In this document: positions 1 to 64,000 of the stretch, piece after piece | Layout: each line of letters begins with the position of its first letter | Numbering within the stretch: position 1 is the first letter of the stretch | From: Kangiellaceae bacterium | GTDB taxonomy: Bacteria; Pseudomonadota; Gammaproteobacteria; Enterobacterales; Kangiellaceae | DNA: 64,000 bases | Reading direction: 5' to 3' | Assembly (NCBI GenBank): GCA_013373015.1 | Contig: JABXIQ010000018.1 | Coordinates: 62,001-126,000 of the forward strand | The notes under the pieces: model-generated | Databases searched by the model: none | Told to the model about the DNA's origin: nothing | What the model saw: the letters and a program-made list of their open reading frames with translations, nothing else | Made by a program: the position numbers and the translations under genes

Positions 1-397
1 CTATATAGGCACCAGAAGCCGAAATATTGCTGGGATTACCATTTTCGTGATACACCTTGACTCGCTCCATACCACAGCTTGGTGAGTTTCGGATAACAAT
101 ATAACCGCTGATTGTTCTAATATCAGACAATGTTTTCCTTGCAAAACTAACCAAATCATCAGTAACGTCTATAGAATGATCATTAACCATTTTCACTCGT
201 ATCTGTTTATTAGACTCAACAAGGTGTATCGGAGGTCGAGGAGTAGGCATGCCGACACTCATTTCAGGGCATATAGGAATATAATTAAACCAGTCATTCA
301 TCACATCCAAGCAGTATTTGGAGCGCTTATGTCCACCGTCATAACGAACCTTTTTTCCTACCAAGCAGGAGCTAATGGCAATGCTTATTTTTTTCAT
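1..397 (-). CDS. DUF523 family protein, 3' end outside the window
   Basis: An open frame on the minus strand runs from an ATG at 397 through the left edge with no stop (132 codons seen). The N-terminus reads ISSCLVGKKVRYDGGHKRS, and further on come ICPEMSVGMPTPR and RNSPSCGMERV. These are the hallmark blocks of DUF523 (YbbK family), with conserved cysteines in SSCL, CPE and SCG. In many proteobacteria the domain is fused to a C-terminal DUF1722, which would lie outside this window. Function is not established. No clear Shine-Dalgarno precedes the ATG, so the exact start is uncertain. The family call is firm. Confidence 0.82.
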   Translation of the reverse strand, partial: MKKISIAISSCLVGKKVRYDGGHKRSKYCLDVMNDWFNYIPICPEMSVGMPTPRPPIHLVESNKQIRVKMVNDHSIDVTDDLVSFARKTLSDIRTISGYIVIRNSPSCGMERVKVYHENGNPSNISASGAYI

Positions 398-517
398 GGT
401 AGGAGTTTTACCAAAAGCTTGTGAAGTTGATGTGAATTAGACATAAAGATATGTTGACTAAATCCTATAAATATGAAATTTTAGAGTTACTTAAGGGTTT
501 TTCATGGTTAGAACACT

Positions 518-1438
518 GTGTATAAGATTCTACAAAAGCCTCTGTTTAGTCTATCAGAAGATACCAGCATTACGCTATGGCAGTTAATTCTAGCTGTCGT
601 GTTTATAATACTGGCTTGGCTGTTTAGCCATTTTGTTGCCCGTTTTATAGGGCGAAAAATTCTAAGTAAAACTGATATGGCTCAAGATAACATTATTGTG
701 ATACAGCGCCTTATCTTTTTTTTGCTTTTAAGCATTATCATTGTAACCGCTTTGTCTTTTTTACATGTCCCTTTCACAGCTTTTGCTTTTATTTCGGGCG
801 CCATAGCTATTGGTTTAGGTTTTGGCGCTAAAAATGTCATGGACAATTTTATCAGTGGTTGGATTTTAATGTCAGAACGCCCAGTGCGTATTGGTGATTT
901 TATCGAGCTTGATGACGTTAATCGGGGGAAAGTCATACGAGTTGGCAATCGCTCAACCATGATAAAGCGAACCGATGGCGCTCATATGATCATCCCTAAC
1001 AGTGACTTATTACAAACAAGACTAATTAATTGGACGCTTATAGATGATAATATCCGTACTTCATTTAAGGTTGGAGTAGCTTATGGCTCAGATGTTAAAT
1101 TAGTAACCAAGATACTGAATTCCATTCTTGAGGAACATACTTTAGTTTTGCCTGATCCCAAACCAGCAGTCATGTTCGAGGATTTTGCTGATAGTGCTTT
1201 AGTATTCGAAATTTGGTTTTGGGCTGTAGTTTCAGCAGAAAGAGAGTTGCGCTCTATTCGAAGTGACTTGCGTTATATGATAGAACGTAGATTTAGTGAA
1301 AATGATATTATAATTTCATTCCCACAAAGAGATGTTCATCTGCATATCCATAAGTCGATACCAGTACATATATCGAACAATAAAGAAAGGCGTGAGACGG
1401 TCGAAACGATTTCTGATAAATTTGATAGGAAGCTATGA
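518..1438 (+). CDS. Small-conductance mechanosensitive channel, MscS family
   Basis: A 306-aa membrane protein with three N-terminal hydrophobic segments (about residues 20-42, 65-85 and 88-110), then the MscS beta domain. The pore-lining region is glycine/alanine rich (SGAIAIGLGFGAKNVMDNFISG), followed by ERPVRIGDFIELDD and the VGNRSTMIKRTDGAHMIIPN block. Such channels open under membrane tension and release solutes after osmotic downshock. The start is GTG at 518. An in-frame stop lies at 509-511, so no longer form exists. The stop overlaps the start of the next gene by 4 nt, indicating co-translation with the ZntB-like transporter. Confidence 0.88.
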   Translation: MYKILQKPLFSLSEDTSITLWQLILAVVFIILAWLFSHFVARFIGRKILSKTDMAQDNIIVIQRLIFFLLLSIIIVTALSFLHVPFTAFAFISGAIAIGLGFGAKNVMDNFISGWILMSERPVRIGDFIELDDVNRGKVIRVGNRSTMIKRTDGAHMIIPNSDLLQTRLINWTLIDDNIRTSFKVGVAYGSDVKLVTKILNSILEEHTLVLPDPKPAVMFEDFADSALVFEIWFWAVVSAERELRSIRSDLRYMIERRFSENDIIISFPQRDVHLHIHKSIPVHISNNKERRETVETISDKFDRKL

Positions 1439-2361
1439 AGAAAAGCATTTTCATTTCAAAACAAGGAGCCATTACTGATAATCAAAAAAACTTCTATCAA
1501 TGGCATCACATTAATTACACCCATAGTGATGATGTTAAGTGGCTGCATGAACAGAATATTCCGAGTCTTGCTAAAGATATTTTGCTTCAGGTTGAGCATA
1601 GACCACGTTATATTCAAGAAGAGGAAGACATCATTTTATGTTTGCGAGGGGTTAATCTTAATCCTGAAGCAACACCTGAAGATATGATTACAGTTCGCGT
1701 ATATTGTGCCAATGGTGTAGTTATAACGAGTTGTAATCGTCAATCAATGAGCATTAATGATGTTAATAATTTGATTGAGCTTGAGAAGGGACCCGCCTCA
1801 CCGGCTAAATTTGTAGTTGCATTAATAGATACATTGACGCAGAAGATTGAGACTTTCTTTGAAGAATTAGAGTCCAAGCTCGATTTATATGAAGATAATA
1901 TGGATATTCATGACTTTGAATTGACTAATAAGAATTTGGCGAAACTGAGACGTCAATGTGCTACAGTCAAAAGGTATCTCGCCCCACAACGTGAAGCGCT
2001 TGAAAAACTTTACCGTAGCGAAATAAGTTTGTTTGCAGATCAAGATGTTGTAGAGCTTCGAGAGATTATTGATAAATTTATCCGATTGATCGAGGATCTT
2101 GAGCTTACGCGTGAGCGTACAATGCTGTTAAGGGAAGAATTTTTAGCGAGAATTGCTCATGAACAAAATAGTCGTTTATATTTGTTAGCTATCATTTCGG
2201 TGATATTTTTACCGCTTACGTTTTTAACGGGTTTGCTTGGGATGAATGTCGCAGGGATCCCTGGAACAGATTATCAGAGTAGCTTTGTGATTGTTAGTTT
2301 TATCTGTGTTGCCATTGGTTTTGCTTGTTTGTTTTGGTTTAAGCGCAAAAGATGGTTTTAA
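1435..2361 (+). CDS. CorA-family divalent cation transporter, ZntB-like
   Basis: A 308-aa protein with a long soluble, helix-rich N-terminal part (acidic coiled-coil region about residues 135-235) and two C-terminal membrane helices. The first helix ends in the family signature GMN within GLLGMNVAGIPG (about residue 270). The GMN-V-x-GIPG form resembles ZntB more than CorA, so zinc (or another divalent metal) transport is likelier than magnesium. This is an inference from motif context only. The ATG overlaps the MscS stop (ATGA), and a class II fumarase follows after 6 nt, so the three genes probably form one transcript. Confidence 0.83.
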   Translation: MKKSIFISKQGAITDNQKNFYQWHHINYTHSDDVKWLHEQNIPSLAKDILLQVEHRPRYIQEEEDIILCLRGVNLNPEATPEDMITVRVYCANGVVITSCNRQSMSINDVNNLIELEKGPASPAKFVVALIDTLTQKIETFFEELESKLDLYEDNMDIHDFELTNKNLAKLRRQCATVKRYLAPQREALEKLYRSEISLFADQDVVELREIIDKFIRLIEDLELTRERTMLLREEFLARIAHEQNSRLYLLAIISVIFLPLTFLTGLLGMNVAGIPGTDYQSSFVIVSFICVAIGFACLFWFKRKRWF

Positions 2362-2367
2362 TAATAT

Positions 2368-3780
2368 ATGAGTTATGATGAGCAATACAGGGCTAAAGTT
2401 GATGCGCTTGGTCAAGTAAAAGTTCCTAAAGATGTCTATTGGGGCGCACAAGCTCAGCGCACACTTAATAATTTCAATATTGCTCAGAAGGATTTGATTT
2501 TTCCTCAAAATTTTATTCGTTGCTTAGCTATAATTAAACTTTCAGCGGTAAGAGCCAACCTTAAATTAAACCTTATTGAACCTAGCGTTGCGCATCCGAT
2601 TATTCAAGCTAGTCAAGAAATTATTGATGGAAAAATGGATGACCAGTTTCCTGTGCCTGTTTTTCAAACAGGATCTGGCACTCAGCTGAATATGAACATA
2701 AATGAAGTGATAGCTAATCGAGCTAATCAATTGCTCGGAGCGAGTTTGGGTAGCAAACATCCTGTTCATCCTAACGATCACGTCAATAAGGGGCAATCGT
2801 CAAATGATGTTATCCCAGCTGCAATGCATATGGCTTTGTATCTTGAAATTCATAATCAATTAGAGCCTGCACTGAATTTTATACTTGAAACTTTAACTTT
2901 ATTACAAGAACGCTTTTCAGGTTTATTTAAATGCGGAAGAACTCACTTGCAAGATGCTGCACCTATATCTTATGCACAAGAAATAGAAGGTTGGAAAGGG
3001 CAGTTGCAGTTATGTTTCCAAGCTGTTAAATATAGTAAAACATCCTTACAATCACTTGCATTGGGTGGAACGGCTGTTGGCACAGGTCTTAATACTCACT
3101 GTAGTTTTGCTCAGCTCAGTTGTGAAAATATTAGTGAAGTTACCAAGCTCAAATTTTATCCATCTGATAATAATTTTTTTTCTTTATCATCACATGAGCC
3201 TATATTACAGCAATCTTCAAACTTCAAACTTATAGCAACTTCGCTTCATAAAATTGCTAATGATATTCGATATTTGTCATCAGGGCCAAATGCTGGAATA
3301 GGGGAGTTGTTATTACCTGTAAACGAACCAGGCTCGTCAGCCATTCCTGGCAAAGTCAATCCGACACAAATAGAAGCGCTAACAATGATTGTTAGTCAAG
3401 TTTTTGGCAATGATCATTGCATTAGCTTCGCATGTAGCCAAGGCCAATTGCAGCTTAATGCTTATAAGCCTGTGATAATTTATAATGCGCTTCAATCTTG
3501 TAAATTATTGGCGGAAGGAATTAATAGTTTTACTCGTCATTGCTTGTCTGGATTACAGGTTAATCTTGATAGAAGTCAGTCACACCTTGAACAGAATCTG
3601 ATGTTGGTCACTGCATTAGTTCCTGCTATAGGATATGATGCTGCTGTAAAAATTGCACAATATGCACATCAGCATAAATTGACAATTAAGCAAGCTGCAA
3701 AGGCTTTAAATATAATTCAAATAGATCAGTTTGATAGTTTATTAAATCTTAGCAAGATGATAAATCCTTGTGACAAATAG
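2368..3780 (+). CDS. fumC: Fumarate hydratase, class II
   Basis: A 470-aa member of the fumarase/aspartase superfamily that interconverts fumarate and malate in the TCA cycle. It carries GSGTQLNMNINEVIANRA (about residues 100-117), HPNDHVNKGQSSNDVIPAA, the catalytic histidine region GRTHLQDAAPI, and the signature loop GSSAIPGKVNP (about residue 320). Most fumarases have Met where this one has Ile (GSSAMPGKVNP). Length is normal for FumC. An aspartase is the main alternative, but the HPNDHVN block favours fumarase. It sits 6 nt after the ZntB-like gene. Confidence 0.85.
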   Translation: MSYDEQYRAKVDALGQVKVPKDVYWGAQAQRTLNNFNIAQKDLIFPQNFIRCLAIIKLSAVRANLKLNLIEPSVAHPIIQASQEIIDGKMDDQFPVPVFQTGSGTQLNMNINEVIANRANQLLGASLGSKHPVHPNDHVNKGQSSNDVIPAAMHMALYLEIHNQLEPALNFILETLTLLQERFSGLFKCGRTHLQDAAPISYAQEIEGWKGQLQLCFQAVKYSKTSLQSLALGGTAVGTGLNTHCSFAQLSCENISEVTKLKFYPSDNNFFSLSSHEPILQQSSNFKLIATSLHKIANDIRYLSSGPNAGIGELLLPVNEPGSSAIPGKVNPTQIEALTMIVSQVFGNDHCISFACSQGQLQLNAYKPVIIYNALQSCKLLAEGINSFTRHCLSGLQVNLDRSQSHLEQNLMLVTALVPAIGYDAAVKIAQYAHQHKLTIKQAAKALNIIQIDQFDSLLNLSKMINPCDK

Positions 3781-3816
3781 AGAATGATAAATTTTTATTT
3801 ATAATTTGACAGATAG

Positions 3817-4533
3817 ATGGAAATACTATTTATACCCGAATTTTGGTTTGCTTTAGCAACCTTGTCAGTCCTTGAAATCATTCTCGGGATTGATAACGTG
3901 GTCTTTTTGTCTATCATTGTGCAAAATCTACCTGCTAATCAACAGTCTAAAGCGAGAACGGTTGGATTATTATTGGCTATGATTATGCGAATCGCATTGC
4001 TATTGACTTTATCATTCATTCTGACTTTGGATGCTCCTTTTATAAATATTGCAAGTGTTCCAATCTCTATCAAAAGTCTAATTTTGATGGCGGGCGGAGT
4101 TTTTTTGCTAACCAAAGCTACACATGAGATTCACAATCTAGTCTTTGAAAAATCTAATACACAGGTAAAGCACCCCATAAAACAAACTTTTATTGGGTGA
4201 TTGTGCAAATTGTTGTTATCGATCTAGTATTTTCACTTGATTCAATTATAACAGCAATTGGATTGACTCATTATATTCAAGCCATGATTGCTTCAATTGT
4301 CATAGCAATAATAGTTATGTTGCTTGCGGCAAAATCGATTAGTGACCTTATAAGTCAGTATCCAACCTTAAAAGTCTTAGCACTTGCTTTTTTAATTTTG
4401 ATCGATGTTGCTTTAATCGCAGAAAGTATTGGTCAGACTTTGCCTAAAGGTTACATCTATTTTGCAATGTTTTTTTTCTTTTGCAATTGAAGTATTGAAT
4501 ATCAGGTTACTAAAAAAAAATATTAAATCATAA
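3817..4533 (+). pseudogene. TerC family membrane protein, two frameshifts
   Basis: The reading frame from ATG 3817 encodes a TerC start (FWFALATLSVLEIILGIDNV) but hits TGA at 4198. TerC homology continues in another frame (WVIVQIVVIDLVFSLDSIIT, from about 4191) and again breaks at a T8 run (4470-4477). Reading seven T instead of eight gives the expected ending AMFFSFAIEVLNIRLL to a stop at 4531-4533. One extra base in the C4 run at 4173-4176 would repair the first break (KHPHKTNFYWVIVQ). Both lesions are at short homopolymers and cancel each other. The gene is either decayed, switched by slippage, or misassembled. TerC proteins are integral membrane proteins linked to metal handling and tellurite resistance. 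Confidence 0.72.
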
Positions 4534-4551
4534 TAATAGATTATAGCTGTC

Positions 4552-4836
4552 TTAAATTTGGACCCATGATTTACTTTCCTGAATATAAATAAATTCAGCA
4601 TCTAAAGATTCAACGTACCGTTTATCTCCATTCTGTGGTGGATCATAATCTTCAAGCCCTTCAAGCGCTATTGCATTAGCCATAGCTTCTTTAGAGTTTG
4701 TGCTTTGCAAAATGGAGTGATCAAATTTCAACTCTTGCTCATTCCAGATCAACCCATCCCGCTCAACTGGTGAAGCTTTGTTTTGCTCTGAGTGAATAAA
4801 GACAGCCGCGGTTCCAGCCATTTTTTTATAGTTCAT
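4552..4836 (-). CDS. Small hypothetical protein coupled to the decarboxylase gene
   Basis: A 94-aa acidic soluble protein with no signal peptide or membrane segment and no family I recognise. It begins MNYKKMAGTAAVFIHSEQ and is rich in Asp/Glu in the middle (ALEGLEDYDPPQNGDKRY). The ATG at 4836 lies 5 nt after the stop of the tyrosine-decarboxylase-like gene, so the two are almost certainly co-translated. A longer frame to 4884 would overlap the decarboxylase and is less likely. Context suggests a partner or accessory of the decarboxylase, but nothing in the sequence proves it. Confidence 0.7.
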   Translation of the reverse strand: MNYKKMAGTAAVFIHSEQNKASPVERDGLIWNEQELKFDHSILQSTNSKEAMANAIALEGLEDYDPPQNGDKRYVESLDAEFIYIQESKSWVQI

Positions 4837-4841
4837 AGGAG

Positions 4842-6806
4842 TTACCTTAATTGTTTTAATATCAGCGATTCTAAATAATCGCAATACATTGTTATATAGT
4901 CATCCCCATTGCTAGTATCGGTCAGCCAAGGGTTCATAATGGTATGGCGAAGCAAGAATACCTTGTCGCTTTCTGTGGCATCATTATGGATATGTTTGAC
5001 GAAGTTTGTTGCGTCTAAATTTAGCATTTCGCATAATTGGCTTGCGTGCTTATCACTCACATTAGAACGTAATAAATAGGTATTTGATCCAATAAAGCGT
5101 TGATTTTTTGGTGCGATGCCTTTTTGAATCTTCAGATGATTATAGAGCCCATTCGAAAACTCATTCATATAGGTTATTGAGCGATTGCCAATAGGGTTAA
5201 TGGCTATACAGATCAAATTCGTATCAGGTGTATAAGGTAAACATATATTGACCTTATCACTGAGTTTTTCTTTTAATTGGTGGATCTTGTCAAAGAAATA
5301 CTCGGCTGTTTTGATGGTTTGCTTGATCAGTCGGCCAAAGTTTTTGTAATCAAGCGGTAGAACCTTATTAGTGACATAGGATGCTGCCGCCATAGATCCG
5401 GGTTTTGAGCCTTCTAAAATATACTGTCCTAGCTTGTCAAACTGTACAGTTGCTTCGTTCTTCTTATCTTCTTCAAACACATAAGGTGCTTTTTGCGTCA
5501 AAAGCTTGGTGATTTCTCTATTTTTTGCGATAAAACCGCCAGCGCCGAAAGGTAGGTAACCCAGTTTGTGTGGATCGATAGTTACCGAGTCCACTTTTCC
5601 AACACTCGTTATCGAGTTATAAACTTCCTCAGAAGGGAAGTATTGATACATAGACAAGGCTTCACGATGACTAATGGTTGAGCCGTCTTCATCTCTGAAT
5701 AGACTTGATAAATAGCCGCCCCAAGCGGCATCCACATGAACGTAAAAGTCTAAACCTTTTTCTCGGTATTTATCACGAAGCTGTATAACCTCATGAATTG
5801 GGTCAATAGTGCCAAATTCAGTGGTACCCATAATGGCAACACATGACAATATTGGAATCTTTTTAGCACAGGCATTAGCTAAAATATTATCCAGAGCTTC
5901 TGTATCAAGCCTCATATTAGATTTAATGGGGAGTTTCACCAGTTGTGCTGCCCCAAAGCCCATCACTTTCATGGCTTTTTCCCAGCTGTAATGAGCAGAG
6001 GCGGGGGCTAACACTAACGGTTGTTTGCACTTCCAATGATTGGCGTAGAATAAGCCCATACCTTGATATTCGATACGTTGATTCTCGATATGTTCTTCGA
6101 TTTCATCCATCTTGTCAGGATATTGCTCAGCCCAAAATGAAAGTGTTTCTTGGCGAAGCTTCAATACTTGATCAATAGAAAGGTTTATCAGTTGCCAAGC
6201 CGAAGCCTGCTTTAAATCTTCTGGCAATATATCGCTATTAGGAACATCGAGCTCTAGGCTGTTCATGGTTTCAGCTAACGCAACCGGATAATATTTGGCT
6301 GCTCTGAAATTCCATAAGCTTTCGTAATTGGCTACTGTACCACCAGAGGTCAAATGGCCCCAAGCACATGGATATTGCTCAGGATCAGTATTAAAGCCAA
6401 ACATGGTGGCAAATTGTTTACCAACTTCAAGCTCTAAATTTACCGTGACGGTAGCCGCTTCAAAGGAAACATTGTTCGGGTTGTATAAAGTGGTAACCAT
6501 TTGCGCAATCAAACCTGGCATAAATAGATCCGAACACATGTGACCAATATATCTTGGACTGAAAAAAGGAACGGATTGCTTTAGATCAGCAGTGAGCTTG
6601 TGTAATTCTGAGCGAGTTTTTGCAATGGCATTTTGATAGTCGGGTGACTGCGAGGCAAAAGTCGATATTGCAGGCAAGTCTTCAGGATGTATATTGCGTC
6701 GCCAATAAATGTGGTCGCGTAATAATTCCGTTAATATTTTTTCAAAAACATCATTGTTTTCTCCATAAGGACCGATAAAATATGGCGCTAGAAATTCTAA
6801 ATTCAT
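4842..6806 (-). CDS. PLP-dependent group II decarboxylase, tyrosine-decarboxylase-like
   Basis: A 654-aa pyridoxal-phosphate enzyme. The Schiff-base lysine is K414 in DPHKLGYLPFGAGGF, and the Asp that contacts the PLP nitrogen lies in VHVDAAWGGY (about residues 356-365). The HMCSDLFMPGL block (about residue 90) and the ILEGSKPGSMAAA block match bacterial tyrosine decarboxylases, which are of similar length (about 620 aa). The reaction would be tyrosine (or phenylalanine/DOPA) to the amine plus CO2, often consuming a proton. Substrate cannot be settled by eye. Phenylalanine hydroxylase and HPPD nearby make an aromatic substrate plausible. A perfect FNR box (6864-6877) lies 58 bp upstream, so oxygen limitation probably induces it. 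Confidence 0.83.
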   Translation of the reverse strand: MNLEFLAPYFIGPYGENNDVFEKILTELLRDHIYWRRNIHPEDLPAISTFASQSPDYQNAIAKTRSELHKLTADLKQSVPFFSPRYIGHMCSDLFMPGLIAQMVTTLYNPNNVSFEAATVTVNLELEVGKQFATMFGFNTDPEQYPCAWGHLTSGGTVANYESLWNFRAAKYYPVALAETMNSLELDVPNSDILPEDLKQASAWQLINLSIDQVLKLRQETLSFWAEQYPDKMDEIEEHIENQRIEYQGMGLFYANHWKCKQPLVLAPASAHYSWEKAMKVMGFGAAQLVKLPIKSNMRLDTEALDNILANACAKKIPILSCVAIMGTTEFGTIDPIHEVIQLRDKYREKGLDFYVHVDAAWGGYLSSLFRDEDGSTISHREALSMYQYFPSEEVYNSITSVGKVDSVTIDPHKLGYLPFGAGGFIAKNREITKLLTQKAPYVFEEDKKNEATVQFDKLGQYILEGSKPGSMAAASYVTNKVLPLDYKNFGRLIKQTIKTAEYFFDKIHQLKEKLSDKVNICLPYTPDTNLICIAINPIGNRSITYMNEFSNGLYNHLKIQKGIAPKNQRFIGSNTYLLRSNVSDKHASQLCEMLNLDATNFVKHIHNDATESDKVFLLRHTIMNPWLTDTSNGDDYITMYCDYLESLILKQLR

Positions 6807-6863
6807 AAAGCATATCCGCTATCTTCTTTTGCAATAAGATAGTCGTGAATCGAGTGAGCGGTA

Positions 6864-6877
6864 TTGATTATGATCAA
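6864..6877. promoter_or_regulatory. FNR/DNR box, decarboxylase-DUF1244 divergent region
   Basis: TTGATTATGATCAA is a perfect match to the FNR/ANR/DNR consensus TTGAT-N4-ATCAA. It lies in the 129-bp space between the decarboxylase (minus) and DUF1244 (plus). The distance of about 58 bp to the decarboxylase ATG fits activation of that gene. Confidence 0.75.
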
Positions 6878-6935
6878 GCTTATTGCATAATTAACGCTCT
6901 AACTAAATATGCTTTACTAACAAAAGATACTCATT

Positions 6936-7226
6936 ATGAACAACACTGAACTCGATGCTGCAGTTTTGCAGCGACTTTTAAATCATTTAGACAGCCGAAA
7001 AGATGTTCAAAATATTGAGCTGATGAACTTAGCAGGCTTTTGCCGTAACTGTTTAGCTAAATGGACTGAACAAGAAGCAGAAAAGCTAGGTTTGGAAATT
7101 GACTATGAAGCTGCGCGTGAAAAGGTTTATGGTATGCCATATAGCGAATGGAAAGAAAAGCATCAAAAAGAGGCTACCGCTGAGCAATTGGCGCAATTCC
7201 AGAAGATACAAGAAGCTAAGAGCTAA
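6936..7226 (+). CDS. DUF1244 family protein
   Basis: A 96-aa protein with the DUF1244 core: the helix pair LLNHLDSRKDVQNIELMNLAG, then FCRNCLAKW (cysteines at about residues 33 and 36) and the GMPYSEWKEKHQ segment. Family members are small helical proteins of unknown function, common in alpha- and gammaproteobacteria. The C-terminal tail is Glu/Gln rich. It stands alone, diverging from the decarboxylase and ending at a strong hairpin terminator shared with trhP. Confidence 0.85.
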   Translation: MNNTELDAAVLQRLLNHLDSRKDVQNIELMNLAGFCRNCLAKWTEQEAEKLGLEIDYEAAREKVYGMPYSEWKEKHQKEATAEQLAQFQKIQEAKS

Positions 7227-7227
7227 C

Positions 7228-7258
7228 GCAAAGGTTATTGTTTAACCTTTGCTTGTTT
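7228..7258. terminator. Bidirectional terminator between DUF1244 and trhP
   Basis: A perfect 10-bp stem (GCAAAGGTTA at 7228-7237 with TAACCTTTGC at 7243-7252) and a 5-nt loop, followed by TTGTTT. It sits between two convergent genes. Confidence 0.8.
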
Positions 7259-7266
7259 AACAAAAT

Positions 7267-8598
7267 CTACAGGTCTTTCATTAAGAGTGACATGGTATCA
7301 ATGTCTTCAGCTTTTAGATGCTCTGGGGTTTCTAAAACGACTTTATGACCTGAACCAGGTGCGCAGCTAATACTTTGACCATGAGTGTTTTCTAATTGCT
7401 CAAGTTTGAATTGGTGATTTCCTTTGGGTGTCATCAGTTCAAGCTGGTCGCCAACTTCAAATTTATTTTTTACGTTGATCGTTAATTTATTTCCTTGAAA
7501 ATCTTCTATTTCGCCAACGAATAATTGTTTGTCACGAACAGAATTGCCTGTTTGATAGTTTTGATATTCATCATGCACGTGACGACGATAAAACCCTTCG
7601 GTATAGCCTCGGTGGGCTAGCTTTTCCAATTCATCCATCATGGATATATCAAATGGCTTACCTGCAACAGCAGAATCAATGGCTTGACGATAAACCTGCG
7701 CAGTTCTAGCTACATAATAGTGGGATTTTGTACGGCCTTCGATTTTTAGAGAGTCAATGCCCATTTGACAAAAACGTTCGACATGCTGCACTGCGCGCAA
7801 ATCTTTTGAATTCATAATGTAGGTGCCATGCTCATCTTCAAAGACTGGCATATATTCACCCGGCCGATGCTTTTCTTGCAGTAAATAAACTTGTTGTTCA
7901 TCAATTTGATGTGGCGTCCATTTTTCAGTGCTTGAAGTGGTTGGCTGCACAGCAATAATATCGCCAGTTTCGGTTTGTTTAGCATCATGCAAATCATATT
8001 TCCAACGACATGCGTTGGTACAAGTGCCTTGATTAGGATCTCGATGATTAAAGTAACCCGAGAGTAAACAACGACCAGAATACGCCATACATAAAGCGCC
8101 ATGCACAAAAACTTCCAATTCCATTTCTGGGCAATTAACCTTAATTTCTTCTATCTCGTCTAATGATAGTTCGCGAGATAGAATCACACGTTTGATGCCT
8201 TGTTGATACCAGAACTTAACCGTGGCGTAGTTGGTTGCATTAGCTTGAACCGATAAATGGACTTCTTGCTCAGGAAATTTTTCACGCACCATCATTATCA
8301 AACCCGGATCTGACATGATCAAGGCGTCGGGCTGCATATCAATAACGGATTCAATATCTTTTAAGAAGGTTTTAACTTTGCTGTTATGCGGAGCAATATT
8401 ACTAGCAATATAAAACTTTTTATCTTGTTGATGTGCTTCCTCAATACCAATCGCAAGATTTTTGAGATCAAAATCATTATTTCTTACGCGTAAACTATAA
8501 CGAGGTTGACCGGCATATACAGCATCTGCTCCATAAGCAAACGCATAGCGCATATTGCGCAAAGTGCCAGCAGGACTTAGTAGTTCGGGTTTGTTCAT
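7267..8598 (-). CDS. trhP: tRNA 5-hydroxyuridine synthesis protein, U32 peptidase-like
   Basis: A 443-aa protein of the U32 (YegQ/TrhP) family. The N-terminus ELLSPAGTLRNMRYAFAYGADAVYAG and the block VHGALCMAYSGRCLLSGYFN, followed by GTCTNACRWKYDL, supply the conserved cysteines. KIEGRTKSHYYVA and GYTEGFY lie further on. TrhP in E. coli takes part in prephenate-dependent hydroxylation of U34 in tRNA, so this is probably an RNA modification factor and not a protease. It is 11 nt downstream of phhA on the same strand, but the functional link is probably only positional. Confidence 0.88.
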   Translation of the reverse strand: MNKPELLSPAGTLRNMRYAFAYGADAVYAGQPRYSLRVRNNDFDLKNLAIGIEEAHQQDKKFYIASNIAPHNSKVKTFLKDIESVIDMQPDALIMSDPGLIMMVREKFPEQEVHLSVQANATNYATVKFWYQQGIKRVILSRELSLDEIEEIKVNCPEMELEVFVHGALCMAYSGRCLLSGYFNHRDPNQGTCTNACRWKYDLHDAKQTETGDIIAVQPTTSSTEKWTPHQIDEQQVYLLQEKHRPGEYMPVFEDEHGTYIMNSKDLRAVQHVERFCQMGIDSLKIEGRTKSHYYVARTAQVYRQAIDSAVAGKPFDISMMDELEKLAHRGYTEGFYRRHVHDEYQNYQTGNSVRDKQLFVGEIEDFQGNKLTINVKNKFEVGDQLELMTPKGNHQFKLEQLENTHGQSISCAPGSGHKVVLETPEHLKAEDIDTMSLLMKDL

Positions 8599-8609
8599 TT
8601 GCTATCAAT

Positions 8610-9419
8610 TTAACAGTCGTGATGGTCTTTAATAATATGGTTATCTTTAGGCGGAAAACTTGATGCAAAATCGCCAAGCTCTATCGCTTCATGAATTTTA
8701 TGAATAATCGAAGAGTCCATTGCGTTATAAATGTCTTCAAATTGTTTAATCACAAAATAGATGGTTTGAAAAATATCTATGCGGTAAGGAGTACGTAAAG
8801 CGGTCATAACATCAAAAGCTTTGCGTTCTGGCTTTTCACTGTCTAAGCTGTAAACGGTTTCACCTTTTGATGATAAGATTCCTGCGCCGTAGACCTTAAG
8901 ACCATTAGCTTGTTGGATTAAGCCAAATTCAACCGTAAACCAAAAAATACGAGCCAAATAAACTCTTTCTTGTTTGCTCGCTTCTAGACCCAGTTTTCCA
9001 TAGTTGTGTACAAAATTGGCGAACACTGGATCGGTTAGTAGAGGACAGTGGCCATAGATTTCATGAAAAATATCGGGTTCTTGCAGGTAGTCAATGTCTT
9101 CTTTGCGACGAATAAAGGTCGCTGCTGGAAATTGTTTGTTGGCTAACAGTTCAAAAAACTTACCAAAGGGGATTAATGCCGGTACAGCTGCCACTTCCCA
9201 ACCCGTAGTTTTACGTAAAGCTTTGTTCACATCAGGAAGTTGTGGTACTGAGTTTTCACTTAAGCCCAATAGCTCTAAGCCTCTAACATATTCATCACAG
9301 GCTCGACCTTGAATAATATTCATTTGGCGCTTGTATAGAAACTCCCACGTTTGATTGTCTTCTAACGAATAATCAATATAACCATTAATATCTGGTTCTC
9401 TTGCAACATATTGAGTCAT
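8610..9419 (-). CDS. phhA: Phenylalanine 4-monooxygenase
   Basis: A 269-aa bacterial-type phenylalanine hydroxylase: the catalytic domain alone, without the ACT regulatory domain of animal enzymes. The non-haem iron ligands are visible as H119 and H124 in DIFHEIYGHCPLL and E164 in FTVEFGL. The enzyme makes tyrosine from phenylalanine with O2 and a pterin cofactor. The pterin carbinolamine dehydratase (phhB), often adjacent, is not in this window. Genes hpd, a VOC protein, phhA and trhP run in one direction with gaps of 6-15 nt, forming a phenylalanine/tyrosine catabolic operon. Confidence 0.93.
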   Translation of the reverse strand: MTQYVAREPDINGYIDYSLEDNQTWEFLYKRQMNIIQGRACDEYVRGLELLGLSENSVPQLPDVNKALRKTTGWEVAAVPALIPFGKFFELLANKQFPAATFIRRKEDIDYLQEPDIFHEIYGHCPLLTDPVFANFVHNYGKLGLEASKQERVYLARIFWFTVEFGLIQQANGLKVYGAGILSSKGETVYSLDSEKPERKAFDVMTALRTPYRIDIFQTIYFVIKQFEDIYNAMDSSIIHKIHEAIELGDFASSFPPKDNHIIKDHHDC

Positions 9420-9434
9420 AATTTACTCCTTAAT

Positions 9435-9977
9435 TTATTGAGAGAACTCTTCTGAATGTAACCACTCAGCTTGTTTAGGTGCTTTTTTAGTTTGTGACCA
9501 CTCTTCAAGCATATCCCACTTTACTTCATCAAGCTTTTTGAACATCTGCTCTGTAGCAGTTACCGTAGTTAATTCTAAGCGATGACCATTCGGATCAAAG
9601 AAGTAGATAGACTTGATAATTTCGTGATTGGTGGGGCCAATAACGTCGATACCTTTTTCTTCAAGTGATGCTTTGGCTTCCAGCAAAGCTGTTTCATTCT
9701 CGACCTGTAAAGCTATGTGTTGTACCCACTCTGGCGTATTAGGATCTTTGCCCATTTCGGGTGAGTTAGGCAGCTCAAAAAATGCTAAAATATTTCCTTG
9801 TCCTGCATCTAAAAAGATATGCATGTACGGGTCGGGTTCTTTGGTCGATGGAACCTTGTCTTCTGCAATGGCTAAGATAAAGTCCATATTTAAGACTTTA
9901 TTGTAAAACTCAACAGTTTCTTTCGCATCTTTGCAGCGATAGGCAACATGATGTATTTGTTGTATTTTCATCGTCAT
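9435..9977 (-). CDS. VOC-fold metalloprotein (glyoxalase/dioxygenase superfamily)
   Basis: A 180-aa two-module VOC protein. Likely metal ligands are His in IHHVAYR (about residues 9-10), His in WVQHIALQV (about residue 96) and Glu in GHRLELTT (about residue 137). FFDPNGHRLEL is a classic VOC ending, and the tail after about residue 145 is charged. The start at 9977 is preceded by AAGGA at 6-nt spacing. It lies between hpd and phhA, so it may act on homogentisate or another aromatic metabolite. No homogentisate 1,2-dioxygenase is seen here. The exact reaction is unknown. Confidence 0.75.
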   Translation of the reverse strand: MTMKIQQIHHVAYRCKDAKETVEFYNKVLNMDFILAIAEDKVPSTKEPDPYMHIFLDAGQGNILAFFELPNSPEMGKDPNTPEWVQHIALQVENETALLEAKASLEEKGIDVIGPTNHEIIKSIYFFDPNGHRLELTTVTATEQMFKKLDEVKWDMLEEWSQTKKAPKQAEWLHSEEFSQ

Positions 9978-9983
9978 ATTTCC

Positions 9984-11021
9984 TTATAATACGCCACGTT
10001 TTTTCTGATCACGCTCAATGGATTCGAATAAAGCTTGGAAGTTACCCTCGCCAAAACCTTGGTTGTTAGCCCTTTGAATAATTTCAATAAAAATTGGACC
10101 AAATAGATTTTTGGTGAAAATTTGTAACAAATAGGAATTATCATCACCATCAACTAACACCTGATGATCTTCAATGCGCTGATGGTCTTCTTGCACGTTA
10201 GGCACACGGTCAAATACTGTTTTGTAATAATCTTCATGAATGTCCAAAGTGTCTATCACTTTGCGATCCAATTGATCAAGTGAGCTCAAAATATCATTGG
10301 TTTCAAAAGCAATATGTTGAACACCTGGACCATTATATTCTCGCAAGTACTCATCAATTTGGTTTTTATCGTCACCTTTACCTTCATTAATGGGTATGCA
10401 GAAACTGCCATCAGGCGAGCGTAACGCATAAGAGAGCAGGGCGGTTTCTTGGCCTTTGATATCGAAATAGCGCACTTCAGTAAAGCCAAAAACATTCTTA
10501 TAGAAGTTTGCCCATTGCTCCATAGTACCTTTGTGAACATTGTTGGTTAAGTGGTCAATTCTGGTAAAGCCCATATTAGGCTTCAATGTTGGATTATCTA
10601 AATCCTTAAAGTCATCTTGATAAATATTTCCTTTATCCGAAAACTTGTCGATGAAATAAATCAAGCTATCACCAATGCCGTAGATCGCAGGGTAGTCCAG
10701 ATCTATATCATTAGGGTTAGCTGCTTTTGCACCGCGGTCTACTGCAATTTGTTGGGCTTTTTGTGCATCATCAACACGCCAGCCCATAGAGCAGATGGCA
10801 GGACCGTGTTGATCTGCGAATGTTTTCGAAAAACCTTGTTTTTCAGTATTCAGCAAAAAGTGAATATCATTTTGGTTGTAATAGTAGATATCTTGATCTT
10901 TATGTTTTTTTAGCTTTGAGAAGCCAAAAGCAAAAAAAACTTGCTCCATAAAGTCACTTTGTGGACTAGCGAATTCCGTAAATTCTATCCCTCGCAAACC
11001 TAAGTAATTATTTTCACTCAT
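9984..11021 (-). CDS. hpd: 4-hydroxyphenylpyruvate dioxygenase
   Basis: A 345-aa protein with two VOC domains. The C-terminal half holds iron-binding motifs: His in RIDHLTNNV, His in GVQHIAFET, and Glu in the C-terminal GPIFIEIIQR block. The ending RRANNQGFGEGNFQALFESIE-type helix is typical of HPPD. The enzyme converts 4-hydroxyphenylpyruvate to homogentisate with O2. The start chosen is the ATG at 11021 (SENNYLGLRG); an in-frame ATG at 11048 would add nine residues. It is the first gene of the operon, 72 bp from an FNR box, which for an O2-using enzyme could mean anaerobic repression. Confidence 0.93.
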   Translation of the reverse strand: MSENNYLGLRGIEFTEFASPQSDFMEQVFFAFGFSKLKKHKDQDIYYYNQNDIHFLLNTEKQGFSKTFADQHGPAICSMGWRVDDAQKAQQIAVDRGAKAANPNDIDLDYPAIYGIGDSLIYFIDKFSDKGNIYQDDFKDLDNPTLKPNMGFTRIDHLTNNVHKGTMEQWANFYKNVFGFTEVRYFDIKGQETALLSYALRSPDGSFCIPINEGKGDDKNQIDEYLREYNGPGVQHIAFETNDILSSLDQLDRKVIDTLDIHEDYYKTVFDRVPNVQEDHQRIEDHQVLVDGDDNSYLLQIFTKNLFGPIFIEIIQRANNQGFGEGNFQALFESIERDQKKRGVL

Positions 11022-11092
11022 TATGATACCTACCATTCTCATTGACATAGCATATTAAGTTGCAAGGTTAAACGCTGTACGCTTACTTAGAC

Positions 11093-11106
11093 TTGATGTA
11101 GATCAA
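11093..11106. promoter_or_regulatory. FNR/DNR box upstream of hpd
   Basis: TTGATGTAGATCAA matches TTGAT-N4-ATCAA perfectly. It is 72 bp before the hpd ATG (minus) and about 123 bp before the divergent 130-aa gene. Confidence 0.72.
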
Positions 11107-11156
11107 ACTTAAGGTGAATCAATAAGCTGCTCAGAGCAGTTAAATGTCTTTAAATC

Positions 11157-11170
11157 TTGATTTATATCAA
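11157..11170. promoter_or_regulatory. FNR/DNR box upstream of the 130-aa conserved unknown
   Basis: TTGATTTATATCAA is a perfect FNR consensus 59 bp before the ATG at 11229, a spacing compatible with class II activation. A second box (11093-11106) lies 64 bp away in the same intergenic region. Confidence 0.78.
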
Positions 11171-11228
11171 GTTGGTAACGGATTAAAACTATATACTGAC
11201 CGCATTATTGATAGGTGAGTATTCAAAT

Positions 11229-11621
11229 ATGAGTGAAATGTTTAATGAACTTTTGCAAATGGCAAGGAACCAAGACCAACCGCAGCGTATGTTGTTATTA
11301 TTTGCTAAGGCTGATGAAGTAAAAACCAAGCGTAAAGGTAAAGAATGTAAAGGCACCATAGTACCTGTGATGTGCGTAGATAAGTTGCCCGAAGAATTAA
11401 CCACTTTTGAAGATATAGTTAATGAAGCGGATAGCGTGAGCAAGGAATGGGACTTTATGCTTATCGCCAGTTTAAGTGGTGAAAATCAAATAACACCGAG
11501 CTCTGAAGATGCGGAGCCATTCCTTAATCAAATGACCAATGATGTTGCTTCTGGAAATGATTTAACTCGTTATGTCATATTTGATCGTCAGCAAAACCCT
11601 ATCGAAATGCAAACCCGCTAA
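11229..11621 (+). CDS. Conserved hypothetical protein, FNR-controlled
   Basis: A 130-aa soluble protein starting MSEMFNELLQMARNQ; the ATG at 11229 has AGGTGAG about 10 nt upstream. It contains QPQRMLLLFAKADEV, a short Lys-rich stretch, and TIVPVMCVDKLPEEL. I recall similar small proteins in gammaproteobacteria being labelled 'ribonucleotide reductase subunit alpha', a name not supported by any RNR motif here. The strong FNR box 59 bp upstream and the neighbourhood of molybdenum cofactor and nitrate genes suggest an anaerobic role. The stop codon lies in the loop of the downstream terminator. Confidence 0.78.
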   Translation: MSEMFNELLQMARNQDQPQRMLLLFAKADEVKTKRKGKECKGTIVPVMCVDKLPEELTTFEDIVNEADSVSKEWDFMLIASLSGENQITPSSEDAEPFLNQMTNDVASGNDLTRYVIFDRQQNPIEMQTR

Positions 11622-11637
11622 ACAGGCGGGTTTGTTT
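11611..11637. terminator. Bidirectional hairpin terminator
   Basis: An 8-bp stem AAACCCGC (11611-11618) pairs with GCGGGTTT (11626-11633), followed by GTTT. It separates the 130-aa gene from the convergent moeB, and the stop codon of the former is in the loop. Confidence 0.82.
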
Positions 11638-11642
11638 GGCGA

Positions 11643-12398
11643 TTAAGGCACTGAGCAAATAGGGCAGTTAGCGTCTTTTGCTACTGAAATTTTACGGAAC
11701 TCACAGTTCAGTCCGTCGTATAACGTTAACTGGCTATCACACACTTTACCCGCGCCTGTTAAAATTTTAAGTGCCTCAGTGGCTTGTAATGTACCAATAG
11801 TTCCGACAATTGGAGATAAAACACCTTGATCAAAACAGTTTTCATCCAATTGGATATCAGGCTGATATAAACATTGATAACAGGCTGATTGCGAAGTGAG
11901 GTTAAATACCGCTAACTGGCCTTCAAAGCGAATAGCAGCGCCTGAAACTAAAGGTTTGAAAGATTTCACACAGGCTTCATTAATGGCGAAGCGAGTTTTG
12001 AAGTTGTCACTGCAATCAATGATTAGATCAGCTTGCTTAACTTGTTGTTCAAGCTGCTCTCCTTCGAGCTTACATTCCAGTGTTGTAATTGTCGTCCAAG
12101 GATTTAATGATTGGATGGTTTCTTTAGCAGAAGCAACTTTTGTTTGGCCAATGCGATCGAGAGTATGGATAACTTGCCTCTGTAAATTTGAGCGCTCAAC
12201 CTGATCGTGATCAGCGATTATCAAATGTCCAATGCCAGCTGCAGCTAAATACATGGCAACAGGAGCGCCAAGACCACCCATACCCACAATCAACACACTG
12301 GATTGCTTGAGTTTGGTTTGTCCCATTTCATCGATTTGTGGCAGAATAATATGTCGACTGTAATGAATAAGTTCTTGTTGTGTAAGCATTTTAATCAT
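11643..12398 (-). CDS. moeB: Molybdopterin-synthase adenylyltransferase (ThiF/MoeB/HesA family)
   Basis: A 251-aa E1-like enzyme with the nucleotide-binding loop VLIVGMGGLGAPVAMYLAAAG (about residues 34-54), DHDQVERSNLQRQ, DCSDNFKTRFAINEAC, and zinc cysteines in CYQC and the C-terminal CPIC. It would adenylate the C-terminal Gly-Gly of MoaD before sulfur transfer, and moaD is at 39800-40048. The family also includes ThiF, but the many molybdenum cofactor genes around favour MoeB. The start may be 12398 or the ATG at 12389. It is 42 nt downstream of the radical SAM gene and probably the third gene of that FNR-linked operon. Confidence 0.85.
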   Translation of the reverse strand: MIKMLTQQELIHYSRHIILPQIDEMGQTKLKQSSVLIVGMGGLGAPVAMYLAAAGIGHLIIADHDQVERSNLQRQVIHTLDRIGQTKVASAKETIQSLNPWTTITTLECKLEGEQLEQQVKQADLIIDCSDNFKTRFAINEACVKSFKPLVSGAAIRFEGQLAVFNLTSQSACYQCLYQPDIQLDENCFDQGVLSPIVGTIGTLQATEALKILTGAGKVCDSQLTLYDGLNCEFRKISVAKDANCPICSVP

Positions 12399-12440
12399 TT
12401 AATCCCATTAAGAGCGGCAAGTATCGCATAAAATGGCGCT

Positions 12441-13064
12441 TTACCCAATGACATCTAACTCTCGAGCTAAGAAGTTTGCTCCAGCGCTGTAAGCGATTTG
12501 CTGGCAATTGTGAATATTGACCTGTTCTAAGCCATTAATTGCTGTCACTCGAACATCGTTTATATAGTTTGGCGCAAGACGAATGAACTCCAGAACCGCT
12601 TTATACGCATGCTTTAGTTGCGGTTGGCAGTGCTTGATATAGCTTCGCTCGTCATCAGAGTTCAGGGATATAGAGATGGAGTCAATGAGAGGCTTTAATT
12701 CAAGCAAAATATTGCGTTTGTGAACCAAGTTAGCTAAGCCATCGGTATTTAAGCGGACTTTTATGTTTTTAGATTTTAAGTAACTGGCTACTGCTTTTAA
12801 CTGTTGTAATCTTAAAGTCGGTTCGCCAAAGCCGCAAAAAACCACTTCTTTATAATCAATAAGCTTATCATCCAGCAATTCAATTTGAGAAATAATCTCA
12901 TCGCTAGACGGCTGTTTCGTGATACTTAGATCATAGTCATGAACTTGATGTGAGCCTTGAGTTTTAGGGCAAAAAGTACATTCTAAAGTACAACGATTGC
13001 TGATATTGAGATAAAGGCTATCATCTATGGCATAAACCAGTTGGGGATCGCAAGGATTCTTCAT
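12441..13064 (-). CDS. Radical SAM protein, TatD-linked rSAM type
   Basis: A 207-aa radical SAM enzyme. The 4Fe-4S/SAM cluster motif C-x3-C-x2-C is in NRCTLECTFCPK (about residues 27-38), and the GGE-like motif is FCGFGEPTLR. The opening YAIDDSLYLNISNRC matches the small radical SAM family often found beside TatD nucleases. The substrate is unknown. Its ATG directly abuts the stop of the upstream DGC-domain gene (TAGATG), so the two are translationally coupled. moeB follows. An FNR box precedes the operon. Confidence 0.8.
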   Translation of the reverse strand: MKNPCDPQLVYAIDDSLYLNISNRCTLECTFCPKTQGSHQVHDYDLSITKQPSSDEIISQIELLDDKLIDYKEVVFCGFGEPTLRLQQLKAVASYLKSKNIKVRLNTDGLANLVHKRNILLELKPLIDSISISLNSDDERSYIKHCQPQLKHAYKAVLEFIRLAPNYINDVRVTAINGLEQVNIHNCQQIAYSAGANFLARELDVIG

Positions 13065-13445
13065 CTAGTTACAACCTTGTTCAATGATTTCTTGGCATAA
13101 GTTTTTAACCAGCAACATACCTTCAGCGATGTCTTTGTCGCTAACGTCCTGATGGTAGCGCTTTTTGTAGCCTAGCTCACTGAGCACAAGGTGCTTGCTG
13201 GCTTTAACACCATGCTGTTTTAAACAATTACTTGCACAGGCTAAATGACAACCGTCTATCGCCAAGATTGCCCTTCCAGATTTGGCTGTTTTTACTAGCG
13301 CAGGAACATTTCCGCCAACACCAGCAATACATGACATCTCAGCAAGCTTTTCTCGGTTTAAGTTCACTGCTAATTGATTAGCCATTTGCGCTAAATTTGA
13401 GCAGCCCGAACAAGAATAGACCACGGGTAGTTTTTTATATGTCAT
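13065..13445 (-). CDS. Putative zinc-binding protein, DGC domain
   Basis: A 126-aa cysteine-rich protein with the DGC-domain signature. YSCSGCSNLAQMAN (about residues 10-23) holds two cysteines, MSCIAGVGG another, and DGCHLACASNCL (about residues 84-95) three more. Such proteins are predicted to bind zinc, and their function is unknown. It is the first gene of a DGC, radical SAM, moeB operon. A perfect FNR box sits 59 bp upstream of its ATG. Coupling to radical SAM and cofactor genes hints at maturation of a metal or sulfur centre, which is an inference. Confidence 0.8.
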   Translation of the reverse strand: MTYKKLPVVYSCSGCSNLAQMANQLAVNLNREKLAEMSCIAGVGGNVPALVKTAKSGRAILAIDGCHLACASNCLKQHGVKASKHLVLSELGYKKRYHQDVSDKDIAEGMLLVKNLCQEIIEQGCN

Positions 13446-13503
13446 GCGGTTACTCCTTGATCAAAAGAGTGGGCAAATGTAACCTGCTGGAAACTGGTGA
13501 GTA

Positions 13504-13517
13504 TTGATTAAAATCAA
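13504..13517. promoter_or_regulatory. FNR/DNR box upstream of the DGC/rSAM/moeB operon
   Basis: TTGATTAAAATCAA is a perfect FNR consensus, 59 bp upstream of the DGC gene ATG (13445, minus). It shares the intergenic region with the moaB promoter. Confidence 0.75.
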
Positions 13518-13607
13518 TAATTGATGGCTTTAATGGCTTCACTGCTTTATTTGCCATTGAGTTATCGAAAATATGACTTATAAATTATCTGCAAATGGTG
13601 CTTTTAC

Positions 13608-13621
13608 TTGATCTTTGTCAA
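13608..13621. promoter_or_regulatory. FNR/DNR-like box upstream of moaB
   Basis: TTGATCTTTGTCAA has one mismatch to TTGAT-N4-ATCAA and is 55 bp upstream of the moaB ATG at 13676. It lies inside an alternative longer reading frame, which supports the downstream start for moaB. Confidence 0.6.
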
Positions 13622-13675
13622 GAGTTTTCCCTTTGCTATCATCTAAGATGCACAAAAAATGAATTGGTATGCTTA

Positions 13676-14245
13676 ATGAAATCACATAACAAACAACCTA
13701 AACCTTTCATCCCATTGAACATAGCGGTTTTGACCGTTAGTGATACGCGCAATGAAGAAACGGACACATCTGGATTAGCTTTAGCTGAAGGCTTGACAGA
13801 AGCAGGGCACCAATTATCCGCTAAGAAGATTGTAAAAGACGATATTTACCAGTTGCGGGCTGTAGTTTCGGACTGGATTTTTCAATCTGAGATCCAAGTG
13901 ATTTTAATTACTGGCGGCACCGGATTTACTGCACGAGACAATACACCACAGGCCATTACACCATTGTTAGATAAAATGGTTGATGGCTTTGGTGAGCTCT
14001 TCAGACACATTTCTTATGGTGAAATTGGTACTTCAACCGTTCAATCGCGCGCCTTGGCGGGCTTAGCCAATCGAACCCTTGTGGTTTGTATGCCAGGCTC
14101 TCCAAATGCTTGTCGTACGGCTTGGAATAAGATTTTGAAAGAGCAATTGGATAATAGTCATCGTCCTTGTAATTTTGTTGAGCACCTAGAAATCGTCGAA
14201 GCAGATGAACATGGCCGCTTAAACGTGTGTGAGCCACGCTCATGA
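13676..14245 (+). CDS. moaB: Molybdenum cofactor biosynthesis protein B
   Basis: A 189-aa MoaB/Mog-fold protein: PLNIAVLTVSDTRNEETDTSG, then VILITGGTGFTARDNTPQA and CMPGSPNACRTAW. The family adenylylates molybdopterin or takes part in the late cofactor steps. The start is set at the ATG at 13676. The frame is open to 13595, but that extension has no homology and contains an FNR-like box. The stop overlaps the moeA start by 4 nt. With moeA and nnrS downstream this forms a likely FNR-regulated transcript. Confidence 0.9.
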   Translation: MKSHNKQPKPFIPLNIAVLTVSDTRNEETDTSGLALAEGLTEAGHQLSAKKIVKDDIYQLRAVVSDWIFQSEIQVILITGGTGFTARDNTPQAITPLLDKMVDGFGELFRHISYGEIGTSTVQSRALAGLANRTLVVCMPGSPNACRTAWNKILKEQLDNSHRPCNFVEHLEIVEADEHGRLNVCEPRS

Positions 14246-15465
14246 GTTGTTGTGATGTCCCCGGCTTAATGCCCGTTGAACAGGCCATTGAACGCTTATT
14301 ATCACAAGTTCAACCTGTGACAGATGTGCAAATGCTTCCACTGGCCAAGGCTTTAGGAAAGGTGTTAGCTAAAGAGCAGTATTCTTCAATTAATGTTCCT
14401 GCCTTTAATAACAGTGCTATGGACGGATATGCGGTTAAACTTAGCTCATTATCCACTACCAATAAATTGCCCATTAGTCAGCGCATTATCGCTGGCGATC
14501 CAGCCGATCAACCCTTGCGAGAAGGAACCTGTGCACGAATTTTTACGGGTGCGCCAATTCCTGACAACTGTGATGCAGTGGTGATGCAAGAGCAATGCGA
14601 AGTAATGGAAGAGGGTGATAATATTTTTATCCAGTTTCCTAGCGATATAAAACCACAACAAAATATTCGACCTTTAGGTCAAGATATTCAGATGGATCAA
14701 GTAGTTCTTGAGTCAGGCAAACAATTACGCGCTCAAGAACTGGGCTTATTAGCATCAGTCGGCATCAAAGAAATTCCAGTTTACCGTCCGCTTAAGATCG
14801 CTGTGTTATCAACTGGTAATGAAATTATTGAACCAGGCACTCAAATTAAAGCTGGACAGATTTATAACTCTAATCATTACACCATTATTGGTTTGTTGCA
14901 GTCTCACGGTTTTGAGGTTTATGACTGTGGAACAGTAGTTGATGATGCGCAAAAAATAGAAGCTGCTTTATTAGATGCTGCAGACAACAGTGATTGCATT
15001 ATTACCAGTGGCGGCGTTTCGGTTGGCGAAGAAGATTATGTGAAAAATAGGGTTGAAAAATTAGGTCGTTTGGAGCTGTGGAAAATCGCCATTAAGCCAG
15101 GAAAACCCTTTGCATTTGGTTATGTCAAAGAAACGCCATTTATTGGTTTACCTGGAAATCCATCTGCGGTATTTGCTACCTTTAATATAGTGGCAAAACC
15201 TTACTTACTGTCCTATCAAGGCATGACAGAAGTAACCGCTTTATCCTATAAAGCAAAAGCAAACTTTACGATCACTAAGCCCGCTATTCGTGAACAATAT
15301 CTGTATGTCAAGGCGGTCAATAAAGACGGTCTGCTTTGGCTAGAAAAGTATCCGAATCAAAGCTCTGGCGTTTTATCATCAAGCGCTTGGAGCAATGGCT
15401 TTGCCAAAATCCCTGTTAATACTTGTTTTGAACAAGGTGATGAGATCGACTTCATACCATTTTAA
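14242..15465 (+). CDS. moeA: Molybdopterin molybdotransferase
   Basis: A 407-aa MoeA. It shows NVPAFNNSAMDGYAV (about residues 52-66), RIFTGAPIPDNCDAVVMQE, LSTGNEIIEPG, SGGVSVGEEDYV and GLPGNPSAVFATF, the full set of family motifs. It inserts molybdenum into adenylylated molybdopterin, the last common step before the bis-MGD form used by nitrate reductase. It overlaps moaB by 4 nt (ATGA), and nnrS follows after 29 nt. Confidence 0.94.
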   Translation: MSCCDVPGLMPVEQAIERLLSQVQPVTDVQMLPLAKALGKVLAKEQYSSINVPAFNNSAMDGYAVKLSSLSTTNKLPISQRIIAGDPADQPLREGTCARIFTGAPIPDNCDAVVMQEQCEVMEEGDNIFIQFPSDIKPQQNIRPLGQDIQMDQVVLESGKQLRAQELGLLASVGIKEIPVYRPLKIAVLSTGNEIIEPGTQIKAGQIYNSNHYTIIGLLQSHGFEVYDCGTVVDDAQKIEAALLDAADNSDCIITSGGVSVGEEDYVKNRVEKLGRLELWKIAIKPGKPFAFGYVKETPFIGLPGNPSAVFATFNIVAKPYLLSYQGMTEVTALSYKAKANFTITKPAIREQYLYVKAVNKDGLLWLEKYPNQSSGVLSSSAWSNGFAKIPVNTCFEQGDEIDFIPF

Positions 15466-15494
15466 AAAGATATAAATAAAGCTGTGAGGCTTAT

Positions 15495-16694
15495 ATGATC
15501 AATATTAGTGAACCAAGCAATAAAAAATTTGCCTTGTTTGAACTGGGGTTTAGACCTTTTTTCTTATTATCTGCTCTGCTTGCTGCATTTTTTGTTGTTG
15601 GCTGGGGGTTGTTTTATTCAGGATCTTCCGCTGGCAATATTATTACGAACGTCAACTACTATCCTTCTTTAATGTGGCATAGCCATGAGATGGTTTTTGG
15701 TTACACCAGTGCCGTCATTGCAGGCTTTGTGCTAACTGCCGTGACTAATTGGACAGGTCAAATGACCATTAAAAATACTGCATTAGCAGTTTTGGTTCTA
15801 TTGTGGCTGTTAGCAAGAATATTGCCCTTTGTTACAAACAGCGGTTGGCTGATCGCATCGACAGATTTATTGTTTTATCCTTATTTATCAATAGCCGTTG
15901 CTAAGCCTATTATCCAAACAGGCAATAAACGTAATTTATTTATCATAGCGATTTTAACCTTTGTTGGTCTAGCCAATCTTTTGGTCCACTTGCAATTACT
16001 TAACCTGTTTTCTGACACAGCTAAATCAGGTCTCTATTTTGGGCTTTACATTCAACTGTTACTCATCGTTATTTTCGCAGGAAGAGTTTTTCCTTTCTTT
16101 ACGGGAAGGGGAGTTAAAGTTCCTTTTGAACCACGAAAAGAGCAGTGGCTAGAAGTTTCATCCATTGCTAGTTTTGCATTATTTGCAGCCAGTGATTTAT
16201 TACATTTACCTTCAACCTTGATACTGGTATTGGGTATTAGTGCTGTATTACTCAATTGTTGGCGTTTAGTCGGTTGGTATAACCATCAAATTTGGAAAGT
16301 ACCTTTGTTATGGGTTTTACACCTTGGCTATTTATTCTTAATTTTAGGTATTTTACTTAAAGCTATGGGTACAGTCTGGCCGGCACTAACATTTCCAGCC
16401 TTGCATGCAATGACCGTTGGTGGATTGGGAATGATTACCTTAGGGATGATGGCGCGTGTGAGTTTGGGGCATACCGGACGAAGTATTCATCAACCGCCTA
16501 AAAGCATTAGCTGGATGTTTATTTTGGTAGCTTTAGCTTGTTTGATTCGCGTCTTTGTTCCATTAGCTTTTAGCCAATATTATGTCACCGCTATTTTAGT
16601 TAGCAGTATTTTATGGTCGCTAGCATTTTTATGGTTTGCCGTTATTTATACACCATATTGGATTAAACCAAGAGTTGATGGCTTGCCAGGCTAA
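15495..16694 (+). CDS. nnrS: NnrS family haem-copper membrane protein
   Basis: A 399-aa protein with about 12 hydrophobic segments. It begins FELGFRPFFLLSALLAAFFV and contains the conserved MWHSHEMVFGYTSAVIAGFVLTAV segment, with histidines that bind haem in the family, plus HAMTVGGLGMITLGMMARVSLGHTGR near residue 310. NnrS lies in the inner membrane and in other bacteria eases nitrosative stress during denitrification. It is last in the moaB-moeA-nnrS run and converges with narL. No nitrite or NO reductase gene is in this window. Confidence 0.9.
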   Translation: MINISEPSNKKFALFELGFRPFFLLSALLAAFFVVGWGLFYSGSSAGNIITNVNYYPSLMWHSHEMVFGYTSAVIAGFVLTAVTNWTGQMTIKNTALAVLVLLWLLARILPFVTNSGWLIASTDLLFYPYLSIAVAKPIIQTGNKRNLFIIAILTFVGLANLLVHLQLLNLFSDTAKSGLYFGLYIQLLLIVIFAGRVFPFFTGRGVKVPFEPRKEQWLEVSSIASFALFAASDLLHLPSTLILVLGISAVLLNCWRLVGWYNHQIWKVPLLWVLHLGYLFLILGILLKAMGTVWPALTFPALHAMTVGGLGMITLGMMARVSLGHTGRSIHQPPKSISWMFILVALACLIRVFVPLAFSQYYVTAILVSSILWSLAFLWFAVIYTPYWIKPRVDGLPG

Positions 16695-16712
16695 TTTTGT
16701 TAAAAAGACCAT

Positions 16713-17357
16713 TTAGAACAGCTTATTTTCGACAACAAACAAGGCTGCTTCAATACGAGAGCGTAGGTTAATTTTTTTGAGTAAGTTTTTGACATGAACT
16801 TTAACCGTGCTCTCAGCAATATCCAGTTTCCGAGCAATTATTTTGTTGCTATCGCCTTGCGAGATATAACGTAAAATTTGTTGTTCACGATTGGTTAATT
16901 TATCCAAAATCGAATCACTTTCAACTTTTGGTCGTAAAGACTTGGCTAACACTTGGGTGAGCGGGGCACTAATGACTAAATCACCGCGCATGGCATTGTT
17001 AATGTGTTCGATCAATTCTTCTGGCTCAGAATCTTTGAGGATATAGCCATCAACACCTGCTTTTAACGCTTGCAAAACGTCTGCTTCAGAATCTGATACT
17101 GTAAACATAATGATACGTGATTGTGCACCAGATTGTTTGATTGATTTAAGAGTTTCAACACCATTCAAACCTTTCATATTTAAGTCTAGCAAAATCAAGT
17201 CTGGATTAAATTCCAGAGCCTTTTGAATTGCTTCCTCACCGTTGCTTGCTTCAGCAACCACTTGCAAGTTATCTTCAAGTTCTATCAGCTGCACCACGCC
17301 TTTACGTAAAAGCGGATGATCGTCAACGAGCATAATAGTTATATTTGGGTGACTCAT
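16713..17357 (-). CDS. narL: Nitrate/nitrite response regulator
   Basis: A 214-aa NarL-family regulator. The receiver domain has the acidic pair in LVDDHPLLRKG, phosphoacceptor D58 in LILLDLNMKG, and the conserved lysine in GYILKDSEPEE. The C-terminal LuxR-type helix-turn-helix (LTNREQQILRYISQGDSNKI through VKVHVKNLLKKINLRSR) binds TACYNMT heptamers. It is 13 nt downstream of narX. A matching 7-2-7 palindrome sits in the narX-narK intergenic region (19311-19326). Confidence 0.93.
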   Translation of the reverse strand: MSHPNITIMLVDDHPLLRKGVVQLIELEDNLQVVAEASNGEEAIQKALEFNPDLILLDLNMKGLNGVETLKSIKQSGAQSRIIMFTVSDSEADVLQALKAGVDGYILKDSEPEELIEHINNAMRGDLVISAPLTQVLAKSLRPKVESDSILDKLTNREQQILRYISQGDSNKIIARKLDIAESTVKVHVKNLLKKINLRSRIEAALFVVENKLF

Positions 17358-17370
17358 GGTGATAAAAACC

Positions 17371-19179
17371 TCATAAATTGATAGTATTTGGCTCGAATAA
17401 CATTTCTACAATAGTACCATTGGGCTGATTCTTTTTAATCTCCAATTTTGCATCTAATGAAGCTGCTCGTTCATTCATAATAGATAAGCCGTAGTGAGAG
17501 CCTTCAGGAATTTTATCAGGAACACCTAATCCATTATCAATTATTTGTACTTTAATATTCCTGTGTTCTCTAAATAATCTTACTTGGGCAAATGAAGCTT
17601 CGGCATGACGCTGAACATTGGATAATGCTTCGCGAACAATCTGCAAAACATGAATTTGTTGGTTGGAAGATAATTCATGATTTGCAATTAAGTACTCTAA
17701 CTCAATAGGGTGCTGACATTTACTAGAAAATTCAACCACAGTACCTTTCAGCGCGCTTTCTAACGACGGTTCATCAATTTGCAGCCTAAAAGTAGTCAGT
17801 AACTCTCTAAGTTGCCTGTAAGCATTATTAAGACCTTCTTTTAAGTCATCGATAGTGTTATCAACTTGCTCCTTATCAGAGTCTTTTTCTATTTGTTTAT
17901 TCAATAAGGATGTTTGTAACTTTAAATATGAAAGTGATTGAGCTAATGAGTCATGTAATTCACGAGCGATTACAGCTCGCTCTTCCATCAACAATAATAG
18001 GTTTTCTTGAGAGCGCTTTTTATCAAGGCTAATGGCAACAGCAATATTATCAGCAATGGTTTGCAGTAAATGGCTTTGCCATTGCTCAATATTTTTATCA
18101 TCATTGAAATACTGTAATGTACCAAAATCCTTACCTTGCTTATGAATTATAAAAACATGTTTCGCTTTATTGGGTTGGCTACATTTCTCACAATGAACTC
18201 GATCGCAATCACGTGGCAAACTATGCTGGCTTATTGGAATTCTATTGGCTGCACCTTTTTCTGCCCTATCAAGACACAGTACCACTTGTCCCTTGCCAAG
18301 AGTAAGTTCAACTTGGTGCAGAAGGCTTTCAAAATCTCTTCGTTTGTTTGGTCTTACTAGGTTATGAGAGGTTTGATAAAGTAGTTCTAGAGATTTATTA
18401 CTTTGTTGTAACTTAAACGTTTTCTCTTTTACTTTTTCTTCTAATTGGCTATGCATGATTTGTAATTGTTCAGACATGTCATTAAAGGTCAAACCAAGTA
18501 ATCCAATTTCATCATAAGTTACATTTTTAACTTTAACAGAAAAGTCTCCTTTCCCAGCTTGTTTCGCAACGCTAACCAAGTTATTCATTGGCTGAACAAT
18601 CGTTTTATTAATTCTATAAAGTGCTATAAAAGCAGTTAAAAGTGTTAGAAATAGGGCTCCTCCCTGAATCATACGTAGAATTTTAATTTTTTGCTCTGAA
18701 TCATGTTGCAGTGTCATTACTAGGTGGTCAATGGTTTCTACAAACTCATCAATTAAAGAGTATTCATTTTTAAAAATTACGGGCTTTTGATTTACTTTTT
18801 CTTTAATGTCTTTCCATTGTTTTTCAAGTAAGTGATGAATGCTGGTTACCGTTTGATTACTACTTTGACTGATCAAACCATGATTTAATAGTAGCTGTAG
18901 ACGGCGTTCAAACTCGATGATTTCGTCGTTAGCAGTGGGTGCTTCATAGATAATTAAATCATTTTGCTCGGCAGTTAAGGCCCTGGACAAACGTATAGAT
19001 TGCATGCGCAATGAACCGGCAATATTTATTTGCGCTGCATCACCATCTAAACTCTCAGAAACAAACATAGAACTCATCAAGCTCGCCATTGCTAAAGCAA
19101 CAATAATGGCCATAACCATGCCAGCTCTTGCCACCAACGAAATATATTTAGAATTTGGTATCTTTTTTTTCAATTGCAC
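17371..19179 (-). CDS. narX: Nitrate/nitrite sensor histidine kinase
   Basis: A 602-aa kinase. TM1 is at about 20-40 and TM2 at about 170-190, flanking a periplasmic sensor. The P-box for nitrate binding (AAQINIAGSLRMQSIRLSR, about residues 48-66) is intact. HAMP follows TM2 (about 190-245). The central cysteine cluster is C325, C330 and C333. The HisKA_3 phosphoacceptor is H409 in ARELHDSLAQSLSYLK, and the ATP-binding N and G boxes lie in the last 130 residues. It pairs with narL and diverges from narK. Confidence 0.93.
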   Translation of the reverse strand: MQLKKKIPNSKYISLVARAGMVMAIIVALAMASLMSSMFVSESLDGDAAQINIAGSLRMQSIRLSRALTAEQNDLIIYEAPTANDEIIEFERRLQLLLNHGLISQSSNQTVTSIHHLLEKQWKDIKEKVNQKPVIFKNEYSLIDEFVETIDHLVMTLQHDSEQKIKILRMIQGGALFLTLLTAFIALYRINKTIVQPMNNLVSVAKQAGKGDFSVKVKNVTYDEIGLLGLTFNDMSEQLQIMHSQLEEKVKEKTFKLQQSNKSLELLYQTSHNLVRPNKRRDFESLLHQVELTLGKGQVVLCLDRAEKGAANRIPISQHSLPRDCDRVHCEKCSQPNKAKHVFIIHKQGKDFGTLQYFNDDKNIEQWQSHLLQTIADNIAVAISLDKKRSQENLLLLMEERAVIARELHDSLAQSLSYLKLQTSLLNKQIEKDSDKEQVDNTIDDLKEGLNNAYRQLRELLTTFRLQIDEPSLESALKGTVVEFSSKCQHPIELEYLIANHELSSNQQIHVLQIVREALSNVQRHAEASFAQVRLFREHRNIKVQIIDNGLGVPDKIPEGSHYGLSIMNERAASLDAKLEIKKNQPNGTIVEMLFEPNTINL

Positions 19180-19310
19180 ATAAGTTCCTAATACTTATAA
19201 GGAAAACACCGTAACTACTACTAAAGAGTTTTCCACTACTTGTCATCACCAATTTTCAAAGAAAAACCCATAAAAACCTTATAAAACAAATAGTTAGAAA
19301 AAAACAAATC

Positions 19311-19326
19311 TACCACCTTAGTGGTA
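19311..19326. promoter_or_regulatory. NarL binding palindrome (7-2-7) upstream of narK
   Basis: TACCACC-TT-AGTGGTA fits two inverted TACYNMT heptamers spaced by 2 bp, with one mismatch at the last base of the first heptamer. It is 38 bp upstream of the narK FNR box, as in nitrate-activated narK/narG promoters. Confidence 0.72.
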
Positions 19327-19363
19327 GATTATTGCTAGCCTATCTTTTGCCACTAAAACCATA

Positions 19364-19377
19364 TTGATCTGGATCAA
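19364..19377. promoter_or_regulatory. FNR/DNR box upstream of narK
   Basis: TTGATCTGGATCAA is a perfect FNR consensus, 59 bp upstream of the narK ATG (19436). Together with the NarL site it marks the main promoter of the nitrate reductase operon. Confidence 0.85.
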
Positions 19378-19435
19378 TTAGTTGCGCAATCGGCAGGAGT
19401 ATCTTCAAGCTGAAAACAAAGAGAGGAGAGACTCA

Positions 19436-20683
19436 ATGGCCACCCATAAACAAAAACAATATTCTGTTTTGACTATGAACACTGTGGCATTCGCATTTAA
19501 CTTTGCGGTGTGGACAATGTTCTCAATTATCGGTATTAAAATTAAACAAGAATTGGGATTAAGCGACACTCAGTTCGGTATTCTTGTAGCAACTCCAATT
19601 TTAACCGGTTCAATTACTCGCTTACCGCTAGGCATTCTTACCGATCGCTATGGTGGCAGAATTGTTTTTTCCGTTCAAATGATTTTAGTAGCTTGTGCTA
19701 CTTATGGTTTGGCATTTGCTAATCAATACTGGCAATACTTACTTGCAGGCTTGTTCGTGGGTTTAGCTGGCGGCTCATTCGCCATCGGTATTGCGTATAC
19801 CTCTGCTTGGTTTGAGAAAGAAAAGCAGGGTACTGCTATGGGCATCTTTGGTGCTGGTAATGCGGGGGCAGCGATTACTAACTTAGTTGCTCCAATGATT
19901 GTGGTGGCAGCAGGATGGCAAATGGTGCCAAAAGTGTATTCGATAGCTATGTTGATTATGGCAATTGTGTTCTGGTTCTTTACCTTTAATGACCCTAAGC
20001 AAGTTGAGCGTGCAAAATCAGGCACTCACATTCCTCTTAAACAACAATTAGCACCACTTAAAGAATTGCGGGTATGGCGTTTTGGTTTGTATTACTACTT
20101 TGTATTCGGTGGTTTCGTAGCCTTGGCTTTGTGGCTTCCTAAATACTATGTTGGAGAATACGGCTTAGATCTTAAAACAGCATCTTTTATCACAATGATT
20201 TTCACTTTACCTTCAGGTGTGATTCGTGCGCTAGGTGGTTATCTATCCGATAAAGTCGGTGCTCGCAAAGTGAATTGGTGGGTATTCTGGTTTTCAATTG
20301 CAGCTTTATTCTTCTTATCTTACCCGCAAACCAGTATGACTATTAAAGGTATTGATGGCGATATGAACTTCGATATTGGGTTAAGCATGTGGTTCTTTAC
20401 AGCACTAGTTTTCATTGTAGGTATTGCTCAAGGTATTGGTAAAGCCAGTGTCTATCGCATTATTCACGATTATTACCCAGATAACATGGGTTCAGTAGGC
20501 GGCATGGTTGGTGTTATTGGCGGCCTTGGTGGTTTCACTCTACCAATTATTTTCGGATTACTATCTGATTACACAAACATTCGTAGCTCATGCTTTATGT
20601 TGTTATTTGGCTTGGTAGGCGTGTGCATGTTGTGGATGAACTACGCAATCGTACAACAAAAGAAAGAAAGCGAATTACTGTAA
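19436..20683 (+). CDS. narK: Nitrate transporter, NarK1 type
   Basis: A 415-aa major facilitator of the nitrate/nitrite porter group with 12 predicted helices. It shows GILTDRYGGRIVFSVQM (MFS loop motif), the nitrate signature GLAGGSFAIGIAYTSAWF, FGAGNAGAAITN, and a second signature GVIGGLGGFTLPIIFG. NarK1-type proteins are usually nitrate/proton symporters. The ATG at 19436 follows GAGAGGAGAG; the frame is open 54 nt upstream, but that part has no homology. It is first of the narK1-narK2-narGHJI operon. Confidence 0.93.
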   Translation: MATHKQKQYSVLTMNTVAFAFNFAVWTMFSIIGIKIKQELGLSDTQFGILVATPILTGSITRLPLGILTDRYGGRIVFSVQMILVACATYGLAFANQYWQYLLAGLFVGLAGGSFAIGIAYTSAWFEKEKQGTAMGIFGAGNAGAAITNLVAPMIVVAAGWQMVPKVYSIAMLIMAIVFWFFTFNDPKQVERAKSGTHIPLKQQLAPLKELRVWRFGLYYYFVFGGFVALALWLPKYYVGEYGLDLKTASFITMIFTLPSGVIRALGGYLSDKVGARKVNWWVFWFSIAALFFLSYPQTSMTIKGIDGDMNFDIGLSMWFFTALVFIVGIAQGIGKASVYRIIHDYYPDNMGSVGGMVGVIGGLGGFTLPIIFGLLSDYTNIRSSCFMLLFGLVGVCMLWMNYAIVQQKKESELL

Positions 20684-20690
20684 ATGCTTT

Positions 20691-20709
20691 GCCCCGATGT
20701 ATGCGGGGC
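20691..20709 (+). terminator. Stem-loop between narK1 and narK2
   Basis: A 6-bp GC stem GCCCCG/CGGGGC with a 7-nt loop, followed by TTAGTTTTGC. The T-tract is weak, so partial termination or an mRNA-stabilising hairpin inside the operon is likelier than a full stop. Confidence 0.5.
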
Positions 20710-20757
20710 TTAGTTTTGCTAATTAAATTACATTTAAATAAACACTGGAGTTAAACA

Positions 20758-22371
20758 ATGGCTGACTTAAAAAAATGGGATGTTGAAGATCCTAAGTTTT
20801 GGGAGTCCGAAGGCAAAAAAATAGCCAATCGAAATCTTTGGATTTCCATCCCAAGCCTACTGTGCGGTTTCGCCGTATGGTTATATTGGGGAATCATCAC
20901 CGTACAAATGTTGAACCTTGGTTTCCCATTTGCTAAATCAGAGCTATTTACCTTAATGGCAATTGCAGGTTTAACAGGTGCAACGTTGCGTATTCCTAGC
21001 AGCTTCTTCATCAGACTATGTGGTGGTCGCAACACCATTTTCTTTACTACAGCCTTATTAATGATCCCTGCATTTGGTGCAGGCATGGCATTACAAGATA
21101 AAAATACTCCGTTATGGGTATTCCAGTTACTTGCATTATTATCTGGTCTAGGCGGCGGTAACTTCGCTTCATCAATGTCAAATATCAGCTTCTTTTTTCC
21201 TAAAAAGCAGCAAGGTTTGGCCTTAGGCTTGAACGCTGGTTTAGGTAATTTTGGTGTTACTACCATGCAAATTATTGTGCCATTGTTTATGACTTTTGGT
21301 GCGTTTGGTGCCATGGGTGGCGACCCAATGACTTTGGTAAGTTCAAGCGGTACTTTAATTGGCAAAATCGAAGCTGGTTCTGATACTTGGATCCAAAATG
21401 CTGGTTTTGTGTGGTTATTATTATTAGTTCCACTAGCATTTGCTGGTTGGTTCTTGATGAACAACATTAAAACTCCAGAAGTTTCTCCAGATATTGGTAA
21501 TCCAGTTAGTTCATTCGCCAAAATTACATTCATGCTATTGATTGGCTTCATTACTGCAATTTTCGGTCTATGGTTAATGCTTCCAGAAAGCGCTAATGGC
21601 TCTGGTTTTGGTGTTCCAAAAGAAGTTGTATTGGTTTTGGTGATTGCTTCAACAGTATTCTTATTGAAAGCTTTACCTGGCGAAATTGGCACAAGCTTAA
21701 AGCGTCAATACAAAATTTTTAATAACAAGCACACTTGGGTAATGAGTGTAATTTATACCATGACATTCGGCTCTTTCATTGGCTTTGCGGCAGCATTCCC
21801 GCTAGCGATTAAAGTGATCTTTGGCTATAGCCATGTGATGGTTGATGGCGTTATGACTCATGACACTATTAATCCAAATGGCCCTAGTGCATTAATGTAC
21901 GCTTGGATGGGGCCATTTATTGGTGCCTTGATTCGCCCTGTAGGTGGCTGGATTTCTGACAAAGTGGGCGGCGCATTAGTGACTCAAATTTGTTCGGTAA
22001 TTATGGTTGCAAGTGCTTTAGGTGTAGCTCATTACATGAAAGCTGCATACGCCTCAGCTAGTCCAGAAGAATTCTTTGTACCATTCTTCATTTTATTTCT
22101 AGTGCTGTTCGCTGCTACTGGTATTGGTAATGGTTCGACTTTCCGTACTATCGCAATGGTTTTTCCAAAAGAGCAAGCTGGGCCTGTTTTAGGTTGGACT
22201 TCTGCGGTAGCTGCATACGGCGCTTTCTATATTCCTAAAGTCTTTGGTGAGCAAATCAAAGCAACTACACCTGAATATGCGTTGATTGGCTTCGCTATTT
22301 TCTACGGTGTATGTGTATTCATTAACTGGTGGTTCTATTTAAGAAAAAGTGGCGAGTTTTATAACCCGTAA
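20758..22371 (+). CDS. narK2: Nitrate/nitrite transporter, NarK2 type
   Basis: A 537-aa second NNP-family transporter, longer than NarK1. It has LRIPSSFFIRLCGGRNTIFFT, LLSGLGGGNFASSMSNISFFFP (nitrate signature), LNAGLGNFGVTTMQ, GGWISDKVGGALVTQ, and a C-terminal GIGNGSTFRTIAMVFP signature. NarK2-type transporters usually exchange nitrate for nitrite. It lies 74 nt after narK1 and 58 nt before narG, as in the narK1K2GHJI arrangement of pseudomonads. Confidence 0.92.
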   Translation: MADLKKWDVEDPKFWESEGKKIANRNLWISIPSLLCGFAVWLYWGIITVQMLNLGFPFAKSELFTLMAIAGLTGATLRIPSSFFIRLCGGRNTIFFTTALLMIPAFGAGMALQDKNTPLWVFQLLALLSGLGGGNFASSMSNISFFFPKKQQGLALGLNAGLGNFGVTTMQIIVPLFMTFGAFGAMGGDPMTLVSSSGTLIGKIEAGSDTWIQNAGFVWLLLLVPLAFAGWFLMNNIKTPEVSPDIGNPVSSFAKITFMLLIGFITAIFGLWLMLPESANGSGFGVPKEVVLVLVIASTVFLLKALPGEIGTSLKRQYKIFNNKHTWVMSVIYTMTFGSFIGFAAAFPLAIKVIFGYSHVMVDGVMTHDTINPNGPSALMYAWMGPFIGALIRPVGGWISDKVGGALVTQICSVIMVASALGVAHYMKAAYASASPEEFFVPFFILFLVLFAATGIGNGSTFRTIAMVFPKEQAGPVLGWTSAVAAYGAFYIPKVFGEQIKATTPEYALIGFAIFYGVCVFINWWFYLRKSGEFYNP

Positions 22372-22429
22372 ATGTTAATGATAGAAATGAATTTTGAACT
22401 ATTTATGAAAGATCAGCTGGGAGAGTAAT

Positions 22430-25400
22430 ATGAGTCAATTCCTTGATCGTTTACAGTTTTTCAAAAAGAAGCAAGGTGAATTTTCAAATGGTCACGGCGA
22501 AGTGACCAACGAAAGCCGAGCTTGGGAAAACAGTTATCGACAACGTTGGCAACACGATAAAATTGTACGCTCAACTCATGGCGTGAATTGCACAGGTTCA
22601 TGTAGTTGGAAAATTTATGTAAAAAATGGCTTGGTAACTTGGGAAACTCAACAAACAGACTACCCAAGAACTCGGCCAGATTTACCGAATCATGAGCCAC
22701 GAGGTTGCCCACGTGGTGCGAGTTACTCCTGGTATTTATATAGCGCAAATCGCCTAAAATACCCGAAAGTGCGTAAGCCATTATTAAAGTTATGGCGTGA
22801 AGCTCGTCTGACGAAGACACCAGTAGATGCATGGCAATCTATCGTTGAAGATCCTGCTAAAGCAAAGTCATATAAATCAAGGCGTGGCTTGGGTGGTTTT
22901 GTTCGTTCAACTTGGGATGAAGTGAATGAAATTATCGCTGCAGCAAATGTTTATACGGCTAAGCAATATGGACCTGATCGAATAATCGGTTTCTCTCCAA
23001 TTCCAGCTATGTCAATGGTTTCCTATGCAGCGGGCTCGCGCTACCTATCTTTGATTGGTGGCGTTTGTATGAGTTTCTACGATTGGTACTGTGATTTACC
23101 ACCAGCCTCACCAATGACTTGGGGTGAACAAACAGACGTGCCAGAGTCAGCGGATTGGTATAATTCAAATTATATTATCGCTTGGGGTTCTAATGTTCCT
23201 CAAACTCGTACACCTGATGCTCACTTCTTCACTGAAGTGCGATATAAAGGTGCTAAGACGGTTTCTATTACTCCAGACTATGCCGAAGTTTCTAAGTTAA
23301 CAGATGAATGGTTAAATCCAAAACAGGGAACTGATGCAGCATTAGGTATGGCTTTTGGTCATGTAATCCTAAAGGAATTCCACTTAGACAACCCAAGCGA
23401 ATACTTCACCGATTATGTTCGCCGTACTACCGATATGCCAATGTTGGTTGTGTTGGATGATTTTGAAAACGGTGCTTACACTGCTGGTAAATTCTTACGT
23501 GCTTCTGATTTAGCTGATAATTTAGGCCAAGATAATAATCCTGAATGGAAGTCTATTGCTTTCGATGAAAATACCAATGAGCTTGTGTCACCGCAAGGTT
23601 CTATTGGTTATCGTTGGGGCGAAAAAGGCAAATGGAATATCGAAGATAAAGAAGGTAAAGATGGTAAAGAGGTTAAGCTTCAGTTGTCATTGATTGGAGA
23701 AGAAGTTGCATCAGTTTCTTTCCCACACTTTGCTTCAGACAAATCCAATCAACATTGGGTTTCTTGTGAGCACAATGAAGTCTTAAATCGTAATGTTCCA
23801 TGCAAATCTTTGACATTAGGCGATGGTCGTCAAGTTAAAGTGGCCACAGTTTACGACTTAATGATTGCCAACTACGGTATCGACCGTGGTTTAGGCGGTG
23901 AAAATGTTGCATCAAGTTTTGACGATGACATTCCGTTCACTCCAGCATGGCAAGAAAAAATCACTGGTGTAAGCCGTGATAAAGTGATTCGTGTTGCTCG
24001 TGAGTTTGCTGATACTGCAGACAAGACTAAAGGTAAGTCCATGATTATTGTGGGCGCTGCGATGAACCACTGGTATCACATGGATATGAACTACCGTGGC
24101 CTTATCAACATGCTAATGATGTGTGGTTGTATTGGTCAATCGGGTGGCGGCTGGGCGCACTACGTTGGACAAGAAAAACTACGCCCACAAACTGGCTGGT
24201 TACCATTAGCCTTTGGTTTAGATTGGAGTCGTCCACCGCGTCAGATGAACTCGACTTCATTCTTCTATAATCACAGTTCGCAATGGCGTCATGAAAAAGT
24301 AAGTATTCATGAAGTCTTATCGCCTTTGGCGGATAAGTCACAATTCCCTGAGCATATGCTTGATTACAACATCAAAGCGGAGCGTATGGGGTGGTTACCA
24401 TCGGCACCACAGCTTAATCGTAACCCTCTACAAATTACCCGTGATGCAGAAGCTGCTGGTATGGATCCGAAAGATTTTGTGGTACAAGAGTTGAAAAACG
24501 GTAACTTACGTTTTGCTGCTGAGTCTCCAGACGATCCAAACAACTTCCCACGAAATATGTTTATCTGGCGCTCTAATTTATTAGGTTCGTCAGGTAAAGG
24601 TCATGAGTATATGCTGAAGTACTTATTAGGTACTAAAAACGGCGTTATGAATGACGATTTAGGCGTGCGTGACGGCTTTAAGCCGCAAGAAGCTGACTGG
24701 GTTGATGAAGGTGCGCAAGGTAAATTGGATCTAGTAACCACACTGGATTTCCGTATGTCTTCAACTTGTTTGTATTCAGATATCGTTTTACCAACTGCTT
24801 GCTGGTATGAAAAAGACGATTTGAATACTTCAGATATGCATCCGTTCATTCACCCACTTTCTACTGCGGTTGATCCAGCTTGGGAAGCGCGTTCTGATTG
24901 GGAAATCTATAAAGGCATTGCCAAGAAGTTCTCAGAAGTAGCAGAAGGCGAGTTAGGTGTAGAAAAAGATTTGGTTACTGTGCCAATTCTTCATGACACT
25001 CCCGGAGAGTTAGCACAACCAGACGTTAAAGATTGGAAAAAAGGCGAGTGTGAGTTAATCCCAGGTAAAACTGCTCCAAATATGATGGTGGTTGAGCGTG
25101 ATTATCCCAACACTTACAAGAAGTTTACTTCATTAGGTCCATTGCTAGAAAAATTAGGTAATGGTGGTAAAGGTATTGGCTGGGATACTCAAGAAGAAGT
25201 TGAGTTCTTGCGTCAGCTTAACCATACCGTGCTTGATGAAGGGGTCAGCGAAGGTCAACCTAAGATCGAAAGCGCAATTGATGCTGCCGAAGTGGTTCTT
25301 TCATTAGCACCTGAAACTAACGGTAATGTGGCGGTAAAAGCTTGGAAAGCACTTGGTGAATTTACGGGTCGTGACCATACTCATTTAGCAACTCCGAAGC

Positions 25401-26182
25401 ATGAAGAGAAAATACGTTTCCGTGATATTCAAGCACAACCACGAAAAATTATTTCTTCACCTACATGGTCTGGATTAGAAGATGAACACGTTAGCTACAA
25501 CGCAGGTTATACCAACGTTCATGAACTAATCCCATGGCGTACTATTACGGGTCGTCAGCAGTTCTATCAAGATCATACTTGGATGCAGGCATTTGGTGAG
25601 CAGATGGTTTCTTACCGCCCGCCAATCAATACTAAAACCATTGAGTATGTGAAAGATAAGAAACCAAACGGCAACAAAGAGATTGTTCTGAACTGGATCA
25701 CTCCACACCAAAAATGGGGTATCCACAGTACTTACTCTGATAACTTGTTAATGTTGACACTTTCGCGCGGTGGTCCAATTATTTGGATGAGTGAGCTTGA
25801 TGCAAAAGACGCGGGTATTGAGGATAACGATTGGGTTGAAGTCTTTAACGCCAATGGTGCGATTGCTTGTCGTGCGGTAGTCAGTCAGCGTGTTAAACAA
25901 GGCATGGTCATGATGTATCACGCCCAAGAGCGTATTGTGAATGTACCAGGTTCTGAAATGACGGGTACTCGTGGTGGCCACCATAACTCAGTAACTCGTG
26001 TGGTAATGAAACCAACGCACATGATCGGTGGTTACGCGCAGCAATCTTACGGCTTCAACTACTACGGCACCGTAGGTTGTAACCGTGATGAATTTGTTGT
26101 TGTTAGAAAGATGGACAAAGTTGATTGGCTCGATGGGCCAGATGGCGATGTTCTTCCACAACCACTACCAGAAGATGTATAG
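22430..26182 (+). CDS. narG: Respiratory nitrate reductase alpha subunit
   Basis: A 1250-aa molybdoenzyme of normal NarG length. The FS0 cluster ligands are visible as H50, C54 and C58 in HGVNCTGSC, with the fourth Cys in EPRGCPRGAS. The molybdenum-ligand aspartate lies in GEQTDVPESADW. The bis-MGD binding sequences NVPQTRTPDAHF and MNHWYHMDMNYRGLINMLMMCGCIGQ are intact. NarG reduces nitrate to nitrite on the cytoplasmic face with quinol electrons delivered by NarI and NarH. Confidence 0.97.
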   Translation: MSQFLDRLQFFKKKQGEFSNGHGEVTNESRAWENSYRQRWQHDKIVRSTHGVNCTGSCSWKIYVKNGLVTWETQQTDYPRTRPDLPNHEPRGCPRGASYSWYLYSANRLKYPKVRKPLLKLWREARLTKTPVDAWQSIVEDPAKAKSYKSRRGLGGFVRSTWDEVNEIIAAANVYTAKQYGPDRIIGFSPIPAMSMVSYAAGSRYLSLIGGVCMSFYDWYCDLPPASPMTWGEQTDVPESADWYNSNYIIAWGSNVPQTRTPDAHFFTEVRYKGAKTVSITPDYAEVSKLTDEWLNPKQGTDAALGMAFGHVILKEFHLDNPSEYFTDYVRRTTDMPMLVVLDDFENGAYTAGKFLRASDLADNLGQDNNPEWKSIAFDENTNELVSPQGSIGYRWGEKGKWNIEDKEGKDGKEVKLQLSLIGEEVASVSFPHFASDKSNQHWVSCEHNEVLNRNVPCKSLTLGDGRQVKVATVYDLMIANYGIDRGLGGENVASSFDDDIPFTPAWQEKITGVSRDKVIRVAREFADTADKTKGKSMIIVGAAMNHWYHMDMNYRGLINMLMMCGCIGQSGGGWAHYVGQEKLRPQTGWLPLAFGLDWSRPPRQMNSTSFFYNHSSQWRHEKVSIHEVLSPLADKSQFPEHMLDYNIKAERMGWLPSAPQLNRNPLQITRDAEAAGMDPKDFVVQELKNGNLRFAAESPDDPNNFPRNMFIWRSNLLGSSGKGHEYMLKYLLGTKNGVMNDDLGVRDGFKPQEADWVDEGAQGKLDLVTTLDFRMSSTCLYSDIVLPTACWYEKDDLNTSDMHPFIHPLSTAVDPAWEARSDWEIYKGIAKKFSEVAEGELGVEKDLVTVPILHDTPGELAQPDVKDWKKGECELIPGKTAPNMMVVERDYPNTYKKFTSLGPLLEKLGNGGKGIGWDTQEEVEFLRQLNHTVLDEGVSEGQPKIESAIDAAEVVLSLAPETNGNVAVKAWKALGEFTGRDHTHLATPKHEEKIRFRDIQAQPRKIISSPTWSGLEDEHVSYNAGYTNVHELIPWRTITGRQQFYQDHTWMQAFGEQMVSYRPPINTKTIEYVKDKKPNGNKEIVLNWITPHQKWGIHSTYSDNLLMLTLSRGGPIIWMSELDAKDAGIEDNDWVEVFNANGAIACRAVVSQRVKQGMVMMYHAQERIVNVPGSEMTGTRGGHHNSVTRVVMKPTHMIGGYAQQSYGFNYYGTVGCNRDEFVVVRKMDKVDWLDGPDGDVLPQPLPEDV

Positions 26183-26191
26183 GAGCCTATC

Positions 26192-27745
26192 ATGAAGATT
26201 CGTGCACAAGTAGGTATGGTTCTGAACCTTGATAAGTGTATTGGTTGCCATACTTGTTCGATTACCTGTAAAAACGTTTGGACTTCTCGCGAAGGGATGG
26301 AATATGCCTGGTTTAACAATGTTGAAACCAAGCCAGGCATTGGCTATCCAAAAGAGTGGGAAAACCAAGACAAATGGAAAGGCGGCTGGGTGCGTAAAGC
26401 TAATGGTAAAATCCAGCCAAAGATCGGTGGTAAATTTCGCGTATTAGCCAATATTTTTGCTAATCCTGATTTGCCAGAAATTGATGATTACTACGAGCCA
26501 TTTGATTTCGATTATCAACATTTGCATACCGCAAAAGAATCTGAACATCAGCCAACCGCACGCCCACGCTCAGTACTGAGCGGTAAGCGTATGGAAAAAA
26601 TCGAATGGGGTCCTAACTGGGAAGAAATTCTAGGGACTGAGTTTGCAAAACGTAGTAAAGATAAAAACTTCGAGAATGTTCAAAAAGAAATTTATGGCCA
26701 ATACGAAAATACGTTCATGATGTATTTGCCACGTCTTTGTGAGCATTGCTTGAACCCAACCTGTGTGGCTTCTTGTCCATCAGGCGCTATCTATAAACGT
26801 GAAGAAGACGGCATCGTTCTAATTGACCAAGAAAAATGTCGTGGCTGGCGTATGTGTATCAGCGGCTGTCCATACAAGAAAATCTACTACAACTGGAAAA
26901 CAGGCAAATCAGAAAAATGTATTTTCTGTTACCCACGTATTGAAGCGGGTATGCCAACGGTTTGTTCTGAAACGTGTGTAGGTCGTATCCGTTATCTTGG
27001 CGTATTACTTTACGATGCGGATCGTATTGCCGAAGTTGCTTCAACTAAGTCTGAAACTGACTTGTACGAAAAGCAGCTTGAAATCTTCTTAGATCCATTT
27101 GATCCAGAAGTGATTAAACAAGCTAAGAAAGATGGTATTGCTGACTCCGTATTAAAAGCAGCACAAGAGTCGCCAGTTTATAAAATGGCGGTAGACTGGA
27201 AGCTAGCGTTACCATTGCACCCTGAGTATAGAACTTTGCCAATGGTTTGGTATGTTCCTTCGTTAAGCCCAATTCAATCTGCAGCTGAAGCAGGGCACAT
27301 CGGTACTGTAGGTAAATCTGGAGTTATCCCTGATGTTGAATCACTGAGAATTCCAGTGAAGTACCTTGCCAATATGCTAACAGCTGGTGATGAAAAACCG
27401 GTGATATTGGCACTAAAACGCTTACTAGCAATGCGTGCTTACAAACGTTCGCAGCAAGTTGAAGGGGTTGAAGATCTAGAAGTGCTTGAGGACGTTTCAT
27501 TAACCAAAAAACAAGTTGAAGAAATGTACCGCTATCTTGCCATTGCAAACTATGAAGATCGTTATGTGATCCCAACAGGTCATCGTGAATTGAACATTCC
27601 TGAGGCTTACGAAGAGCGTAACGGTTGTGGCTTTAGTTTTGGTAACGGCTGTAGTTCAGGCAGTAATGATGTGAATATGTTTGGTGCTAAGAAAATTACT
27701 AAACGTGACATCATCAAGACTGTACAAATCTGGGAGAATGACTAA
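26192..27745 (+). CDS. narH: Respiratory nitrate reductase beta subunit
   Basis: A 517-aa iron-sulfur protein. Cysteine groups are KCIGCHTCSITCKNVW near the N-terminus, CEHCLNPTCVASCPSGA, and KCRGWRMCISGCPYKK, whose CxxW replaces a cysteine for the 3Fe-4S cluster, followed by CIFCYPR and CSETC. These hold one 3Fe-4S and three 4Fe-4S clusters that carry electrons from NarI to NarG. It starts 10 nt after narG, and its stop overlaps the narJ ATG. Confidence 0.97.
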   Translation: MKIRAQVGMVLNLDKCIGCHTCSITCKNVWTSREGMEYAWFNNVETKPGIGYPKEWENQDKWKGGWVRKANGKIQPKIGGKFRVLANIFANPDLPEIDDYYEPFDFDYQHLHTAKESEHQPTARPRSVLSGKRMEKIEWGPNWEEILGTEFAKRSKDKNFENVQKEIYGQYENTFMMYLPRLCEHCLNPTCVASCPSGAIYKREEDGIVLIDQEKCRGWRMCISGCPYKKIYYNWKTGKSEKCIFCYPRIEAGMPTVCSETCVGRIRYLGVLLYDADRIAEVASTKSETDLYEKQLEIFLDPFDPEVIKQAKKDGIADSVLKAAQESPVYKMAVDWKLALPLHPEYRTLPMVWYVPSLSPIQSAAEAGHIGTVGKSGVIPDVESLRIPVKYLANMLTAGDEKPVILALKRLLAMRAYKRSQQVEGVEDLEVLEDVSLTKKQVEEMYRYLAIANYEDRYVIPTGHRELNIPEAYEERNGCGFSFGNGCSSGSNDVNMFGAKKITKRDIIKTVQIWEND

Positions 27746-28476
27746 TGCAAATATTGAAAGTTATTGCCCGATTATTGGACTATCCAACCCAAGACTTATT
27801 AGATAACGCAGATATTTTGGTTGAAGCAACAGCTTCAACCAAATACTTGCCACCAGAATTACGTCAACAAATTATTGCTCTGATTGAGCGTCATAAAGCC
27901 AGTGATATTTATGACTTGCAAGCAGATTATGATAGTTTGTTTGAGCGTGGCCGCTATGTTTCATTGCTGATTTTTGAGCATGTACATGGTGAGTCACGTG
28001 ATCGCGGACAAGCAATGGTGGATCTGCTTGATATGTACAAGTCTAAAGGCTTTGAGCTAGATTCTCGTCAAATGCCTGATTATACTCCTCTATTTTTAGA
28101 GTTTCTATCAGAGCAAGACGAAATGTATGCACGTGAATGGCTAGCGGATGTAGGACATATTTTAGCTTTATTAGAAGAGCGCCTTAACAAGCGTGATTCA
28201 GACTTCAGTAGTTTGTTTAGTAGCTTGTTAGTGATTTCTGGTGCTCAAGTCGATCGCCAAGAAATTCAGAAAACGGTACAGAAAGAAGCTGCTGAAGATA
28301 CCTTAGAGGCGATTGATAAAGAATGGGAAGACAAAGAAATTCGTTTCGATGATCCTATTGATGGTCAATCTTGTCCGTCTAATCGTCCCGATCCAGCTTT
28401 AGCTGCTAATAAAAACGTTCCAATTCAATGGCACGATGCAGCTGACGCAAGTAAAGCTAAGTCATTACAACGCTAG
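27745..28476 (+). CDS. narJ: Nitrate reductase chaperone NarJ
   Basis: A 243-aa redox-enzyme maturation protein. It has the family core LLDYPTQDLLDNADIL, YDSLFERGRYVSLLIFEHVHGESRDRGQAMVDLLDMY and DYTPLFLEFLS. NarJ binds apo-NarG and assists cofactor insertion and membrane docking, and is not part of the final enzyme. The C-terminal tail is charged and variable. The start overlaps the narH stop, and narI follows after 16 nt. Confidence 0.94.
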   Translation: MQILKVIARLLDYPTQDLLDNADILVEATASTKYLPPELRQQIIALIERHKASDIYDLQADYDSLFERGRYVSLLIFEHVHGESRDRGQAMVDLLDMYKSKGFELDSRQMPDYTPLFLEFLSEQDEMYAREWLADVGHILALLEERLNKRDSDFSSLFSSLLVISGAQVDRQEIQKTVQKEAAEDTLEAIDKEWEDKEIRFDDPIDGQSCPSNRPDPALAANKNVPIQWHDAADASKAKSLQR

Positions 28477-28492
28477 GTCCAGGAGAAGAGTT

Positions 28493-29176
28493 ATGTCAAA
28501 TTTGAATACGTTACTTTTTGGGATCTATCCTTACATTGCATTTGCTATATGTGTTGTAGGTTGTTGGATCCGTTTCGATCGCGAGCCTTATACTTGGAAA
28601 GCACATTCCAGTCAGGCACTGCGAAACAAAGGTAAAAGCTTCCGTATCGCCAGTAATTTATTCCATGTGGGTGTTATTTTCATCCTGTTGGGACACTTTG
28701 TTGGTCTACTAACCCCGGAAGTGATTTACCACCACTTTATCAGTACCGCTAACAAACAATTATTAGCGATGGTATCAGGTGGCTTTTTCGGTATCTTATG
28801 TTTGATTGGATTATTAATGCTACTTCATCGCCGATTAACCGATGATAGAGTGCGCGCTAATAGCAGCAAATCGGATATTTTTATCTTGGTATTATTGTTA
28901 GTTCAATTGATTTTAGGCTTGATGACTATCGTAGTTTCTACACACCACATGGACGGTTCTGTGATGGTGCAACTGGCTAACTGGGCGCAATCCATTGTCT
29001 TATTCCAAGGCTTTGAAGCTGCGGCCTATATCGCCAATGTGCATATCATTTACAAGCTGCACGTGTTTGTAGGTATGACTATGATCTTAGTATTCCCATT
29101 TACTCGATTGGTGCATATTATCAGCGCACCAGTGTGGTATCTTGGACGTAGGTATCAAGTCGTAAGACAACGTTAA
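28493..29176 (+). CDS. narI: Respiratory nitrate reductase gamma subunit
   Basis: A 227-aa cytochrome b subunit with five membrane helices. Haem-ligand histidines appear in LFHVGVIFILLGHFVGLLTP and in YKLHVFVGMTMILVFPFTRLVHI. It oxidises quinol and passes electrons to NarH. The start is the ATG at 28493, with AGGAGAAG upstream; the frame is open to 28436 inside narJ but without homology. A GC-rich hairpin follows the stop. Confidence 0.95.
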   Translation: MSNLNTLLFGIYPYIAFAICVVGCWIRFDREPYTWKAHSSQALRNKGKSFRIASNLFHVGVIFILLGHFVGLLTPEVIYHHFISTANKQLLAMVSGGFFGILCLIGLLMLLHRRLTDDRVRANSSKSDIFILVLLLVQLILGLMTIVVSTHHMDGSVMVQLANWAQSIVLFQGFEAAAYIANVHIIYKLHVFVGMTMILVFPFTRLVHIISAPVWYLGRRYQVVRQR

Positions 29177-29185
29177 AAGTAAAAT

Positions 29186-29206
29186 CGGGGGATTTTGTAT
29201 CCCCCG
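29186..29206 (+). terminator. Strong stem-loop between narI and the PPIase gene
   Basis: An 8-bp stem CGGGGGAT/ATCCCCCG with a 5-nt loop, and no T-run after it. It probably acts as an attenuator or 3'-end stabiliser that lowers expression of the accessory genes relative to narGHJI. Confidence 0.6.
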
Positions 29207-29237
29207 TATAACTCATAAAAAATTTGCAGGAAGATTT

Positions 29238-30056
29238 ATGTCATCTGTATCGAATTTTAAACCCGCTTTTACTAACACTAAGCAACAAATGCCTTTGCCT
29301 GTGATTAGTGTGAATGGTCGAGTGATAGATGAAAAAGAGCTATCTGACGAGATTCAATATCACCCAGCGCCAAGTGCAGAAGCTGCTATCCAAAAAGCTG
29401 GGCAGGCCTTAGTTATTCGTCAATTGCTTAAGCAACAGTTAGAGGAAAAAGCCATTGCCGAAGTTACTGAAGAGCAGGCTATTGAAAGCTTAATTGACAA
29501 AAACGCAAAATATCAAACGCCTTCGGAAGATGATTGTGTTCGCTATTTTGAGCAAAACAAAGATAAGTTTGTGACCGCGCCGATTATGGAAGTCAGCCAC
29601 ATATTACTGGCTGTTGCACGTGATGATATTGAAGGTCGAATTAAGAAAAAGCAACAAGCTGAAAAACTCATCGATTCTTTACTGCAAGACCAAGACCTTT
29701 TTACTAAGTTTGTAGTAGATTATTCAGATTGCCCATCGAGCAAAACTCAAGGTTCTTTAGGTCAATTAAGTAAAGGACAGACAGTTCCTGAGTTTGAGCG
29801 TCAAGTATTCCCGCTAGATGAGGGTTTGCACAATAAACCTTTGGAATCTCGATATGGTTACCATATTGTGTTCATTAATAAAAAAATTGAGGGCAATCAA
29901 CTTGAATATGAGATGGTCAAAGAAAAGATCAAAGATTACTTGAACCATCGTCGCTACCGGCAATCAGTCAGCGATTATTTATATCGTTTGGTTGAAGAGT
30001 CTGAAATTGAAGGCATCGAATTACAGTTGGATCAAGAAAATATCTTTATCGGATAA
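29238..30056 (+). CDS. PpiC-type peptidyl-prolyl isomerase of the nar operon
   Basis: A 272-aa parvulin-family protein. The rotamase domain spans about residues 115-225: MEVSHILLAVARDDIEGRI, DYSDCPSSKTQGSLGQLSKG, VPEFERQVFPLDEG and ESRYGYHIVFI. No signal peptide is evident, so it is probably cytoplasmic and resembles the NifM/PpiC-like proteins found after narI in pseudomonads. It likely assists folding of nitrate reductase subunits, an inference from its conserved place in nar operons. Confidence 0.87.
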   Translation: MSSVSNFKPAFTNTKQQMPLPVISVNGRVIDEKELSDEIQYHPAPSAEAAIQKAGQALVIRQLLKQQLEEKAIAEVTEEQAIESLIDKNAKYQTPSEDDCVRYFEQNKDKFVTAPIMEVSHILLAVARDDIEGRIKKKQQAEKLIDSLLQDQDLFTKFVVDYSDCPSSKTQGSLGQLSKGQTVPEFERQVFPLDEGLHNKPLESRYGYHIVFINKKIEGNQLEYEMVKEKIKDYLNHRRYRQSVSDYLYRLVEESEIEGIELQLDQENIFIG

Positions 30057-30069
30057 TAAGAGACTCTTT

Positions 30070-31071
30070 ATGGCTGAGCAAAATCAATTGATTGATCCCT
30101 TTGGCAGAAAAATCACTTATCTAAGAATGTCGGTTACCGACCGTTGTAACTTCCGTTGTACCTATTGTATGGCTGAAGATATGACTTTTTTGCCCAAACA
30201 AAAACTGCTTTGTTATGAAGAGCTAACACAAATTGCTCAAGTTTTTACTGAGCTGGGTGTTAATAAAATACGTTTGACTGGCGGTGAGCCATTGGTCAGA
30301 CATGATATCATCAAATTAACCTCAGGACTTGGGCAGTTAAATGGCTTAGACAATTTAGCCATTACCACCAATGGTTCCTTATTAACTAAACTTGCTAAAC
30401 CACTCTACCAATCAGGTGTAAGAAGCTTAAATATCAGTTTGGATACTCTTAACGCCGATCAGTTTAACTCAGTAACTCGTACGGGTAAGCTTAATAAAGT
30501 CTTGCAAGGTATTGATGCTGCCAAAGACGCAGGCTTTAGCAAAATCAAGCTAAACGCCGTAGTAATGAAAGGGCAGAACGATCAGCAAGTTCCTGAGTTA
30601 GTGAATTTTGCCTTAAATAATGAGCTAGACATTAGTTTTATTGAAGAAATGCCACTAGGTCATATTTCATCACACGATAGAGCTAAAACCTTTTTCTCAA
30701 GTGAGGATGTCAAAGCCATTATTGAGCAAAAGTATGAATTGGTCCCAAGCACATTAAATACTGGCGGACCATCAAAATATTTTGCAATTGTCGGACAAGA
30801 GCAAAGTAAAATTGGTTTTATTTCTCCACATAGTAATAATTTTTGTGGGAGCTGTAATCGCATCAGATTAACCGCAGAAGGTCAGTTATTATTGTGCTTA
30901 GGTAATGAAGATTCTCTAGATCTAAGAGCCTTGATCCGTCGTTATCCTAATAATCCTGAAGTGTTAAAAGAAAACATTATTAATGCCGTTAAGAACAAGC
31001 CGAAAGAGCATCACTTTGATAATAACGGTGATGTCTATATTTTACGCTTTATGAATATGACAGGTGGCTAA
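30070..31071 (+). CDS. moaA: GTP 3',8-cyclase
   Basis: A 334-aa radical SAM enzyme. The N-terminal cluster motif is C-x3-C-x2-C in DRCNFRCTYCM. The GGEP motif is in LTGGEPLVR. The C-terminal cluster cysteines are in FCGSCNRIRLTAEGQLLLCL, and the essential Gly-Gly tail is present (MTGG at the stop). It makes the first intermediate of molybdopterin from GTP. The start is the ATG at 30070, 13 nt after the PPIase stop. The stop overlaps the modA ATG. Confidence 0.95.
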   Translation: MAEQNQLIDPFGRKITYLRMSVTDRCNFRCTYCMAEDMTFLPKQKLLCYEELTQIAQVFTELGVNKIRLTGGEPLVRHDIIKLTSGLGQLNGLDNLAITTNGSLLTKLAKPLYQSGVRSLNISLDTLNADQFNSVTRTGKLNKVLQGIDAAKDAGFSKIKLNAVVMKGQNDQQVPELVNFALNNELDISFIEEMPLGHISSHDRAKTFFSSEDVKAIIEQKYELVPSTLNTGGPSKYFAIVGQEQSKIGFISPHSNNFCGSCNRIRLTAEGQLLLCLGNEDSLDLRALIRRYPNNPEVLKENIINAVKNKPKEHHFDNNGDVYILRFMNMTGG

Positions 31072-31784
31072 TGTCAAAATTGTTGCTTGGTGTTCTATTA
31101 ATTATTAGTTATACAGCGATCAGTGAAGATATCAATGTCGCGGTATCCGCTAATTTTTTAAAACCTATAAAAGCTATTAGCCAGCAATTTGAAAACCAAA
31201 CCAATCACAAAATCATTCTGCATCTAGGATCAACAGGCCAACTTTATGCCCAAGCCATTCATGGTGCGCCTTTTGATTTGTTTTTAGCTGCAGATCAAGA
31301 ACGGATCGATAAGTTGGTTGAACAAAATCTAACCTCGCATTCATCAACTTATAGCTGTGGTTTACTAGCTTTTTATTCAGAATCGGTCAAAGTGAACTCT
31401 ATTGGCGATTTAAATCGATTATCCAAAGTTGCGCTAGCAAATCCATTGTTGGCCCCTTATGGAGTAGCCGCGGAAGAAGTACTATCCAAAACATCACTAC
31501 AAGCGAAAAAGGTCTATGGGCAAAATATTGCTGCGACTTACCAATATGCAATTAATCGTGTCGTTGATGGAGGCTTTGTTGCTTACTCTTATGTCTATCA
31601 AAAACCAGCAGAGCAGGTGTGGCTTGTTCCAAAGTCATTATATCCATCCATTAAGCAGAATATGGCCTTGTTGAAAAGAAGTCGAAACGAAGCCGCCAAG
31701 GAGTTCTATAAGTTTTTATTATCTTCGGAAGTACAATCCTCAATCGCAAAAATGGGCTATACTAGCGCAAACGATTGCAAGTAA
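31071..31784 (+). CDS. modA: Molybdate ABC transporter, periplasmic binding protein
   Basis: A 237-aa protein with an N-terminal signal sequence (about residues 1-18, ending near YTAIS-ED). It then shows INVAVSANFLKPIKAISQQFE, LGSTGQLYAQAIHGAPFDLFLAAD and LANPLLAPYGVAAEEVL, all typical of ModA. It binds molybdate in the periplasm for ModBC. The start overlaps the moaA stop, linking molybdate uptake to cofactor synthesis. Confidence 0.93.
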   Translation: MSKLLLGVLLIISYTAISEDINVAVSANFLKPIKAISQQFENQTNHKIILHLGSTGQLYAQAIHGAPFDLFLAADQERIDKLVEQNLTSHSSTYSCGLLAFYSESVKVNSIGDLNRLSKVALANPLLAPYGVAAEEVLSKTSLQAKKVYGQNIAATYQYAINRVVDGGFVAYSYVYQKPAEQVWLVPKSLYPSIKQNMALLKRSRNEAAKEFYKFLLSSEVQSSIAKMGYTSANDCK

Positions 31785-31793
31785 TTAGTTTAA

Positions 31794-32474
31794 ATGGATC
31801 TACTGTCTTTAGATTGGCAACCCATATTTTTATCGCTCAAACTAGCGTTTGTCACAACGCTAATATTGTTAATTATTGGAACTCCAATTGCTTGGAAACT
31901 TTCTCAAAGCTCTGGTTGGCTAAAGCAGCTAGTTTCGATTATTGTTGCTTTACCTCTTGTGCTTCCACCGACTGTGATCGGGTTTTATTTATTAATATTA
32001 CTGTCTCCGAATAGCATAGTAGGGCAGTTTACCCAAGCGTTAGGTTTAGGTTCGTTGCTGTTTTCCTTTTCAGGTTTAGTCATAGGTTCACTGATTTATT
32101 CCTTACCTTTTGTTGTTCAGCCACTACAAAATGCTTTTGAAGCTTTAGGCCGCAAATATATCGAGGCGGCGCAAAGTCTAGGCACAGCACCTCTTGATTG
32201 TTTTTTTAACGTTATTGTTCCTATTTGTCGAAATAGCTTTGTTACAGCAGCAGTATTAGGCTTTGCTCACACTCTTGGTGAGTTCGGAGTAATTCTAATG
32301 ATTGGGGGAAGCGTTCCAGGTGAAACAAAAGTTGCATCAGTTGCCATTTATGAACACGTTGAAATGCTAAATTATCAACAAGCACATAAAATTTCTGCAG
32401 TAATTTTAGTCATTTCCGTGGTTCTTATGTTGATTGCATATCGTTTTAACTCAAGAAGGTTAAGCAATGGATAA
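31794..32474 (+). CDS. modB: Molybdate ABC transporter permease
   Basis: A 226-aa permease with about five membrane helices. The cytoplasmic coupling loop EALGRKYIEAAQSLGTAPLDCFF (EAA motif, about residues 115-137) and the ModB segment GFAHTLGEFGVILMIGGSVPGETKV are present. It forms the membrane channel of the molybdate importer. It is 9 nt after modA and overlaps modC by 8 nt. Confidence 0.93.
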   Translation: MDLLSLDWQPIFLSLKLAFVTTLILLIIGTPIAWKLSQSSGWLKQLVSIIVALPLVLPPTVIGFYLLILLSPNSIVGQFTQALGLGSLLFSFSGLVIGSLIYSLPFVVQPLQNAFEALGRKYIEAAQSLGTAPLDCFFNVIVPICRNSFVTAAVLGFAHTLGEFGVILMIGGSVPGETKVASVAIYEHVEMLNYQQAHKISAVILVISVVLMLIAYRFNSRRLSNG

Positions 32475-33543
32475 ACTTTCTGTGGATATAAAATTATCTA
32501 AACAAGGATTTTTATTATCCGTTACGCAAAATATCGATACACAAGGTATTTCCGTGATTTGGGGACCCAGCGGCAGTGGTAAAAGCTTATTTTTGCGGAG
32601 CATTGCTGGCTTTGAAAATGCTGAGGGTAAAATCGTAAACAAGCAAGAAACATTATTGGACTCACAGAGTAACATTGATATTAAACCTTACCTGCGTAAG
32701 ATTGGTTATGTTGCCCAGGAATCTAACTTGTTTCCACACTTAAATGTCGAACAAAACTTAAAATTTGCTTATCAACGCGCCAATCAAAGGCTTAAAAATA
32801 AGCATTATGACTATCAGCAAGTCATTAAAGCACTTAACTTAGAGCCCTTGTTACAACAATCAAGTATAAGTTTGTCTGGTGGCGAAAAACAGCGCTGTGC
32901 TATTGCTCAGAGCTTGTTGTCATACCCAGAGCTATTATTAATGGACGAACCTCTCTCGGCACTAGACGGTGAGCGTAAGCAAGTTATCCTTGAGCTTATT
33001 GCAGAAATTCCAACTAAATTTCATATACCTATACTTTATGTTACTCACTCGTATGAAGAGTTATTAAAGCTTGCTGATAATGTGTTGTTGATTGCGAAAG
33101 GCAAAGCTGAGGGTTATTATAGTATTGACGATTTTTTTGCACAGAATACTAATAATTCATTGATTCCTACCCATCAGTTATGCAGTTTGCTCAAAGGAAC
33201 GTCTAGTGATAAGTCTTCATTTAATCTAAGCCAAATAGAATGTTCTGGGCAAACTTTACATATTCCAAAAGCTGTTGATCACAGCCGCAATATTCAATTG
33301 GTTATCTATGCCAAAGATGTTTCTATTAGCTTAGTTAAACCCGTACAAAGCAGCATCTTAAATTTACTTGATGCAGAGATCGTTTCGATTGTTGATTATT
33401 CTCCAGCGTCAAGTTTAGTCACTCTAAAAATAGGCGAGCAACTATTAGCTTCCTTAATCACGAAAAAATCCCTCGCTGAACTTGGTCTTGAAACGGGGCA
33501 AAATGTTGTGGCTCAGATCAAAACAATCTCTTTTATACGATAA
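32467..33543 (+). CDS. modC: Molybdate ABC transporter ATP-binding protein
   Basis: A 358-aa ATPase. Walker A is GPSGSGKS (about residues 35-42), the ABC signature is LSGGEKQR (about 138-145), Walker B is LLLMDEPLSALD, and the switch histidine is in YVTHSYEE. The C-terminal third (about 290-355) is a TOBE/Mop molybdate-binding domain, usual for ModC. It powers ModAB and is the last gene of the narK-to-modC run. Confidence 0.94.
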   Translation: MDKLSVDIKLSKQGFLLSVTQNIDTQGISVIWGPSGSGKSLFLRSIAGFENAEGKIVNKQETLLDSQSNIDIKPYLRKIGYVAQESNLFPHLNVEQNLKFAYQRANQRLKNKHYDYQQVIKALNLEPLLQQSSISLSGGEKQRCAIAQSLLSYPELLLMDEPLSALDGERKQVILELIAEIPTKFHIPILYVTHSYEELLKLADNVLLIAKGKAEGYYSIDDFFAQNTNNSLIPTHQLCSLLKGTSSDKSSFNLSQIECSGQTLHIPKAVDHSRNIQLVIYAKDVSISLVKPVQSSILNLLDAEIVSIVDYSPASSLVTLKIGEQLLASLITKKSLAELGLETGQNVVAQIKTISFIR

Positions 33544-33556
33544 TTAAGGCAATAAC

Positions 33557-33570
33557 TTGTTCTAGATCAA
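33557..33570. promoter_or_regulatory. FNR/DNR-like box upstream of nrdD
   Basis: TTGTTCTAGATCAA has one mismatch to TTGAT-N4-ATCAA and is about 60 bp before the nrdD ATG at 33631. It fits anaerobic induction of class III ribonucleotide reductase. Confidence 0.62.
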
Positions 33571-33630
33571 TGATTGCTCACTACATATTGATGTATTTTT
33601 ACATAAAAGCACAATATATAGGAATAAAGG

Positions 33631-35658
33631 ATGCAAAAAGTATACAAGGCTACTTGTCCAAAAAAAGTCATTAAAAGAGATTTAACCGAAGTTAATTTCG
33701 ATAAAGATAAGATTTATCAGGCGATTCTAAAGGCAGGGCTTGCCTCGGGTGAATTTTCTGAAGAAATGGCTCAGACCATTACCAAGCAAGTTGTCGATGT
33801 CTTGTCTTTCCGCTTTGAAAATTTAACTACTCCAACCGTCGAACAAATTCAAGATATTGTTGAGCATTGTCTTGCGCAAAACCAATATTTTGCTACAGCA
33901 AAGTCGTATATTTTATATCGTGAAAAACATAAACAGATCCGTGAAAACCAAAAGACTTTATTAGACGTCACTCAGTCTATGGAAGAATACCTTTCACAAG
34001 CCGACTGGCGGGTTAAAGCCAATGCTAATCAAGGCTATTCTCTGGGTGGTTTGATCTTAAATGTTTCAGGTAAAGTTGTTGCTAATTATTGGCTCAATCA
34101 TATTTACAATCCTGACATAGGTCAGGCTCATAGAAATGCTGATCTGCATATTCATGATTTGGACATGTTGGCAGGTTATTGCGCGGGTTGGTCATTAAGA
34201 ACTTTGTTACACGAAGGGTTCAATGGTGTACCAGGCAAGGTTGAGTCTGGCGCTCCGAAACACCTATCCAGCGCAGTAGGGCAGATGGTTAACTTTTTGG
34301 GAACTTTGCAAAATGAATGGGCTGGGGCTCAAGCCTTTAGTTCTTTTGATACTTACCTTGCGCCATTTATCCGCAAAGATAACTTATCTTATGAGCAGGT
34401 TAAACAGTCAATCCAAGAGTTCATTTATAATTTGAATGTACCATCACGCTGGGGCACACAAACACCTTTCACCAATATCACTTTGGACTGGGTTTGCCCC
34501 GAAGATTTGCAAGAGCAAATCCCCATTATTGCGGGTGAGGAAATGCCATTTTCTTATGGCGAGCTCCAGAAAGAAATGGACATGATCAACAAAGCCTATA
34601 TTGAGGTCATGACGGCGGGTGACGCGAAGGACAGAGTATTTACCTTCCCAATTCCGACCTACAACATAACCCCCGAGTTTGATTGGCAGTCAGAGAACGC
34701 CGATCGCTTATTTGAAATGACGGCGAAATATGGTTTACCTTACTTCCAGAACTTTGTGAACTCTGAATTATCACCGAATATGATTCGCTCAATGTGTTGT
34801 CGTTTACAACTGGATTTGCGTGAATTATTAAAACGGGGCAATGGTTTGTTTGGTTCAGCAGAACAAACAGGCTCGTTGGGGGTGGTTACGATCAACTGCG
34901 CTCGCTTAGGTTACCTTTATAAAAACAATAAGCGAGCGTTGCTTGATCGTCTTGAGCAACTGATGGATATGGCCAAAGAGTCATTGGAGCAAAAACGTAA
35001 AGTCATTCAACACTATATTGATAATGGATTATTCCCCTATACCAAGCGTTATTTAGGGACTTTACGCAACCATTTTTCCACCATTGGCGTTAATGGCATC
35101 AATGAAATGGTACGCAACTATACAGATGATCAAGCAGACCTATCCACGCCTGAAGGTCACGTCTTTGCAGTGGAGTTGTTAGACTTTATCCGCGAAAAGA
35201 TGGTGCAATACCAAGAAGAAACTGGACATCTCTATAATCTTGAAGCAACCCCGGCAGAGGGTACTACTTACCGCTTTGCCAAAGAAGATAAGAAACGTTT
35301 TAACGAAATTATCCAAGCGGGTTACGAAGACGCACCTTATTATACCAATTCGTCACAGCTGCCAGTAGGTCATACCGACGATCCCTTTGAAGCGCTTGAG
35401 CTACAAGATGAGTTACAGTCTAAATATACTGGCGGTACTGTTTTGCACTTGTATATGGGCGAAAGAATATCAAGTAGCGAAGCTTGTAAAAAGCTAGTGA
35501 AAAATACCTTAACGAATTTTAGATTACCTTATATCACTATCACACCAACATTTTCTATCTGCCCAAATCACGGTTATCTGGCAGGCGAACATGAATATTG
35601 CCCACAGTGTGATGAAGAAATCTTGTTACAAAAACAGAAACAATGCTGCAACGCATAG
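33631..35658 (+). CDS. nrdD: Anaerobic ribonucleoside-triphosphate reductase large chain, lacking the glycyl-radical tail
   Basis: A 675-aa class III reductase. An ATP-cone domain is at the N-terminus (VIKRDLTEVNFDKDKIYQAI through YREKHKQIRE, about residues 12-110). The catalytic barrel includes LAGYCAGWSLRTLLHEG and VTINCARLGYLY with active-site cysteines. The C-terminus ends in a zinc-ribbon-like ICPNHGYL...CPQCD and QKQCCNA. The usual RVxGY glycyl-radical segment is absent: it is encoded as a separate ORF 10 nt downstream. The enzyme makes dNTPs without oxygen. Confidence 0.93.
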   Translation: MQKVYKATCPKKVIKRDLTEVNFDKDKIYQAILKAGLASGEFSEEMAQTITKQVVDVLSFRFENLTTPTVEQIQDIVEHCLAQNQYFATAKSYILYREKHKQIRENQKTLLDVTQSMEEYLSQADWRVKANANQGYSLGGLILNVSGKVVANYWLNHIYNPDIGQAHRNADLHIHDLDMLAGYCAGWSLRTLLHEGFNGVPGKVESGAPKHLSSAVGQMVNFLGTLQNEWAGAQAFSSFDTYLAPFIRKDNLSYEQVKQSIQEFIYNLNVPSRWGTQTPFTNITLDWVCPEDLQEQIPIIAGEEMPFSYGELQKEMDMINKAYIEVMTAGDAKDRVFTFPIPTYNITPEFDWQSENADRLFEMTAKYGLPYFQNFVNSELSPNMIRSMCCRLQLDLRELLKRGNGLFGSAEQTGSLGVVTINCARLGYLYKNNKRALLDRLEQLMDMAKESLEQKRKVIQHYIDNGLFPYTKRYLGTLRNHFSTIGVNGINEMVRNYTDDQADLSTPEGHVFAVELLDFIREKMVQYQEETGHLYNLEATPAEGTTYRFAKEDKKRFNEIIQAGYEDAPYYTNSSQLPVGHTDDPFEALELQDELQSKYTGGTVLHLYMGERISSSEACKKLVKNTLTNFRLPYITITPTFSICPNHGYLAGEHEYCPQCDEEILLQKQKQCCNA

Positions 35659-35668
35659 GAGAAGCACA

Positions 35669-35815
35669 ATGAAAATACAACTTAATGATAACGAACGTCA
35701 AAAGTGTGAAGTATGGACGAGAGTGATGGGCTATCATCGTCCGGTCTCAGCTTTCAATAAAGGTAAGCAATCAGAACATGCTGAGCGCTTACATTTTAAA
35801 GAAAAAGCTGCTTAA
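35669..35815 (+). CDS. Separate glycyl-radical domain of anaerobic ribonucleotide reductase
   Basis: A 48-aa protein with its own start (ATG 35669) and the Shine-Dalgarno AGGAG overlapping the nrdD stop. It contains CEVWTRVMGYHRPVSAFNKG, the classic C-terminal glycyl-radical motif of NrdD (RVxGYxRPVxxxNxGKQ), with the radical glycine at G21. In most NrdD proteins this block is the last part of the large chain. The sequence between the two ORFs is TAGGAGAAGCACA, with a stop, a ribosome site and a new start, so a simple frameshift cannot join them. It probably binds NrdD and is activated by NrdG, much as YfiD/GrcA restores pyruvate formate-lyase. Confidence 0.88.
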   Translation: MKIQLNDNERQKCEVWTRVMGYHRPVSAFNKGKQSEHAERLHFKEKAA

Positions 35816-35874
35816 ACAGTAAACTTCCCCACGAGCCTTGCTATTTGATTTGTTAGAAGTAATTTCAGATGTGA

Positions 35875-36594
35875 ATGATAAACATGAATGAATTTAAACA
35901 TAATGAGTTAAGAATAGGGGGGCTCACTCCTTTAACTACTATTGATTATCCTGATCATCTATCCTGTGTTTTATATTGCCAAGGCTGCTCTTGGCGCTGC
36001 CGATATTGTCATAACCCAGAACTAATAGATTGCAAAAAAGAAAGTGCCATTAGCTGGCAGCAAGCTCTTGAATTACTCTCTAAGCGCAAAGGACTATTGG
36101 ATGCCGTTGTTTTTAGCGGTGGCGAGCCATTACTACAAAACTCGCTTGAAGCAAGCATGCGTACGGTCAAAGACATGGGCTTTAAAATAGGTTTGCATAC
36201 ATCAGGCTCAGTTCCAAAACGGTTCCAACAAGTATTACAGCTAGTCGATTGGGTTGGCTTTGATATTAAAGGGCTACCTAGAATGTCTGATAGCTTTATA
36301 CAGGTTGAAGGAGCTTCACAAAAAAACTGGCAAAGCTTGGATATCCTACTGCAATCCAATACGGATTATGAATGTCGAACTACAGTTCATTGGGACCTGA
36401 TCAATCCACAACAATTGATAGCGCTTGCAGAGAAACTATCGAGTAAAGGTGTACACTCATATAACGTGCAAATTGCCAATAATCATAAAGTGCTAGATGA
36501 AAGTTTAGCCGATAATCTGATCGAGCCTGAAGCTGCATTAGCTACTAAGATGCAATTGCAAAGTATGTTTAAAAGCTTTAACTGGGTAGCTTAA
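35875..36594 (+). CDS. nrdG: Anaerobic ribonucleotide reductase activating protein, radical SAM
   Basis: A 239-aa radical SAM activase. The cluster motif C-x3-C-x2-C is C38-SWR-C42-RY-C45 in CQGCSWRCRYCHNPELI. VVFSGGEPLLQ is the GGE motif, and GLHTSGSVP follows. It would abstract hydrogen from the radical glycine (G21 of the small upstream protein) using SAM. The start is ATG 35875 or 35884 (MNEFKHNEL), and neither has a strong ribosome site. It follows nrdD and the small glycyl-radical gene. Confidence 0.9.
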   Translation: MINMNEFKHNELRIGGLTPLTTIDYPDHLSCVLYCQGCSWRCRYCHNPELIDCKKESAISWQQALELLSKRKGLLDAVVFSGGEPLLQNSLEASMRTVKDMGFKIGLHTSGSVPKRFQQVLQLVDWVGFDIKGLPRMSDSFIQVEGASQKNWQSLDILLQSNTDYECRTTVHWDLINPQQLIALAEKLSSKGVHSYNVQIANNHKVLDESLADNLIEPEAALATKMQLQSMFKSFNWVA

Positions 36595-36635
36595 GACGTT
36601 TCAAAACTGCTATCAATAGTAGCATTAAAGGTTGC

Positions 36636-37325
36636 CTAATTAGAAGTAAAAGACTGATAATCAGCCATCTTTTCACGGCTTAACACTTTTATTTTGTGTT
36701 GCGAGAAGACAAAAACATTCTCATCCTCAAAACGTTTGAGAATTCTTGAAAAGGTTTCTGGACGCATCGATAATTTACCAGCAATAGACTTTTTAGATAA
36801 AGTTACAGGAAAGCTTTCGCCATTCTTAATATTATAAGGCATTAAGTCATAAAAGAACTTCATCACTCGCTGCGATGCATCTAAGATGGTTAACATCTCT
36901 ATTTCATTAACATGGCCTCGCATTTTTAAGCAAACACTTCCAAGCATTTTCATACAGAGTTCGCTATTATCGACTAATAAACTATAGAACTGTTCATTAG
37001 GGATCATCAGAACGACGCTTTTCTTTGTAGCCGTTGCATTTATCGGGTATTGCTTGCCCTGTAAAAACATCAGGGCTTCAGCAAAAGTTTCTGCTGTCTC
37101 GACAAATTTGATAATTTTTTCTTTGCCCTCACTCGACAAAAGGTGGAGCTTGAGTTGGCCATTTAGCACCAAAAAAAAGTATTTTGCAGACTGACCTTGG
37201 CTTATGACAGCATCATTTGAATTGAATTGTTTTATTTTTGATGCAGATAGAAGTTTTTCTAAAGCCTCTTTATTTAGGGACTTCAGCAAATAGTTTTGTC
37301 TGATGAGTGGTAAATATCTATCCAT
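36636..37325 (-). CDS. dnr: Crp/Fnr family regulator, DNR-like
   Basis: A 229-aa regulator. The cyclic-nucleotide-binding-type domain is at about residues 20-130. The N-terminus lacks the Fe-S cysteines of FNR/ANR. The helix-turn-helix LSKKSIAGKLSMRPETFSRIL (about 172-192) carries the E-xxSR recognition contacts that read TTGAT half-sites. Absence of the cluster cysteines plus the PETFSRIL helix fits DNR, which senses NO through haem. It lies among at least ten matching boxes and is a candidate regulator for them. A separate FNR/ANR elsewhere is also likely. Confidence 0.83.
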   Translation of the reverse strand: MDRYLPLIRQNYLLKSLNKEALEKLLSASKIKQFNSNDAVISQGQSAKYFFLVLNGQLKLHLLSSEGKEKIIKFVETAETFAEALMFLQGKQYPINATATKKSVVLMIPNEQFYSLLVDNSELCMKMLGSVCLKMRGHVNEIEMLTILDASQRVMKFFYDLMPYNIKNGESFPVTLSKKSIAGKLSMRPETFSRILKRFEDENVFVFSQHKIKVLSREKMADYQSFTSN

Positions 37326-37340
37326 GGCAACACCAACAAT

Positions 37341-37368
37341 AAAAAAATGCCGCTACCGAAGCAGCGGC
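37341..37368 (-). terminator. Terminator of the porin gene
   Basis: A stem GCCGCT/AGCGGC with A7 on the plus strand at 37341-37347, giving a U7 tract when transcribed leftward. It lies just after the porin stop and upstream of dnr. Confidence 0.82.
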
Positions 37369-37378
37369 GAAGGGGATT

Positions 37379-38581
37379 TTAGTAGTTAGCTGTGAAAGTG
37401 AGCCAAACTTTACGAGTATCAACGGCATGTTGATCCGCGCTATAGTCAGCAAATTTCAAAGCAACAGAATATTCATCAGAAATTTTCTTGCTAATGACGA
37501 AATCAATTTCTGAACCATAATCTGCATTACCATCTTCAGCTTTAAAGTCATGATAAGCAGCACCAAATTTGAAGCCAGACCATGCGGTATTCACAGAAAT
37601 ATAAGTATCTTCAATACCTGCATCTGGAGTTCCCAAGAATAAATCCGCCCAACCTTGGAATTTATGCTTAGTCGCTAAAGGTGTTTGGAATGAGTGGCCA
37701 GGATTACCAGCTTCACCAGTCAACACTTCATGGCCAAACATTGCTTTCCAACCATCAAATTTATAACCAACTTCTGCCAAGTAGTAACTTGCACTTAGAT
37801 CTTTTGCGTTATCGGCGTAGTCAGCTTGTTTTGCATACTCTAACGCCCATAAGAAATCTGATTTTTTACCGTTGTTAAAGCGTAAACCTAAAGTGCGGGT
37901 AGATGCTGCTGGCGCATCAGCTAAATCTAAAAAATAGCCATAAGCTGAAACATTAAAGTCGTCTGAGCCTGTCCAACGATAATCTAAGAGGTGAGTATCA
38001 GTATCCATGTTATCACCTAAAATATTGTTCACATTTGATACATAGCCATAAACAATTTGGGTGTTGGCAATAGAAGTATTAGCAATAGTCACGGCATCGT
38101 AAGTTTGCTCGTTTTGACGCCAAGCTACGCCGCCTACAAAACGTTGGTTACCTAGATTTACACGTTGACGGCCAACAGTAATTTTTGTTTTGTCAAAACC
38201 TGTGTAGCTTACTGCGAACTGATTGATTTCTGTACCTTCAGGATCAGCAACTACTGAATGAGAAGTGATGCCATTACGCAAGCTGTTATGCTCATCATCT
38301 TCAAAAAGATAAGTTACATCATCGGCTTCAAATACAGCTGAAAAATTGTTTACTTCTTTAGTTTTAAAAGTTAAACGAGAGCGTAAAGTTGAAGCTAATG
38401 CATCTTCTAACGGGTTATCTTGGTCGACATCTTCTAAACGATATCTAAAGTTAAGAAGTACATCACCATTGGTTACAGCATCTTTAATTGATGACGCTTG
38501 ATTCTCTACATTTTCATCTGCAAATGCTACGTTTGCTGATAGAGCCAATGCTACGGCTAGGGTTGTCTTGAGCACTTTCAT
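37379..38581 (-). CDS. Outer-membrane porin, alginate-export/OprD-like beta barrel
   Basis: A 400-aa protein with a signal peptide (VLKTTLAVALALSANVAFA-D, cleavage after residue 21). It has alternating beta-strand sequences: LLNFRYRLEDVDQ, LRSRLTFKTKEVNNFSAVFEADDV, ITVGRQRVNLGNQRFVGGVAWRQNEQTYDAV, and a C-terminal aromatic ending (VWLTFTANY) typical of outer-membrane barrels. The middle resembles alginate-export-type porins. The FNR box 62 bp upstream suggests it is the nitrate-respiration porin, perhaps for anion entry. The substrate is not determined. Confidence 0.83.
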   Translation of the reverse strand: MKVLKTTLAVALALSANVAFADENVENQASSIKDAVTNGDVLLNFRYRLEDVDQDNPLEDALASTLRSRLTFKTKEVNNFSAVFEADDVTYLFEDDEHNSLRNGITSHSVVADPEGTEINQFAVSYTGFDKTKITVGRQRVNLGNQRFVGGVAWRQNEQTYDAVTIANTSIANTQIVYGYVSNVNNILGDNMDTDTHLLDYRWTGSDDFNVSAYGYFLDLADAPAASTRTLGLRFNNGKKSDFLWALEYAKQADYADNAKDLSASYYLAEVGYKFDGWKAMFGHEVLTGEAGNPGHSFQTPLATKHKFQGWADLFLGTPDAGIEDTYISVNTAWSGFKFGAAYHDFKAEDGNADYGSEIDFVISKKISDEYSVALKFADYSADQHAVDTRKVWLTFTANY

Positions 38582-38642
38582 TATACACTCCGTACTTTTT
38601 TAAATTTCAGTGTTAAGATAGTGTAAAATGAATCAGTGGCTA

Positions 38643-38656
38643 TTGATTTATATCAA
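38643..38656. promoter_or_regulatory. FNR/DNR box between the porin and mobA
   Basis: TTGATTTATATCAA is a perfect FNR consensus, 62 bp from the porin ATG (minus) and about 77 bp from the mobA ATG (plus). It could serve both genes. Confidence 0.8.
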
Positions 38657-38732
38657 TAAAAAGTGTGTAAATCAGATATAATTTATAATGCAAATTAATA
38701 AAAAATAGTAATCTATTATTAGGTTGATTTTA

Positions 38733-39326
38733 ATGGTTCAAACTAACGCTTCTCGAGTCAATGTCTTGCTATTATCGGGTGGGAAATCCACTCGAATGAT
38801 GGGTAATGACAAGGCGTTGGTCAACTTTAAAAGTAAGCCCATGATCGAACATATATTAGAGCAGTTACCCTTAGAATTAATTGACAAGATCATTATTAGT
38901 TGTAATCGTAATCAGCATCTTTATAAACGATATACTGACAAACTTATTGATGATTATCAATATCCTGAAATTGAAGCATACTCAGGGCCTTTGTTGGGAG
39001 TTTTAACTGCGCTAGATAGGTATCCTTGTAATAATTTATTGGTGCTTCCTTGTGATACCCCTAATATTACAACGAATACTCTACAAAAGATTTTGCTGTC
39101 TCATACTAAAAGTCATGCAACCATCACCAGTTGCATGGTCGAGAATAAAATTCATCCACTTCATAGCGTATTTCAATCACAGGTTCGCAATGATTTATAT
39201 AGGTATTTAGCATCTGGTAAGAGAATGGTGCAGGAGTTTCTAAAGTTGTATCCATTCAATCTTGTAGACTGTAATGATAATTCTGATGAGTTTAAAAACT
39301 TTAATTTTCTTGAAGATCTTGAGTGA
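38733..39326 (+). CDS. mobA: Molybdenum cofactor guanylyltransferase
   Basis: A 197-aa nucleotidyltransferase. The signature LLLSGGKSTRMMGNDKAL (about residues 12-29) binds GTP, and LVLPCDTPNI holds the metal-binding Asp. It attaches GMP to molybdopterin to give the MGD form needed by NarG. The start is the ATG at 38733; upstream codons in frame lack homology. Its last 26 nt overlap the convergent moaE tail. mobB is not in this window. Confidence 0.92.
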   Translation: MVQTNASRVNVLLLSGGKSTRMMGNDKALVNFKSKPMIEHILEQLPLELIDKIIISCNRNQHLYKRYTDKLIDDYQYPEIEAYSGPLLGVLTALDRYPCNNLLVLPCDTPNITTNTLQKILLSHTKSHATITSCMVENKIHPLHSVFQSQVRNDLYRYLASGKRMVQEFLKLYPFNLVDCNDNSDEFKNFNFLEDLE

Positions 39327-39795
39327 TCCACTGGCCTGCAGCGTTGTAGTCACTTGATTTTGCATCAACCCAGCGCTCACCTTTATTGGTTTGTTCTTTT
39401 TTCCAGAATGGCGCGGAAGTTTTTAGAATATCCATAGCATATTGGCATGCATCAAAAGCATCTTGACGATGGGCGCTAGCAGCTGCAACTAAAACGATAT
39501 TATCTGTAGGGAAGAGAGTGCCGACGCGGTGAATGATGAGCATGTCATTCAATTGCCACTTTTTGATGGCTGTTTGAGCAATTTGCTCAAGCACCGATTC
39601 CGTCATACCGGGATAATGCTCAAGGATAAGCGCTTGAACTTCTTCTTGATCTTCTGAAGTGTGTTGAAATTCTCTCACCAAACCCGTAAAAGTCACTATA
39701 GCACCAATCTTCGCGCCTTGAAGCTTGGTATATTCAGAAAAGCGCTCTTCAACAAGCTTAAGACTAAAATCTTCTTTTTGAACTCGAACAAACAT
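39301..39795 (-). CDS. moaE: Molybdopterin synthase catalytic subunit
   Basis: A 164-aa MoaE. It shows GAIVTFTGLVRE, LILEHYPGMTESVLEQIA, IIHRVGTLFPTDNIVLVAAASAHRQDAFDACQYAMDILKTSAPFWKKE with the catalytic Lys region, and KSSDYNAAGQW. It transfers sulfur from the MoaD thiocarboxylate to precursor Z. It lies 4 nt downstream of moaD and overlaps the convergent mobA end. Confidence 0.94.
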   Translation of the reverse strand: MFVRVQKEDFSLKLVEERFSEYTKLQGAKIGAIVTFTGLVREFQHTSEDQEEVQALILEHYPGMTESVLEQIAQTAIKKWQLNDMLIIHRVGTLFPTDNIVLVAAASAHRQDAFDACQYAMDILKTSAPFWKKEQTNKGERWVDAKSSDYNAAGQWITQDLQEN

Positions 39796-39799
39796 GAGC

Positions 39800-40048
39800 T
39801 TAGCCGCCCGTTACTGGCGGGAAGAAAGCCAATTCATCACCGTCTTGAATTGGGCTATCCAGTTTTGCCATCTTTTGATTCACTGCCACCATTGTATTGG
39901 CCTGTTCAAAAATACTGTGCCATTCAGATCCTTGTTGCGACAAATGTTGAGCAATGTCTCTTACCGAGCTAAATGACTCAGCTTCAAGCTGTAATTGCTC
40001 AGTGCCAAGCAACTCTCTATATTTGGCAAAAAAAAGTACTGTAATCAT
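39800..40048 (-). CDS. moaD: Molybdopterin synthase sulfur carrier subunit
   Basis: An 82-aa ubiquitin-fold protein ending in the required Gly-Gly (AFFPPVTGG). The N-terminus ITVLFFAKYRELLGTEQL is typical. The C-terminal glycine is adenylated by MoeB and becomes a thiocarboxylate used by MoaE. It sits between moaC and moaE. Confidence 0.94.
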   Translation of the reverse strand: MITVLFFAKYRELLGTEQLQLEAESFSSVRDIAQHLSQQGSEWHSIFEQANTMVAVNQKMAKLDSPIQDGDELAFFPPVTGG

Positions 40049-40070
40049 ATTCGTATTCTATTAGCGCAGA

Positions 40071-40541
40071 TTATTCCGAAACCCAATGACCTGACTTGCC
40101 ACCAAGCTTTTCGAGTAAACGAGTAGGGCCAATAATGATTCCTTTATCAACTGCTTTACACATATCATACATGGTCAGAGCTGCAACAGATACTGCAGTC
40201 AAAGCTTCCATTTCAACACCAGTTTTCCCATTGACTTTACACCTAGAAATTATCTTAACTTGATAACTTAATTCATTGAATTCAAAATCAATTTTCACAG
40301 AGGTCAAAGCTATCGGGTGGCATAAAGGAATCAAATCACTACATTTTTTGGCAGCTTGAATCCCTGCAATGCGCGCAGTGGCAAACACATCACCTTTTGG
40401 TAACTCATCATTAAGCAACAACTGATAAGTCTCGGCAGCAAAGCTAACAACCGACTCAGCAATCGCAATACGCTGAGTCGTATCTTTATCTGCAACGTCA
40501 ACCATGTGAGCATGGCCTTTGTTATCTAAATGGGTAAGCAT
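40071..40541 (-). CDS. moaC: Cyclic pyranopterin monophosphate synthase accessory protein
   Basis: A 156-aa MoaC with the family blocks [69 protein letters not shown] and KSGHW. It acts with MoaA to make cyclic pyranopterin monophosphate. It is first of the moaC-moaD-moaE operon. An FNR-like box lies 55 bp upstream. Confidence 0.95.
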
Positions 40542-40595
40542 AAACTTGTTATTTCTTGATTTTTGTCAATTGTAATAGAAATGAGTTAAAAAAAC

Positions 40596-40609
40596 TTAAT
40601 CTAGATCAA
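40596..40609. promoter_or_regulatory. FNR/DNR-like box upstream of moaCDE
   Basis: TTAATCTAGATCAA has one mismatch to TTGAT-N4-ATCAA and is 55 bp from the moaC ATG at 40541 (minus). Confidence 0.6.
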
Positions 40610-40652
40610 GTTAATGATTTATTATTGAATATGGGAACTAAACAGCAATAAG

Positions 40653-40666
40653 TTGATTATAATCAA
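40653..40666. promoter_or_regulatory. FNR/DNR box upstream of nhaD
   Basis: TTGATTATAATCAA is a perfect FNR consensus, 67 bp before the preferred nhaD ATG (40733). It is also within reach of moaC in the other direction. Confidence 0.75.
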
Positions 40667-40732
40667 TATATGGCATGGTTTTTTTATTACAATCCCGCGC
40701 CAATAATTGCTGATTTTAATATTTTGGTGCCC

Positions 40733-42130
40733 ATGAAAGCCAGAAACTTGCTTCTAGTTCTATTTTTAGTGTTATTCCCTCTACAGCTAATGGCATCAAC
40801 AGATGCAAGTTTACAGCCTGTAGATTTAACTGATCATTTTATTGGTTATCTTGCTTTATTGATATTTGTTATAGCTTATTTATTGGTCATTTTTGAAGAA
40901 AAGACACATTTAAGAAAGTCTAAACCTATATTAGTCGCTGCGGGTTTGATTTGGCTTGCCATAGGCATTATTTATCAACAACACGGCCTGTCAGAATTAG
41001 CTGCTGAAGCTGTTAGACACAATTTTTTAGAATATGCCGAATTATTTTTCTTTTTACTAGTCGCCATGACTTACATTAATGCCATGATTGAGCGTGATGT
41101 ATTTGATGCCTTGCGAGACTGGTTAATTAGTCGTGGCTATAGTTATCGACAATTATTTTGGATAACGGGATGTTTATCTTTTATCATTTCGCCTATTGCA
41201 GATAACCTTACGACAGCATTAATTATGTGCTCAGTAGTACTTGCGGTTGGGGCTAATAACTCTAAATTTATTGCGCTAAGCTGTATTAACATTGTCGTAG
41301 CAGCCAACGCTGGAGGAGCCTTTAGCCCATTTGGCGATATAACCACCTTAATGGTTTGGCAAAAGGGAATTGTTGAATTTTCACAGTTTTTTCAATTGCT
41401 TATCCCCGCCGCTGTCAACTTTTTGATACCTGCTCTGATTATGCAATTTGCCATTAAAGCAGGTAAACCTCAGATGATAGAAGAGGGGAGCGCTAGCGCT
41501 ATAAAGCCAGGCGGTCTAATCATTGTCAGCCTCTTTTTACTCACCATAATTACCGCTATTTCATTCCACAACTTCCTCCACCTGCCGCCAGCTATGGGCA
41601 TGATGCTTGGCTTGGGATATCTCAAGGTTTATGGCTTTTACTTACGGAAAAAATCTATAACTGCTATCTTAGAGAATATCGATGGGCAAGTAGCCAATAA
41701 ACGCTATGACATCTTCGATAGGATTTCACAAGCAGAATGGGACACATTATTTTTCTTTTATGGTGTGATTCTAGCAGTAGGAGGGTTAGGGTTTATTGGT
41801 TACTTAAACATGACCTCTCACTATATTTACGGCGAATTAGGCCCAACCAACGCTAATATTTTAGTGGGATTAATGTCTGCTGTTGTAGACAATATTCCTG
41901 TAATGTTTGCAGTACTCACCATGCAACCCGATATGTCACTTGAACAATGGCTATTAGTAACACTGACTGCAGGTGTAGGCGGAAGCCTTTTATCTGTTGG
42001 CTCTGCAGCAGGCATCGCTCTAATGGGGCAAGCTAAAGAGCATTACACCTTCCTTAGACACCTAAAATGGAGTCCAGTTATTGCCTTGGGTTACTTTTTA
42101 AGTATAGGTTGCCATTTCTTGCTTAATTAG
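40733..42130 (+). CDS. nhaD: Sodium/proton antiporter NhaD
   Basis: A 465-aa inner-membrane protein with about 12 hydrophobic segments and an N-terminal signal-like helix (RNLLLVLFLVLFPLQLMAS). NhaD landmarks are AMTYINAMIERDVFDALRDW, ISPIADNLTTALIMCSVVLAVG and NIVVAANAGGAFSPFGDITT. It exchanges Na+ for H+ and supports salt or pH tolerance in marine bacteria. The start is set at 40733. The frame opens at 40670, but only 4 nt after an FNR box and without homology. Anaerobic control of this antiporter would be unusual. Confidence 0.9.
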   Translation: MKARNLLLVLFLVLFPLQLMASTDASLQPVDLTDHFIGYLALLIFVIAYLLVIFEEKTHLRKSKPILVAAGLIWLAIGIIYQQHGLSELAAEAVRHNFLEYAELFFFLLVAMTYINAMIERDVFDALRDWLISRGYSYRQLFWITGCLSFIISPIADNLTTALIMCSVVLAVGANNSKFIALSCINIVVAANAGGAFSPFGDITTLMVWQKGIVEFSQFFQLLIPAAVNFLIPALIMQFAIKAGKPQMIEEGSASAIKPGGLIIVSLFLLTIITAISFHNFLHLPPAMGMMLGLGYLKVYGFYLRKKSITAILENIDGQVANKRYDIFDRISQAEWDTLFFFYGVILAVGGLGFIGYLNMTSHYIYGELGPTNANILVGLMSAVVDNIPVMFAVLTMQPDMSLEQWLLVTLTAGVGGSLLSVGSAAGIALMGQAKEHYTFLRHLKWSPVIALGYFLSIGCHFLLN

Positions 42131-42469
42131 TGTTCATATAACGGATTAAGCTTTAGATAGATGTATGGGCATATAATATGCTTAGTTCAGGTTTTATATG
42201 ATCACAAAAACTCCACATTATGATGGGGGTTCTTGATAGGCTGAAATCGTCACAAAGCAGATATTCAATGTCCCCATTGCTCGGAATAGAAAAATAAAGA
42301 AGCAATACATTTTTAGATAAAAAGCTATTGATATTAAATAGATACGAAGCTATTCTCGTTATAGAGAGTAGTTTCTCTAAAAAAATACGGGAACGAAAAT
42401 ATCCTCTTTACAGGGGTAATTAAGGATATAAGGGATCTAATAAATAAATGTCTTGTAAATCAATAAATT
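42131..42469. other. Intergenic region without a recognisable gene
   Basis: No credible ORF or RNA gene is seen. It holds short imperfect hairpins, for example TAGAGA/TCTCTA around 42363-42380, but none with a convincing T-tract. It borders the integron-like cassette. Confidence 0.5.
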
Positions 42470-42487
42470 ATATGCGATGTCGCATAT
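42470..42487. repeat. Near-perfect palindrome resembling paired XerC arms
   Basis: ATATGCGA-TG-TCGCATAT forms an 8-bp inverted repeat with a 2-nt centre. Each arm contains TATGCGA, the same sequence as the XerC arm of the nearby dif site (TTATGCGAA). It lies 36 bp before the cassette gene and may be a remnant of a folded attP or a cassette boundary. Confidence 0.45.
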
Positions 42488-42522
42488 TCAACTGTTCTGT
42501 GACCACAAAAGAGTGAGGTAGC

Positions 42523-42882
42523 ATGAATTTTTTCGGAACATTTGGTTTAACCGATAAAGAAGCGCTTCAGCTGCTCCTGCCGGTTGTTGATACTGCTCTC
42601 CATGCGCACCAGACTGGAAATTACCAGGAATATCTATCTGTAATAACCAACGAACTGGCCAGGAAGGTTTCTGAGGAAGGTTTCTTGAAAGCACATCGTG
42701 AACTAGCACCACAGCTTGGTACGCTTCAATCGAAATCCTTCTTGGCGTCTCTTCGAAGAGGTAAGAACCCAATGATGCTCTTTTCTGCTAAATTCTCTGG
42801 CACGGAAGACGATATAGTTATCAATGTCACATTTAAGAGTGGAACAGAGCCCCCTTTAATCGATTGGCTATGGATCGAATAG
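42523..42882 (+). CDS. Hypothetical protein in an integron-type gene cassette
   Basis: A 119-aa soluble protein (FFGTFGLTDKEALQLLLPVV at the N-terminus, GTEPPLIDWLWIE at the end). I recognise no family, though the size and fold of short nuclear-transport-factor-like cassette proteins would fit. The stop lies 2 nt before an attC-like site, the normal layout of a gene cassette. Codon use looks more GC-rich than the neighbours. No integron integrase gene is in the window. Confidence 0.65.
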   Translation: MNFFGTFGLTDKEALQLLLPVVDTALHAHQTGNYQEYLSVITNELARKVSEEGFLKAHRELAPQLGTLQSKSFLASLRRGKNPMMLFSAKFSGTEDDIVINVTFKSGTEPPLIDWLWIE

Positions 42883-42883
42883 C

Positions 42884-42960
42884 ACATAACAAAGCCGTCA
42901 AATTCGCTCCCTACGGTCGCCGGACGCTCGCAAGCTCGCGCCGTTTATGGCGGCGTTAAC
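42884..42960 (+). repeat. attC-like integron recombination site
   Basis: A 77-nt imperfect palindrome with outer boxes ACATAAC (42884-42890) and GCGTTAAC (42953-42960). The inner boxes GCCGTCAAA and TTTATGGCGGC pair with one extra base, as in attC folding. The GC-rich centre (CTCCCTACGGTCGCCGG) is typical of many marine cassette sites. It directly follows the cassette stop codon. Confidence 0.7.
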
Positions 42961-42974
42961 GACATGGATATTTG

Positions 42975-43028
42975 ATGATAGAAGTCATAGGAATTATTGC
43001 TTCAATATTGGGGATACTTCATTTTTAA
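42975..43028 (+). pseudogene. Truncated ORF stub after the attC site
   Basis: An ATG at 42975, 14 nt after the attC end, starts MIEVIGIIASILGILHF and stops after 17 codons. The hydrophobic N-terminus resembles the start of small membrane proteins common in cassettes. It is best read as the 5' remnant of a second cassette cut short before dif. Evidence is weak because it is very short. Confidence 0.35.
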
Positions 43029-43075
43029 TGTTTACAAGCTGAACTCAAAAGGACCTATATATCATAATTTAGTCT

Positions 43076-43103
43076 ATTTAACATAATATTAATTATGCGA
43101 AGT
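43076..43103. other. dif: dif / left phage attachment site (XerCD target)
   Basis: A 28-bp site: XerD arm ATTTAACATAA (43076-43086), centre TATTAA, XerC arm TTATGCGAAGT (43093-43103). The XerD arm is identical to E. coli dif (reverse strand), and most of the XerC arm also matches. The centre plus XerC arm are repeated at 49205-49219, flanking the inovirus. It marks the chromosome terminus and the integration point. The phage regulator gene ends inside it. Confidence 0.85.
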
Positions 43104-43503
43104 GTGAAAGTAGTAAAAAAAGCGCTGTTATCGCGCTAATCGCATAAAGTGCCGTTTTTTCTGCACTTATCGCCCCGTCTCCAGAGCGAATATCGTGACT
43201 TAATGTTCCTATAGCCAGTGTTGCAGTTGCAATTACACAGGCGGCCAATTTCTGTAGTTTCTTGAACCAGTAATCCTTTTCTTCTTCCTTTCTTGCTCTT
43301 TCCATGTTGCATAGGGCTATAATCTCCATTTCATCAATCCCAAGAATTTCAGCTACTTGTGAAGCTGTGTAATCGCTCATTGTTGTTTTTTCCGTCAACA
43401 GTTTTGACATTGATGTATGGTTCATATTCAAAAGCTCACCTAGTTTATTGCTTGATAAACCTTTTAATTTTTTTACTTTTTTTAAGTATTCAACTGATTT
43501 CAT
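43093..43503 (-). CDS. Phage HTH regulator with C-terminal membrane segments
   Basis: A 136-aa protein starting KSVEYLKKVKKLKGLSSNK. An XRE-type helix-turn-helix (about residues 15-55: LSSNKLGELLNMNHTSMSKLL) is followed by a charged linker (MERARKEEEKDYWFKKLQ) and two hydrophobic stretches. This architecture is common in marine inoviruses (DUF3693-like). The ATG at 43503 has GAGG 8 nt upstream. It is transcribed away from the structural genes and is probably the repressor. Its TAA stop is formed by the dif/att core. Confidence 0.8.
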   Translation of the reverse strand: MKSVEYLKKVKKLKGLSSNKLGELLNMNHTSMSKLLTEKTTMSDYTASQVAEILGIDEMEIIALCNMERARKEEEKDYWFKKLQKLAACVIATATLAIGTLSHDIRSGDGAISAEKTALYAISAITALFLLLSHFA

Positions 43504-43527
43504 AATAAAAACCTCAAAAAACAACAA

Positions 43528-43639
43528 TTATCTACTGTTTTAATATATCAGGTATGTCCTGTGGTTGCATATGGCCTGCTTGACTTACCTATGTCTTGCG
43601 GCGTACAGTCCTTTCATACAAAACCAACCGACTTATTGA
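43528..43639. promoter_or_regulatory. Divergent phage control region with a direct repeat
   Basis: The region between the regulator and the rightward genes contains TATGTCCTGTGG (43553-43564) and TATGTCTTGCGG (43590-43601), 10 of 12 identical, 37 bp apart. They are candidate operators for the phage regulator. Confidence 0.4.
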
Positions 43640-43855
43640 ATGAGCGCAATAGAGCAAGCGATTATGACTGAGTTAGAGTTTTATAAAGGCCTTGTTTCAC
43701 ATATTGAGGATTTTATAGATGAAAATTATATCGTAAATAGTCACCTAGAGCTTTGCAGTCGTTCAGCCTTTCAGCTCTCTTTATTAAAAGATATCAAGGG
43801 TTTAATTGTTTCTTATAAATCCTCCAATAAATGCAATTTAGAGCAAAAGGATTAG
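43640..43855 (+). CDS. Small phage protein of unknown function
   Basis: A 71-aa soluble helical protein (SAIEQAIMTELEFYKGLVSH), acidic at the N-terminus and without a membrane segment. It is the first rightward gene, 9 nt before rep, in the position where inoviruses often carry a small regulator or replication helper. I recognise no family. Confidence 0.6.
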   Translation: MSAIEQAIMTELEFYKGLVSHIEDFIDENYIVNSHLELCSRSAFQLSLLKDIKGLIVSYKSSNKCNLEQKD

Positions 43856-43864
43856 TCATATTTA

Positions 43865-45049
43865 ATGAACTCGATAGAGCTAGCCAAACATAAGCGCCAA
43901 CAAGAATATGCTCAGTTTATGGAGACTGGCAAAGCGACCTTTTCGCTTCGTCGTCACTTTGAGCAACAGGCCTTAGAAGAGCAAGCCTTAACCAATACTT
44001 TCAAAGCCGCGGTTGGAAACCACGAATTACTGCAAAACGTATATGAGCAGGTTGATAAAGACCTCAACCGCTATTCAGCAAAGAAGCAGGTACTAAACGA
44101 TGTTTCAACTTACTTATCAGAAAGGGTCTGCCCCGATTATCCAGAATATACCAAGCTCGCCTTCAAACTCGCGACTGCTCGTGAGAAAGGCTGTCTGGGA
44201 CGCAATCCAGACGGAAAACTTGTCTGTGCATGGGATAACAAAGCCAATTCTTCCTTGCTTTGCCCATTTGATAGCAACACTGAGACAAAGCGACTTATCG
44301 ACCGATATCTACCGCCAGTTACCTCTTATCTGAAACGCTGGAATACAAGAATTTATTACGTTGTTCTCTCCTGCCCACACTTCGAGCAAGGCGACCTTGA
44401 AAAAGGCAAGCGGCTAATGTTTAAGAACTTTGCTAATTTGTTAAGAAAAGCGCCCATGTCAATGGTTCAAGGCGCCCTTGCTCGGCAGGAAGACCCCCTG
44501 TCAGTCGGTAGAAAATGGAACGTTCACCTAAACGCTTTTTTGCTTACTCATGGTGATATGCCCCCTGCTCTCATTCGCAAACAATGGTCTGATTATTATG
44601 GTCAAGATGTTCAAGTCTATGTTAAACGCATTAACGGCAACCTCAACCAAATGCAAGACGCTTTTCTTGAAGCGTTCAAATACTCAGCCCAGCTTGTACC
44701 AAACAAATCCATTGCAAAGAGCAAGAACCGCAACTCTTGCGCACCTGCCTTTGTTGATTATGAGCCACAGGAAGCCCACGAATGGCTTTCCGCAAATAAA
44801 GGGTTTAGAAGAACACGAAGCTATGGTCTTTTATATAAGATACCGCCACGCGCAACTGATGAAGCCATCGGACAACAAACCGAATGGATCGGAGTGATTC
44901 GCTACAAAACTAATGGCTATGAAATCAATTATTGTGCGGGTTTTAGAGGTGACTTGATACAGGCCAATAACTCCACAAATCATCAATCAAATTCGGAGCA
45001 TTACCCCCCTGCTCCACCCAATTATTTAACTAATGAGTTGTGCCATTGA
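43865..45049 (+). CDS. Phage replication initiation protein (rolling circle, HUH-like)
   Basis: A 394-aa Rep of the inovirus/plasmid rolling-circle type. The metal-binding motif is WNVHLNAFLLTH (about residues 218-229), an HxN variant of HUH. The likely nicking tyrosine is Y273 in EAFKYSAQ. RIYYVVLSCPHF lies upstream as motif 1. The N-terminal 150 residues are helix-rich with a CPF-type cysteine pair. It would nick the plus origin and start single-strand synthesis. It is followed after 29 nt by the ssDNA-binding protein. Confidence 0.85.
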   Translation: MNSIELAKHKRQQEYAQFMETGKATFSLRRHFEQQALEEQALTNTFKAAVGNHELLQNVYEQVDKDLNRYSAKKQVLNDVSTYLSERVCPDYPEYTKLAFKLATAREKGCLGRNPDGKLVCAWDNKANSSLLCPFDSNTETKRLIDRYLPPVTSYLKRWNTRIYYVVLSCPHFEQGDLEKGKRLMFKNFANLLRKAPMSMVQGALARQEDPLSVGRKWNVHLNAFLLTHGDMPPALIRKQWSDYYGQDVQVYVKRINGNLNQMQDAFLEAFKYSAQLVPNKSIAKSKNRNSCAPAFVDYEPQEAHEWLSANKGFRRTRSYGLLYKIPPRATDEAIGQQTEWIGVIRYKTNGYEINYCAGFRGDLIQANNSTNHQSNSEHYPPAPPNYLTNELCH

Positions 45050-45078
45050 TAAGCACAACCAGGCAAGAGGAAAATATC

Positions 45079-45405
45079 ATGTCAAATACAGCACTTAAAC
45101 CAGAAAACAACCAAGCTAAAGTTCAGTCTATTCAGCCTCGTTTGTCTGTTAAGGTTCAAATGTTTGAACTAGATGCAGACCGCGACCGCTTAGAAAAAAA
45201 AGCTGATAAGACCTCATATTGGAAGCAACCAGCTTCAATAATCATCTCAGAAAATCAGCCAACAGTCCCTCACTCATTTTATGTTGGTTCGCTTGATGAT
45301 GCTTATGAAGCTGGTTTTTATATCTGCGACCTTGTTTGTAAATCTGGCAAGTTCGGTGCTGAATTTGAACTATCTAAGCCACGCAAAATTGTAGAGCCTA
45401 AATAA
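45079..45405 (+). CDS. Phage single-stranded DNA-binding protein
   Basis: A 108-aa protein, starting SNTALKPENNQ. The ATG at 45079 has AAGAGG upstream; a frame from 45040 is open but overlaps rep and lacks a ribosome site. The core (RLSVKVQMFELDADRDRL, then YWKQPASIIIS and PHSFYVGSLDDAYEAGFYIC) is beta-rich, as in gene V proteins. It coats new single strands before export. Its place right after rep supports the call. Confidence 0.72.
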   Translation: MSNTALKPENNQAKVQSIQPRLSVKVQMFELDADRDRLEKKADKTSYWKQPASIIISENQPTVPHSFYVGSLDDAYEAGFYICDLVCKSGKFGAEFELSKPRKIVEPK

Positions 45406-45407
45406 AA

Positions 45408-45653
45408 ATGGCCTCTTGTGCAATTCTCGACAACCAAGGTGATTTAGAAATCACTACAACCCCCCTTGAAAACTGTCAAGGCTTTATTGTCTTTGACAAA
45501 ACGGACTTCGATGAATTTACCAATCTCTCCTTGGTGAATAACGTTGATGAAGCGCTAATCGACTTAGTTCTTGATGGCATGGTTCAGATGTACGTCATAG
45601 GTCTAGGCATTGGCTTAATACTCGCAATACTGCGAAATTTTTACATTAAATAG
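45408..45653 (+). CDS. Small phage membrane protein
   Basis: An 81-aa protein with an acidic N-terminal half and one C-terminal membrane helix (MYVIGLGIGLILAILRNFYI, about residues 60-79). It starts 2 nt after the ssDNA-binding protein gene and ends 13 nt before the major coat gene. Similar single-helix proteins in inoviruses are minor coat or assembly factors. Function unknown. Confidence 0.65.
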   Translation: MASCAILDNQGDLEITTTPLENCQGFIVFDKTDFDEFTNLSLVNNVDEALIDLVLDGMVQMYVIGLGIGLILAILRNFYIK

Positions 45654-45666
45654 AAAGGTGACTTTT

Positions 45667-45879
45667 ATGAAGACTTTGAAAAAAATTGGCGGCTTTTTAG
45701 CTGCTGGCACTATGGCTATGCTTTCTGCAACCGCATCTGCTGTTGACACTGTTGCAACTCAAACCGCAATCGATAGCGCAAAAGCTGATGGTTTAGCCGT
45801 TGGTGACATGATTATTGGTGCAATCGTTGGCTTGGCTGTTATCGGCCTTGTTATCGGTGTTATCCGTAAATTGCGCTAA
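45667..45879 (+). CDS. Major coat protein, pVIII-like
   Basis: A 70-aa precursor. The signal peptide is KTLKKIGGFLAAGTMAMLSATASA, with cleavage after the AxA-type SATASA at residue 25. The mature 45-aa peptide has an amphipathic acidic N-terminus (VDTVATQTAIDSAKADGLAV), a membrane helix (MIIGAIVGLAVIGLVIGVI) and a basic tail (RKLR) that contacts DNA. This is a textbook filamentous phage coat. The start is the ATG at 45667 (GAAAGGTG upstream); a GTG at 45658 is the alternative. Confidence 0.9.
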   Translation: MKTLKKIGGFLAAGTMAMLSATASAVDTVATQTAIDSAKADGLAVGDMIIGAIVGLAVIGLVIGVIRKLR

Positions 45880-45968
45880 TGGTATCAGTTTTAATTGGTA
45901 TCTCCTTAGGACTTTCTTTGATTGCGGGTATCTTATGCGGCTTACTAGCTTTATCAAACAAGTCCTAA
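45879..45968 (+). CDS. 29-aa coat-like membrane peptide, pVII/pIX candidate
   Basis: An ATG at 45879 overlaps the coat gene stop (TAATG). It encodes VSVLIGISLGLSLIAGILCG followed by LLALSNKS, a single membrane helix with a short polar tail, 29 residues in all. Filamentous phages carry tiny tip proteins pVII and pIX (about 32-33 aa) in exactly this place after or before the major coat gene. The next gene starts inside it. It is easily missed because of its size. Confidence 0.65.
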   Translation: MVSVLIGISLGLSLIAGILCGLLALSNKS

Positions 45969-47332
45969 TCCTTAGCCTCGTTCTTACGGGGCTAAGTCTT
46001 AAAGCTGAACAGGTTTCGCCTGAATTTAACTCAAACGTAACGGAGTTTTATTTTAAGTCTTTTGCCCATTCATCTGTTCGCAATAAAACAGCGCCATCCC
46101 TTGCGGACTTAGAGCAATTATTTTGTTCTGACATGTTTGCTTATAGGCTTTCTACCTCAAATCCACAGCCAACATCTTCTACATGCCCTATCTATTTCTC
46201 TGGTGAGGAATTTAATGGTACAGGCGGTAATATGCGCATTCGCTTTCTTTATGCAAATCCAGATTATAATACTTACTCTGATATAGATGATGGCTCATTT
46301 GCAAAACGCTTAACGTCTTATTACTCTTGCCCATCAACTCATCCTTATCATATAGACACAGATACTAATGGTGTTATTGATGCCCCAGATTTTTGTTCTG
46401 ACCAATCTCCTTGCCCTGACACTTTGATTACAGGTGGACAAGCCTTAACTGATAGCGGCTTTGAGACTGCCTGTGTTGCTAAAGGCTCAACTTTTTGTAG
46501 CTACACAAGGGTCGAGGCTCAGAATATTTTTTATGAGCCTTACGTTTATTACCAAGCAACTGGCCAAGAGTGTTCAGGCTTAGGCTCTAATGTTTTTAAC
46601 GACCCTTTCGGTCTTGATGGTCAAACCGATTTGCCTGAACCAGACCAAGGCTGTACCTTAACTTCTACCACTCAACAGCTTTGTCCTGCAAATCCTGATG
46701 ATAAATGTGAGGTTAAGTCTCAACAAGGTGGTTATTCAGTCTGCCAGTCTGGTTGTGGTTATTATAATGACCAGTTTATGTGTACTGAACCCTTAAACCC
46801 TGACAATCAAGATGGCGATAGCGACTTGCCAAATGGTACAGACCCGAACAATGACAGTGATGGTGATGGTAACCCAGATGAGGTTGGCATTTTGAAGGAC
46901 ATCGACAAAAATACTGACCAACTCGAAAAAATTGGACGCGACACTATCAAGTCAATAAATGCCCTGGGCGAAAAATTGACAAATCGAGGTGCTACAGGTG
47001 CAATTGATGACTTGAATAATTCAGACGAAACAACCCCTTATACTGTTAATCAAGGTGAAGGTCAATTTGATGACACTTTTTTCGATGCTGATATCCAAGC
47101 CGCTAATGATCTTCTTGAGCAAAAGATAGCTGAAATTAAAGCGGATTTTGAGTCAATAGTAACCCCTCCTGCAACCGGTGCTGGTTCAATGCCTGTTTGG
47201 GTTTTTCCTTTGCCAAATGGCAACTCTTACACAATGGACTTGAACGCATATAACGACCATTTTTACGTCTTAGGCAACATAATCATGTTTATCTGTATGC
47301 TAATTGGTATTGTCATAATTATTGAGGATTAA
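45935..47332 (+). CDS. Minor coat / attachment protein, pIII-like
   Basis: A 465-aa secreted protein. The signal peptide is RLTSFIKQVLILSLVLTGLSLKA (about residues 2-24). The middle is cysteine-rich (CPANPDDKCEVKSQQ, then CQSGCGYYNDQFMC). Asp-rich repeats (DTDTNGVIDAPD; DNQDGDSDLP; DPNNDSDGDGNPDE) look like calcium-binding loops. A C-terminal membrane helix ends in GIVIIIED. This layout fits an inovirus tip adhesin that binds a host pilus and TolA. The start at 45935 lies within the 29-aa gene, implying coupling. Confidence 0.8.
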   Translation: MRLTSFIKQVLILSLVLTGLSLKAEQVSPEFNSNVTEFYFKSFAHSSVRNKTAPSLADLEQLFCSDMFAYRLSTSNPQPTSSTCPIYFSGEEFNGTGGNMRIRFLYANPDYNTYSDIDDGSFAKRLTSYYSCPSTHPYHIDTDTNGVIDAPDFCSDQSPCPDTLITGGQALTDSGFETACVAKGSTFCSYTRVEAQNIFYEPYVYYQATGQECSGLGSNVFNDPFGLDGQTDLPEPDQGCTLTSTTQQLCPANPDDKCEVKSQQGGYSVCQSGCGYYNDQFMCTEPLNPDNQDGDSDLPNGTDPNNDSDGDGNPDEVGILKDIDKNTDQLEKIGRDTIKSINALGEKLTNRGATGAIDDLNNSDETTPYTVNQGEGQFDDTFFDADIQAANDLLEQKIAEIKADFESIVTPPATGAGSMPVWVFPLPNGNSYTMDLNAYNDHFYVLGNIIMFICMLIGIVIIIED

Positions 47333-47337
47333 AAAAA

Positions 47338-47658
47338 ATGGACGCCATTTTTTCTTTTTTTGATTTCATTGTTGAGTTTTTTACTGTTGATGTTTATGAC
47401 TTTGTCATGAGCGCTTGGCATTGGATAGTTACTAACTCAATACTCCTATACTTAAAAATGAAGTATTGGTCTTTAGAATTTGCGTGGAGTGTTGCTAGCG
47501 CTATCCTTGTAGAAATAAATATCGGTCAACAAATCTCCCAAGCCTTTGGCCTTCTTTCTCCTGAAACAACTAATGCAATTAATTTGCTTCGCATACCAGA
47601 AGGTATTGGCTACATTCTTCAAGCCATAGCTACTAAGTTTGTTTTGAGGTTTATATGA
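47338..47658 (+). CDS. Minor coat protein, pVI-like (DUF2523-like)
   Basis: A 106-aa protein with hydrophobic stretches throughout (AIFSFFDFIVEFFTVDVYDF, then WHWIVTNSILLYLKMKYW, and a middle segment ASAILVEIN), ending ILQAIATKFVLRFI. Position between the pIII-like gene and zot is that of pVI, which caps the virion with pIII. It overlaps zot by 4 nt. Confidence 0.75.
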   Translation: MDAIFSFFDFIVEFFTVDVYDFVMSAWHWIVTNSILLYLKMKYWSLEFAWSVASAILVEINIGQQISQAFGLLSPETTNAINLLRIPEGIGYILQAIATKFVLRFI

Positions 47659-48860
47659 CCATACATATTCATCATGGTCCTAATGGCGGTTACAAATCTT
47701 CACATTGCGTGAAGCACTACGTTCGTCAGTGTGCTTATGAAGGTCGCACTCTTATCACCAACTTAAGAGCTTGTAACAATCCAGCTTTAATTCGTGCTTT
47801 GATTGCAATCCATGAAAAAGGGTCGATTACAAAGCCTTTTGATATTATTCACCTTGATACCGAAACAAGCGACACTGACTTATATAAAATGCGCACCTTT
47901 TTTCACTGGGCTCCAAAGGGTGCTTTTATTTTAATTGATGAAGCCAGTGACATCTTTCCCAAGTCAATGACCGCAAAAGAGCTACAGCAATTCAACTTAC
48001 CAAGAGAGCATGACCGCTATGAAGGTCGTTACCCTAAAACAGTTGCCCAAGCATTTAAAAAGCATCGTCATCAAGGCTGGGATATTGCCCTCTCTGAGCC
48101 CGACATTACGACAATTCACGATGTCATTCGTTCCACCACTGAGGACGCATACAGACACGCCAACATGGCCTTCATTGGCTTTGCAGGCTTTTACCAAACA
48201 ATCAACCATTCAGGCAAAAATACAGGCGAGTTTGAACGTAACCAAATGGCTCTAAAGCGCTGGCAGAAGATACCTAAGCACGTCTATCAAATGTATCAAA
48301 GTACTGCTGACGGAGTTGTCAAAGACAGTTCAGCAGGTACGCCCATTTGGAAAAATCCCCAAATCCTTTTTGCTTTTTTTATTTTAGTTTCTTTCTTTAT
48401 TTACATGGGAGGCAAGTATGCCACAGGTCGAGGATATTCAAGGTTCTATGATAAAGAAACCCAAGCTACTAATACGAGTGATCAAGTGGTTTCTAAAGTC
48501 GGTAGTTCTGAGATTAGCAATGTTTCTAATCGTAGCTTTTCTAATCAAAATGATGTTGGTAACCATCCTTTAGCAAGTTATAAGCTCTCTATCACTGGTG
48601 TTACTTATTTTAAGCGTAAGTTCGAGTATTTTTTTGAATTAAGGAGCGGTGACAATGATTACAGTTTTTCCCATAATGACTTTATTTCTATGGGCTATAA
48701 AGTTACACCAAGAAATGATTGTCGTGCTACTATTTTATATGGCTCTACAACCTTTGATGTTTATTGTTCTCCACGTCTTATACCTAAAGTTACGCAAGGC
48801 TTGACCCAGCCTCAGGATATTACATCTCAAGCCATAGACTACGGTACTAATAGCCTGTAA
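47655..48860 (+). CDS. zot: Zot-family phage assembly ATPase (pI-like)
   Basis: A 401-aa Zonular-occludens-toxin-family protein. The Walker A loop is HHGPNGGYKSS (about residues 6-16), and Walker B is GAFILIDEASDIFP (about 94-107). A single membrane helix lies at about residues 236-253 (LFAFFILVSFFIYMGG), followed by a periplasmic tail of about 145 residues. It drives phage extrusion through the inner membrane. The tail contacts the host secretin. It is the last phage gene before a string of hairpins. Confidence 0.9.
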   Translation: MTIHIHHGPNGGYKSSHCVKHYVRQCAYEGRTLITNLRACNNPALIRALIAIHEKGSITKPFDIIHLDTETSDTDLYKMRTFFHWAPKGAFILIDEASDIFPKSMTAKELQQFNLPREHDRYEGRYPKTVAQAFKKHRHQGWDIALSEPDITTIHDVIRSTTEDAYRHANMAFIGFAGFYQTINHSGKNTGEFERNQMALKRWQKIPKHVYQMYQSTADGVVKDSSAGTPIWKNPQILFAFFILVSFFIYMGGKYATGRGYSRFYDKETQATNTSDQVVSKVGSSEISNVSNRSFSNQNDVGNHPLASYKLSITGVTYFKRKFEYFFELRSGDNDYSFSHNDFISMGYKVTPRNDCRATILYGSTTFDVYCSPRLIPKVTQGLTQPQDITSQAIDYGTNSL

Positions 48861-48953
48861 GCAGTTTTAAGTGCGACGATTTTATGAGGAGCATGAAAAA
48901 CTGTGCCAGGCTATTAAACTTTTCCATAGGTGGACTGCAAACCACCGACCTTC

Positions 48954-48979
48954 AGCCCTGCTTCGGTAGGGCTTTTTTT
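48954..48979 (+). terminator. Strong intrinsic terminator after zot
   Basis: AGCCCT-GCTTCGGT-AGGGCT followed by T7 (48973-48979). It closes the rightward phage transcript. Confidence 0.85.
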
Positions 48980-48990
48980 ATAAATAAAAT

Positions 48991-49010
48991 ACGCCCTTCA
49001 GGGGCGTTTT
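48991..49010 (+). terminator. Second hairpin after zot
   Basis: ACGCCC/GGGCGT with a 5-nt loop, followed by TTTT. It may back up the first terminator or take part in packaging. Confidence 0.6.
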
Positions 49011-49064
49011 CAGTTATGAGCTAGAAAGCGAATATAGACAAAGGCGAAGCCTTACCTTGCTAAA

Positions 49065-49092
49065 CAAAAAAAAACCAGCATATTGCTGGTTT
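49065..49092 (-). terminator. Hairpin with A-tract, likely leftward terminator
   Basis: AAACCAGCA/TGCTGGTTT, preceded by A9 on the plus strand, giving a U-rich tail on the minus strand. It could stop leftward transcription entering the prophage from gabD, 150 nt away. Confidence 0.6.
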
Positions 49093-49193
49093 CTAATGGA
49101 CTGAAATGTAAAATCTTCAAATTATTTTAATTTTTTTTGAAAAAGTAGATAATTTCATTTATTATAAATACAGTTGTTTCGTAAGTTATTGAT

Positions 49194-49221
49194 TTTTAAC
49201 AGTTTATTAATTATGCGAACA
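49194..49221. other. Right phage attachment site, dif-like
   Basis: TTTTAACAGTT (degenerate XerD arm), TATTAA centre and TTATGCGAACA XerC arm. It shares 15 identical bases with the left dif site. The XerC arm here is closer to E. coli dif than the left one, as expected if this arm is the original chromosomal half. Confidence 0.78.
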
Positions 49222-49241
49222 GTTATCCAGAGGAACAATTT

Positions 49242-50672
49242 TTAAGATACAGAAACGTATTTGAGTTCTAAGTAGTCATCTATACCGTATTTTGAGCCTT
49301 CTCGTCCCATTCCTGAGTGTTTTACACCTCCAAATGGTGCCATTTCGTTTGAAATAGCACCTTCGTTAAAAGCAATCATGCCGAATTCGAGTAAATGACT
49401 GAGCCGTCTGATCCTGTGGCGGTCTTCGGTGAATACGTAGCAAGCAAGGCCTGCATCAGTGTTGTTGGCTAAGTCGATAACTTGTTGTTCAGTATTAAAT
49501 CGAATAAGAGGCGCAACTGGGCCGAATATTTCTTCACACGCAATTGACATGTCAGCTTGAACATCAGATAGAACGGTCGGCAGGAAAATATTGTGATTTG
49601 CTGGGCTCACGCTTCCACCAAATAAAACTTGAGCGCCTTGTTGTTTGGCTTTGATTACTAAATCACTAACTTTGCTAACGGCTTTAGGATTTATTAATGC
49701 AGTAATTTTTGCGGTTTCATTTAAGCCGTTATCTACAGATAAGGTTTTAACTTTTTCCACAAATTGCTTAGCAAATTGGTCATAGACGGAATCATGTATA
49801 AATATACGATTTGCACATACACACGTTTGGCCTGAATTACGGAATTTGGAGACCATCAAGCCGTCAATGGCAGCATCAATATCTGCATCGTCAAAGACAA
49901 TAAAGGGCGCATTTCCGCCTAATTCCATGGTCGTTCTTTGCACGTTATCTGCAGCTTGTTTGAGTAATAACTTACCTACGGCAGTAGAGCCAGTGAATGA
50001 AATTTTACGCACTTTTTTACTTGCTGTTATCGCTTTTCCGAACTCTTTAGCTCTAGTGGTCGGAATTATGTTTATAACCCCTTTTGGAATACCTATCTGA
50101 TGCGCCAACTCAGCCATAGCTAAGGCTGATAAAGGGGTTTCTGCAGCAGGTTTGATAACAACAGTGCACCCTGCTGCCAATGCTGGCGCTACTTTGCGCG
50201 CAATCATAGCCTGAGGGAAATTCCAGGGAGTAATAATACCCACGACCCCTACAGGCAGCTTTAATACTTGCGTTTGTTTATCTAAGCCTGACTGCAAAAT
50301 ATCACCATTGATGCGCAAGGCCTCTTCCGAAAACCACTTGATATAATTGGCACCATATACAATTTCGTTTCGTGCTTCAGCAATAGGCTTGCCCTGCTCT
50401 AGCGTTAATGTATGAGCCAAATCATCCTGATGCTCAAGGATGTTTTGGTACCAGGCTAAAAGCAGTTTTGAGCGATATTTGGGTGACGTTTGCGACCAAT
50501 GTGTAAAGGCATTGCTGGCTGCATCTATCGCTTGCTGAAACTGCTCTTGGTTGCAATCGGTTACATCGGCAAGGTGCGAATTATCGAACGGGTTGTCGAC
50601 TTTGAATTGATTGTCGGTAGTTAACCACTGACCATCGATATAGGCTTGTGTTTTTAATAAAGATTCATTCAT
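49242..50672 (-). CDS. gabD: NAD(P)-dependent aldehyde dehydrogenase, succinate-semialdehyde type
   Basis: A 476-aa aldehyde dehydrogenase. The catalytic Cys is in RNSGQTCVCANRIF (about residue 285), the catalytic Glu in MELGGNAPFIVFDD (about 252), and the nucleotide loop is FTGSTAVGKLLL. The block GVVGIITPWNFPQAMIARK and the ending PFGGVKHSGMGREGSKYGIDDYLE are typical of GabD, which oxidises succinate semialdehyde to succinate. The start is set at the ATG at 50672. A frame to 50705 exists, but its ATG lies in a hairpin. Confidence 0.87.
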   Translation of the reverse strand: MNESLLKTQAYIDGQWLTTDNQFKVDNPFDNSHLADVTDCNQEQFQQAIDAASNAFTHWSQTSPKYRSKLLLAWYQNILEHQDDLAHTLTLEQGKPIAEARNEIVYGANYIKWFSEEALRINGDILQSGLDKQTQVLKLPVGVVGIITPWNFPQAMIARKVAPALAAGCTVVIKPAAETPLSALAMAELAHQIGIPKGVINIIPTTRAKEFGKAITASKKVRKISFTGSTAVGKLLLKQAADNVQRTTMELGGNAPFIVFDDADIDAAIDGLMVSKFRNSGQTCVCANRIFIHDSVYDQFAKQFVEKVKTLSVDNGLNETAKITALINPKAVSKVSDLVIKAKQQGAQVLFGGSVSPANHNIFLPTVLSDVQADMSIACEEIFGPVAPLIRFNTEQQVIDLANNTDAGLACYVFTEDRHRIRRLSHLLEFGMIAFNEGAISNEMAPFGGVKHSGMGREGSKYGIDDYLELKYVSVS

Positions 50673-50674
50673 GA

Positions 50675-50706
50675 AAATGGCTAGTAACGTTTCATTACTA
50701 GCCATG
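50675..50706 (-). terminator. Hairpin between argS and gabD
   Basis: ATGGCTAGTAA pairs with TTACTAGCCAT around a 7-nt loop (read on the minus strand), followed by TTTTC. It lies downstream of argS and just before the gabD start, so it may reduce read-through from argS. It also covers the alternative gabD start. Confidence 0.5.
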
Positions 50707-50776
50707 ATAAAGGATTTTGGACAAAGATTAAGTGAATATTTTTTATAAATTAGAACAAAATCTTATAACCGACGAT

Positions 50777-52543
50777 TTACATACGCTCTAGGGTTTCTAT
50801 TCCTAATAGTTGTAAACCTGTTTCAAGCTGTTCTAGGCAGATTTGGCTCAGGCGCAACAAGCTCTCCTGTTTTGCTTTATCCGGTTCGTTCATAATATGC
50901 TGTTTCTGATAAAACGAGCTGTATTCTTGCGCTAGATTGTATAAATGTTCACAAAGGAAATGAGGCGCTCGCTTCTCGACTGTTTTATCTAATGCTGAAG
51001 GAAACTCAAGCAACTTAAAGGTAAGTGAACGCTCGTTTTCTGAAGTGTCTAACAAGTTACCGGGTTTTGCATCTATCTCTTCTGCTTTGCGCAGGATGGA
51101 TTTTATTCTAGCAACTTGCATCAATAAATAAGGGCCTGTTTTACCCTCAAATTCACTGAATTTTTCGAGATCAAAAATATAATCTTTGATACGGAAATTA
51201 CGCAAATCAGCAAATTTTAATGTTGCAATGGCGACTTTATGTGCAATTTCTTCTTTTTCTTCAGCATCAAAATCAGCCCCAAAGTTCGATTCAGCAAGTT
51301 TTTTACGGGCTTCATCTTTCGCCATCTGGATAAGATCATGCAGCTTCATAACACCGCCAGAGCGGGTTTTGAAAGGCTTGCCGTCTTTGCCATTTACTGT
51401 GCCAAAATAACTATGTTCATATTCAGTATTGGCATTTAGCCCCATCAAATCTGCTGCGGCAAAAACTTGTTTGAAGTGCTGTTGTTGACGACCATCAACC
51501 ACATACAAGACTAAATTAGCATTATCATCATGCACACGTTCGTATAAGGTTGCTAAGTCAGTAGTTCCATACATCACTGCCCCATCAGACTTGCGTAAGA
51601 TCAAAGGCGGCATGATATTCTCACCCTCTTCGTCTCTAAAGGGAACGATTAACGCGCCTTGATCTACCAAAGAGATTTGCTTTTGCTCAAGCTGCGCAAT
51701 AACTTTTGGAATAAATGGATCGGCATCCGACTCCCCTTTCCATAGATCAAAACTCACGCCTAGCTCACCATAGTCACGCTTCAAAGTTGCAATGGAGACA
51801 CTTACAAAATGCTGCCATAATGCTCTATAACCTGAGCGGCCATTTTGTAGTTCAAGTGTCGCTTGGCGGGCTTTTTCGGCTGCTTCAGGATCGGTCTTAC
51901 ATAATCCAGACTCTTCTGGATAAATAACTTCTAAATCTTGAATGGTAACAGGTGATTTTTCGGGATATGAGCCAGTGTAATTTTCATCGAAATACACTAA
52001 ATCTGGCTGACGTTTTTTCAAGCCTTCGATTAACATGCCCATCTGCGTTCCCCAATCGCCAAGGTGCGCATCTGAAACGACGCTATACCCTTTGAATCGG
52101 AAAATACGCTGTAATGAATCACCAATAATAGCTGTACGTAAATGACCAACGTGCATTGATTTAGCAACGTTTGGTCCACCAAAATCAATCATGACTTTAG
52201 TTTGAGCTAAATCTTGCTGACAACCGAAGCTATCATCTTGGCCATAGTTTGTTAATTTAGCTGCTAAATAATCTGCTTTAACGAACACATTAATAAAACC
52301 AGGACGAACCACATCCACTTTTTCAATGAGGCCGTTGTCATTAAGTGCCGCAACAGCTTTTTCAGCTGTCACAAAAGGATTGCCTGCGCCGAGCTTGGCA
52401 GCAGCCATAGCACCATTACATTGATAATCCCCTAAATCAGGGCGGTTAGACCTTTGCACAGATCCCAATTCAAAAGGTAAATCCAATGAAGCAAAGGCTT
52501 GGCCAAATAGTTGACTTAAATCGTGTTCGATAGATGTGAGCAT
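50777..52543 (-). CDS. argS: Arginyl-tRNA synthetase
   Basis: A 588-aa class I aminoacyl-tRNA synthetase. The HIGH motif is HVGH in NVAKSMHVGHLRTAIIGDSL (about residue 128). The KMSK region is replaced by FKTRSGGVMKLHDL, as usual for ArgRS. The N-terminal Add-1 domain and C-terminal DALR anticodon domain (LCEHLYNLAQEYSSFYQ) are present. Length is normal. It is probably monocistronic or the first gene before gabD. Confidence 0.96.
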   Translation of the reverse strand: MLTSIEHDLSQLFGQAFASLDLPFELGSVQRSNRPDLGDYQCNGAMAAAKLGAGNPFVTAEKAVAALNDNGLIEKVDVVRPGFINVFVKADYLAAKLTNYGQDDSFGCQQDLAQTKVMIDFGGPNVAKSMHVGHLRTAIIGDSLQRIFRFKGYSVVSDAHLGDWGTQMGMLIEGLKKRQPDLVYFDENYTGSYPEKSPVTIQDLEVIYPEESGLCKTDPEAAEKARQATLELQNGRSGYRALWQHFVSVSIATLKRDYGELGVSFDLWKGESDADPFIPKVIAQLEQKQISLVDQGALIVPFRDEEGENIMPPLILRKSDGAVMYGTTDLATLYERVHDDNANLVLYVVDGRQQQHFKQVFAAADLMGLNANTEYEHSYFGTVNGKDGKPFKTRSGGVMKLHDLIQMAKDEARKKLAESNFGADFDAEEKEEIAHKVAIATLKFADLRNFRIKDYIFDLEKFSEFEGKTGPYLLMQVARIKSILRKAEEIDAKPGNLLDTSENERSLTFKLLEFPSALDKTVEKRAPHFLCEHLYNLAQEYSSFYQKQHIMNEPDKAKQESLLRLSQICLEQLETGLQLLGIETLERM

Positions 52544-52655
52544 TTTTAGTTGAACTAAATTACTGAAATTGGCGCTATTATACTGGTTTTAGAGCCCTTT
52601 CACAGGTCTAAAACCTAAATTTGCTGTATTTCAATTCTAAGCTAGACTTTGCCGA

Positions 52656-53363
52656 TTAGAGCTCGCTATTAACGATATAATTCTCAATAGTTGATTGAGT
52701 TTGTTTTAATAGTTGTAAACTTTTTTCATAATGAATCGCTAGAATGTCATGATTGCGACGAGTGTTATAAACCACTCCCAAGGCTTGCGGAGAACCGCTG
52801 AGAGCTGCAAAATCCACCTGCCACAAACCACCTTTGCCACTAGGATGCGGAACCATGGAAATAGTGTCTAAAATTAATGGAACCTTTCCAGAATCTGAAA
52901 AACGGCTTAATAACTGGGGCTCTAGTTTAAGTAAGCTGTAGAGTTTAACCAACTGAGCTTTTATGTTGACGTCTTTCAGAATTGCGAAATCACCAGAAGC
53001 TAACATCGAGTCATAGGCTGAATAGGTCATTGCAGAAAACGGAAACTGGTTCATACGCAAAATGGCCCATTTGAAATCATCTTTGCTTTTTTCAGTTAAG
53101 TTTCCCTTGATCAGCAAACCAAAAGCCATTTGCAACTCTTCAGATATTTGTTGGTGGTGCCGCAAGATAGCTTCAGCTTCCTTAATATTATGGCTGATAT
53201 CCTGCGAAATTTGCTTTAGGAGAAGAATTTCTTTGTTGCTATCATCACGCCCTTGTTGCCACTTGTTTACTTGCAAAGCAATAAAAATACCCAAAATAAC
53301 AACTACCAGATCAAGCAATAGAGCTAACCAATTTTGCTTTTTGATATTTAACAATAATTTCAT
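52656..53363 (-). CDS. Single-pass membrane protein of unknown function (DUF6090-like)
   Basis: A 235-aa protein. One N-terminal membrane helix (WLALLLDLVVVILGIFIALQVNKW, about residues 12-35) is followed by a helical, coiled-coil-like region (QDISHNIKEAEAILRHHQQ) and a soluble domain. The VVxxGIxIALQVNxW segment recurs in many marine bacterial proteins of the DUF6090 type. Function is unknown. It is last in a leftward run from the lipopolysaccharide cluster, 53 nt after the DUF924 gene. Confidence 0.72.
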   Translation of the reverse strand: MKLLLNIKKQNWLALLLDLVVVILGIFIALQVNKWQQGRDDSNKEILLLKQISQDISHNIKEAEAILRHHQQISEELQMAFGLLIKGNLTEKSKDDFKWAILRMNQFPFSAMTYSAYDSMLASGDFAILKDVNIKAQLVKLYSLLKLEPQLLSRFSDSGKVPLILDTISMVPHPSGKGGLWQVDFAALSGSPQALGVVYNTRRNHDILAIHYEKSLQLLKQTQSTIENYIVNSEL

Positions 53364-53416
53364 TGAGGCTCCTTAACCTAGCACTAGCGAGCGGTGTTTT
53401 TCTACTAATTATAAAG

Positions 53417-53959
53417 CTAAAAACTTGAGTTTGGTTGCTTTAGAAATTCAATTTCTTGTGGCGATGATTTTCGTCCTAATACTTTGTTGCGATGGGGATA
53501 GCGACCAAATTTGTCAATAATAGCTTTGTGCTTCAATTCAAAATCATAACCATAGCCAGTACCTAAACTTGAATATAATTCTACCGCTTTTTGATGGATG
53601 GCTTTCGACTCACTGTGCATAAAGGGCATATAAAGGAATTGGCGTTGTTGTTGGCTCAGTTTTTTATCATCAGCTGACGCAATAGCCCATTGTGACAAAC
53701 ACAAAGCAAGGCAGTCTGAGGCAAAGGCTTGTGGTGTATCACGAAACATATTGCGAGAAAATTGATCTAAAATGATGATTTCTGCTAAGCGCCCTTCAGC
53801 TGTTTCGCGCCAGCTTGATAACTCACCGGCATTAGCTTGTTGATGTAAATCTGAATATTTATCGATTAATAGTTGATCAAATTCAGGATCTTTAACCCAC
53901 CATTGCTTAGGTTTTAGTTCTTTAAACCAGAAGTTGATGATATCTTGCGAGTTTATCAT
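53417..53959 (-). CDS. DUF924 family protein
   Basis: A 180-aa protein with the DUF924 core: INFWFKELKPKQWWVKDPEFD at the N-terminus, LAEIILLDQFSRNMFRDTPQAFASD-type segment (here AEIIILDQFSRN), and FLYMPFMHSES. DUF924 proteins are helical-repeat proteins of unknown role. It is 20 nt downstream of the phosphatase gene, on the same strand. Confidence 0.87.
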   Translation of the reverse strand: MINSQDIINFWFKELKPKQWWVKDPEFDQLLIDKYSDLHQQANAGELSSWRETAEGRLAEIIILDQFSRNMFRDTPQAFASDCLALCLSQWAIASADDKKLSQQQRQFLYMPFMHSESKAIHQKAVELYSSLGTGYGYDFELKHKAIIDKFGRYPHRNKVLGRKSSPQEIEFLKQPNSSF

Positions 53960-53979
53960 TAAACTATCCTACCGCTTTT

Positions 53980-54462
53980 TCAAAACTGCTTTTTGATAAA
54001 GTCTAGTAAACCATCGCTAGCCAGTTCAATCAAATGCACCACTTCAGTGAAACCTTTTTCACCTCCATAATAGGGATCTGGAACCTCTTTTGCAGACAAA
54101 TGCGGTGCAAAATCAGCCAAAAACAACTTTAATTTATCATTGTAAACACTTGAATTTATTGCTTTTAGATCGCGCAGGTTAGCCTTGTCCATCGCAATCA
54201 GCAAATCAAATTTGTCATAATCCGGCAATGTGACTTTGCGCGAGCGAATGGTAGCTAAATCATAGCCCTGACGTTTCGCTTCAGCTTGAGAGCGAATATC
54301 TGGTGGCTCACCGATGTGATAAGCACTGGTTCCAGCAGAGTCTATAAGAATATCCTGCGCCAACCCTGCCTCGATAACTTTTTGACGAAAAACGCCCTCA
54401 GCCGTTGGAGAGCGGCAGATGTTACCGAGGCATACGAATAAAACTGAAAATTTATGGCTCAT
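53980..54462 (-). CDS. Low-molecular-weight protein-tyrosine phosphatase
   Basis: A 160-aa phosphatase. The catalytic loop C-x5-R-S is VCLGNICRSPTAEG near residue 10, and the general acid Asp is in VPDPYYGGEKGF (about residue 126). The start is set at the ATG at 54462 (SHKFSVLFVCLGN); an ATG at 54474 is the alternative. It could act on tyrosine kinases of polysaccharide synthesis, but that is inference. It lies 24 nt after kdsB. Confidence 0.9.
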   Translation of the reverse strand: MSHKFSVLFVCLGNICRSPTAEGVFRQKVIEAGLAQDILIDSAGTSAYHIGEPPDIRSQAEAKRQGYDLATIRSRKVTLPDYDKFDLLIAMDKANLRDLKAINSSVYNDKLKLFLADFAPHLSAKEVPDPYYGGEKGFTEVVHLIELASDGLLDFIKKQF

Positions 54463-54486
54463 TAGACTAGTCATTAAATAAATCGA

Positions 54487-55254
54487 CTATAACCGGTGGG
54501 TTCGATAGTAATTTTCCGCTGCAAGCAAATCCTCGAGTGTATCAACCCCTAAACCTGGTGCTTCTTTTGCTTGTTCGATATGAATGCTATAACCATTGGC
54601 CAATACTCTTAATTGCTCCAACGATTCAGCCACTTCTAATGCAGCAGGTGGCATTTTGACGTAATCGGCTAAAAAGCCAGCGCGATATGCGTAAATACCG
54701 ATATGACGTTGCATCAAGGATAAATCATTAACCTTACCCTCCTCGAAATGTCCGCGCTGCCAAGCAATTGGCGCTCTTGAGAAGTACAAAGCTTTGTTAT
54801 GTTGATCTGCAACGACTTTGACTACATTTGGATTAAAAACCTCTTCCGTTTTATCAATTGACGTTGATAAGGTTGCCATATGGCAATCAGAATCACGCAA
54901 GTTTTTAGCTACTTGACGAATATTTTCCGCAGAAATAAAGGGTTCATCACCTTGAACATTAACCACAATCGCATCATCTGCTAATTGCAAAAATTCGCAC
55001 ACTTCTGCCAAACGATCGCTGCCTGAAACATGATCTGCGCGCGTCAGACACACATCACCATCAAAGGATTTCACTGTGTCGACAATACGCTGATCATCCG
55101 TAGCTACAACTACCCTATCCGCTCCTGACATTAGCGCACGCTCATACACGTGTTGAATCATTGGCTTATTGCCTATCATTGCTAAAGGTTTACCAGGCAA
55201 GCGAGTTGAGGCATAACGGGCAGGAATAACTACGGTAAAATCATTAAATGGCAT
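54487..55254 (-). CDS. kdsB: 3-deoxy-manno-octulosonate cytidylyltransferase
   Basis: A 255-aa enzyme with the nucleotide-binding N-terminus VVIPARYASTRLPGKPLAMIGNKPMIQHVYERA, the Asp of IVVNVQGDEPFI, and HIGIYAYRAGFL. It activates Kdo as CMP-Kdo for lipid A-core assembly. It follows ycaR and lpxK on the same strand in the msbA-lpxK-ycaR-kdsB order seen in E. coli. Confidence 0.95.
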   Translation of the reverse strand: MPFNDFTVVIPARYASTRLPGKPLAMIGNKPMIQHVYERALMSGADRVVVATDDQRIVDTVKSFDGDVCLTRADHVSGSDRLAEVCEFLQLADDAIVVNVQGDEPFISAENIRQVAKNLRDSDCHMATLSTSIDKTEEVFNPNVVKVVADQHNKALYFSRAPIAWQRGHFEEGKVNDLSLMQRHIGIYAYRAGFLADYVKMPPAALEVAESLEQLRVLANGYSIHIEQAKEAPGLGVDTLEDLLAAENYYRTHRL

Positions 55255-55286
55255 CTTTAATCTCGATAGTGTAGCAATAAGGATTA

Positions 55287-55472
55287 CTAAAGTTTATCCA
55301 ACTCATCGCTTGAAACTTGTCGTGCCTGCTCTTCTAGCATCACAGGAATATCATCATTAATTGGATAAGCCAGCTTATCAAAGCGACAAATTAATTCATT
55401 ATTAGCTTTATGATATTTCAACTCACCTTTGCAGATTGGGCAAACTAAAATATCCAGTAAGTTATGATCCAT
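55287..55472 (-). CDS. ycaR: Trm112/YcaR family small protein
   Basis: A 61-aa protein with the N-terminal cysteine pair [13 protein letters not shown] and the block [21 protein letters not shown]. The family is a zinc-ribbon-like accessory, and bacterial members sit between lpxK and kdsB as here. Confidence 0.9.
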
Positions 55473-55502
55473 CGTTGACCTTTCGTTGTTTAATTTCGTT
55501 TA

Positions 55503-56504
55503 TCATGCAATATGACGTGTTATTGATTCAATTGAATGCAAAATTTGCACTTCAAGCTCTTTATCTAATTGTGCCTCAACTGGCAAAAAATACAAATCAT
55601 CAACGTCAAACTCGCGGCATTTCACTGCATCTTTCTCGGTCATCACTATCGGAAGTGACTGATTTTGCCGTATTCGTTCAATATCATCGGCTGTAAACTG
55701 ATGATGATCGGGGAAGCTGTGCTGAGAAAAATTAAAACCTAACCTTGCTAAGGTCGAATAAAAACGTTGAGGGTTGCCAATTGCAGCTACGGCATGGCAA
55801 TTCTTTTGAATGATTGCTTGAGTATCCAAAGAAACAGGCTGCCAATCGTTCATTTGCGTTATGCTTTTGGCTATTAACTGCATCGATTGACCATTAACAA
55901 CTTGAATATCGGCGCTATTTAAGCGAGACACAGGCTCTCTTAAGGGGCCAAAAGGCATTAACCAACCATTGCCAAACTGGCGTTGCCCGTCGATAACTAC
56001 AATTTCAAGATCCCGCTGCAGCTTATAATGTTGTAATCCATCATCACACAAGACTAGATCACAGCCAAGTTCGGCTAATTTTTCAGCGCCGCGGCTACGA
56101 TTGGGATCAACCACAATGGTTGCAGCTGTATGGTTATAGATCAAAAAAGGTTCATCGCCACACTCTTGTGGTTTAACCTGCTCAGTCATAAGTAATGGAT
56201 AATGGGCACTTTCGCCACCATATCCGCGAGTCACTAAGCCAACTTTAAGTCCTTGTTTCGACAACAATTTAATTAAATAAATCGCTAACGGTGTCTTGCC
56301 AGTTCCACCAACATTGATGTTACCTATAACAACTACTGGAACCGCAGGCTTATAAGACTTAAATATTCCCCACTGATAAAATTTACGGCGCAACCAGACT
56401 ATTACTCTAAGTAATAATTGTAACGGCAACAACAGCCATAACCACCAAACGGTAGGTCTGTACCAAAGATTTTCAAAGAATTGTTGGCTTTTAGAAATGG
56501 CCAT
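55503..56504 (-). CDS. lpxK: Tetraacyldisaccharide 4'-kinase
   Basis: A 333-aa membrane-associated kinase. The P-loop is GNINVGGTGKTPLAIYLI (about residues 61-78), followed by LVTRGYGGES, DEPFLI and LCDDGLQHYKLQRDLEIVVID. An N-terminal hydrophobic helix anchors it (VWWLWLLLPLQLLLRVIVW). It phosphorylates lipid A disaccharide at the 4' position. It follows msbA after 14 nt. Confidence 0.95.
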   Translation of the reverse strand: MAISKSQQFFENLWYRPTVWWLWLLLPLQLLLRVIVWLRRKFYQWGIFKSYKPAVPVVVIGNINVGGTGKTPLAIYLIKLLSKQGLKVGLVTRGYGGESAHYPLLMTEQVKPQECGDEPFLIYNHTAATIVVDPNRSRGAEKLAELGCDLVLCDDGLQHYKLQRDLEIVVIDGQRQFGNGWLMPFGPLREPVSRLNSADIQVVNGQSMQLIAKSITQMNDWQPVSLDTQAIIQKNCHAVAAIGNPQRFYSTLARLGFNFSQHSFPDHHQFTADDIERIRQNQSLPIVMTEKDAVKCREFDVDDLYFLPVEAQLDKELEVQILHSIESITRHIA

Positions 56505-56518
56505 GATGATTATTGCGA

Positions 56519-58270
56519 CTATTGCTCGCTAAACTGCATTTGATGTAGGTGCATATATTCGCCATTTTGCGCAAGCAGTTGTTGATGGGTTCCTGACTCG
56601 ACAATCGCGCCATCTCGTATGACTAAAATCTTGTCTGCATTTTCAATAGTCGATAATCGATGGGCAACCACTAGCGTTGTCCGATTTTGCATCAAAGTTT
56701 CCAGTGCCTCTTGGATATGACGCTCTGATTCCGTATCAAGCGCAGAAGTAGCTTCATCAAGAATAAGAATTGGAGCATCTTTAAGCATGGCTCGGGCAAT
56801 CGCTATACGTTGGCGTTGACCACCAGAAAGCATCACACCATTATCACCAACCACTGTATCTAGTCCTTGGGGTAATTGTTCAATAAACTCCCAAGCGTGA
56901 GCATGTTTAGCTGCCTGAATAATCGATGCTTCGCTAGCATCGTTTAAACCGCCGTAGGCGATATTATGCCGAATAGTGTTGTTAAACAGCACAACATTTT
57001 GAGAAACTGTGGCGATTTGATCGCGCAATGATTCAAGAGTTAGCTCTTGAATAGGAATGCCATCAATCAACAATTGACCATTATCAATGTTATAAAGTCT
57101 TTGTAATAAAGTTGCTATTGTGGTTTTGCCACTGCCAGATTTGCCAACTAATGCAATAGTTTCACCTGGTTGTGCAGCAAAACTGATCTGATTAAGGATA
57201 TTTGCGCCAGCTTCATAGGCAAAATCAACATTCTTAAACTCAATGGCACCTTCAGCTCTTTCTATAACAGTTTGACCTGTATCATCTTCATTAGGAAGAT
57301 CAATGATCTCAAACACAGATTGCGCTCCAGCAATACCTCGTTGCAAGTGGGTATTAACGTTACTGATTTCTTTTAATGGACGCAAAATCATTGCCATAAG
57401 CGTAATAAACGCGATCAGCTCACCACTCGTTAGTCGATCATTAAGCATTTCTAAACTGCCAAAATACATAATGGCAGCAAAGCCAATTCCTGCAATAAAC
57501 TGAATAACTGGAGATGCAACGCCCTTAGTCGCGATCAATTTCATATCTTGCTGGCGATTGCGATTCGCTTTATTTCTAAAATTGGCGATTTCTTTTTCTG
57601 TACCACCAAAAATTTTGATTACTTGGTTAGCTTTGATTGATTCTTCTGCGGCATGAGTGACGTCACCCACTACATTTTGGATATTACCACTGACTTTTTT
57701 TAAGCGGCGCGCGCTCACCTTAATCACCCAAGACACTACAGGCACCAAAATTAACAAAAACAAGGTTAAACGCCAGCTGGTTATCGCCATAAATGTCATA
57801 ATGAAAATTATGGTTCCGCCAGCTCGCAAGGCTAAGGTTATGGCATCTGAACTCGCCACAGCAACCTGCTCAGTGTTGAATGTTAAAGTCGATAGCAATT
57901 TACCAGGGGTTTTATCAGAGAAAAACGAAATTGGCTGACGAATATAGTGCTCATAAAGTTGTTCGCGCAAAGTTTGAACCACTTTTCGCCCAACCCAGCC
58001 CATACAGTATGTAGAGACAAAATTGAAGATGCCGCGTAGCAATATTGCGCCTAAAATAAACAGCGGAGTTTGCACTAAAAGAAAATGACGGTCGCGCTGA
58101 TTAATACCTTCATCAATCAAGTATTTAATTGAATTGACGAAACTGGTTTCCACAAGCGCAAAAAGAATGTTGGCAAAGACACCAATGATGAAAACCGTTT
58201 TATATTTTTTTGTATAAGTCAGTAGGCGCTTATAAATCTCGCCACTGGAATATTTTAATTCTTTGTTCAT
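56519..58270 (-). CDS. msbA: Lipid A export ATP-binding/permease protein
   Basis: A 583-aa half-transporter. Six membrane helices are in the first 310 residues. The ATPase follows with Walker A GKSGSGKTT (about residue 378), signature LSGGQRQR, and Walker B ILILDEATSALD. It flips lipid A across the inner membrane. The start overlaps the exbD stop by one base, so it is co-translated with exbBD. Confidence 0.94.
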   Translation of the reverse strand: MNKELKYSSGEIYKRLLTYTKKYKTVFIIGVFANILFALVETSFVNSIKYLIDEGINQRDRHFLLVQTPLFILGAILLRGIFNFVSTYCMGWVGRKVVQTLREQLYEHYIRQPISFFSDKTPGKLLSTLTFNTEQVAVASSDAITLALRAGGTIIFIMTFMAITSWRLTLFLLILVPVVSWVIKVSARRLKKVSGNIQNVVGDVTHAAEESIKANQVIKIFGGTEKEIANFRNKANRNRQQDMKLIATKGVASPVIQFIAGIGFAAIMYFGSLEMLNDRLTSGELIAFITLMAMILRPLKEISNVNTHLQRGIAGAQSVFEIIDLPNEDDTGQTVIERAEGAIEFKNVDFAYEAGANILNQISFAAQPGETIALVGKSGSGKTTIATLLQRLYNIDNGQLLIDGIPIQELTLESLRDQIATVSQNVVLFNNTIRHNIAYGGLNDASEASIIQAAKHAHAWEFIEQLPQGLDTVVGDNGVMLSGGQRQRIAIARAMLKDAPILILDEATSALDTESERHIQEALETLMQNRTTLVVAHRLSTIENADKILVIRDGAIVESGTHQQLLAQNGEYMHLHQMQFSEQ

Positions 58271-58683
58271 TATGGATTTTTTGGCTGCTGTGTGGCCAAG
58301 GTAAGGTTATTAAACCCTACTTGCCCTGCTGCGTCCATCACTGTAATTACCGCTTGATAAGGCGCATCCGCATCCGCATGGATAACCACAGGAGTCTTAT
58401 TATCGGTTGAAGATTGTAAAATTGCGGATTTAATGGTTTCTAGCTGCTTGTTTATCAAGCCTTCACCATTAACAAAGATCTCACCAGCTTTATTGATACT
58501 AACCTCAACAAGCTGTTGTTCTTGCTCTAGCATCTCTCCATTGGCTTCTGGTAGATCTAAACTAATTTTTGTTTCTTTTTTGAAACTGGTCGAGACCATA
58601 AAAAATATCAACAGCAAAAACACCACATCGATTAAGGGTGTTAAATTCAGCTGTAGGTCTTCTTTGCGTTTTTTAAGCCACAT
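58270..58683 (-). CDS. exbD: ExbD/TolR family biopolymer transport protein
   Basis: A 137-aa protein with one N-terminal membrane helix containing the proton-path Asp (LTPLIDVVFLLLIFFMVSTSF, about residues 15-35) and a periplasmic domain. With the adjacent ExbB-like protein it would form a proton-driven motor. Its place upstream of msbA is common in marine gammaproteobacteria. Confidence 0.92.
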   Translation of the reverse strand: MWLKKRKEDLQLNLTPLIDVVFLLLIFFMVSTSFKKETKISLDLPEANGEMLEQEQQLVEVSINKAGEIFVNGEGLINKQLETIKSAILQSSTDNKTPVVIHADADAPYQAVITVMDAAGQVGFNNLTLATQQPKNP

Positions 58684-58701
58684 AATAGATGATGAGCCTA
58701 T

Positions 58702-59418
58702 TTAATTAGCAGTGAAAATTTCACGTTCACCATGCAACACATCCACCATTTTTAAGGCTTCTTGCTCCATATCGGTGACCAGCTCTTCTACGCGGCGGGT
58801 AAAATGACGATGTAATACTAGCGCTGGAATAGCCACTGCCATGCCTGCAGCCGTAGTAATAAGTGCTTCTGAAATACCGCCAGCTAAAGCATCTGCGTTG
58901 CCCACACCTTGCACACGAATTACCGTAAAAACCTTAATCATACCAATCACAGTTCCTAGCAAACCAAGCAATGGAGCGACCAATGCAACCGAACCAAGAG
59001 TGTTAAGATAGCGCTCTAAACGAACCACAACGGCTCGCCCTGCTTCATTAATACTAGCTTTCATGGCTTCACGTCCATGTTGATGGTTAAGCAAGCCAGC
59101 AGTCAATACTTCTCCCAAAGCCGAACTGTTTTTTAGATCGCGCATCTTACTTTTATCAAATTGACCGTTTTTTATCCAAGTCCAAACCTGCGCCACCAAA
59201 TGTTTCGGCAAGATACGATCACGGCGCAACGTCCAAAATCGCTCAATGATGATGCCCATAGCGATAAGCGAACAAATGATAATTGGAACCATTGTCCAAC
59301 CACCTGCTTTAAGCAAGTCTAACAACATTCCAGTACCAGCAGAGCTTTGTTCAACTGTAGCGGAAGCCAAAACTGAATTAGTAGAAGCTATAACATGAGA
59401 TGTGAATAGCGTTGACAT
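58702..59418 (-). CDS. exbB: MotA/TolQ/ExbB proton channel family protein
   Basis: A 238-aa protein with three membrane segments: TMVPIIICSLIAMGIIIERFW (about residues 41-61), VALVAPLLGLLGTVIGMIKVF, and ALITTAAGMAVAIPALVLHR. The LGLLGTVIGMI block is the ExbB/TolQ signature. It pairs with ExbD 18 nt downstream. No TonB gene is nearby. Confidence 0.92.
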   Translation of the reverse strand: MSTLFTSHVIASTNSVLASATVEQSSAGTGMLLDLLKAGGWTMVPIIICSLIAMGIIIERFWTLRRDRILPKHLVAQVWTWIKNGQFDKSKMRDLKNSSALGEVLTAGLLNHQHGREAMKASINEAGRAVVVRLERYLNTLGSVALVAPLLGLLGTVIGMIKVFTVIRVQGVGNADALAGGISEALITTAAGMAVAIPALVLHRHFTRRVEELVTDMEQEALKMVDVLHGEREIFTAN

Positions 59419-59644
59419 GCGTCCCCTCGTAATTTTTATTCATCATAATCAGTGTTCATCTTGAATGAGGCCTTTTGGGCTTATCATTTTATATTAATTA
59501 TCTACACTAATTGATTGAAAAACATACAAATATATTTCTTATCAAACCATTTTGCAGTAGTCAAAAGCCAAGAGCAAGTGCTAATTAGCGACAACTGTGA
59601 TCCAGTTACTGACATTCGCATTAAGCAGAATGCTGTTTTGCGCA
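59419..59644. other. Intergenic region between exbB and comEC
   Basis: About 226 bp between two leftward genes. A weak ORF reading rightward runs into comEC and has no recognisable homology. The exbB promoter must lie here, but I cannot pick out convincing -35/-10 elements. Confidence 0.4.
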
Positions 59645-62074
59645 TTAATAGCAAGGCTGCGCCCGCCAAACGCGCTTTTGTTGCCGCTGATGCGTCATCT
59701 GTAAGCTGTCCATATTGAGCGTTAACTGCCCTAAACAGCCCACATGCCATTGCTCTATCCCTAAATCATCATAACGTGAGATAACCTTATGATGCGGCAA
59801 GCGATAACGACTGTACTTGTCGGTAGCATAAATGGCATATCGCGCTGCGACCCGCTTCAAAAAAGGGTACGTTGATGAGGTATTGCTTCCATGATGTGGT
59901 ACGATCAAAACATCTGATCGCAACCGTTCATACAAATCGTTATCGGTTGCTAATTGCCATTCCGCTTCTTTCTCTATATCCCCGGTTAATAATAAAGAGT
60001 GCGTATCAAACTCGGCTTTGATCACACAAGAGCTGTTATTACCTTGCCATTCAGTTGAACGTTCTTGAGTGTTCGGGTGTAAAGATGTCAGCTTTAACCC
60101 TTTGAAATTTAATGATAATTCGTGATTGCAATCAATGGCTTGTTGTCCACTTTGATAAAACAAACTGTTTTCAAGCCATTTTCCAGCTACTAACTGTTTA
60201 ATAGCGAGCTGTTGCAGTAAAATTTGCGCACCCCCTGCATGATCATTGTCTGAATGACTGAGAATTAACGCATCCAGTTGCCTCACCCCCAATCGGCGCA
60301 ATGAGGGCAATAAATAACTGTAGGCAGCGCTTGATTGTTCAGTGGCGAACCCAGTGTCATACAGTACAGCATGCTCGCGGTTGTATATCAGTACGGCCAA
60401 GCCATGGCCAACATCAAACACTTCGACCGTATAAGGAGCACGCGCGGGCGGATTAGCAAAGTCTGCTGTAAATGGCTTCCAAAACAAAACAGCTAATAGA
60501 ACGAAAACAACCGCCCAAGGATACTTTAACTTGGATAAGGGTAAATATAATAAAAAGCTGGCAATTACCAGCAAAATAGCGCTAAATGTCGGCAAATAGA
60601 CATTAAACACTAGAAATGATTGTTGTATATCGAAGGCCGATAGACTGTTGAATAGATAACTTAACAGTTCATCACACCACTCCAATGGCGCTGTCATACC
60701 TAGCAACATTAGGGCCACAGCGAAAAAAATAGACGGTAACAAAATAAAACTAAATAACGGGATCAGGATAATGTTAACAACTAAGCCTAATAAGCTGGCT
60801 TGTTGAAAAAAAAGTAGAGAAACAATAAACAAACTAATGGTGATGGCGATTTGAATTTTTAACAGTTCCAGAATCCAGCTACAGCTAGAAACCCAGTCTT
60901 TTCGTTTGTTTCTGCTCTTGCGCCCCATTAATACCAAACTGATCACCCAAACCGCAATAAAGGTCATCCAAAAACTTACAGATAATACGCTCAATGGATA
61001 AATCAATAAAATCAATAAGATAGCAATGGAAATAGACTGGTAAAAGGCTAATTTTTGATAACTCAACAACCCAAAACTAACTACACACCACATGATCAAA
61101 GCACGTTGTGTAGGTAATGAAAAATCTGCTAATGCAGCGTATAAGCTTGCCATAAGACAACTAGTGATTATTCCGAATTGTAACGGGGCAATGCGCTTCA
61201 GCCAATTATTGGTAGCGAGTCTCGCCCATAACCATTGGCTCAAATACAGAAAAAGGCCTGCAATAATCGAGATATGCAAACCTGAGATAGCTAATAAATG
61301 ACTAATACCAAGCTGCTGAAAAAGCTGTTTGTGTTTTGTGCTTATATGCATTTTTTCGCCAATGATCAAAGCTTGAAAGATACCTCTGTTATCCAGAGCA
61401 TCAAGCTGTTGAAAGAGGTGTTGGCGTAAGGAATCCAATGAAACGATAGGTTGCGACTGCAACAATTGATTGTCATCAGAGTTCACAATATAACCACGCC
61501 CATGAATCGCTTGCTCAAACATATAACGCTCGTAATCAAACCCAGCTTGGTTAATCGGTCCATAGACTGCTTTTAAGCGGCTACTAAAGCGCCAAACTTG
61601 GCCTAGTTCTAGCGAGCAATCAGCCGCATACCAACTTAACGATAATGTTCGATTAATTAACAGCCCACTAGTCGAGTCATGAACTTTTACTAAAAACTGA
61701 CAATAATCAGGATAATTTGCTGGTAATGATACAATGCTGGCTTCTATAATATGTTGTTGATTATTAATGGATTCTGGTGTTTTTTTAGCCAGTTGCCAAT
61801 GGCTAAACAGCGATACCCAACACAAACCAAATAAGATGCCGCTGCTGATTAAAGACATAGCTTTTAGTATTGGTATTGGTCTGTTAAAAAATGTTTGTGC
61901 TTTGCGACTAAGTCCTGTCAAAAAAATTGAGCTAAAAAACAAGCACAATAACAGGAAAAAATTGGGCAGAGCTGGAATAACAGCGATAAAGCTGCAACCC
62001 AGTAAAAAGCCTGCAATCCATTGCAATTCAAATAATGATTTAAACATGAACTTAATCACACTAGGACAATCCAT
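59645..62074 (-). CDS. comEC: DNA internalization-related competence protein ComEC/Rec2
   Basis: An 809-aa protein. The N-terminal part has membrane helices and an OB-like DUF4131 region, the middle is the competence domain (FQQLGISHLLAISGLHISIIAGLFLYL), and the C-terminal third is a metallo-beta-lactamase fold with ALILSHSDNDHAGGAQILL and VLIVPHHGSNTSS. It forms the inner-membrane channel for DNA uptake and may degrade the non-transforming strand. All domains are present, so it looks functional. Confidence 0.93.
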   Translation of the reverse strand: MDCPSVIKFMFKSLFELQWIAGFLLGCSFIAVIPALPNFFLLLCLFFSSIFLTGLSRKAQTFFNRPIPILKAMSLISSGILFGLCWVSLFSHWQLAKKTPESINNQQHIIEASIVSLPANYPDYCQFLVKVHDSTSGLLINRTLSLSWYAADCSLELGQVWRFSSRLKAVYGPINQAGFDYERYMFEQAIHGRGYIVNSDDNQLLQSQPIVSLDSLRQHLFQQLDALDNRGIFQALIIGEKMHISTKHKQLFQQLGISHLLAISGLHISIIAGLFLYLSQWLWARLATNNWLKRIAPLQFGIITSCLMASLYAALADFSLPTQRALIMWCVVSFGLLSYQKLAFYQSISIAILLILLIYPLSVLSVSFWMTFIAVWVISLVLMGRKSRNKRKDWVSSCSWILELLKIQIAITISLFIVSLLFFQQASLLGLVVNIILIPLFSFILLPSIFFAVALMLLGMTAPLEWCDELLSYLFNSLSAFDIQQSFLVFNVYLPTFSAILLVIASFLLYLPLSKLKYPWAVVFVLLAVLFWKPFTADFANPPARAPYTVEVFDVGHGLAVLIYNREHAVLYDTGFATEQSSAAYSYLLPSLRRLGVRQLDALILSHSDNDHAGGAQILLQQLAIKQLVAGKWLENSLFYQSGQQAIDCNHELSLNFKGLKLTSLHPNTQERSTEWQGNNSSCVIKAEFDTHSLLLTGDIEKEAEWQLATDNDLYERLRSDVLIVPHHGSNTSSTYPFLKRVAARYAIYATDKYSRYRLPHHKVISRYDDLGIEQWHVGCLGQLTLNMDSLQMTHQRQQKRVWRAQPCY

Positions 62075-62180
62075 ATCCTTAACTTTTATTTAGTATATTG
62101 ATAGCCAAATCGGTGTAAACATAAGTTACGAACAACTTGAGAAAGACCTTTAGCGGTAAAAAAAATTTTAAGACGAACTG

Positions 62181-62741
62181 ATGCCACGCAAGATTTTTAA
62201 AAAATACATGCCAGATCCGAAAAAGATCAAAGAAAACCGCTTTTTATTGCTGTTTGGCGACTTGCTGCATGAACCCCAGTTATGGCATCTAAATCGTTAC
62301 AGCGCCTCAATGGCCTTTGGAATTGGTCTGTTTTGCGCTTTTATCCCACTACCCTTTCAGATGGTGATTGCAGCAGCTTTGGCGATTATGCTACGTGCAA
62401 ACCTACCATTGTCTGTAATTCTATGTTGGATTACTAACCCGATTACCATTCCACCGATGTTTTATTTTGCCTATAAAGTCGGCACATGGGTACTCGGCAC
62501 TGCTCCAGGAGAGTTCTCTTTTGAGCTGAGTATGGACTGGCTCAACAACCAATTACTGCCAATATGGAAACCATTTTTACTTGGATGCTTAATTTGTGCT
62601 ATCACAGCAGGCGTCTTAGGTTACTACACCATTCAACTTTTTTGGCGCTACCATGTGGTTATGGCATGGAAAGCTCGCCAACAACGTTGGGCAGAAAAGA
62701 TTAAAGAAAAACTGCATATCCAAGATAAAAAAGATCACTAA
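62181..62741 (+). CDS. DUF2062 family membrane protein
   Basis: A 186-aa protein. HEPQLWHLNRYSASMAFGIGL, then FIPLPFQMVIAAALAIMLRANLPLS and CWITNPITIPPMFYFAYKVG are the DUF2062 core, with three hydrophobic helices. The C-terminal end is basic (KARQQRWAEKIKEKL). Function is unknown; neighbours of comEC/lolD in many gammaproteobacteria include this gene. Confidence 0.9.
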   Translation: MPRKIFKKYMPDPKKIKENRFLLLFGDLLHEPQLWHLNRYSASMAFGIGLFCAFIPLPFQMVIAAALAIMLRANLPLSVILCWITNPITIPPMFYFAYKVGTWVLGTAPGEFSFELSMDWLNNQLLPIWKPFLLGCLICAITAGVLGYYTIQLFWRYHVVMAWKARQQRWAEKIKEKLHIQDKKDH

Positions 62742-62770
62742 ATAAAAATCAATCAAAGGTAAAGTTAATA

Positions 62771-63103
62771 ATGAACATGCTATTAAAAGCTATTCGTGAC
62801 AATGTTTTATTTTTTATAGTTGCTCTAGGCGCTAGTTTTGCGCTCTCCGAGTTTAGAGGTGACATCAATAACTTGAAAGAAATATTAGCCATCTCCTTAG
62901 TGGCGTTAATCGCTGGTTATTGCTATTTGGTCAATAAACCAAACAAAATTTCGCTAATTTATGGAGTGATAGTAGCAGCAATATTAATTTCAATCTTAGG
63001 TTCAAGAAATATAGAAGCAAATCGATTGATATTTTTGGCAACGTTGATAGTGTCTGTTATTTTTTATTTCATAGCGAATAAACAAAATCATTCTCAGAAG
63101 TAG
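62771..63103 (+). CDS. Small membrane protein of unknown function
   Basis: A 110-aa protein with four hydrophobic segments (VLFFIVALGASFALS, EILAISLVALIAGYCYLV, ISLIYGVIVAAILISIL, LIFLATLIVSVIFYFIA). No family is recognised. It starts 29 nt after DUF2062, preceded by AAAGG, and ends just before a hairpin shared with lolD. Confidence 0.65.
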   Translation: MNMLLKAIRDNVLFFIVALGASFALSEFRGDINNLKEILAISLVALIAGYCYLVNKPNKISLIYGVIVAAILISILGSRNIEANRLIFLATLIVSVIFYFIANKQNHSQK

Positions 63104-63104
63104 A

Positions 63105-63131
63105 TTGTGGCCTTTGAACAAAGGCCTACAA
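63105..63131. terminator. Stem-loop between the small membrane protein and lolD
   Basis: TTGTGGCCTTT-GAAC-AAAGGCC(T)ACAA gives a long stem with one bulge between convergent genes. The T-tract is poor, so termination strength is uncertain. Confidence 0.5.
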
Positions 63132-63803
63132 TGCCATTAATTGGCCATCTTCCAGTTTTAACTGTCGTTGCATTTTATTGGCAAGCTCTAAGTCATGGGT
63201 TACGGTGATAAAGGTCGTACCCATTTCTTTGTTTATTTCACACATCAAATCGTAAACACGCAAAGCAGTTGAATGATCCAAATTACCTGTTGGCTCGTCG
63301 GCTAGCACTAGTTTTGGCTTATTAACCAAAGCTCTGGCAAAGGCAATACGCTGACGCTCACCGCCCGATAACTCAGATGGTTTATGCTCTTTTCGATTAA
63401 CCAGCCCTACTCTATCAATCAGTTTTTCTGCTTGCTGATAGGCATCATCACGTTTATCGCCACGAATAATTAACGGCATAGCCACGTTTTCGACTGCGGT
63501 AAACTCTGGTAATAAATGATGAAATTGATACACAAAACCTATGTTTTGATTGCGAAATCCCCCTTGCGCCTTTGCCGACAATTTATGAATATTTTGTCCA
63601 TCTATCATAACTTCGCCACTACTAGGCGTGTCCAAACCGCCAATCAAGTGCAACAAGGTGCTTTTGCCCGAGCCTGATGCTCCCACAATAGCTAATTGCT
63701 CACCATAGGTTACCGCAAGGGTCAAATTTTCTAAAACCGTAACTTTATTGGCGCCATCTTCATAGGTACGCGCTAAGTTTTCGACGCTGATTAATTTGTT
63801 CAT
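63126..63803 (-). CDS. lolD: Lipoprotein-releasing system ATP-binding protein
   Basis: A 225-aa ABC ATPase (from the ATG at 63803; earlier ATGs at 63824 and 63833 are also in frame). Walker A is GASGSGKST (about residue 41), the signature LSGGERQRIAFARAL, Walker B LVLADEPTGNLD, and FVYQFHHLLPEFTAVENV is the LolD-specific stretch. It powers release of outer-membrane lipoproteins with LolC/LolE. Those partners are not adjacent in this window. Confidence 0.92.
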   Translation of the reverse strand: MNKLISVENLARTYEDGANKVTVLENLTLAVTYGEQLAIVGASGSGKSTLLHLIGGLDTPSSGEVMIDGQNIHKLSAKAQGGFRNQNIGFVYQFHHLLPEFTAVENVAMPLIIRGDKRDDAYQQAEKLIDRVGLVNRKEHKPSELSGGERQRIAFARALVNKPKLVLADEPTGNLDHSTALRVYDLMCEINKEMGTTFITVTHDLELANKMQRQLKLEDGQLMAL

Positions 63804-63885
63804 AAATTGATTGTTCATATTCATAACGCTCATAAAATTTGAGCTAAAAACGACAACTTAATAGCCGCCTTAGTTAAATAATTAG

Positions 63886-64000
63886 TTAGATGCAGGGTTT
63901 ACATTTGAACTGCAAAAAATATTCATTTAAATCTATTACTTCCCAGCTTTCTGACTCGTGAACAGGTATCAAAAAAATCCAATCCATATTGTTTTCATGA
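63886..64000 (-). CDS. C-terminal end of an unidentified gene
   Basis: A minus-strand frame open at the right edge ends at TAA 63886-63888. The visible tail reads MDWIFLIPVHESESWEVIDL, then NEYFLQFKCKPCI. It lacks the membrane ending of LolC, so it is not the usual lolD partner. Too little is present to assign it, and a chance frame cannot be excluded. Confidence 0.35.
   Translation of the reverse strand, partial: HENNMDWIFLIPVHESESWEVIDLNEYFLQFKCKPCI

Follow-up and report, generated by a model that had tools for sequence, protein, structure and literature searches.

A class III ribonucleotide reductase encoded in two parts, with the glycyl-radical domain as a separate small protein in proteobacteria and alone on viral contigs

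The window, i.e., the whole stretch of 64,000 nt that was analysed, carries an nrdD gene, a short open reading frame and an nrdG gene in succession on the + strand. The nrdD gene (33631..35658) encodes a large chain of 675 aa that contains an ATP-cone, a barrel and a zinc ribbon and is without a glycyl-radical block. In profile searches this chain matches NF006126 at 1158 bits and, in Pfam, also PF03477; its residues 165-662 align to residues 104-610 of T. maritima NrdD (4coi). The finger-loop motif is SMCCR, an MCCR variant (residues 387-391; 34789..34803). At the end of the chain lies the zinc ribbon CPNH...CPQC (residues 644-660; 35560..35610), three cysteine columns of which are invariant in an alignment of 40 rows. 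The gene closes with the stop codon TAG at 35656-35658. The C-terminus itself, QCCNA (35641-35655), carries a CC pair.

Overlapping the nrdD stop is a Shine-Dalgarno sequence, AGGAG (35657..35661), 7 bases 5′ of an ATG at 35669. This ATG lies 10 bases past the nrdD stop, in another reading frame, and opens an ORF of 48 aa (35669..35815) that contains RVMGYHRPVSAFNKGKQ. The nrdG gene follows at 35875..36594 and encodes a radical-SAM activase of the NrdG2 type; its product matches TIGR02495 with 205.8 bits (cut-off 131.15), so the dedicated activase of a class III enzyme is present. The first-pass annotation had described an NrdD that ends after the zinc ribbon, a short ORF with its own ribosome site and start that takes over the whole glycyl-radical block, and an nrdG gene behind it. 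The letters of the window and the profile matches confirm this description.

The large chain matches positions 2-529 of PF13597 (NRDD) with 600 bits, and the small ORF matches positions 530-562 with 36.7 bits; both matches exceed the curated cut-off (26.2 bits). Thus two proteins tile one domain, and the full-length NRDD domain of a class III enzyme is present in the two chains jointly. The barrel polypeptide has no radical glycine, as the TAG comes before the block, which stands on the separate ORF in the other frame. An additional internal radical motif, which would have spoken against a split, is likewise not seen in the large chain, whose NRDD match stops at position 529. The source genome, a 62-contig assembly, contains exactly two NRDD matches, those of NrdD and of the small ORF, and a search of the whole assembly with the NRDD profile found no further NrdD. 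For the small ORF, NRDD is also the only Pfam family listed at E values up to 10, with filters that drop most weak matches; under these same settings no match to the PFL-type glycine radical domain was found.

The family profile puts G21 of the small chain (codon 35729-35731) on Gly621 of 4coi, which is treated as the radical glycine of T. maritima NrdD in the available part of PMC4493059. The radical-domain profile aligns to 4coi residues 616-644 with the motif ungapped, although the database match is weak (E 0.045). G21 is invariant in 25 of 25 aligned small chains and is part of an RVxGY-type loop. Structure prediction with AF2 was applied to a single read-through chain of a Pseudomonas locus. 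With a broader alignment the mean pLDDT is 86.9, with about 80-90 in the radical part and about 57 in the joining stretch; a first model from a narrower alignment had a radical part of low confidence. The closest solved folds to the read-through model are class III ribonucleotide reductases.

The locus sits in a nitrate-respiration region. In profile searches narG, narH and narI are above their cut-offs, and the same region contains modA, a NarK-like transporter (under the cut-off) and a MoaA-like ORF that was named by eye. A motif scan predicts an FNR-like site, TTGTTCTAGATCAA, with one mismatch to TTGATN4ATCAA, 60 bases 5′ of nrdD (33557..33570, + strand). Between window positions 6864 and 61479 there are 22 FNR-like sites with at most one mismatch, compared with 6.1 expected in shuffles. 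The nitrate-respiration genes and the FNR-like sites fit a facultative anaerobe that would often meet oxygen.

Related genomes were scanned for the same arrangement. The window's genus is represented by 20 genomes among 61 related ones; nine of these have NrdD, and all nine are split. NrdD was not found in the remaining 11 of the 20, one of which is only 55% complete, and the operon thus looks accessory in the genus. The split is also present in one genome of the same family (G020) and in one of another family (G049). In a class sample of 369 genomes NF006126 was above its cut-off in 33, which by our own tally comprise 28 split, four fused (G280, G386, G114, G073) and one cut short (G395); three of the 28 (G194, G348, G371) were judged from coordinates alone. 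In a phylum sample of 398 genomes NrdD was found in 56. By our own tally again, the split is of the window kind in 13 of these and of a second kind in two; the other 41, most of which belong to the E. coli kind, were called fused because the match reaches the profile end.

A scan of named organisms confirmed at least 567 relatives, and the best 80 of these were retained. They include Kangiella, Pseudomonas, Stutzerimonas, Marinobacter, Nitrincola, Chromatiaceae, SUP05/Thioglobus, Acidovorax, Magnetospirillum and Holosporaceae. Since the retained loci are the best 80 of at least 567, they are biased towards split members, and the class and phylum samples give the less biased counts. Matches were also found on plasmids, for example in records of Cupriavidus, Bradyrhizobium and Paracoccus; among the plasmid loci fetched, those of Cupriavidus, Thiothrix and Paracoccus are split and that of Actinomyces is fused. 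The small protein is already named nrdD by NCBI annotation in plasmid records, and no mention of a split was found in the records that show it. A search of NrdD homologues for the downstream short ORF had been proposed in the first-pass annotation; it yields the same split in 106 further distinct loci. Judged by gene arrangement, the split is widespread in proteobacteria and not unique to the window.

In all, 125 radical-domain places were examined, of which 112 are split, 10 fused (nine loci, with L100 counted twice) and three without a nearby NrdD. Removal of five same-genome repeats leaves 107 distinct split loci. Their nrdD stops are TGA in 71, TAA in 23 and TAG in 13. Gaps between the two ORFs have a median of 29 bases (range -49 to 298), with a remainder modulo 3 of 0 in 20 loci, 1 in 45 and 2 in 42; the in-frame case is the rarest. 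The small ORF starts with ATG in 103 loci and is preceded by an SD-like motif in 104, counts that are somewhat inflated because starts were chosen by a scoring rule that favours SD and ATG, and single starts may be wrong. In seven loci of the window's genus (L016, L017, L019, L020, L022, L024, L025) an ATG lies on the nrdD stop, as TGATG or TAATG, and the radical-domain frame has a conserved N-terminal MF[ED]F... that is absent from the window and from L023.

Selection on the small chain was assessed with ten chains, i.e., that of the window, eight of its genus and one of its family. Over 45 pairs the core codons show 677 synonymous and 113 non-synonymous differences, a pattern of purifying selection on the small chain. 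In the tails of the large chain CC or CxC/CxxC is found in 18 of the 107 split loci, with CC in 16 including the window. A C-terminal cysteine pair acting as a class I/II-like redox arm was therefore rejected as a general feature.

In two genomes the radical domain is not next to NrdD. In G768 the NrdD and a pair formed by the radical domain and nrdG are about 9 kb apart on one contig, with several genes between, and in G429 (Holosporaceae) separate contigs carry them. Both genomes were confirmed to have NrdG next to the radical domain, and as each has a single radical domain, this domain must act in trans. A second, orphan copy of the radical domain is present in Magnetospirillum fulvum and in Bacterium BMS3Bbin13. 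The contig of the BMS3Bbin13 copy carries RecT, RecE and SSB genes and is thus phage-like; the M. fulvum copy (L120:5001-7142) is directly 5′ of an RNR large-subunit gene (phrog_84). Of the 28 genomes in the class sample that are split, one has a second radical domain, and spare copies therefore seem seldom kept by hosts.

Fused forms were placed in a tree of 110 NrdDs, which was built by a quick method and has several long branches. In this tree the fused L100, L065 and L101 nest among split members, and the fused L032 is at the unresolved base of the split clade. In L100, an alphaproteobacterial MAG, NrdD is fused to two nearly identical tandem radical domains. With several fused members inside the split clade, the split has sometimes been lost; the tree is consistent with a single early split followed by re-fusions, repeated splits being an alternative. 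Another NrdD type likewise stops after the zinc ribbon in G751, G818 and G038 (loci L392, L393 and L394), at the same domain boundary as the window type, and is followed by a short ORF with RRITGYLVGTLDRFNNAKRAEEKDRVKH (RRVTGYLVGTIDRF... in G038) and then nrdG. In G751 and G038 this type was identified as NF005497, with an NrdG of type TIGR02491. By these profile assignments the NF005497 type of NrdD has split independently.

The window type of radical domain is also encoded, by the same profile, on 176 IMG/VR contigs, and 80 of these were fetched (L146-L225). No NrdD is present in the fetched stretches (0 of 80), and 48 of the 80 records, searched whole at up to 211,777 bases, have one NRDD match each, at the radical end, and again no NrdD; viral records may be fragments, and 38 of 82 fetched places are flanked by 3 kb or more on each side. 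No NrdG was found near the radical domain in the 80 fetched stretches. The viral chains retain the radical core, glycine included, and this core is up to 94% identical to that of the closest cellular chains, as for L149 and a SUP05-cluster chain. The copy in L181 lies in a phage replication module with thymidylate synthase; the neighbours in L146 are portal, head and tape-measure genes, in L195 a tape-measure gene and in L174 a tail-fibre gene. Thymidylate synthase was rejected as a regular viral neighbour, with ThyA matching only its locus of origin, and so were RNR large-subunit genes, two queries of which match none of the 80 loci. The window chain (1.3e-9) and the four viral chains tested (2.3e-7 to 4.4e-11) match phrog_4132, a family of unknown function; these matches fall in positions 113-162 of the 179 in the profile and leave its N-terminal part uncovered.

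As a control, E. coli-type radical ends in viruses were found fused in 63 of 63. A second viral type, SRVVGYxRPVxQWN (L340-L385 and the ANMV-1 virus KP703175.1, L386:2686-3120), lies outside any NrdD ORF in 45 of 54 copies by the motif SRVVGYxRP; these viral records may also be fragments, and of the 45 copies five are near a contig end and one (L384) is on the contig of L146. The protein of the ANMV-1 virus is a stand-alone chain of 144 aa that is already annotated as anaerobic RNR, and some second-type chains have, as it does, their own CxxC...CxxC stretch before the radical block. In INPHARED phages no strong match to a stand-alone copy of the window type was found. For the second type, two weak matches other than the ANMV-1 virus are fused forms, as MT835493.1 has an 802-aa ORF over the match and cr111_1 a gene of 2.15 kb.

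The order of domains across the two chains is the same as in the single-chain class III enzymes of T. maritima (4coi, 4u3e), T4 and E. coli, which likewise have the zinc ribbon, the finger loop, the radical glycine (Gly621) and NrdG as a partner. In those enzymes, however, the glycyl-radical block is on the main chain. The window NrdD has the MCCR motif in common with the NrdDh4 group of PMC4493059, a paper whose available part says nothing of a radical domain that is absent from NrdDh4 or placed on another chain. For this group a Phe is given at the finger-loop tip, in an alignment that the paper calls uncertain. In our alignment the F in GLFGS adjoins the aligned finger-loop tip, and Leu, not Phe, aligns to the T. 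maritima Ile. A ribonucleotide reductase in two adjacent ORFs is also seen in NrdJa/NrdJb of Pseudomonas aeruginosa (PMC4009431, PMC9669993, available parts), but that enzyme is of class II, uses adenosylcobalamin, is without a glycyl radical and has other C-terminal domains on NrdJb. Phage nrdD genes can likewise be in pieces, mostly through interruption by introns, inteins or endonuclease genes (PMC3653736, available part); here, in contrast, the boundary is a fixed domain boundary and radical domains stand alone without NrdD. The accessible text of PMC3019208, PMC4860495, PMC9669993, PMC9531940, PMC4493059, PMC2795772, PMC3653736, PMC4390871, PMC4009431 and PMC8683613 makes no mention of a separate class III radical domain. 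No description of a split class III NrdD was found in the literature examined, and subscription papers may hold one.

Closest in design are YfiD/GrcA of E. coli and Y06I of T4, small glycyl-radical proteins that stand apart from the large catalytic chain they complement and that, as here, occur in host and in phage. These proteins are the spare-part precedent for pyruvate formate-lyase (PFL), the sole enzyme for which spare parts have been validated, with others held possible (Andorfer et al. 2021, PMC8683613, available part). PFL retains its own radical domain, and the enzyme is repaired after cleavage, whereas the large chain described here never carries one.

At the gene level the separate genes, the completeness of the parts, their conservation, their separability and their carriage by phages are demonstrated. 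The two chains almost certainly form a two-chain class III ribonucleotide reductase, and the mechanism outlined here is, taken as a whole, very probable. NrdD would supply the ATP-cone, the catalytic barrel, the finger-loop cysteines and the zinc ribbon, and the 48-aa chain may dock its glycine loop into the NrdD barrel. NrdG would activate the small chain by forming its glycyl radical, which would then be passed to the finger-loop cysteine of NrdD.

In glycyl-radical enzymes, the radical glycine is the site at which oxygen cleaves the chain. Such damage would therefore cost only the 5-kDa chain, which could be remade and swapped on an intact NrdD. Whether exchange after damage is the selected benefit of the split we hold to be evenly poised. 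A GrcA-like replacement had been suggested in the first-pass annotation, and it gains support from the unlinked copies, the phage copies without NrdD and the Y06I precedent in T4. In an anaerobic infection the phage small chain may serve as a fresh radical domain for the host NrdD and NrdG; that it acts on host NrdD is about an even bet. Our most far-reaching interpretation, to which we give a probability of roughly 0.45, treats the small chain as an exchangeable radical cartridge. It would be the first spare-part system outside PFL, fixed in a large proteobacterial NrdD clade and re-evolved in another NrdD type; many phages carry it by itself and would plug it into the host NrdD and NrdG, with the second viral type possibly plugging into oxygen-cut single-chain NrdD.

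An error of sequencing or assembly, or a decaying pseudogene in this strain, might be suspected from a 62-contig source, but 106 further loci of differing DNA are split in the same way, and purifying selection acts on the small chain; this explanation is negligible and was rejected, and the stop is not an error of the reads as far as equally split relatives can tell. The two ORFs could also yield a single protein through programmed frameshift, stop read-through, an intron or an intein, and the small ORF is indeed in frame with nrdD in 20 of the 107 loci. All three frames are seen, however, with variable stops and with SD and ATG kept, which rules out recoding into one protein as a general mechanism; just 10 bases separate the two ORFs of the window, and the chains of G429 and G768 cannot be joined. 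Recoding was thus also rejected, and is exceedingly improbable. The claim of an organised split and not a random frameshift stands, with nine of nine in the genus split, the SD kept, frames and stops variable and the small chain under selection.

The small chain may instead be a permanent subunit that arose by a neutral split, with no exchange after oxygen damage and with phage copies that serve otherwise. The fused L100, L101 and L065 within the split members and the rarity of extra host copies (1/28) agree with this, and class II NrdJa/NrdJb suggests that splitting alone is tolerable (PMC4009431, available part). The stand-alone viral copies (80/80), the second viral type and the PFL precedent fit exchange better, and two NrdD types have split at one boundary; we regard a permanent subunit as tenable, if on balance doubtful. 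The viral copies could also be decoys, which would either poison the NrdD of the host or sequester its NrdG. The absence of NrdG beside them in the fetched stretches implies reliance on host partners and is decoy-like. Phages need dNTPs, however, and a replication module that includes thymidylate synthase contains one of the copies; the retained glycine and core, at up to 94% identity to cellular chains, also speak against decoys, and Y06I of T4 is a helper (PMC8683613, available part). Decoys are therefore considered quite unlikely.

The locus bears on several points. With natural two-chain enzymes, the spare-part question for ribonucleotide reductase becomes directly testable; Stutzerimonas stutzeri (L070) is a culturable bacterium that has one. 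The NrdD of about 675 aa from Pseudomonas species and relatives would, if cloned alone, be without a radical site. The findings also suggest what an unannotated family of phage proteins (phrog_4132) may do and how phages may keep DNA synthesis going in hosts that are anoxic or live with fluctuating oxygen.
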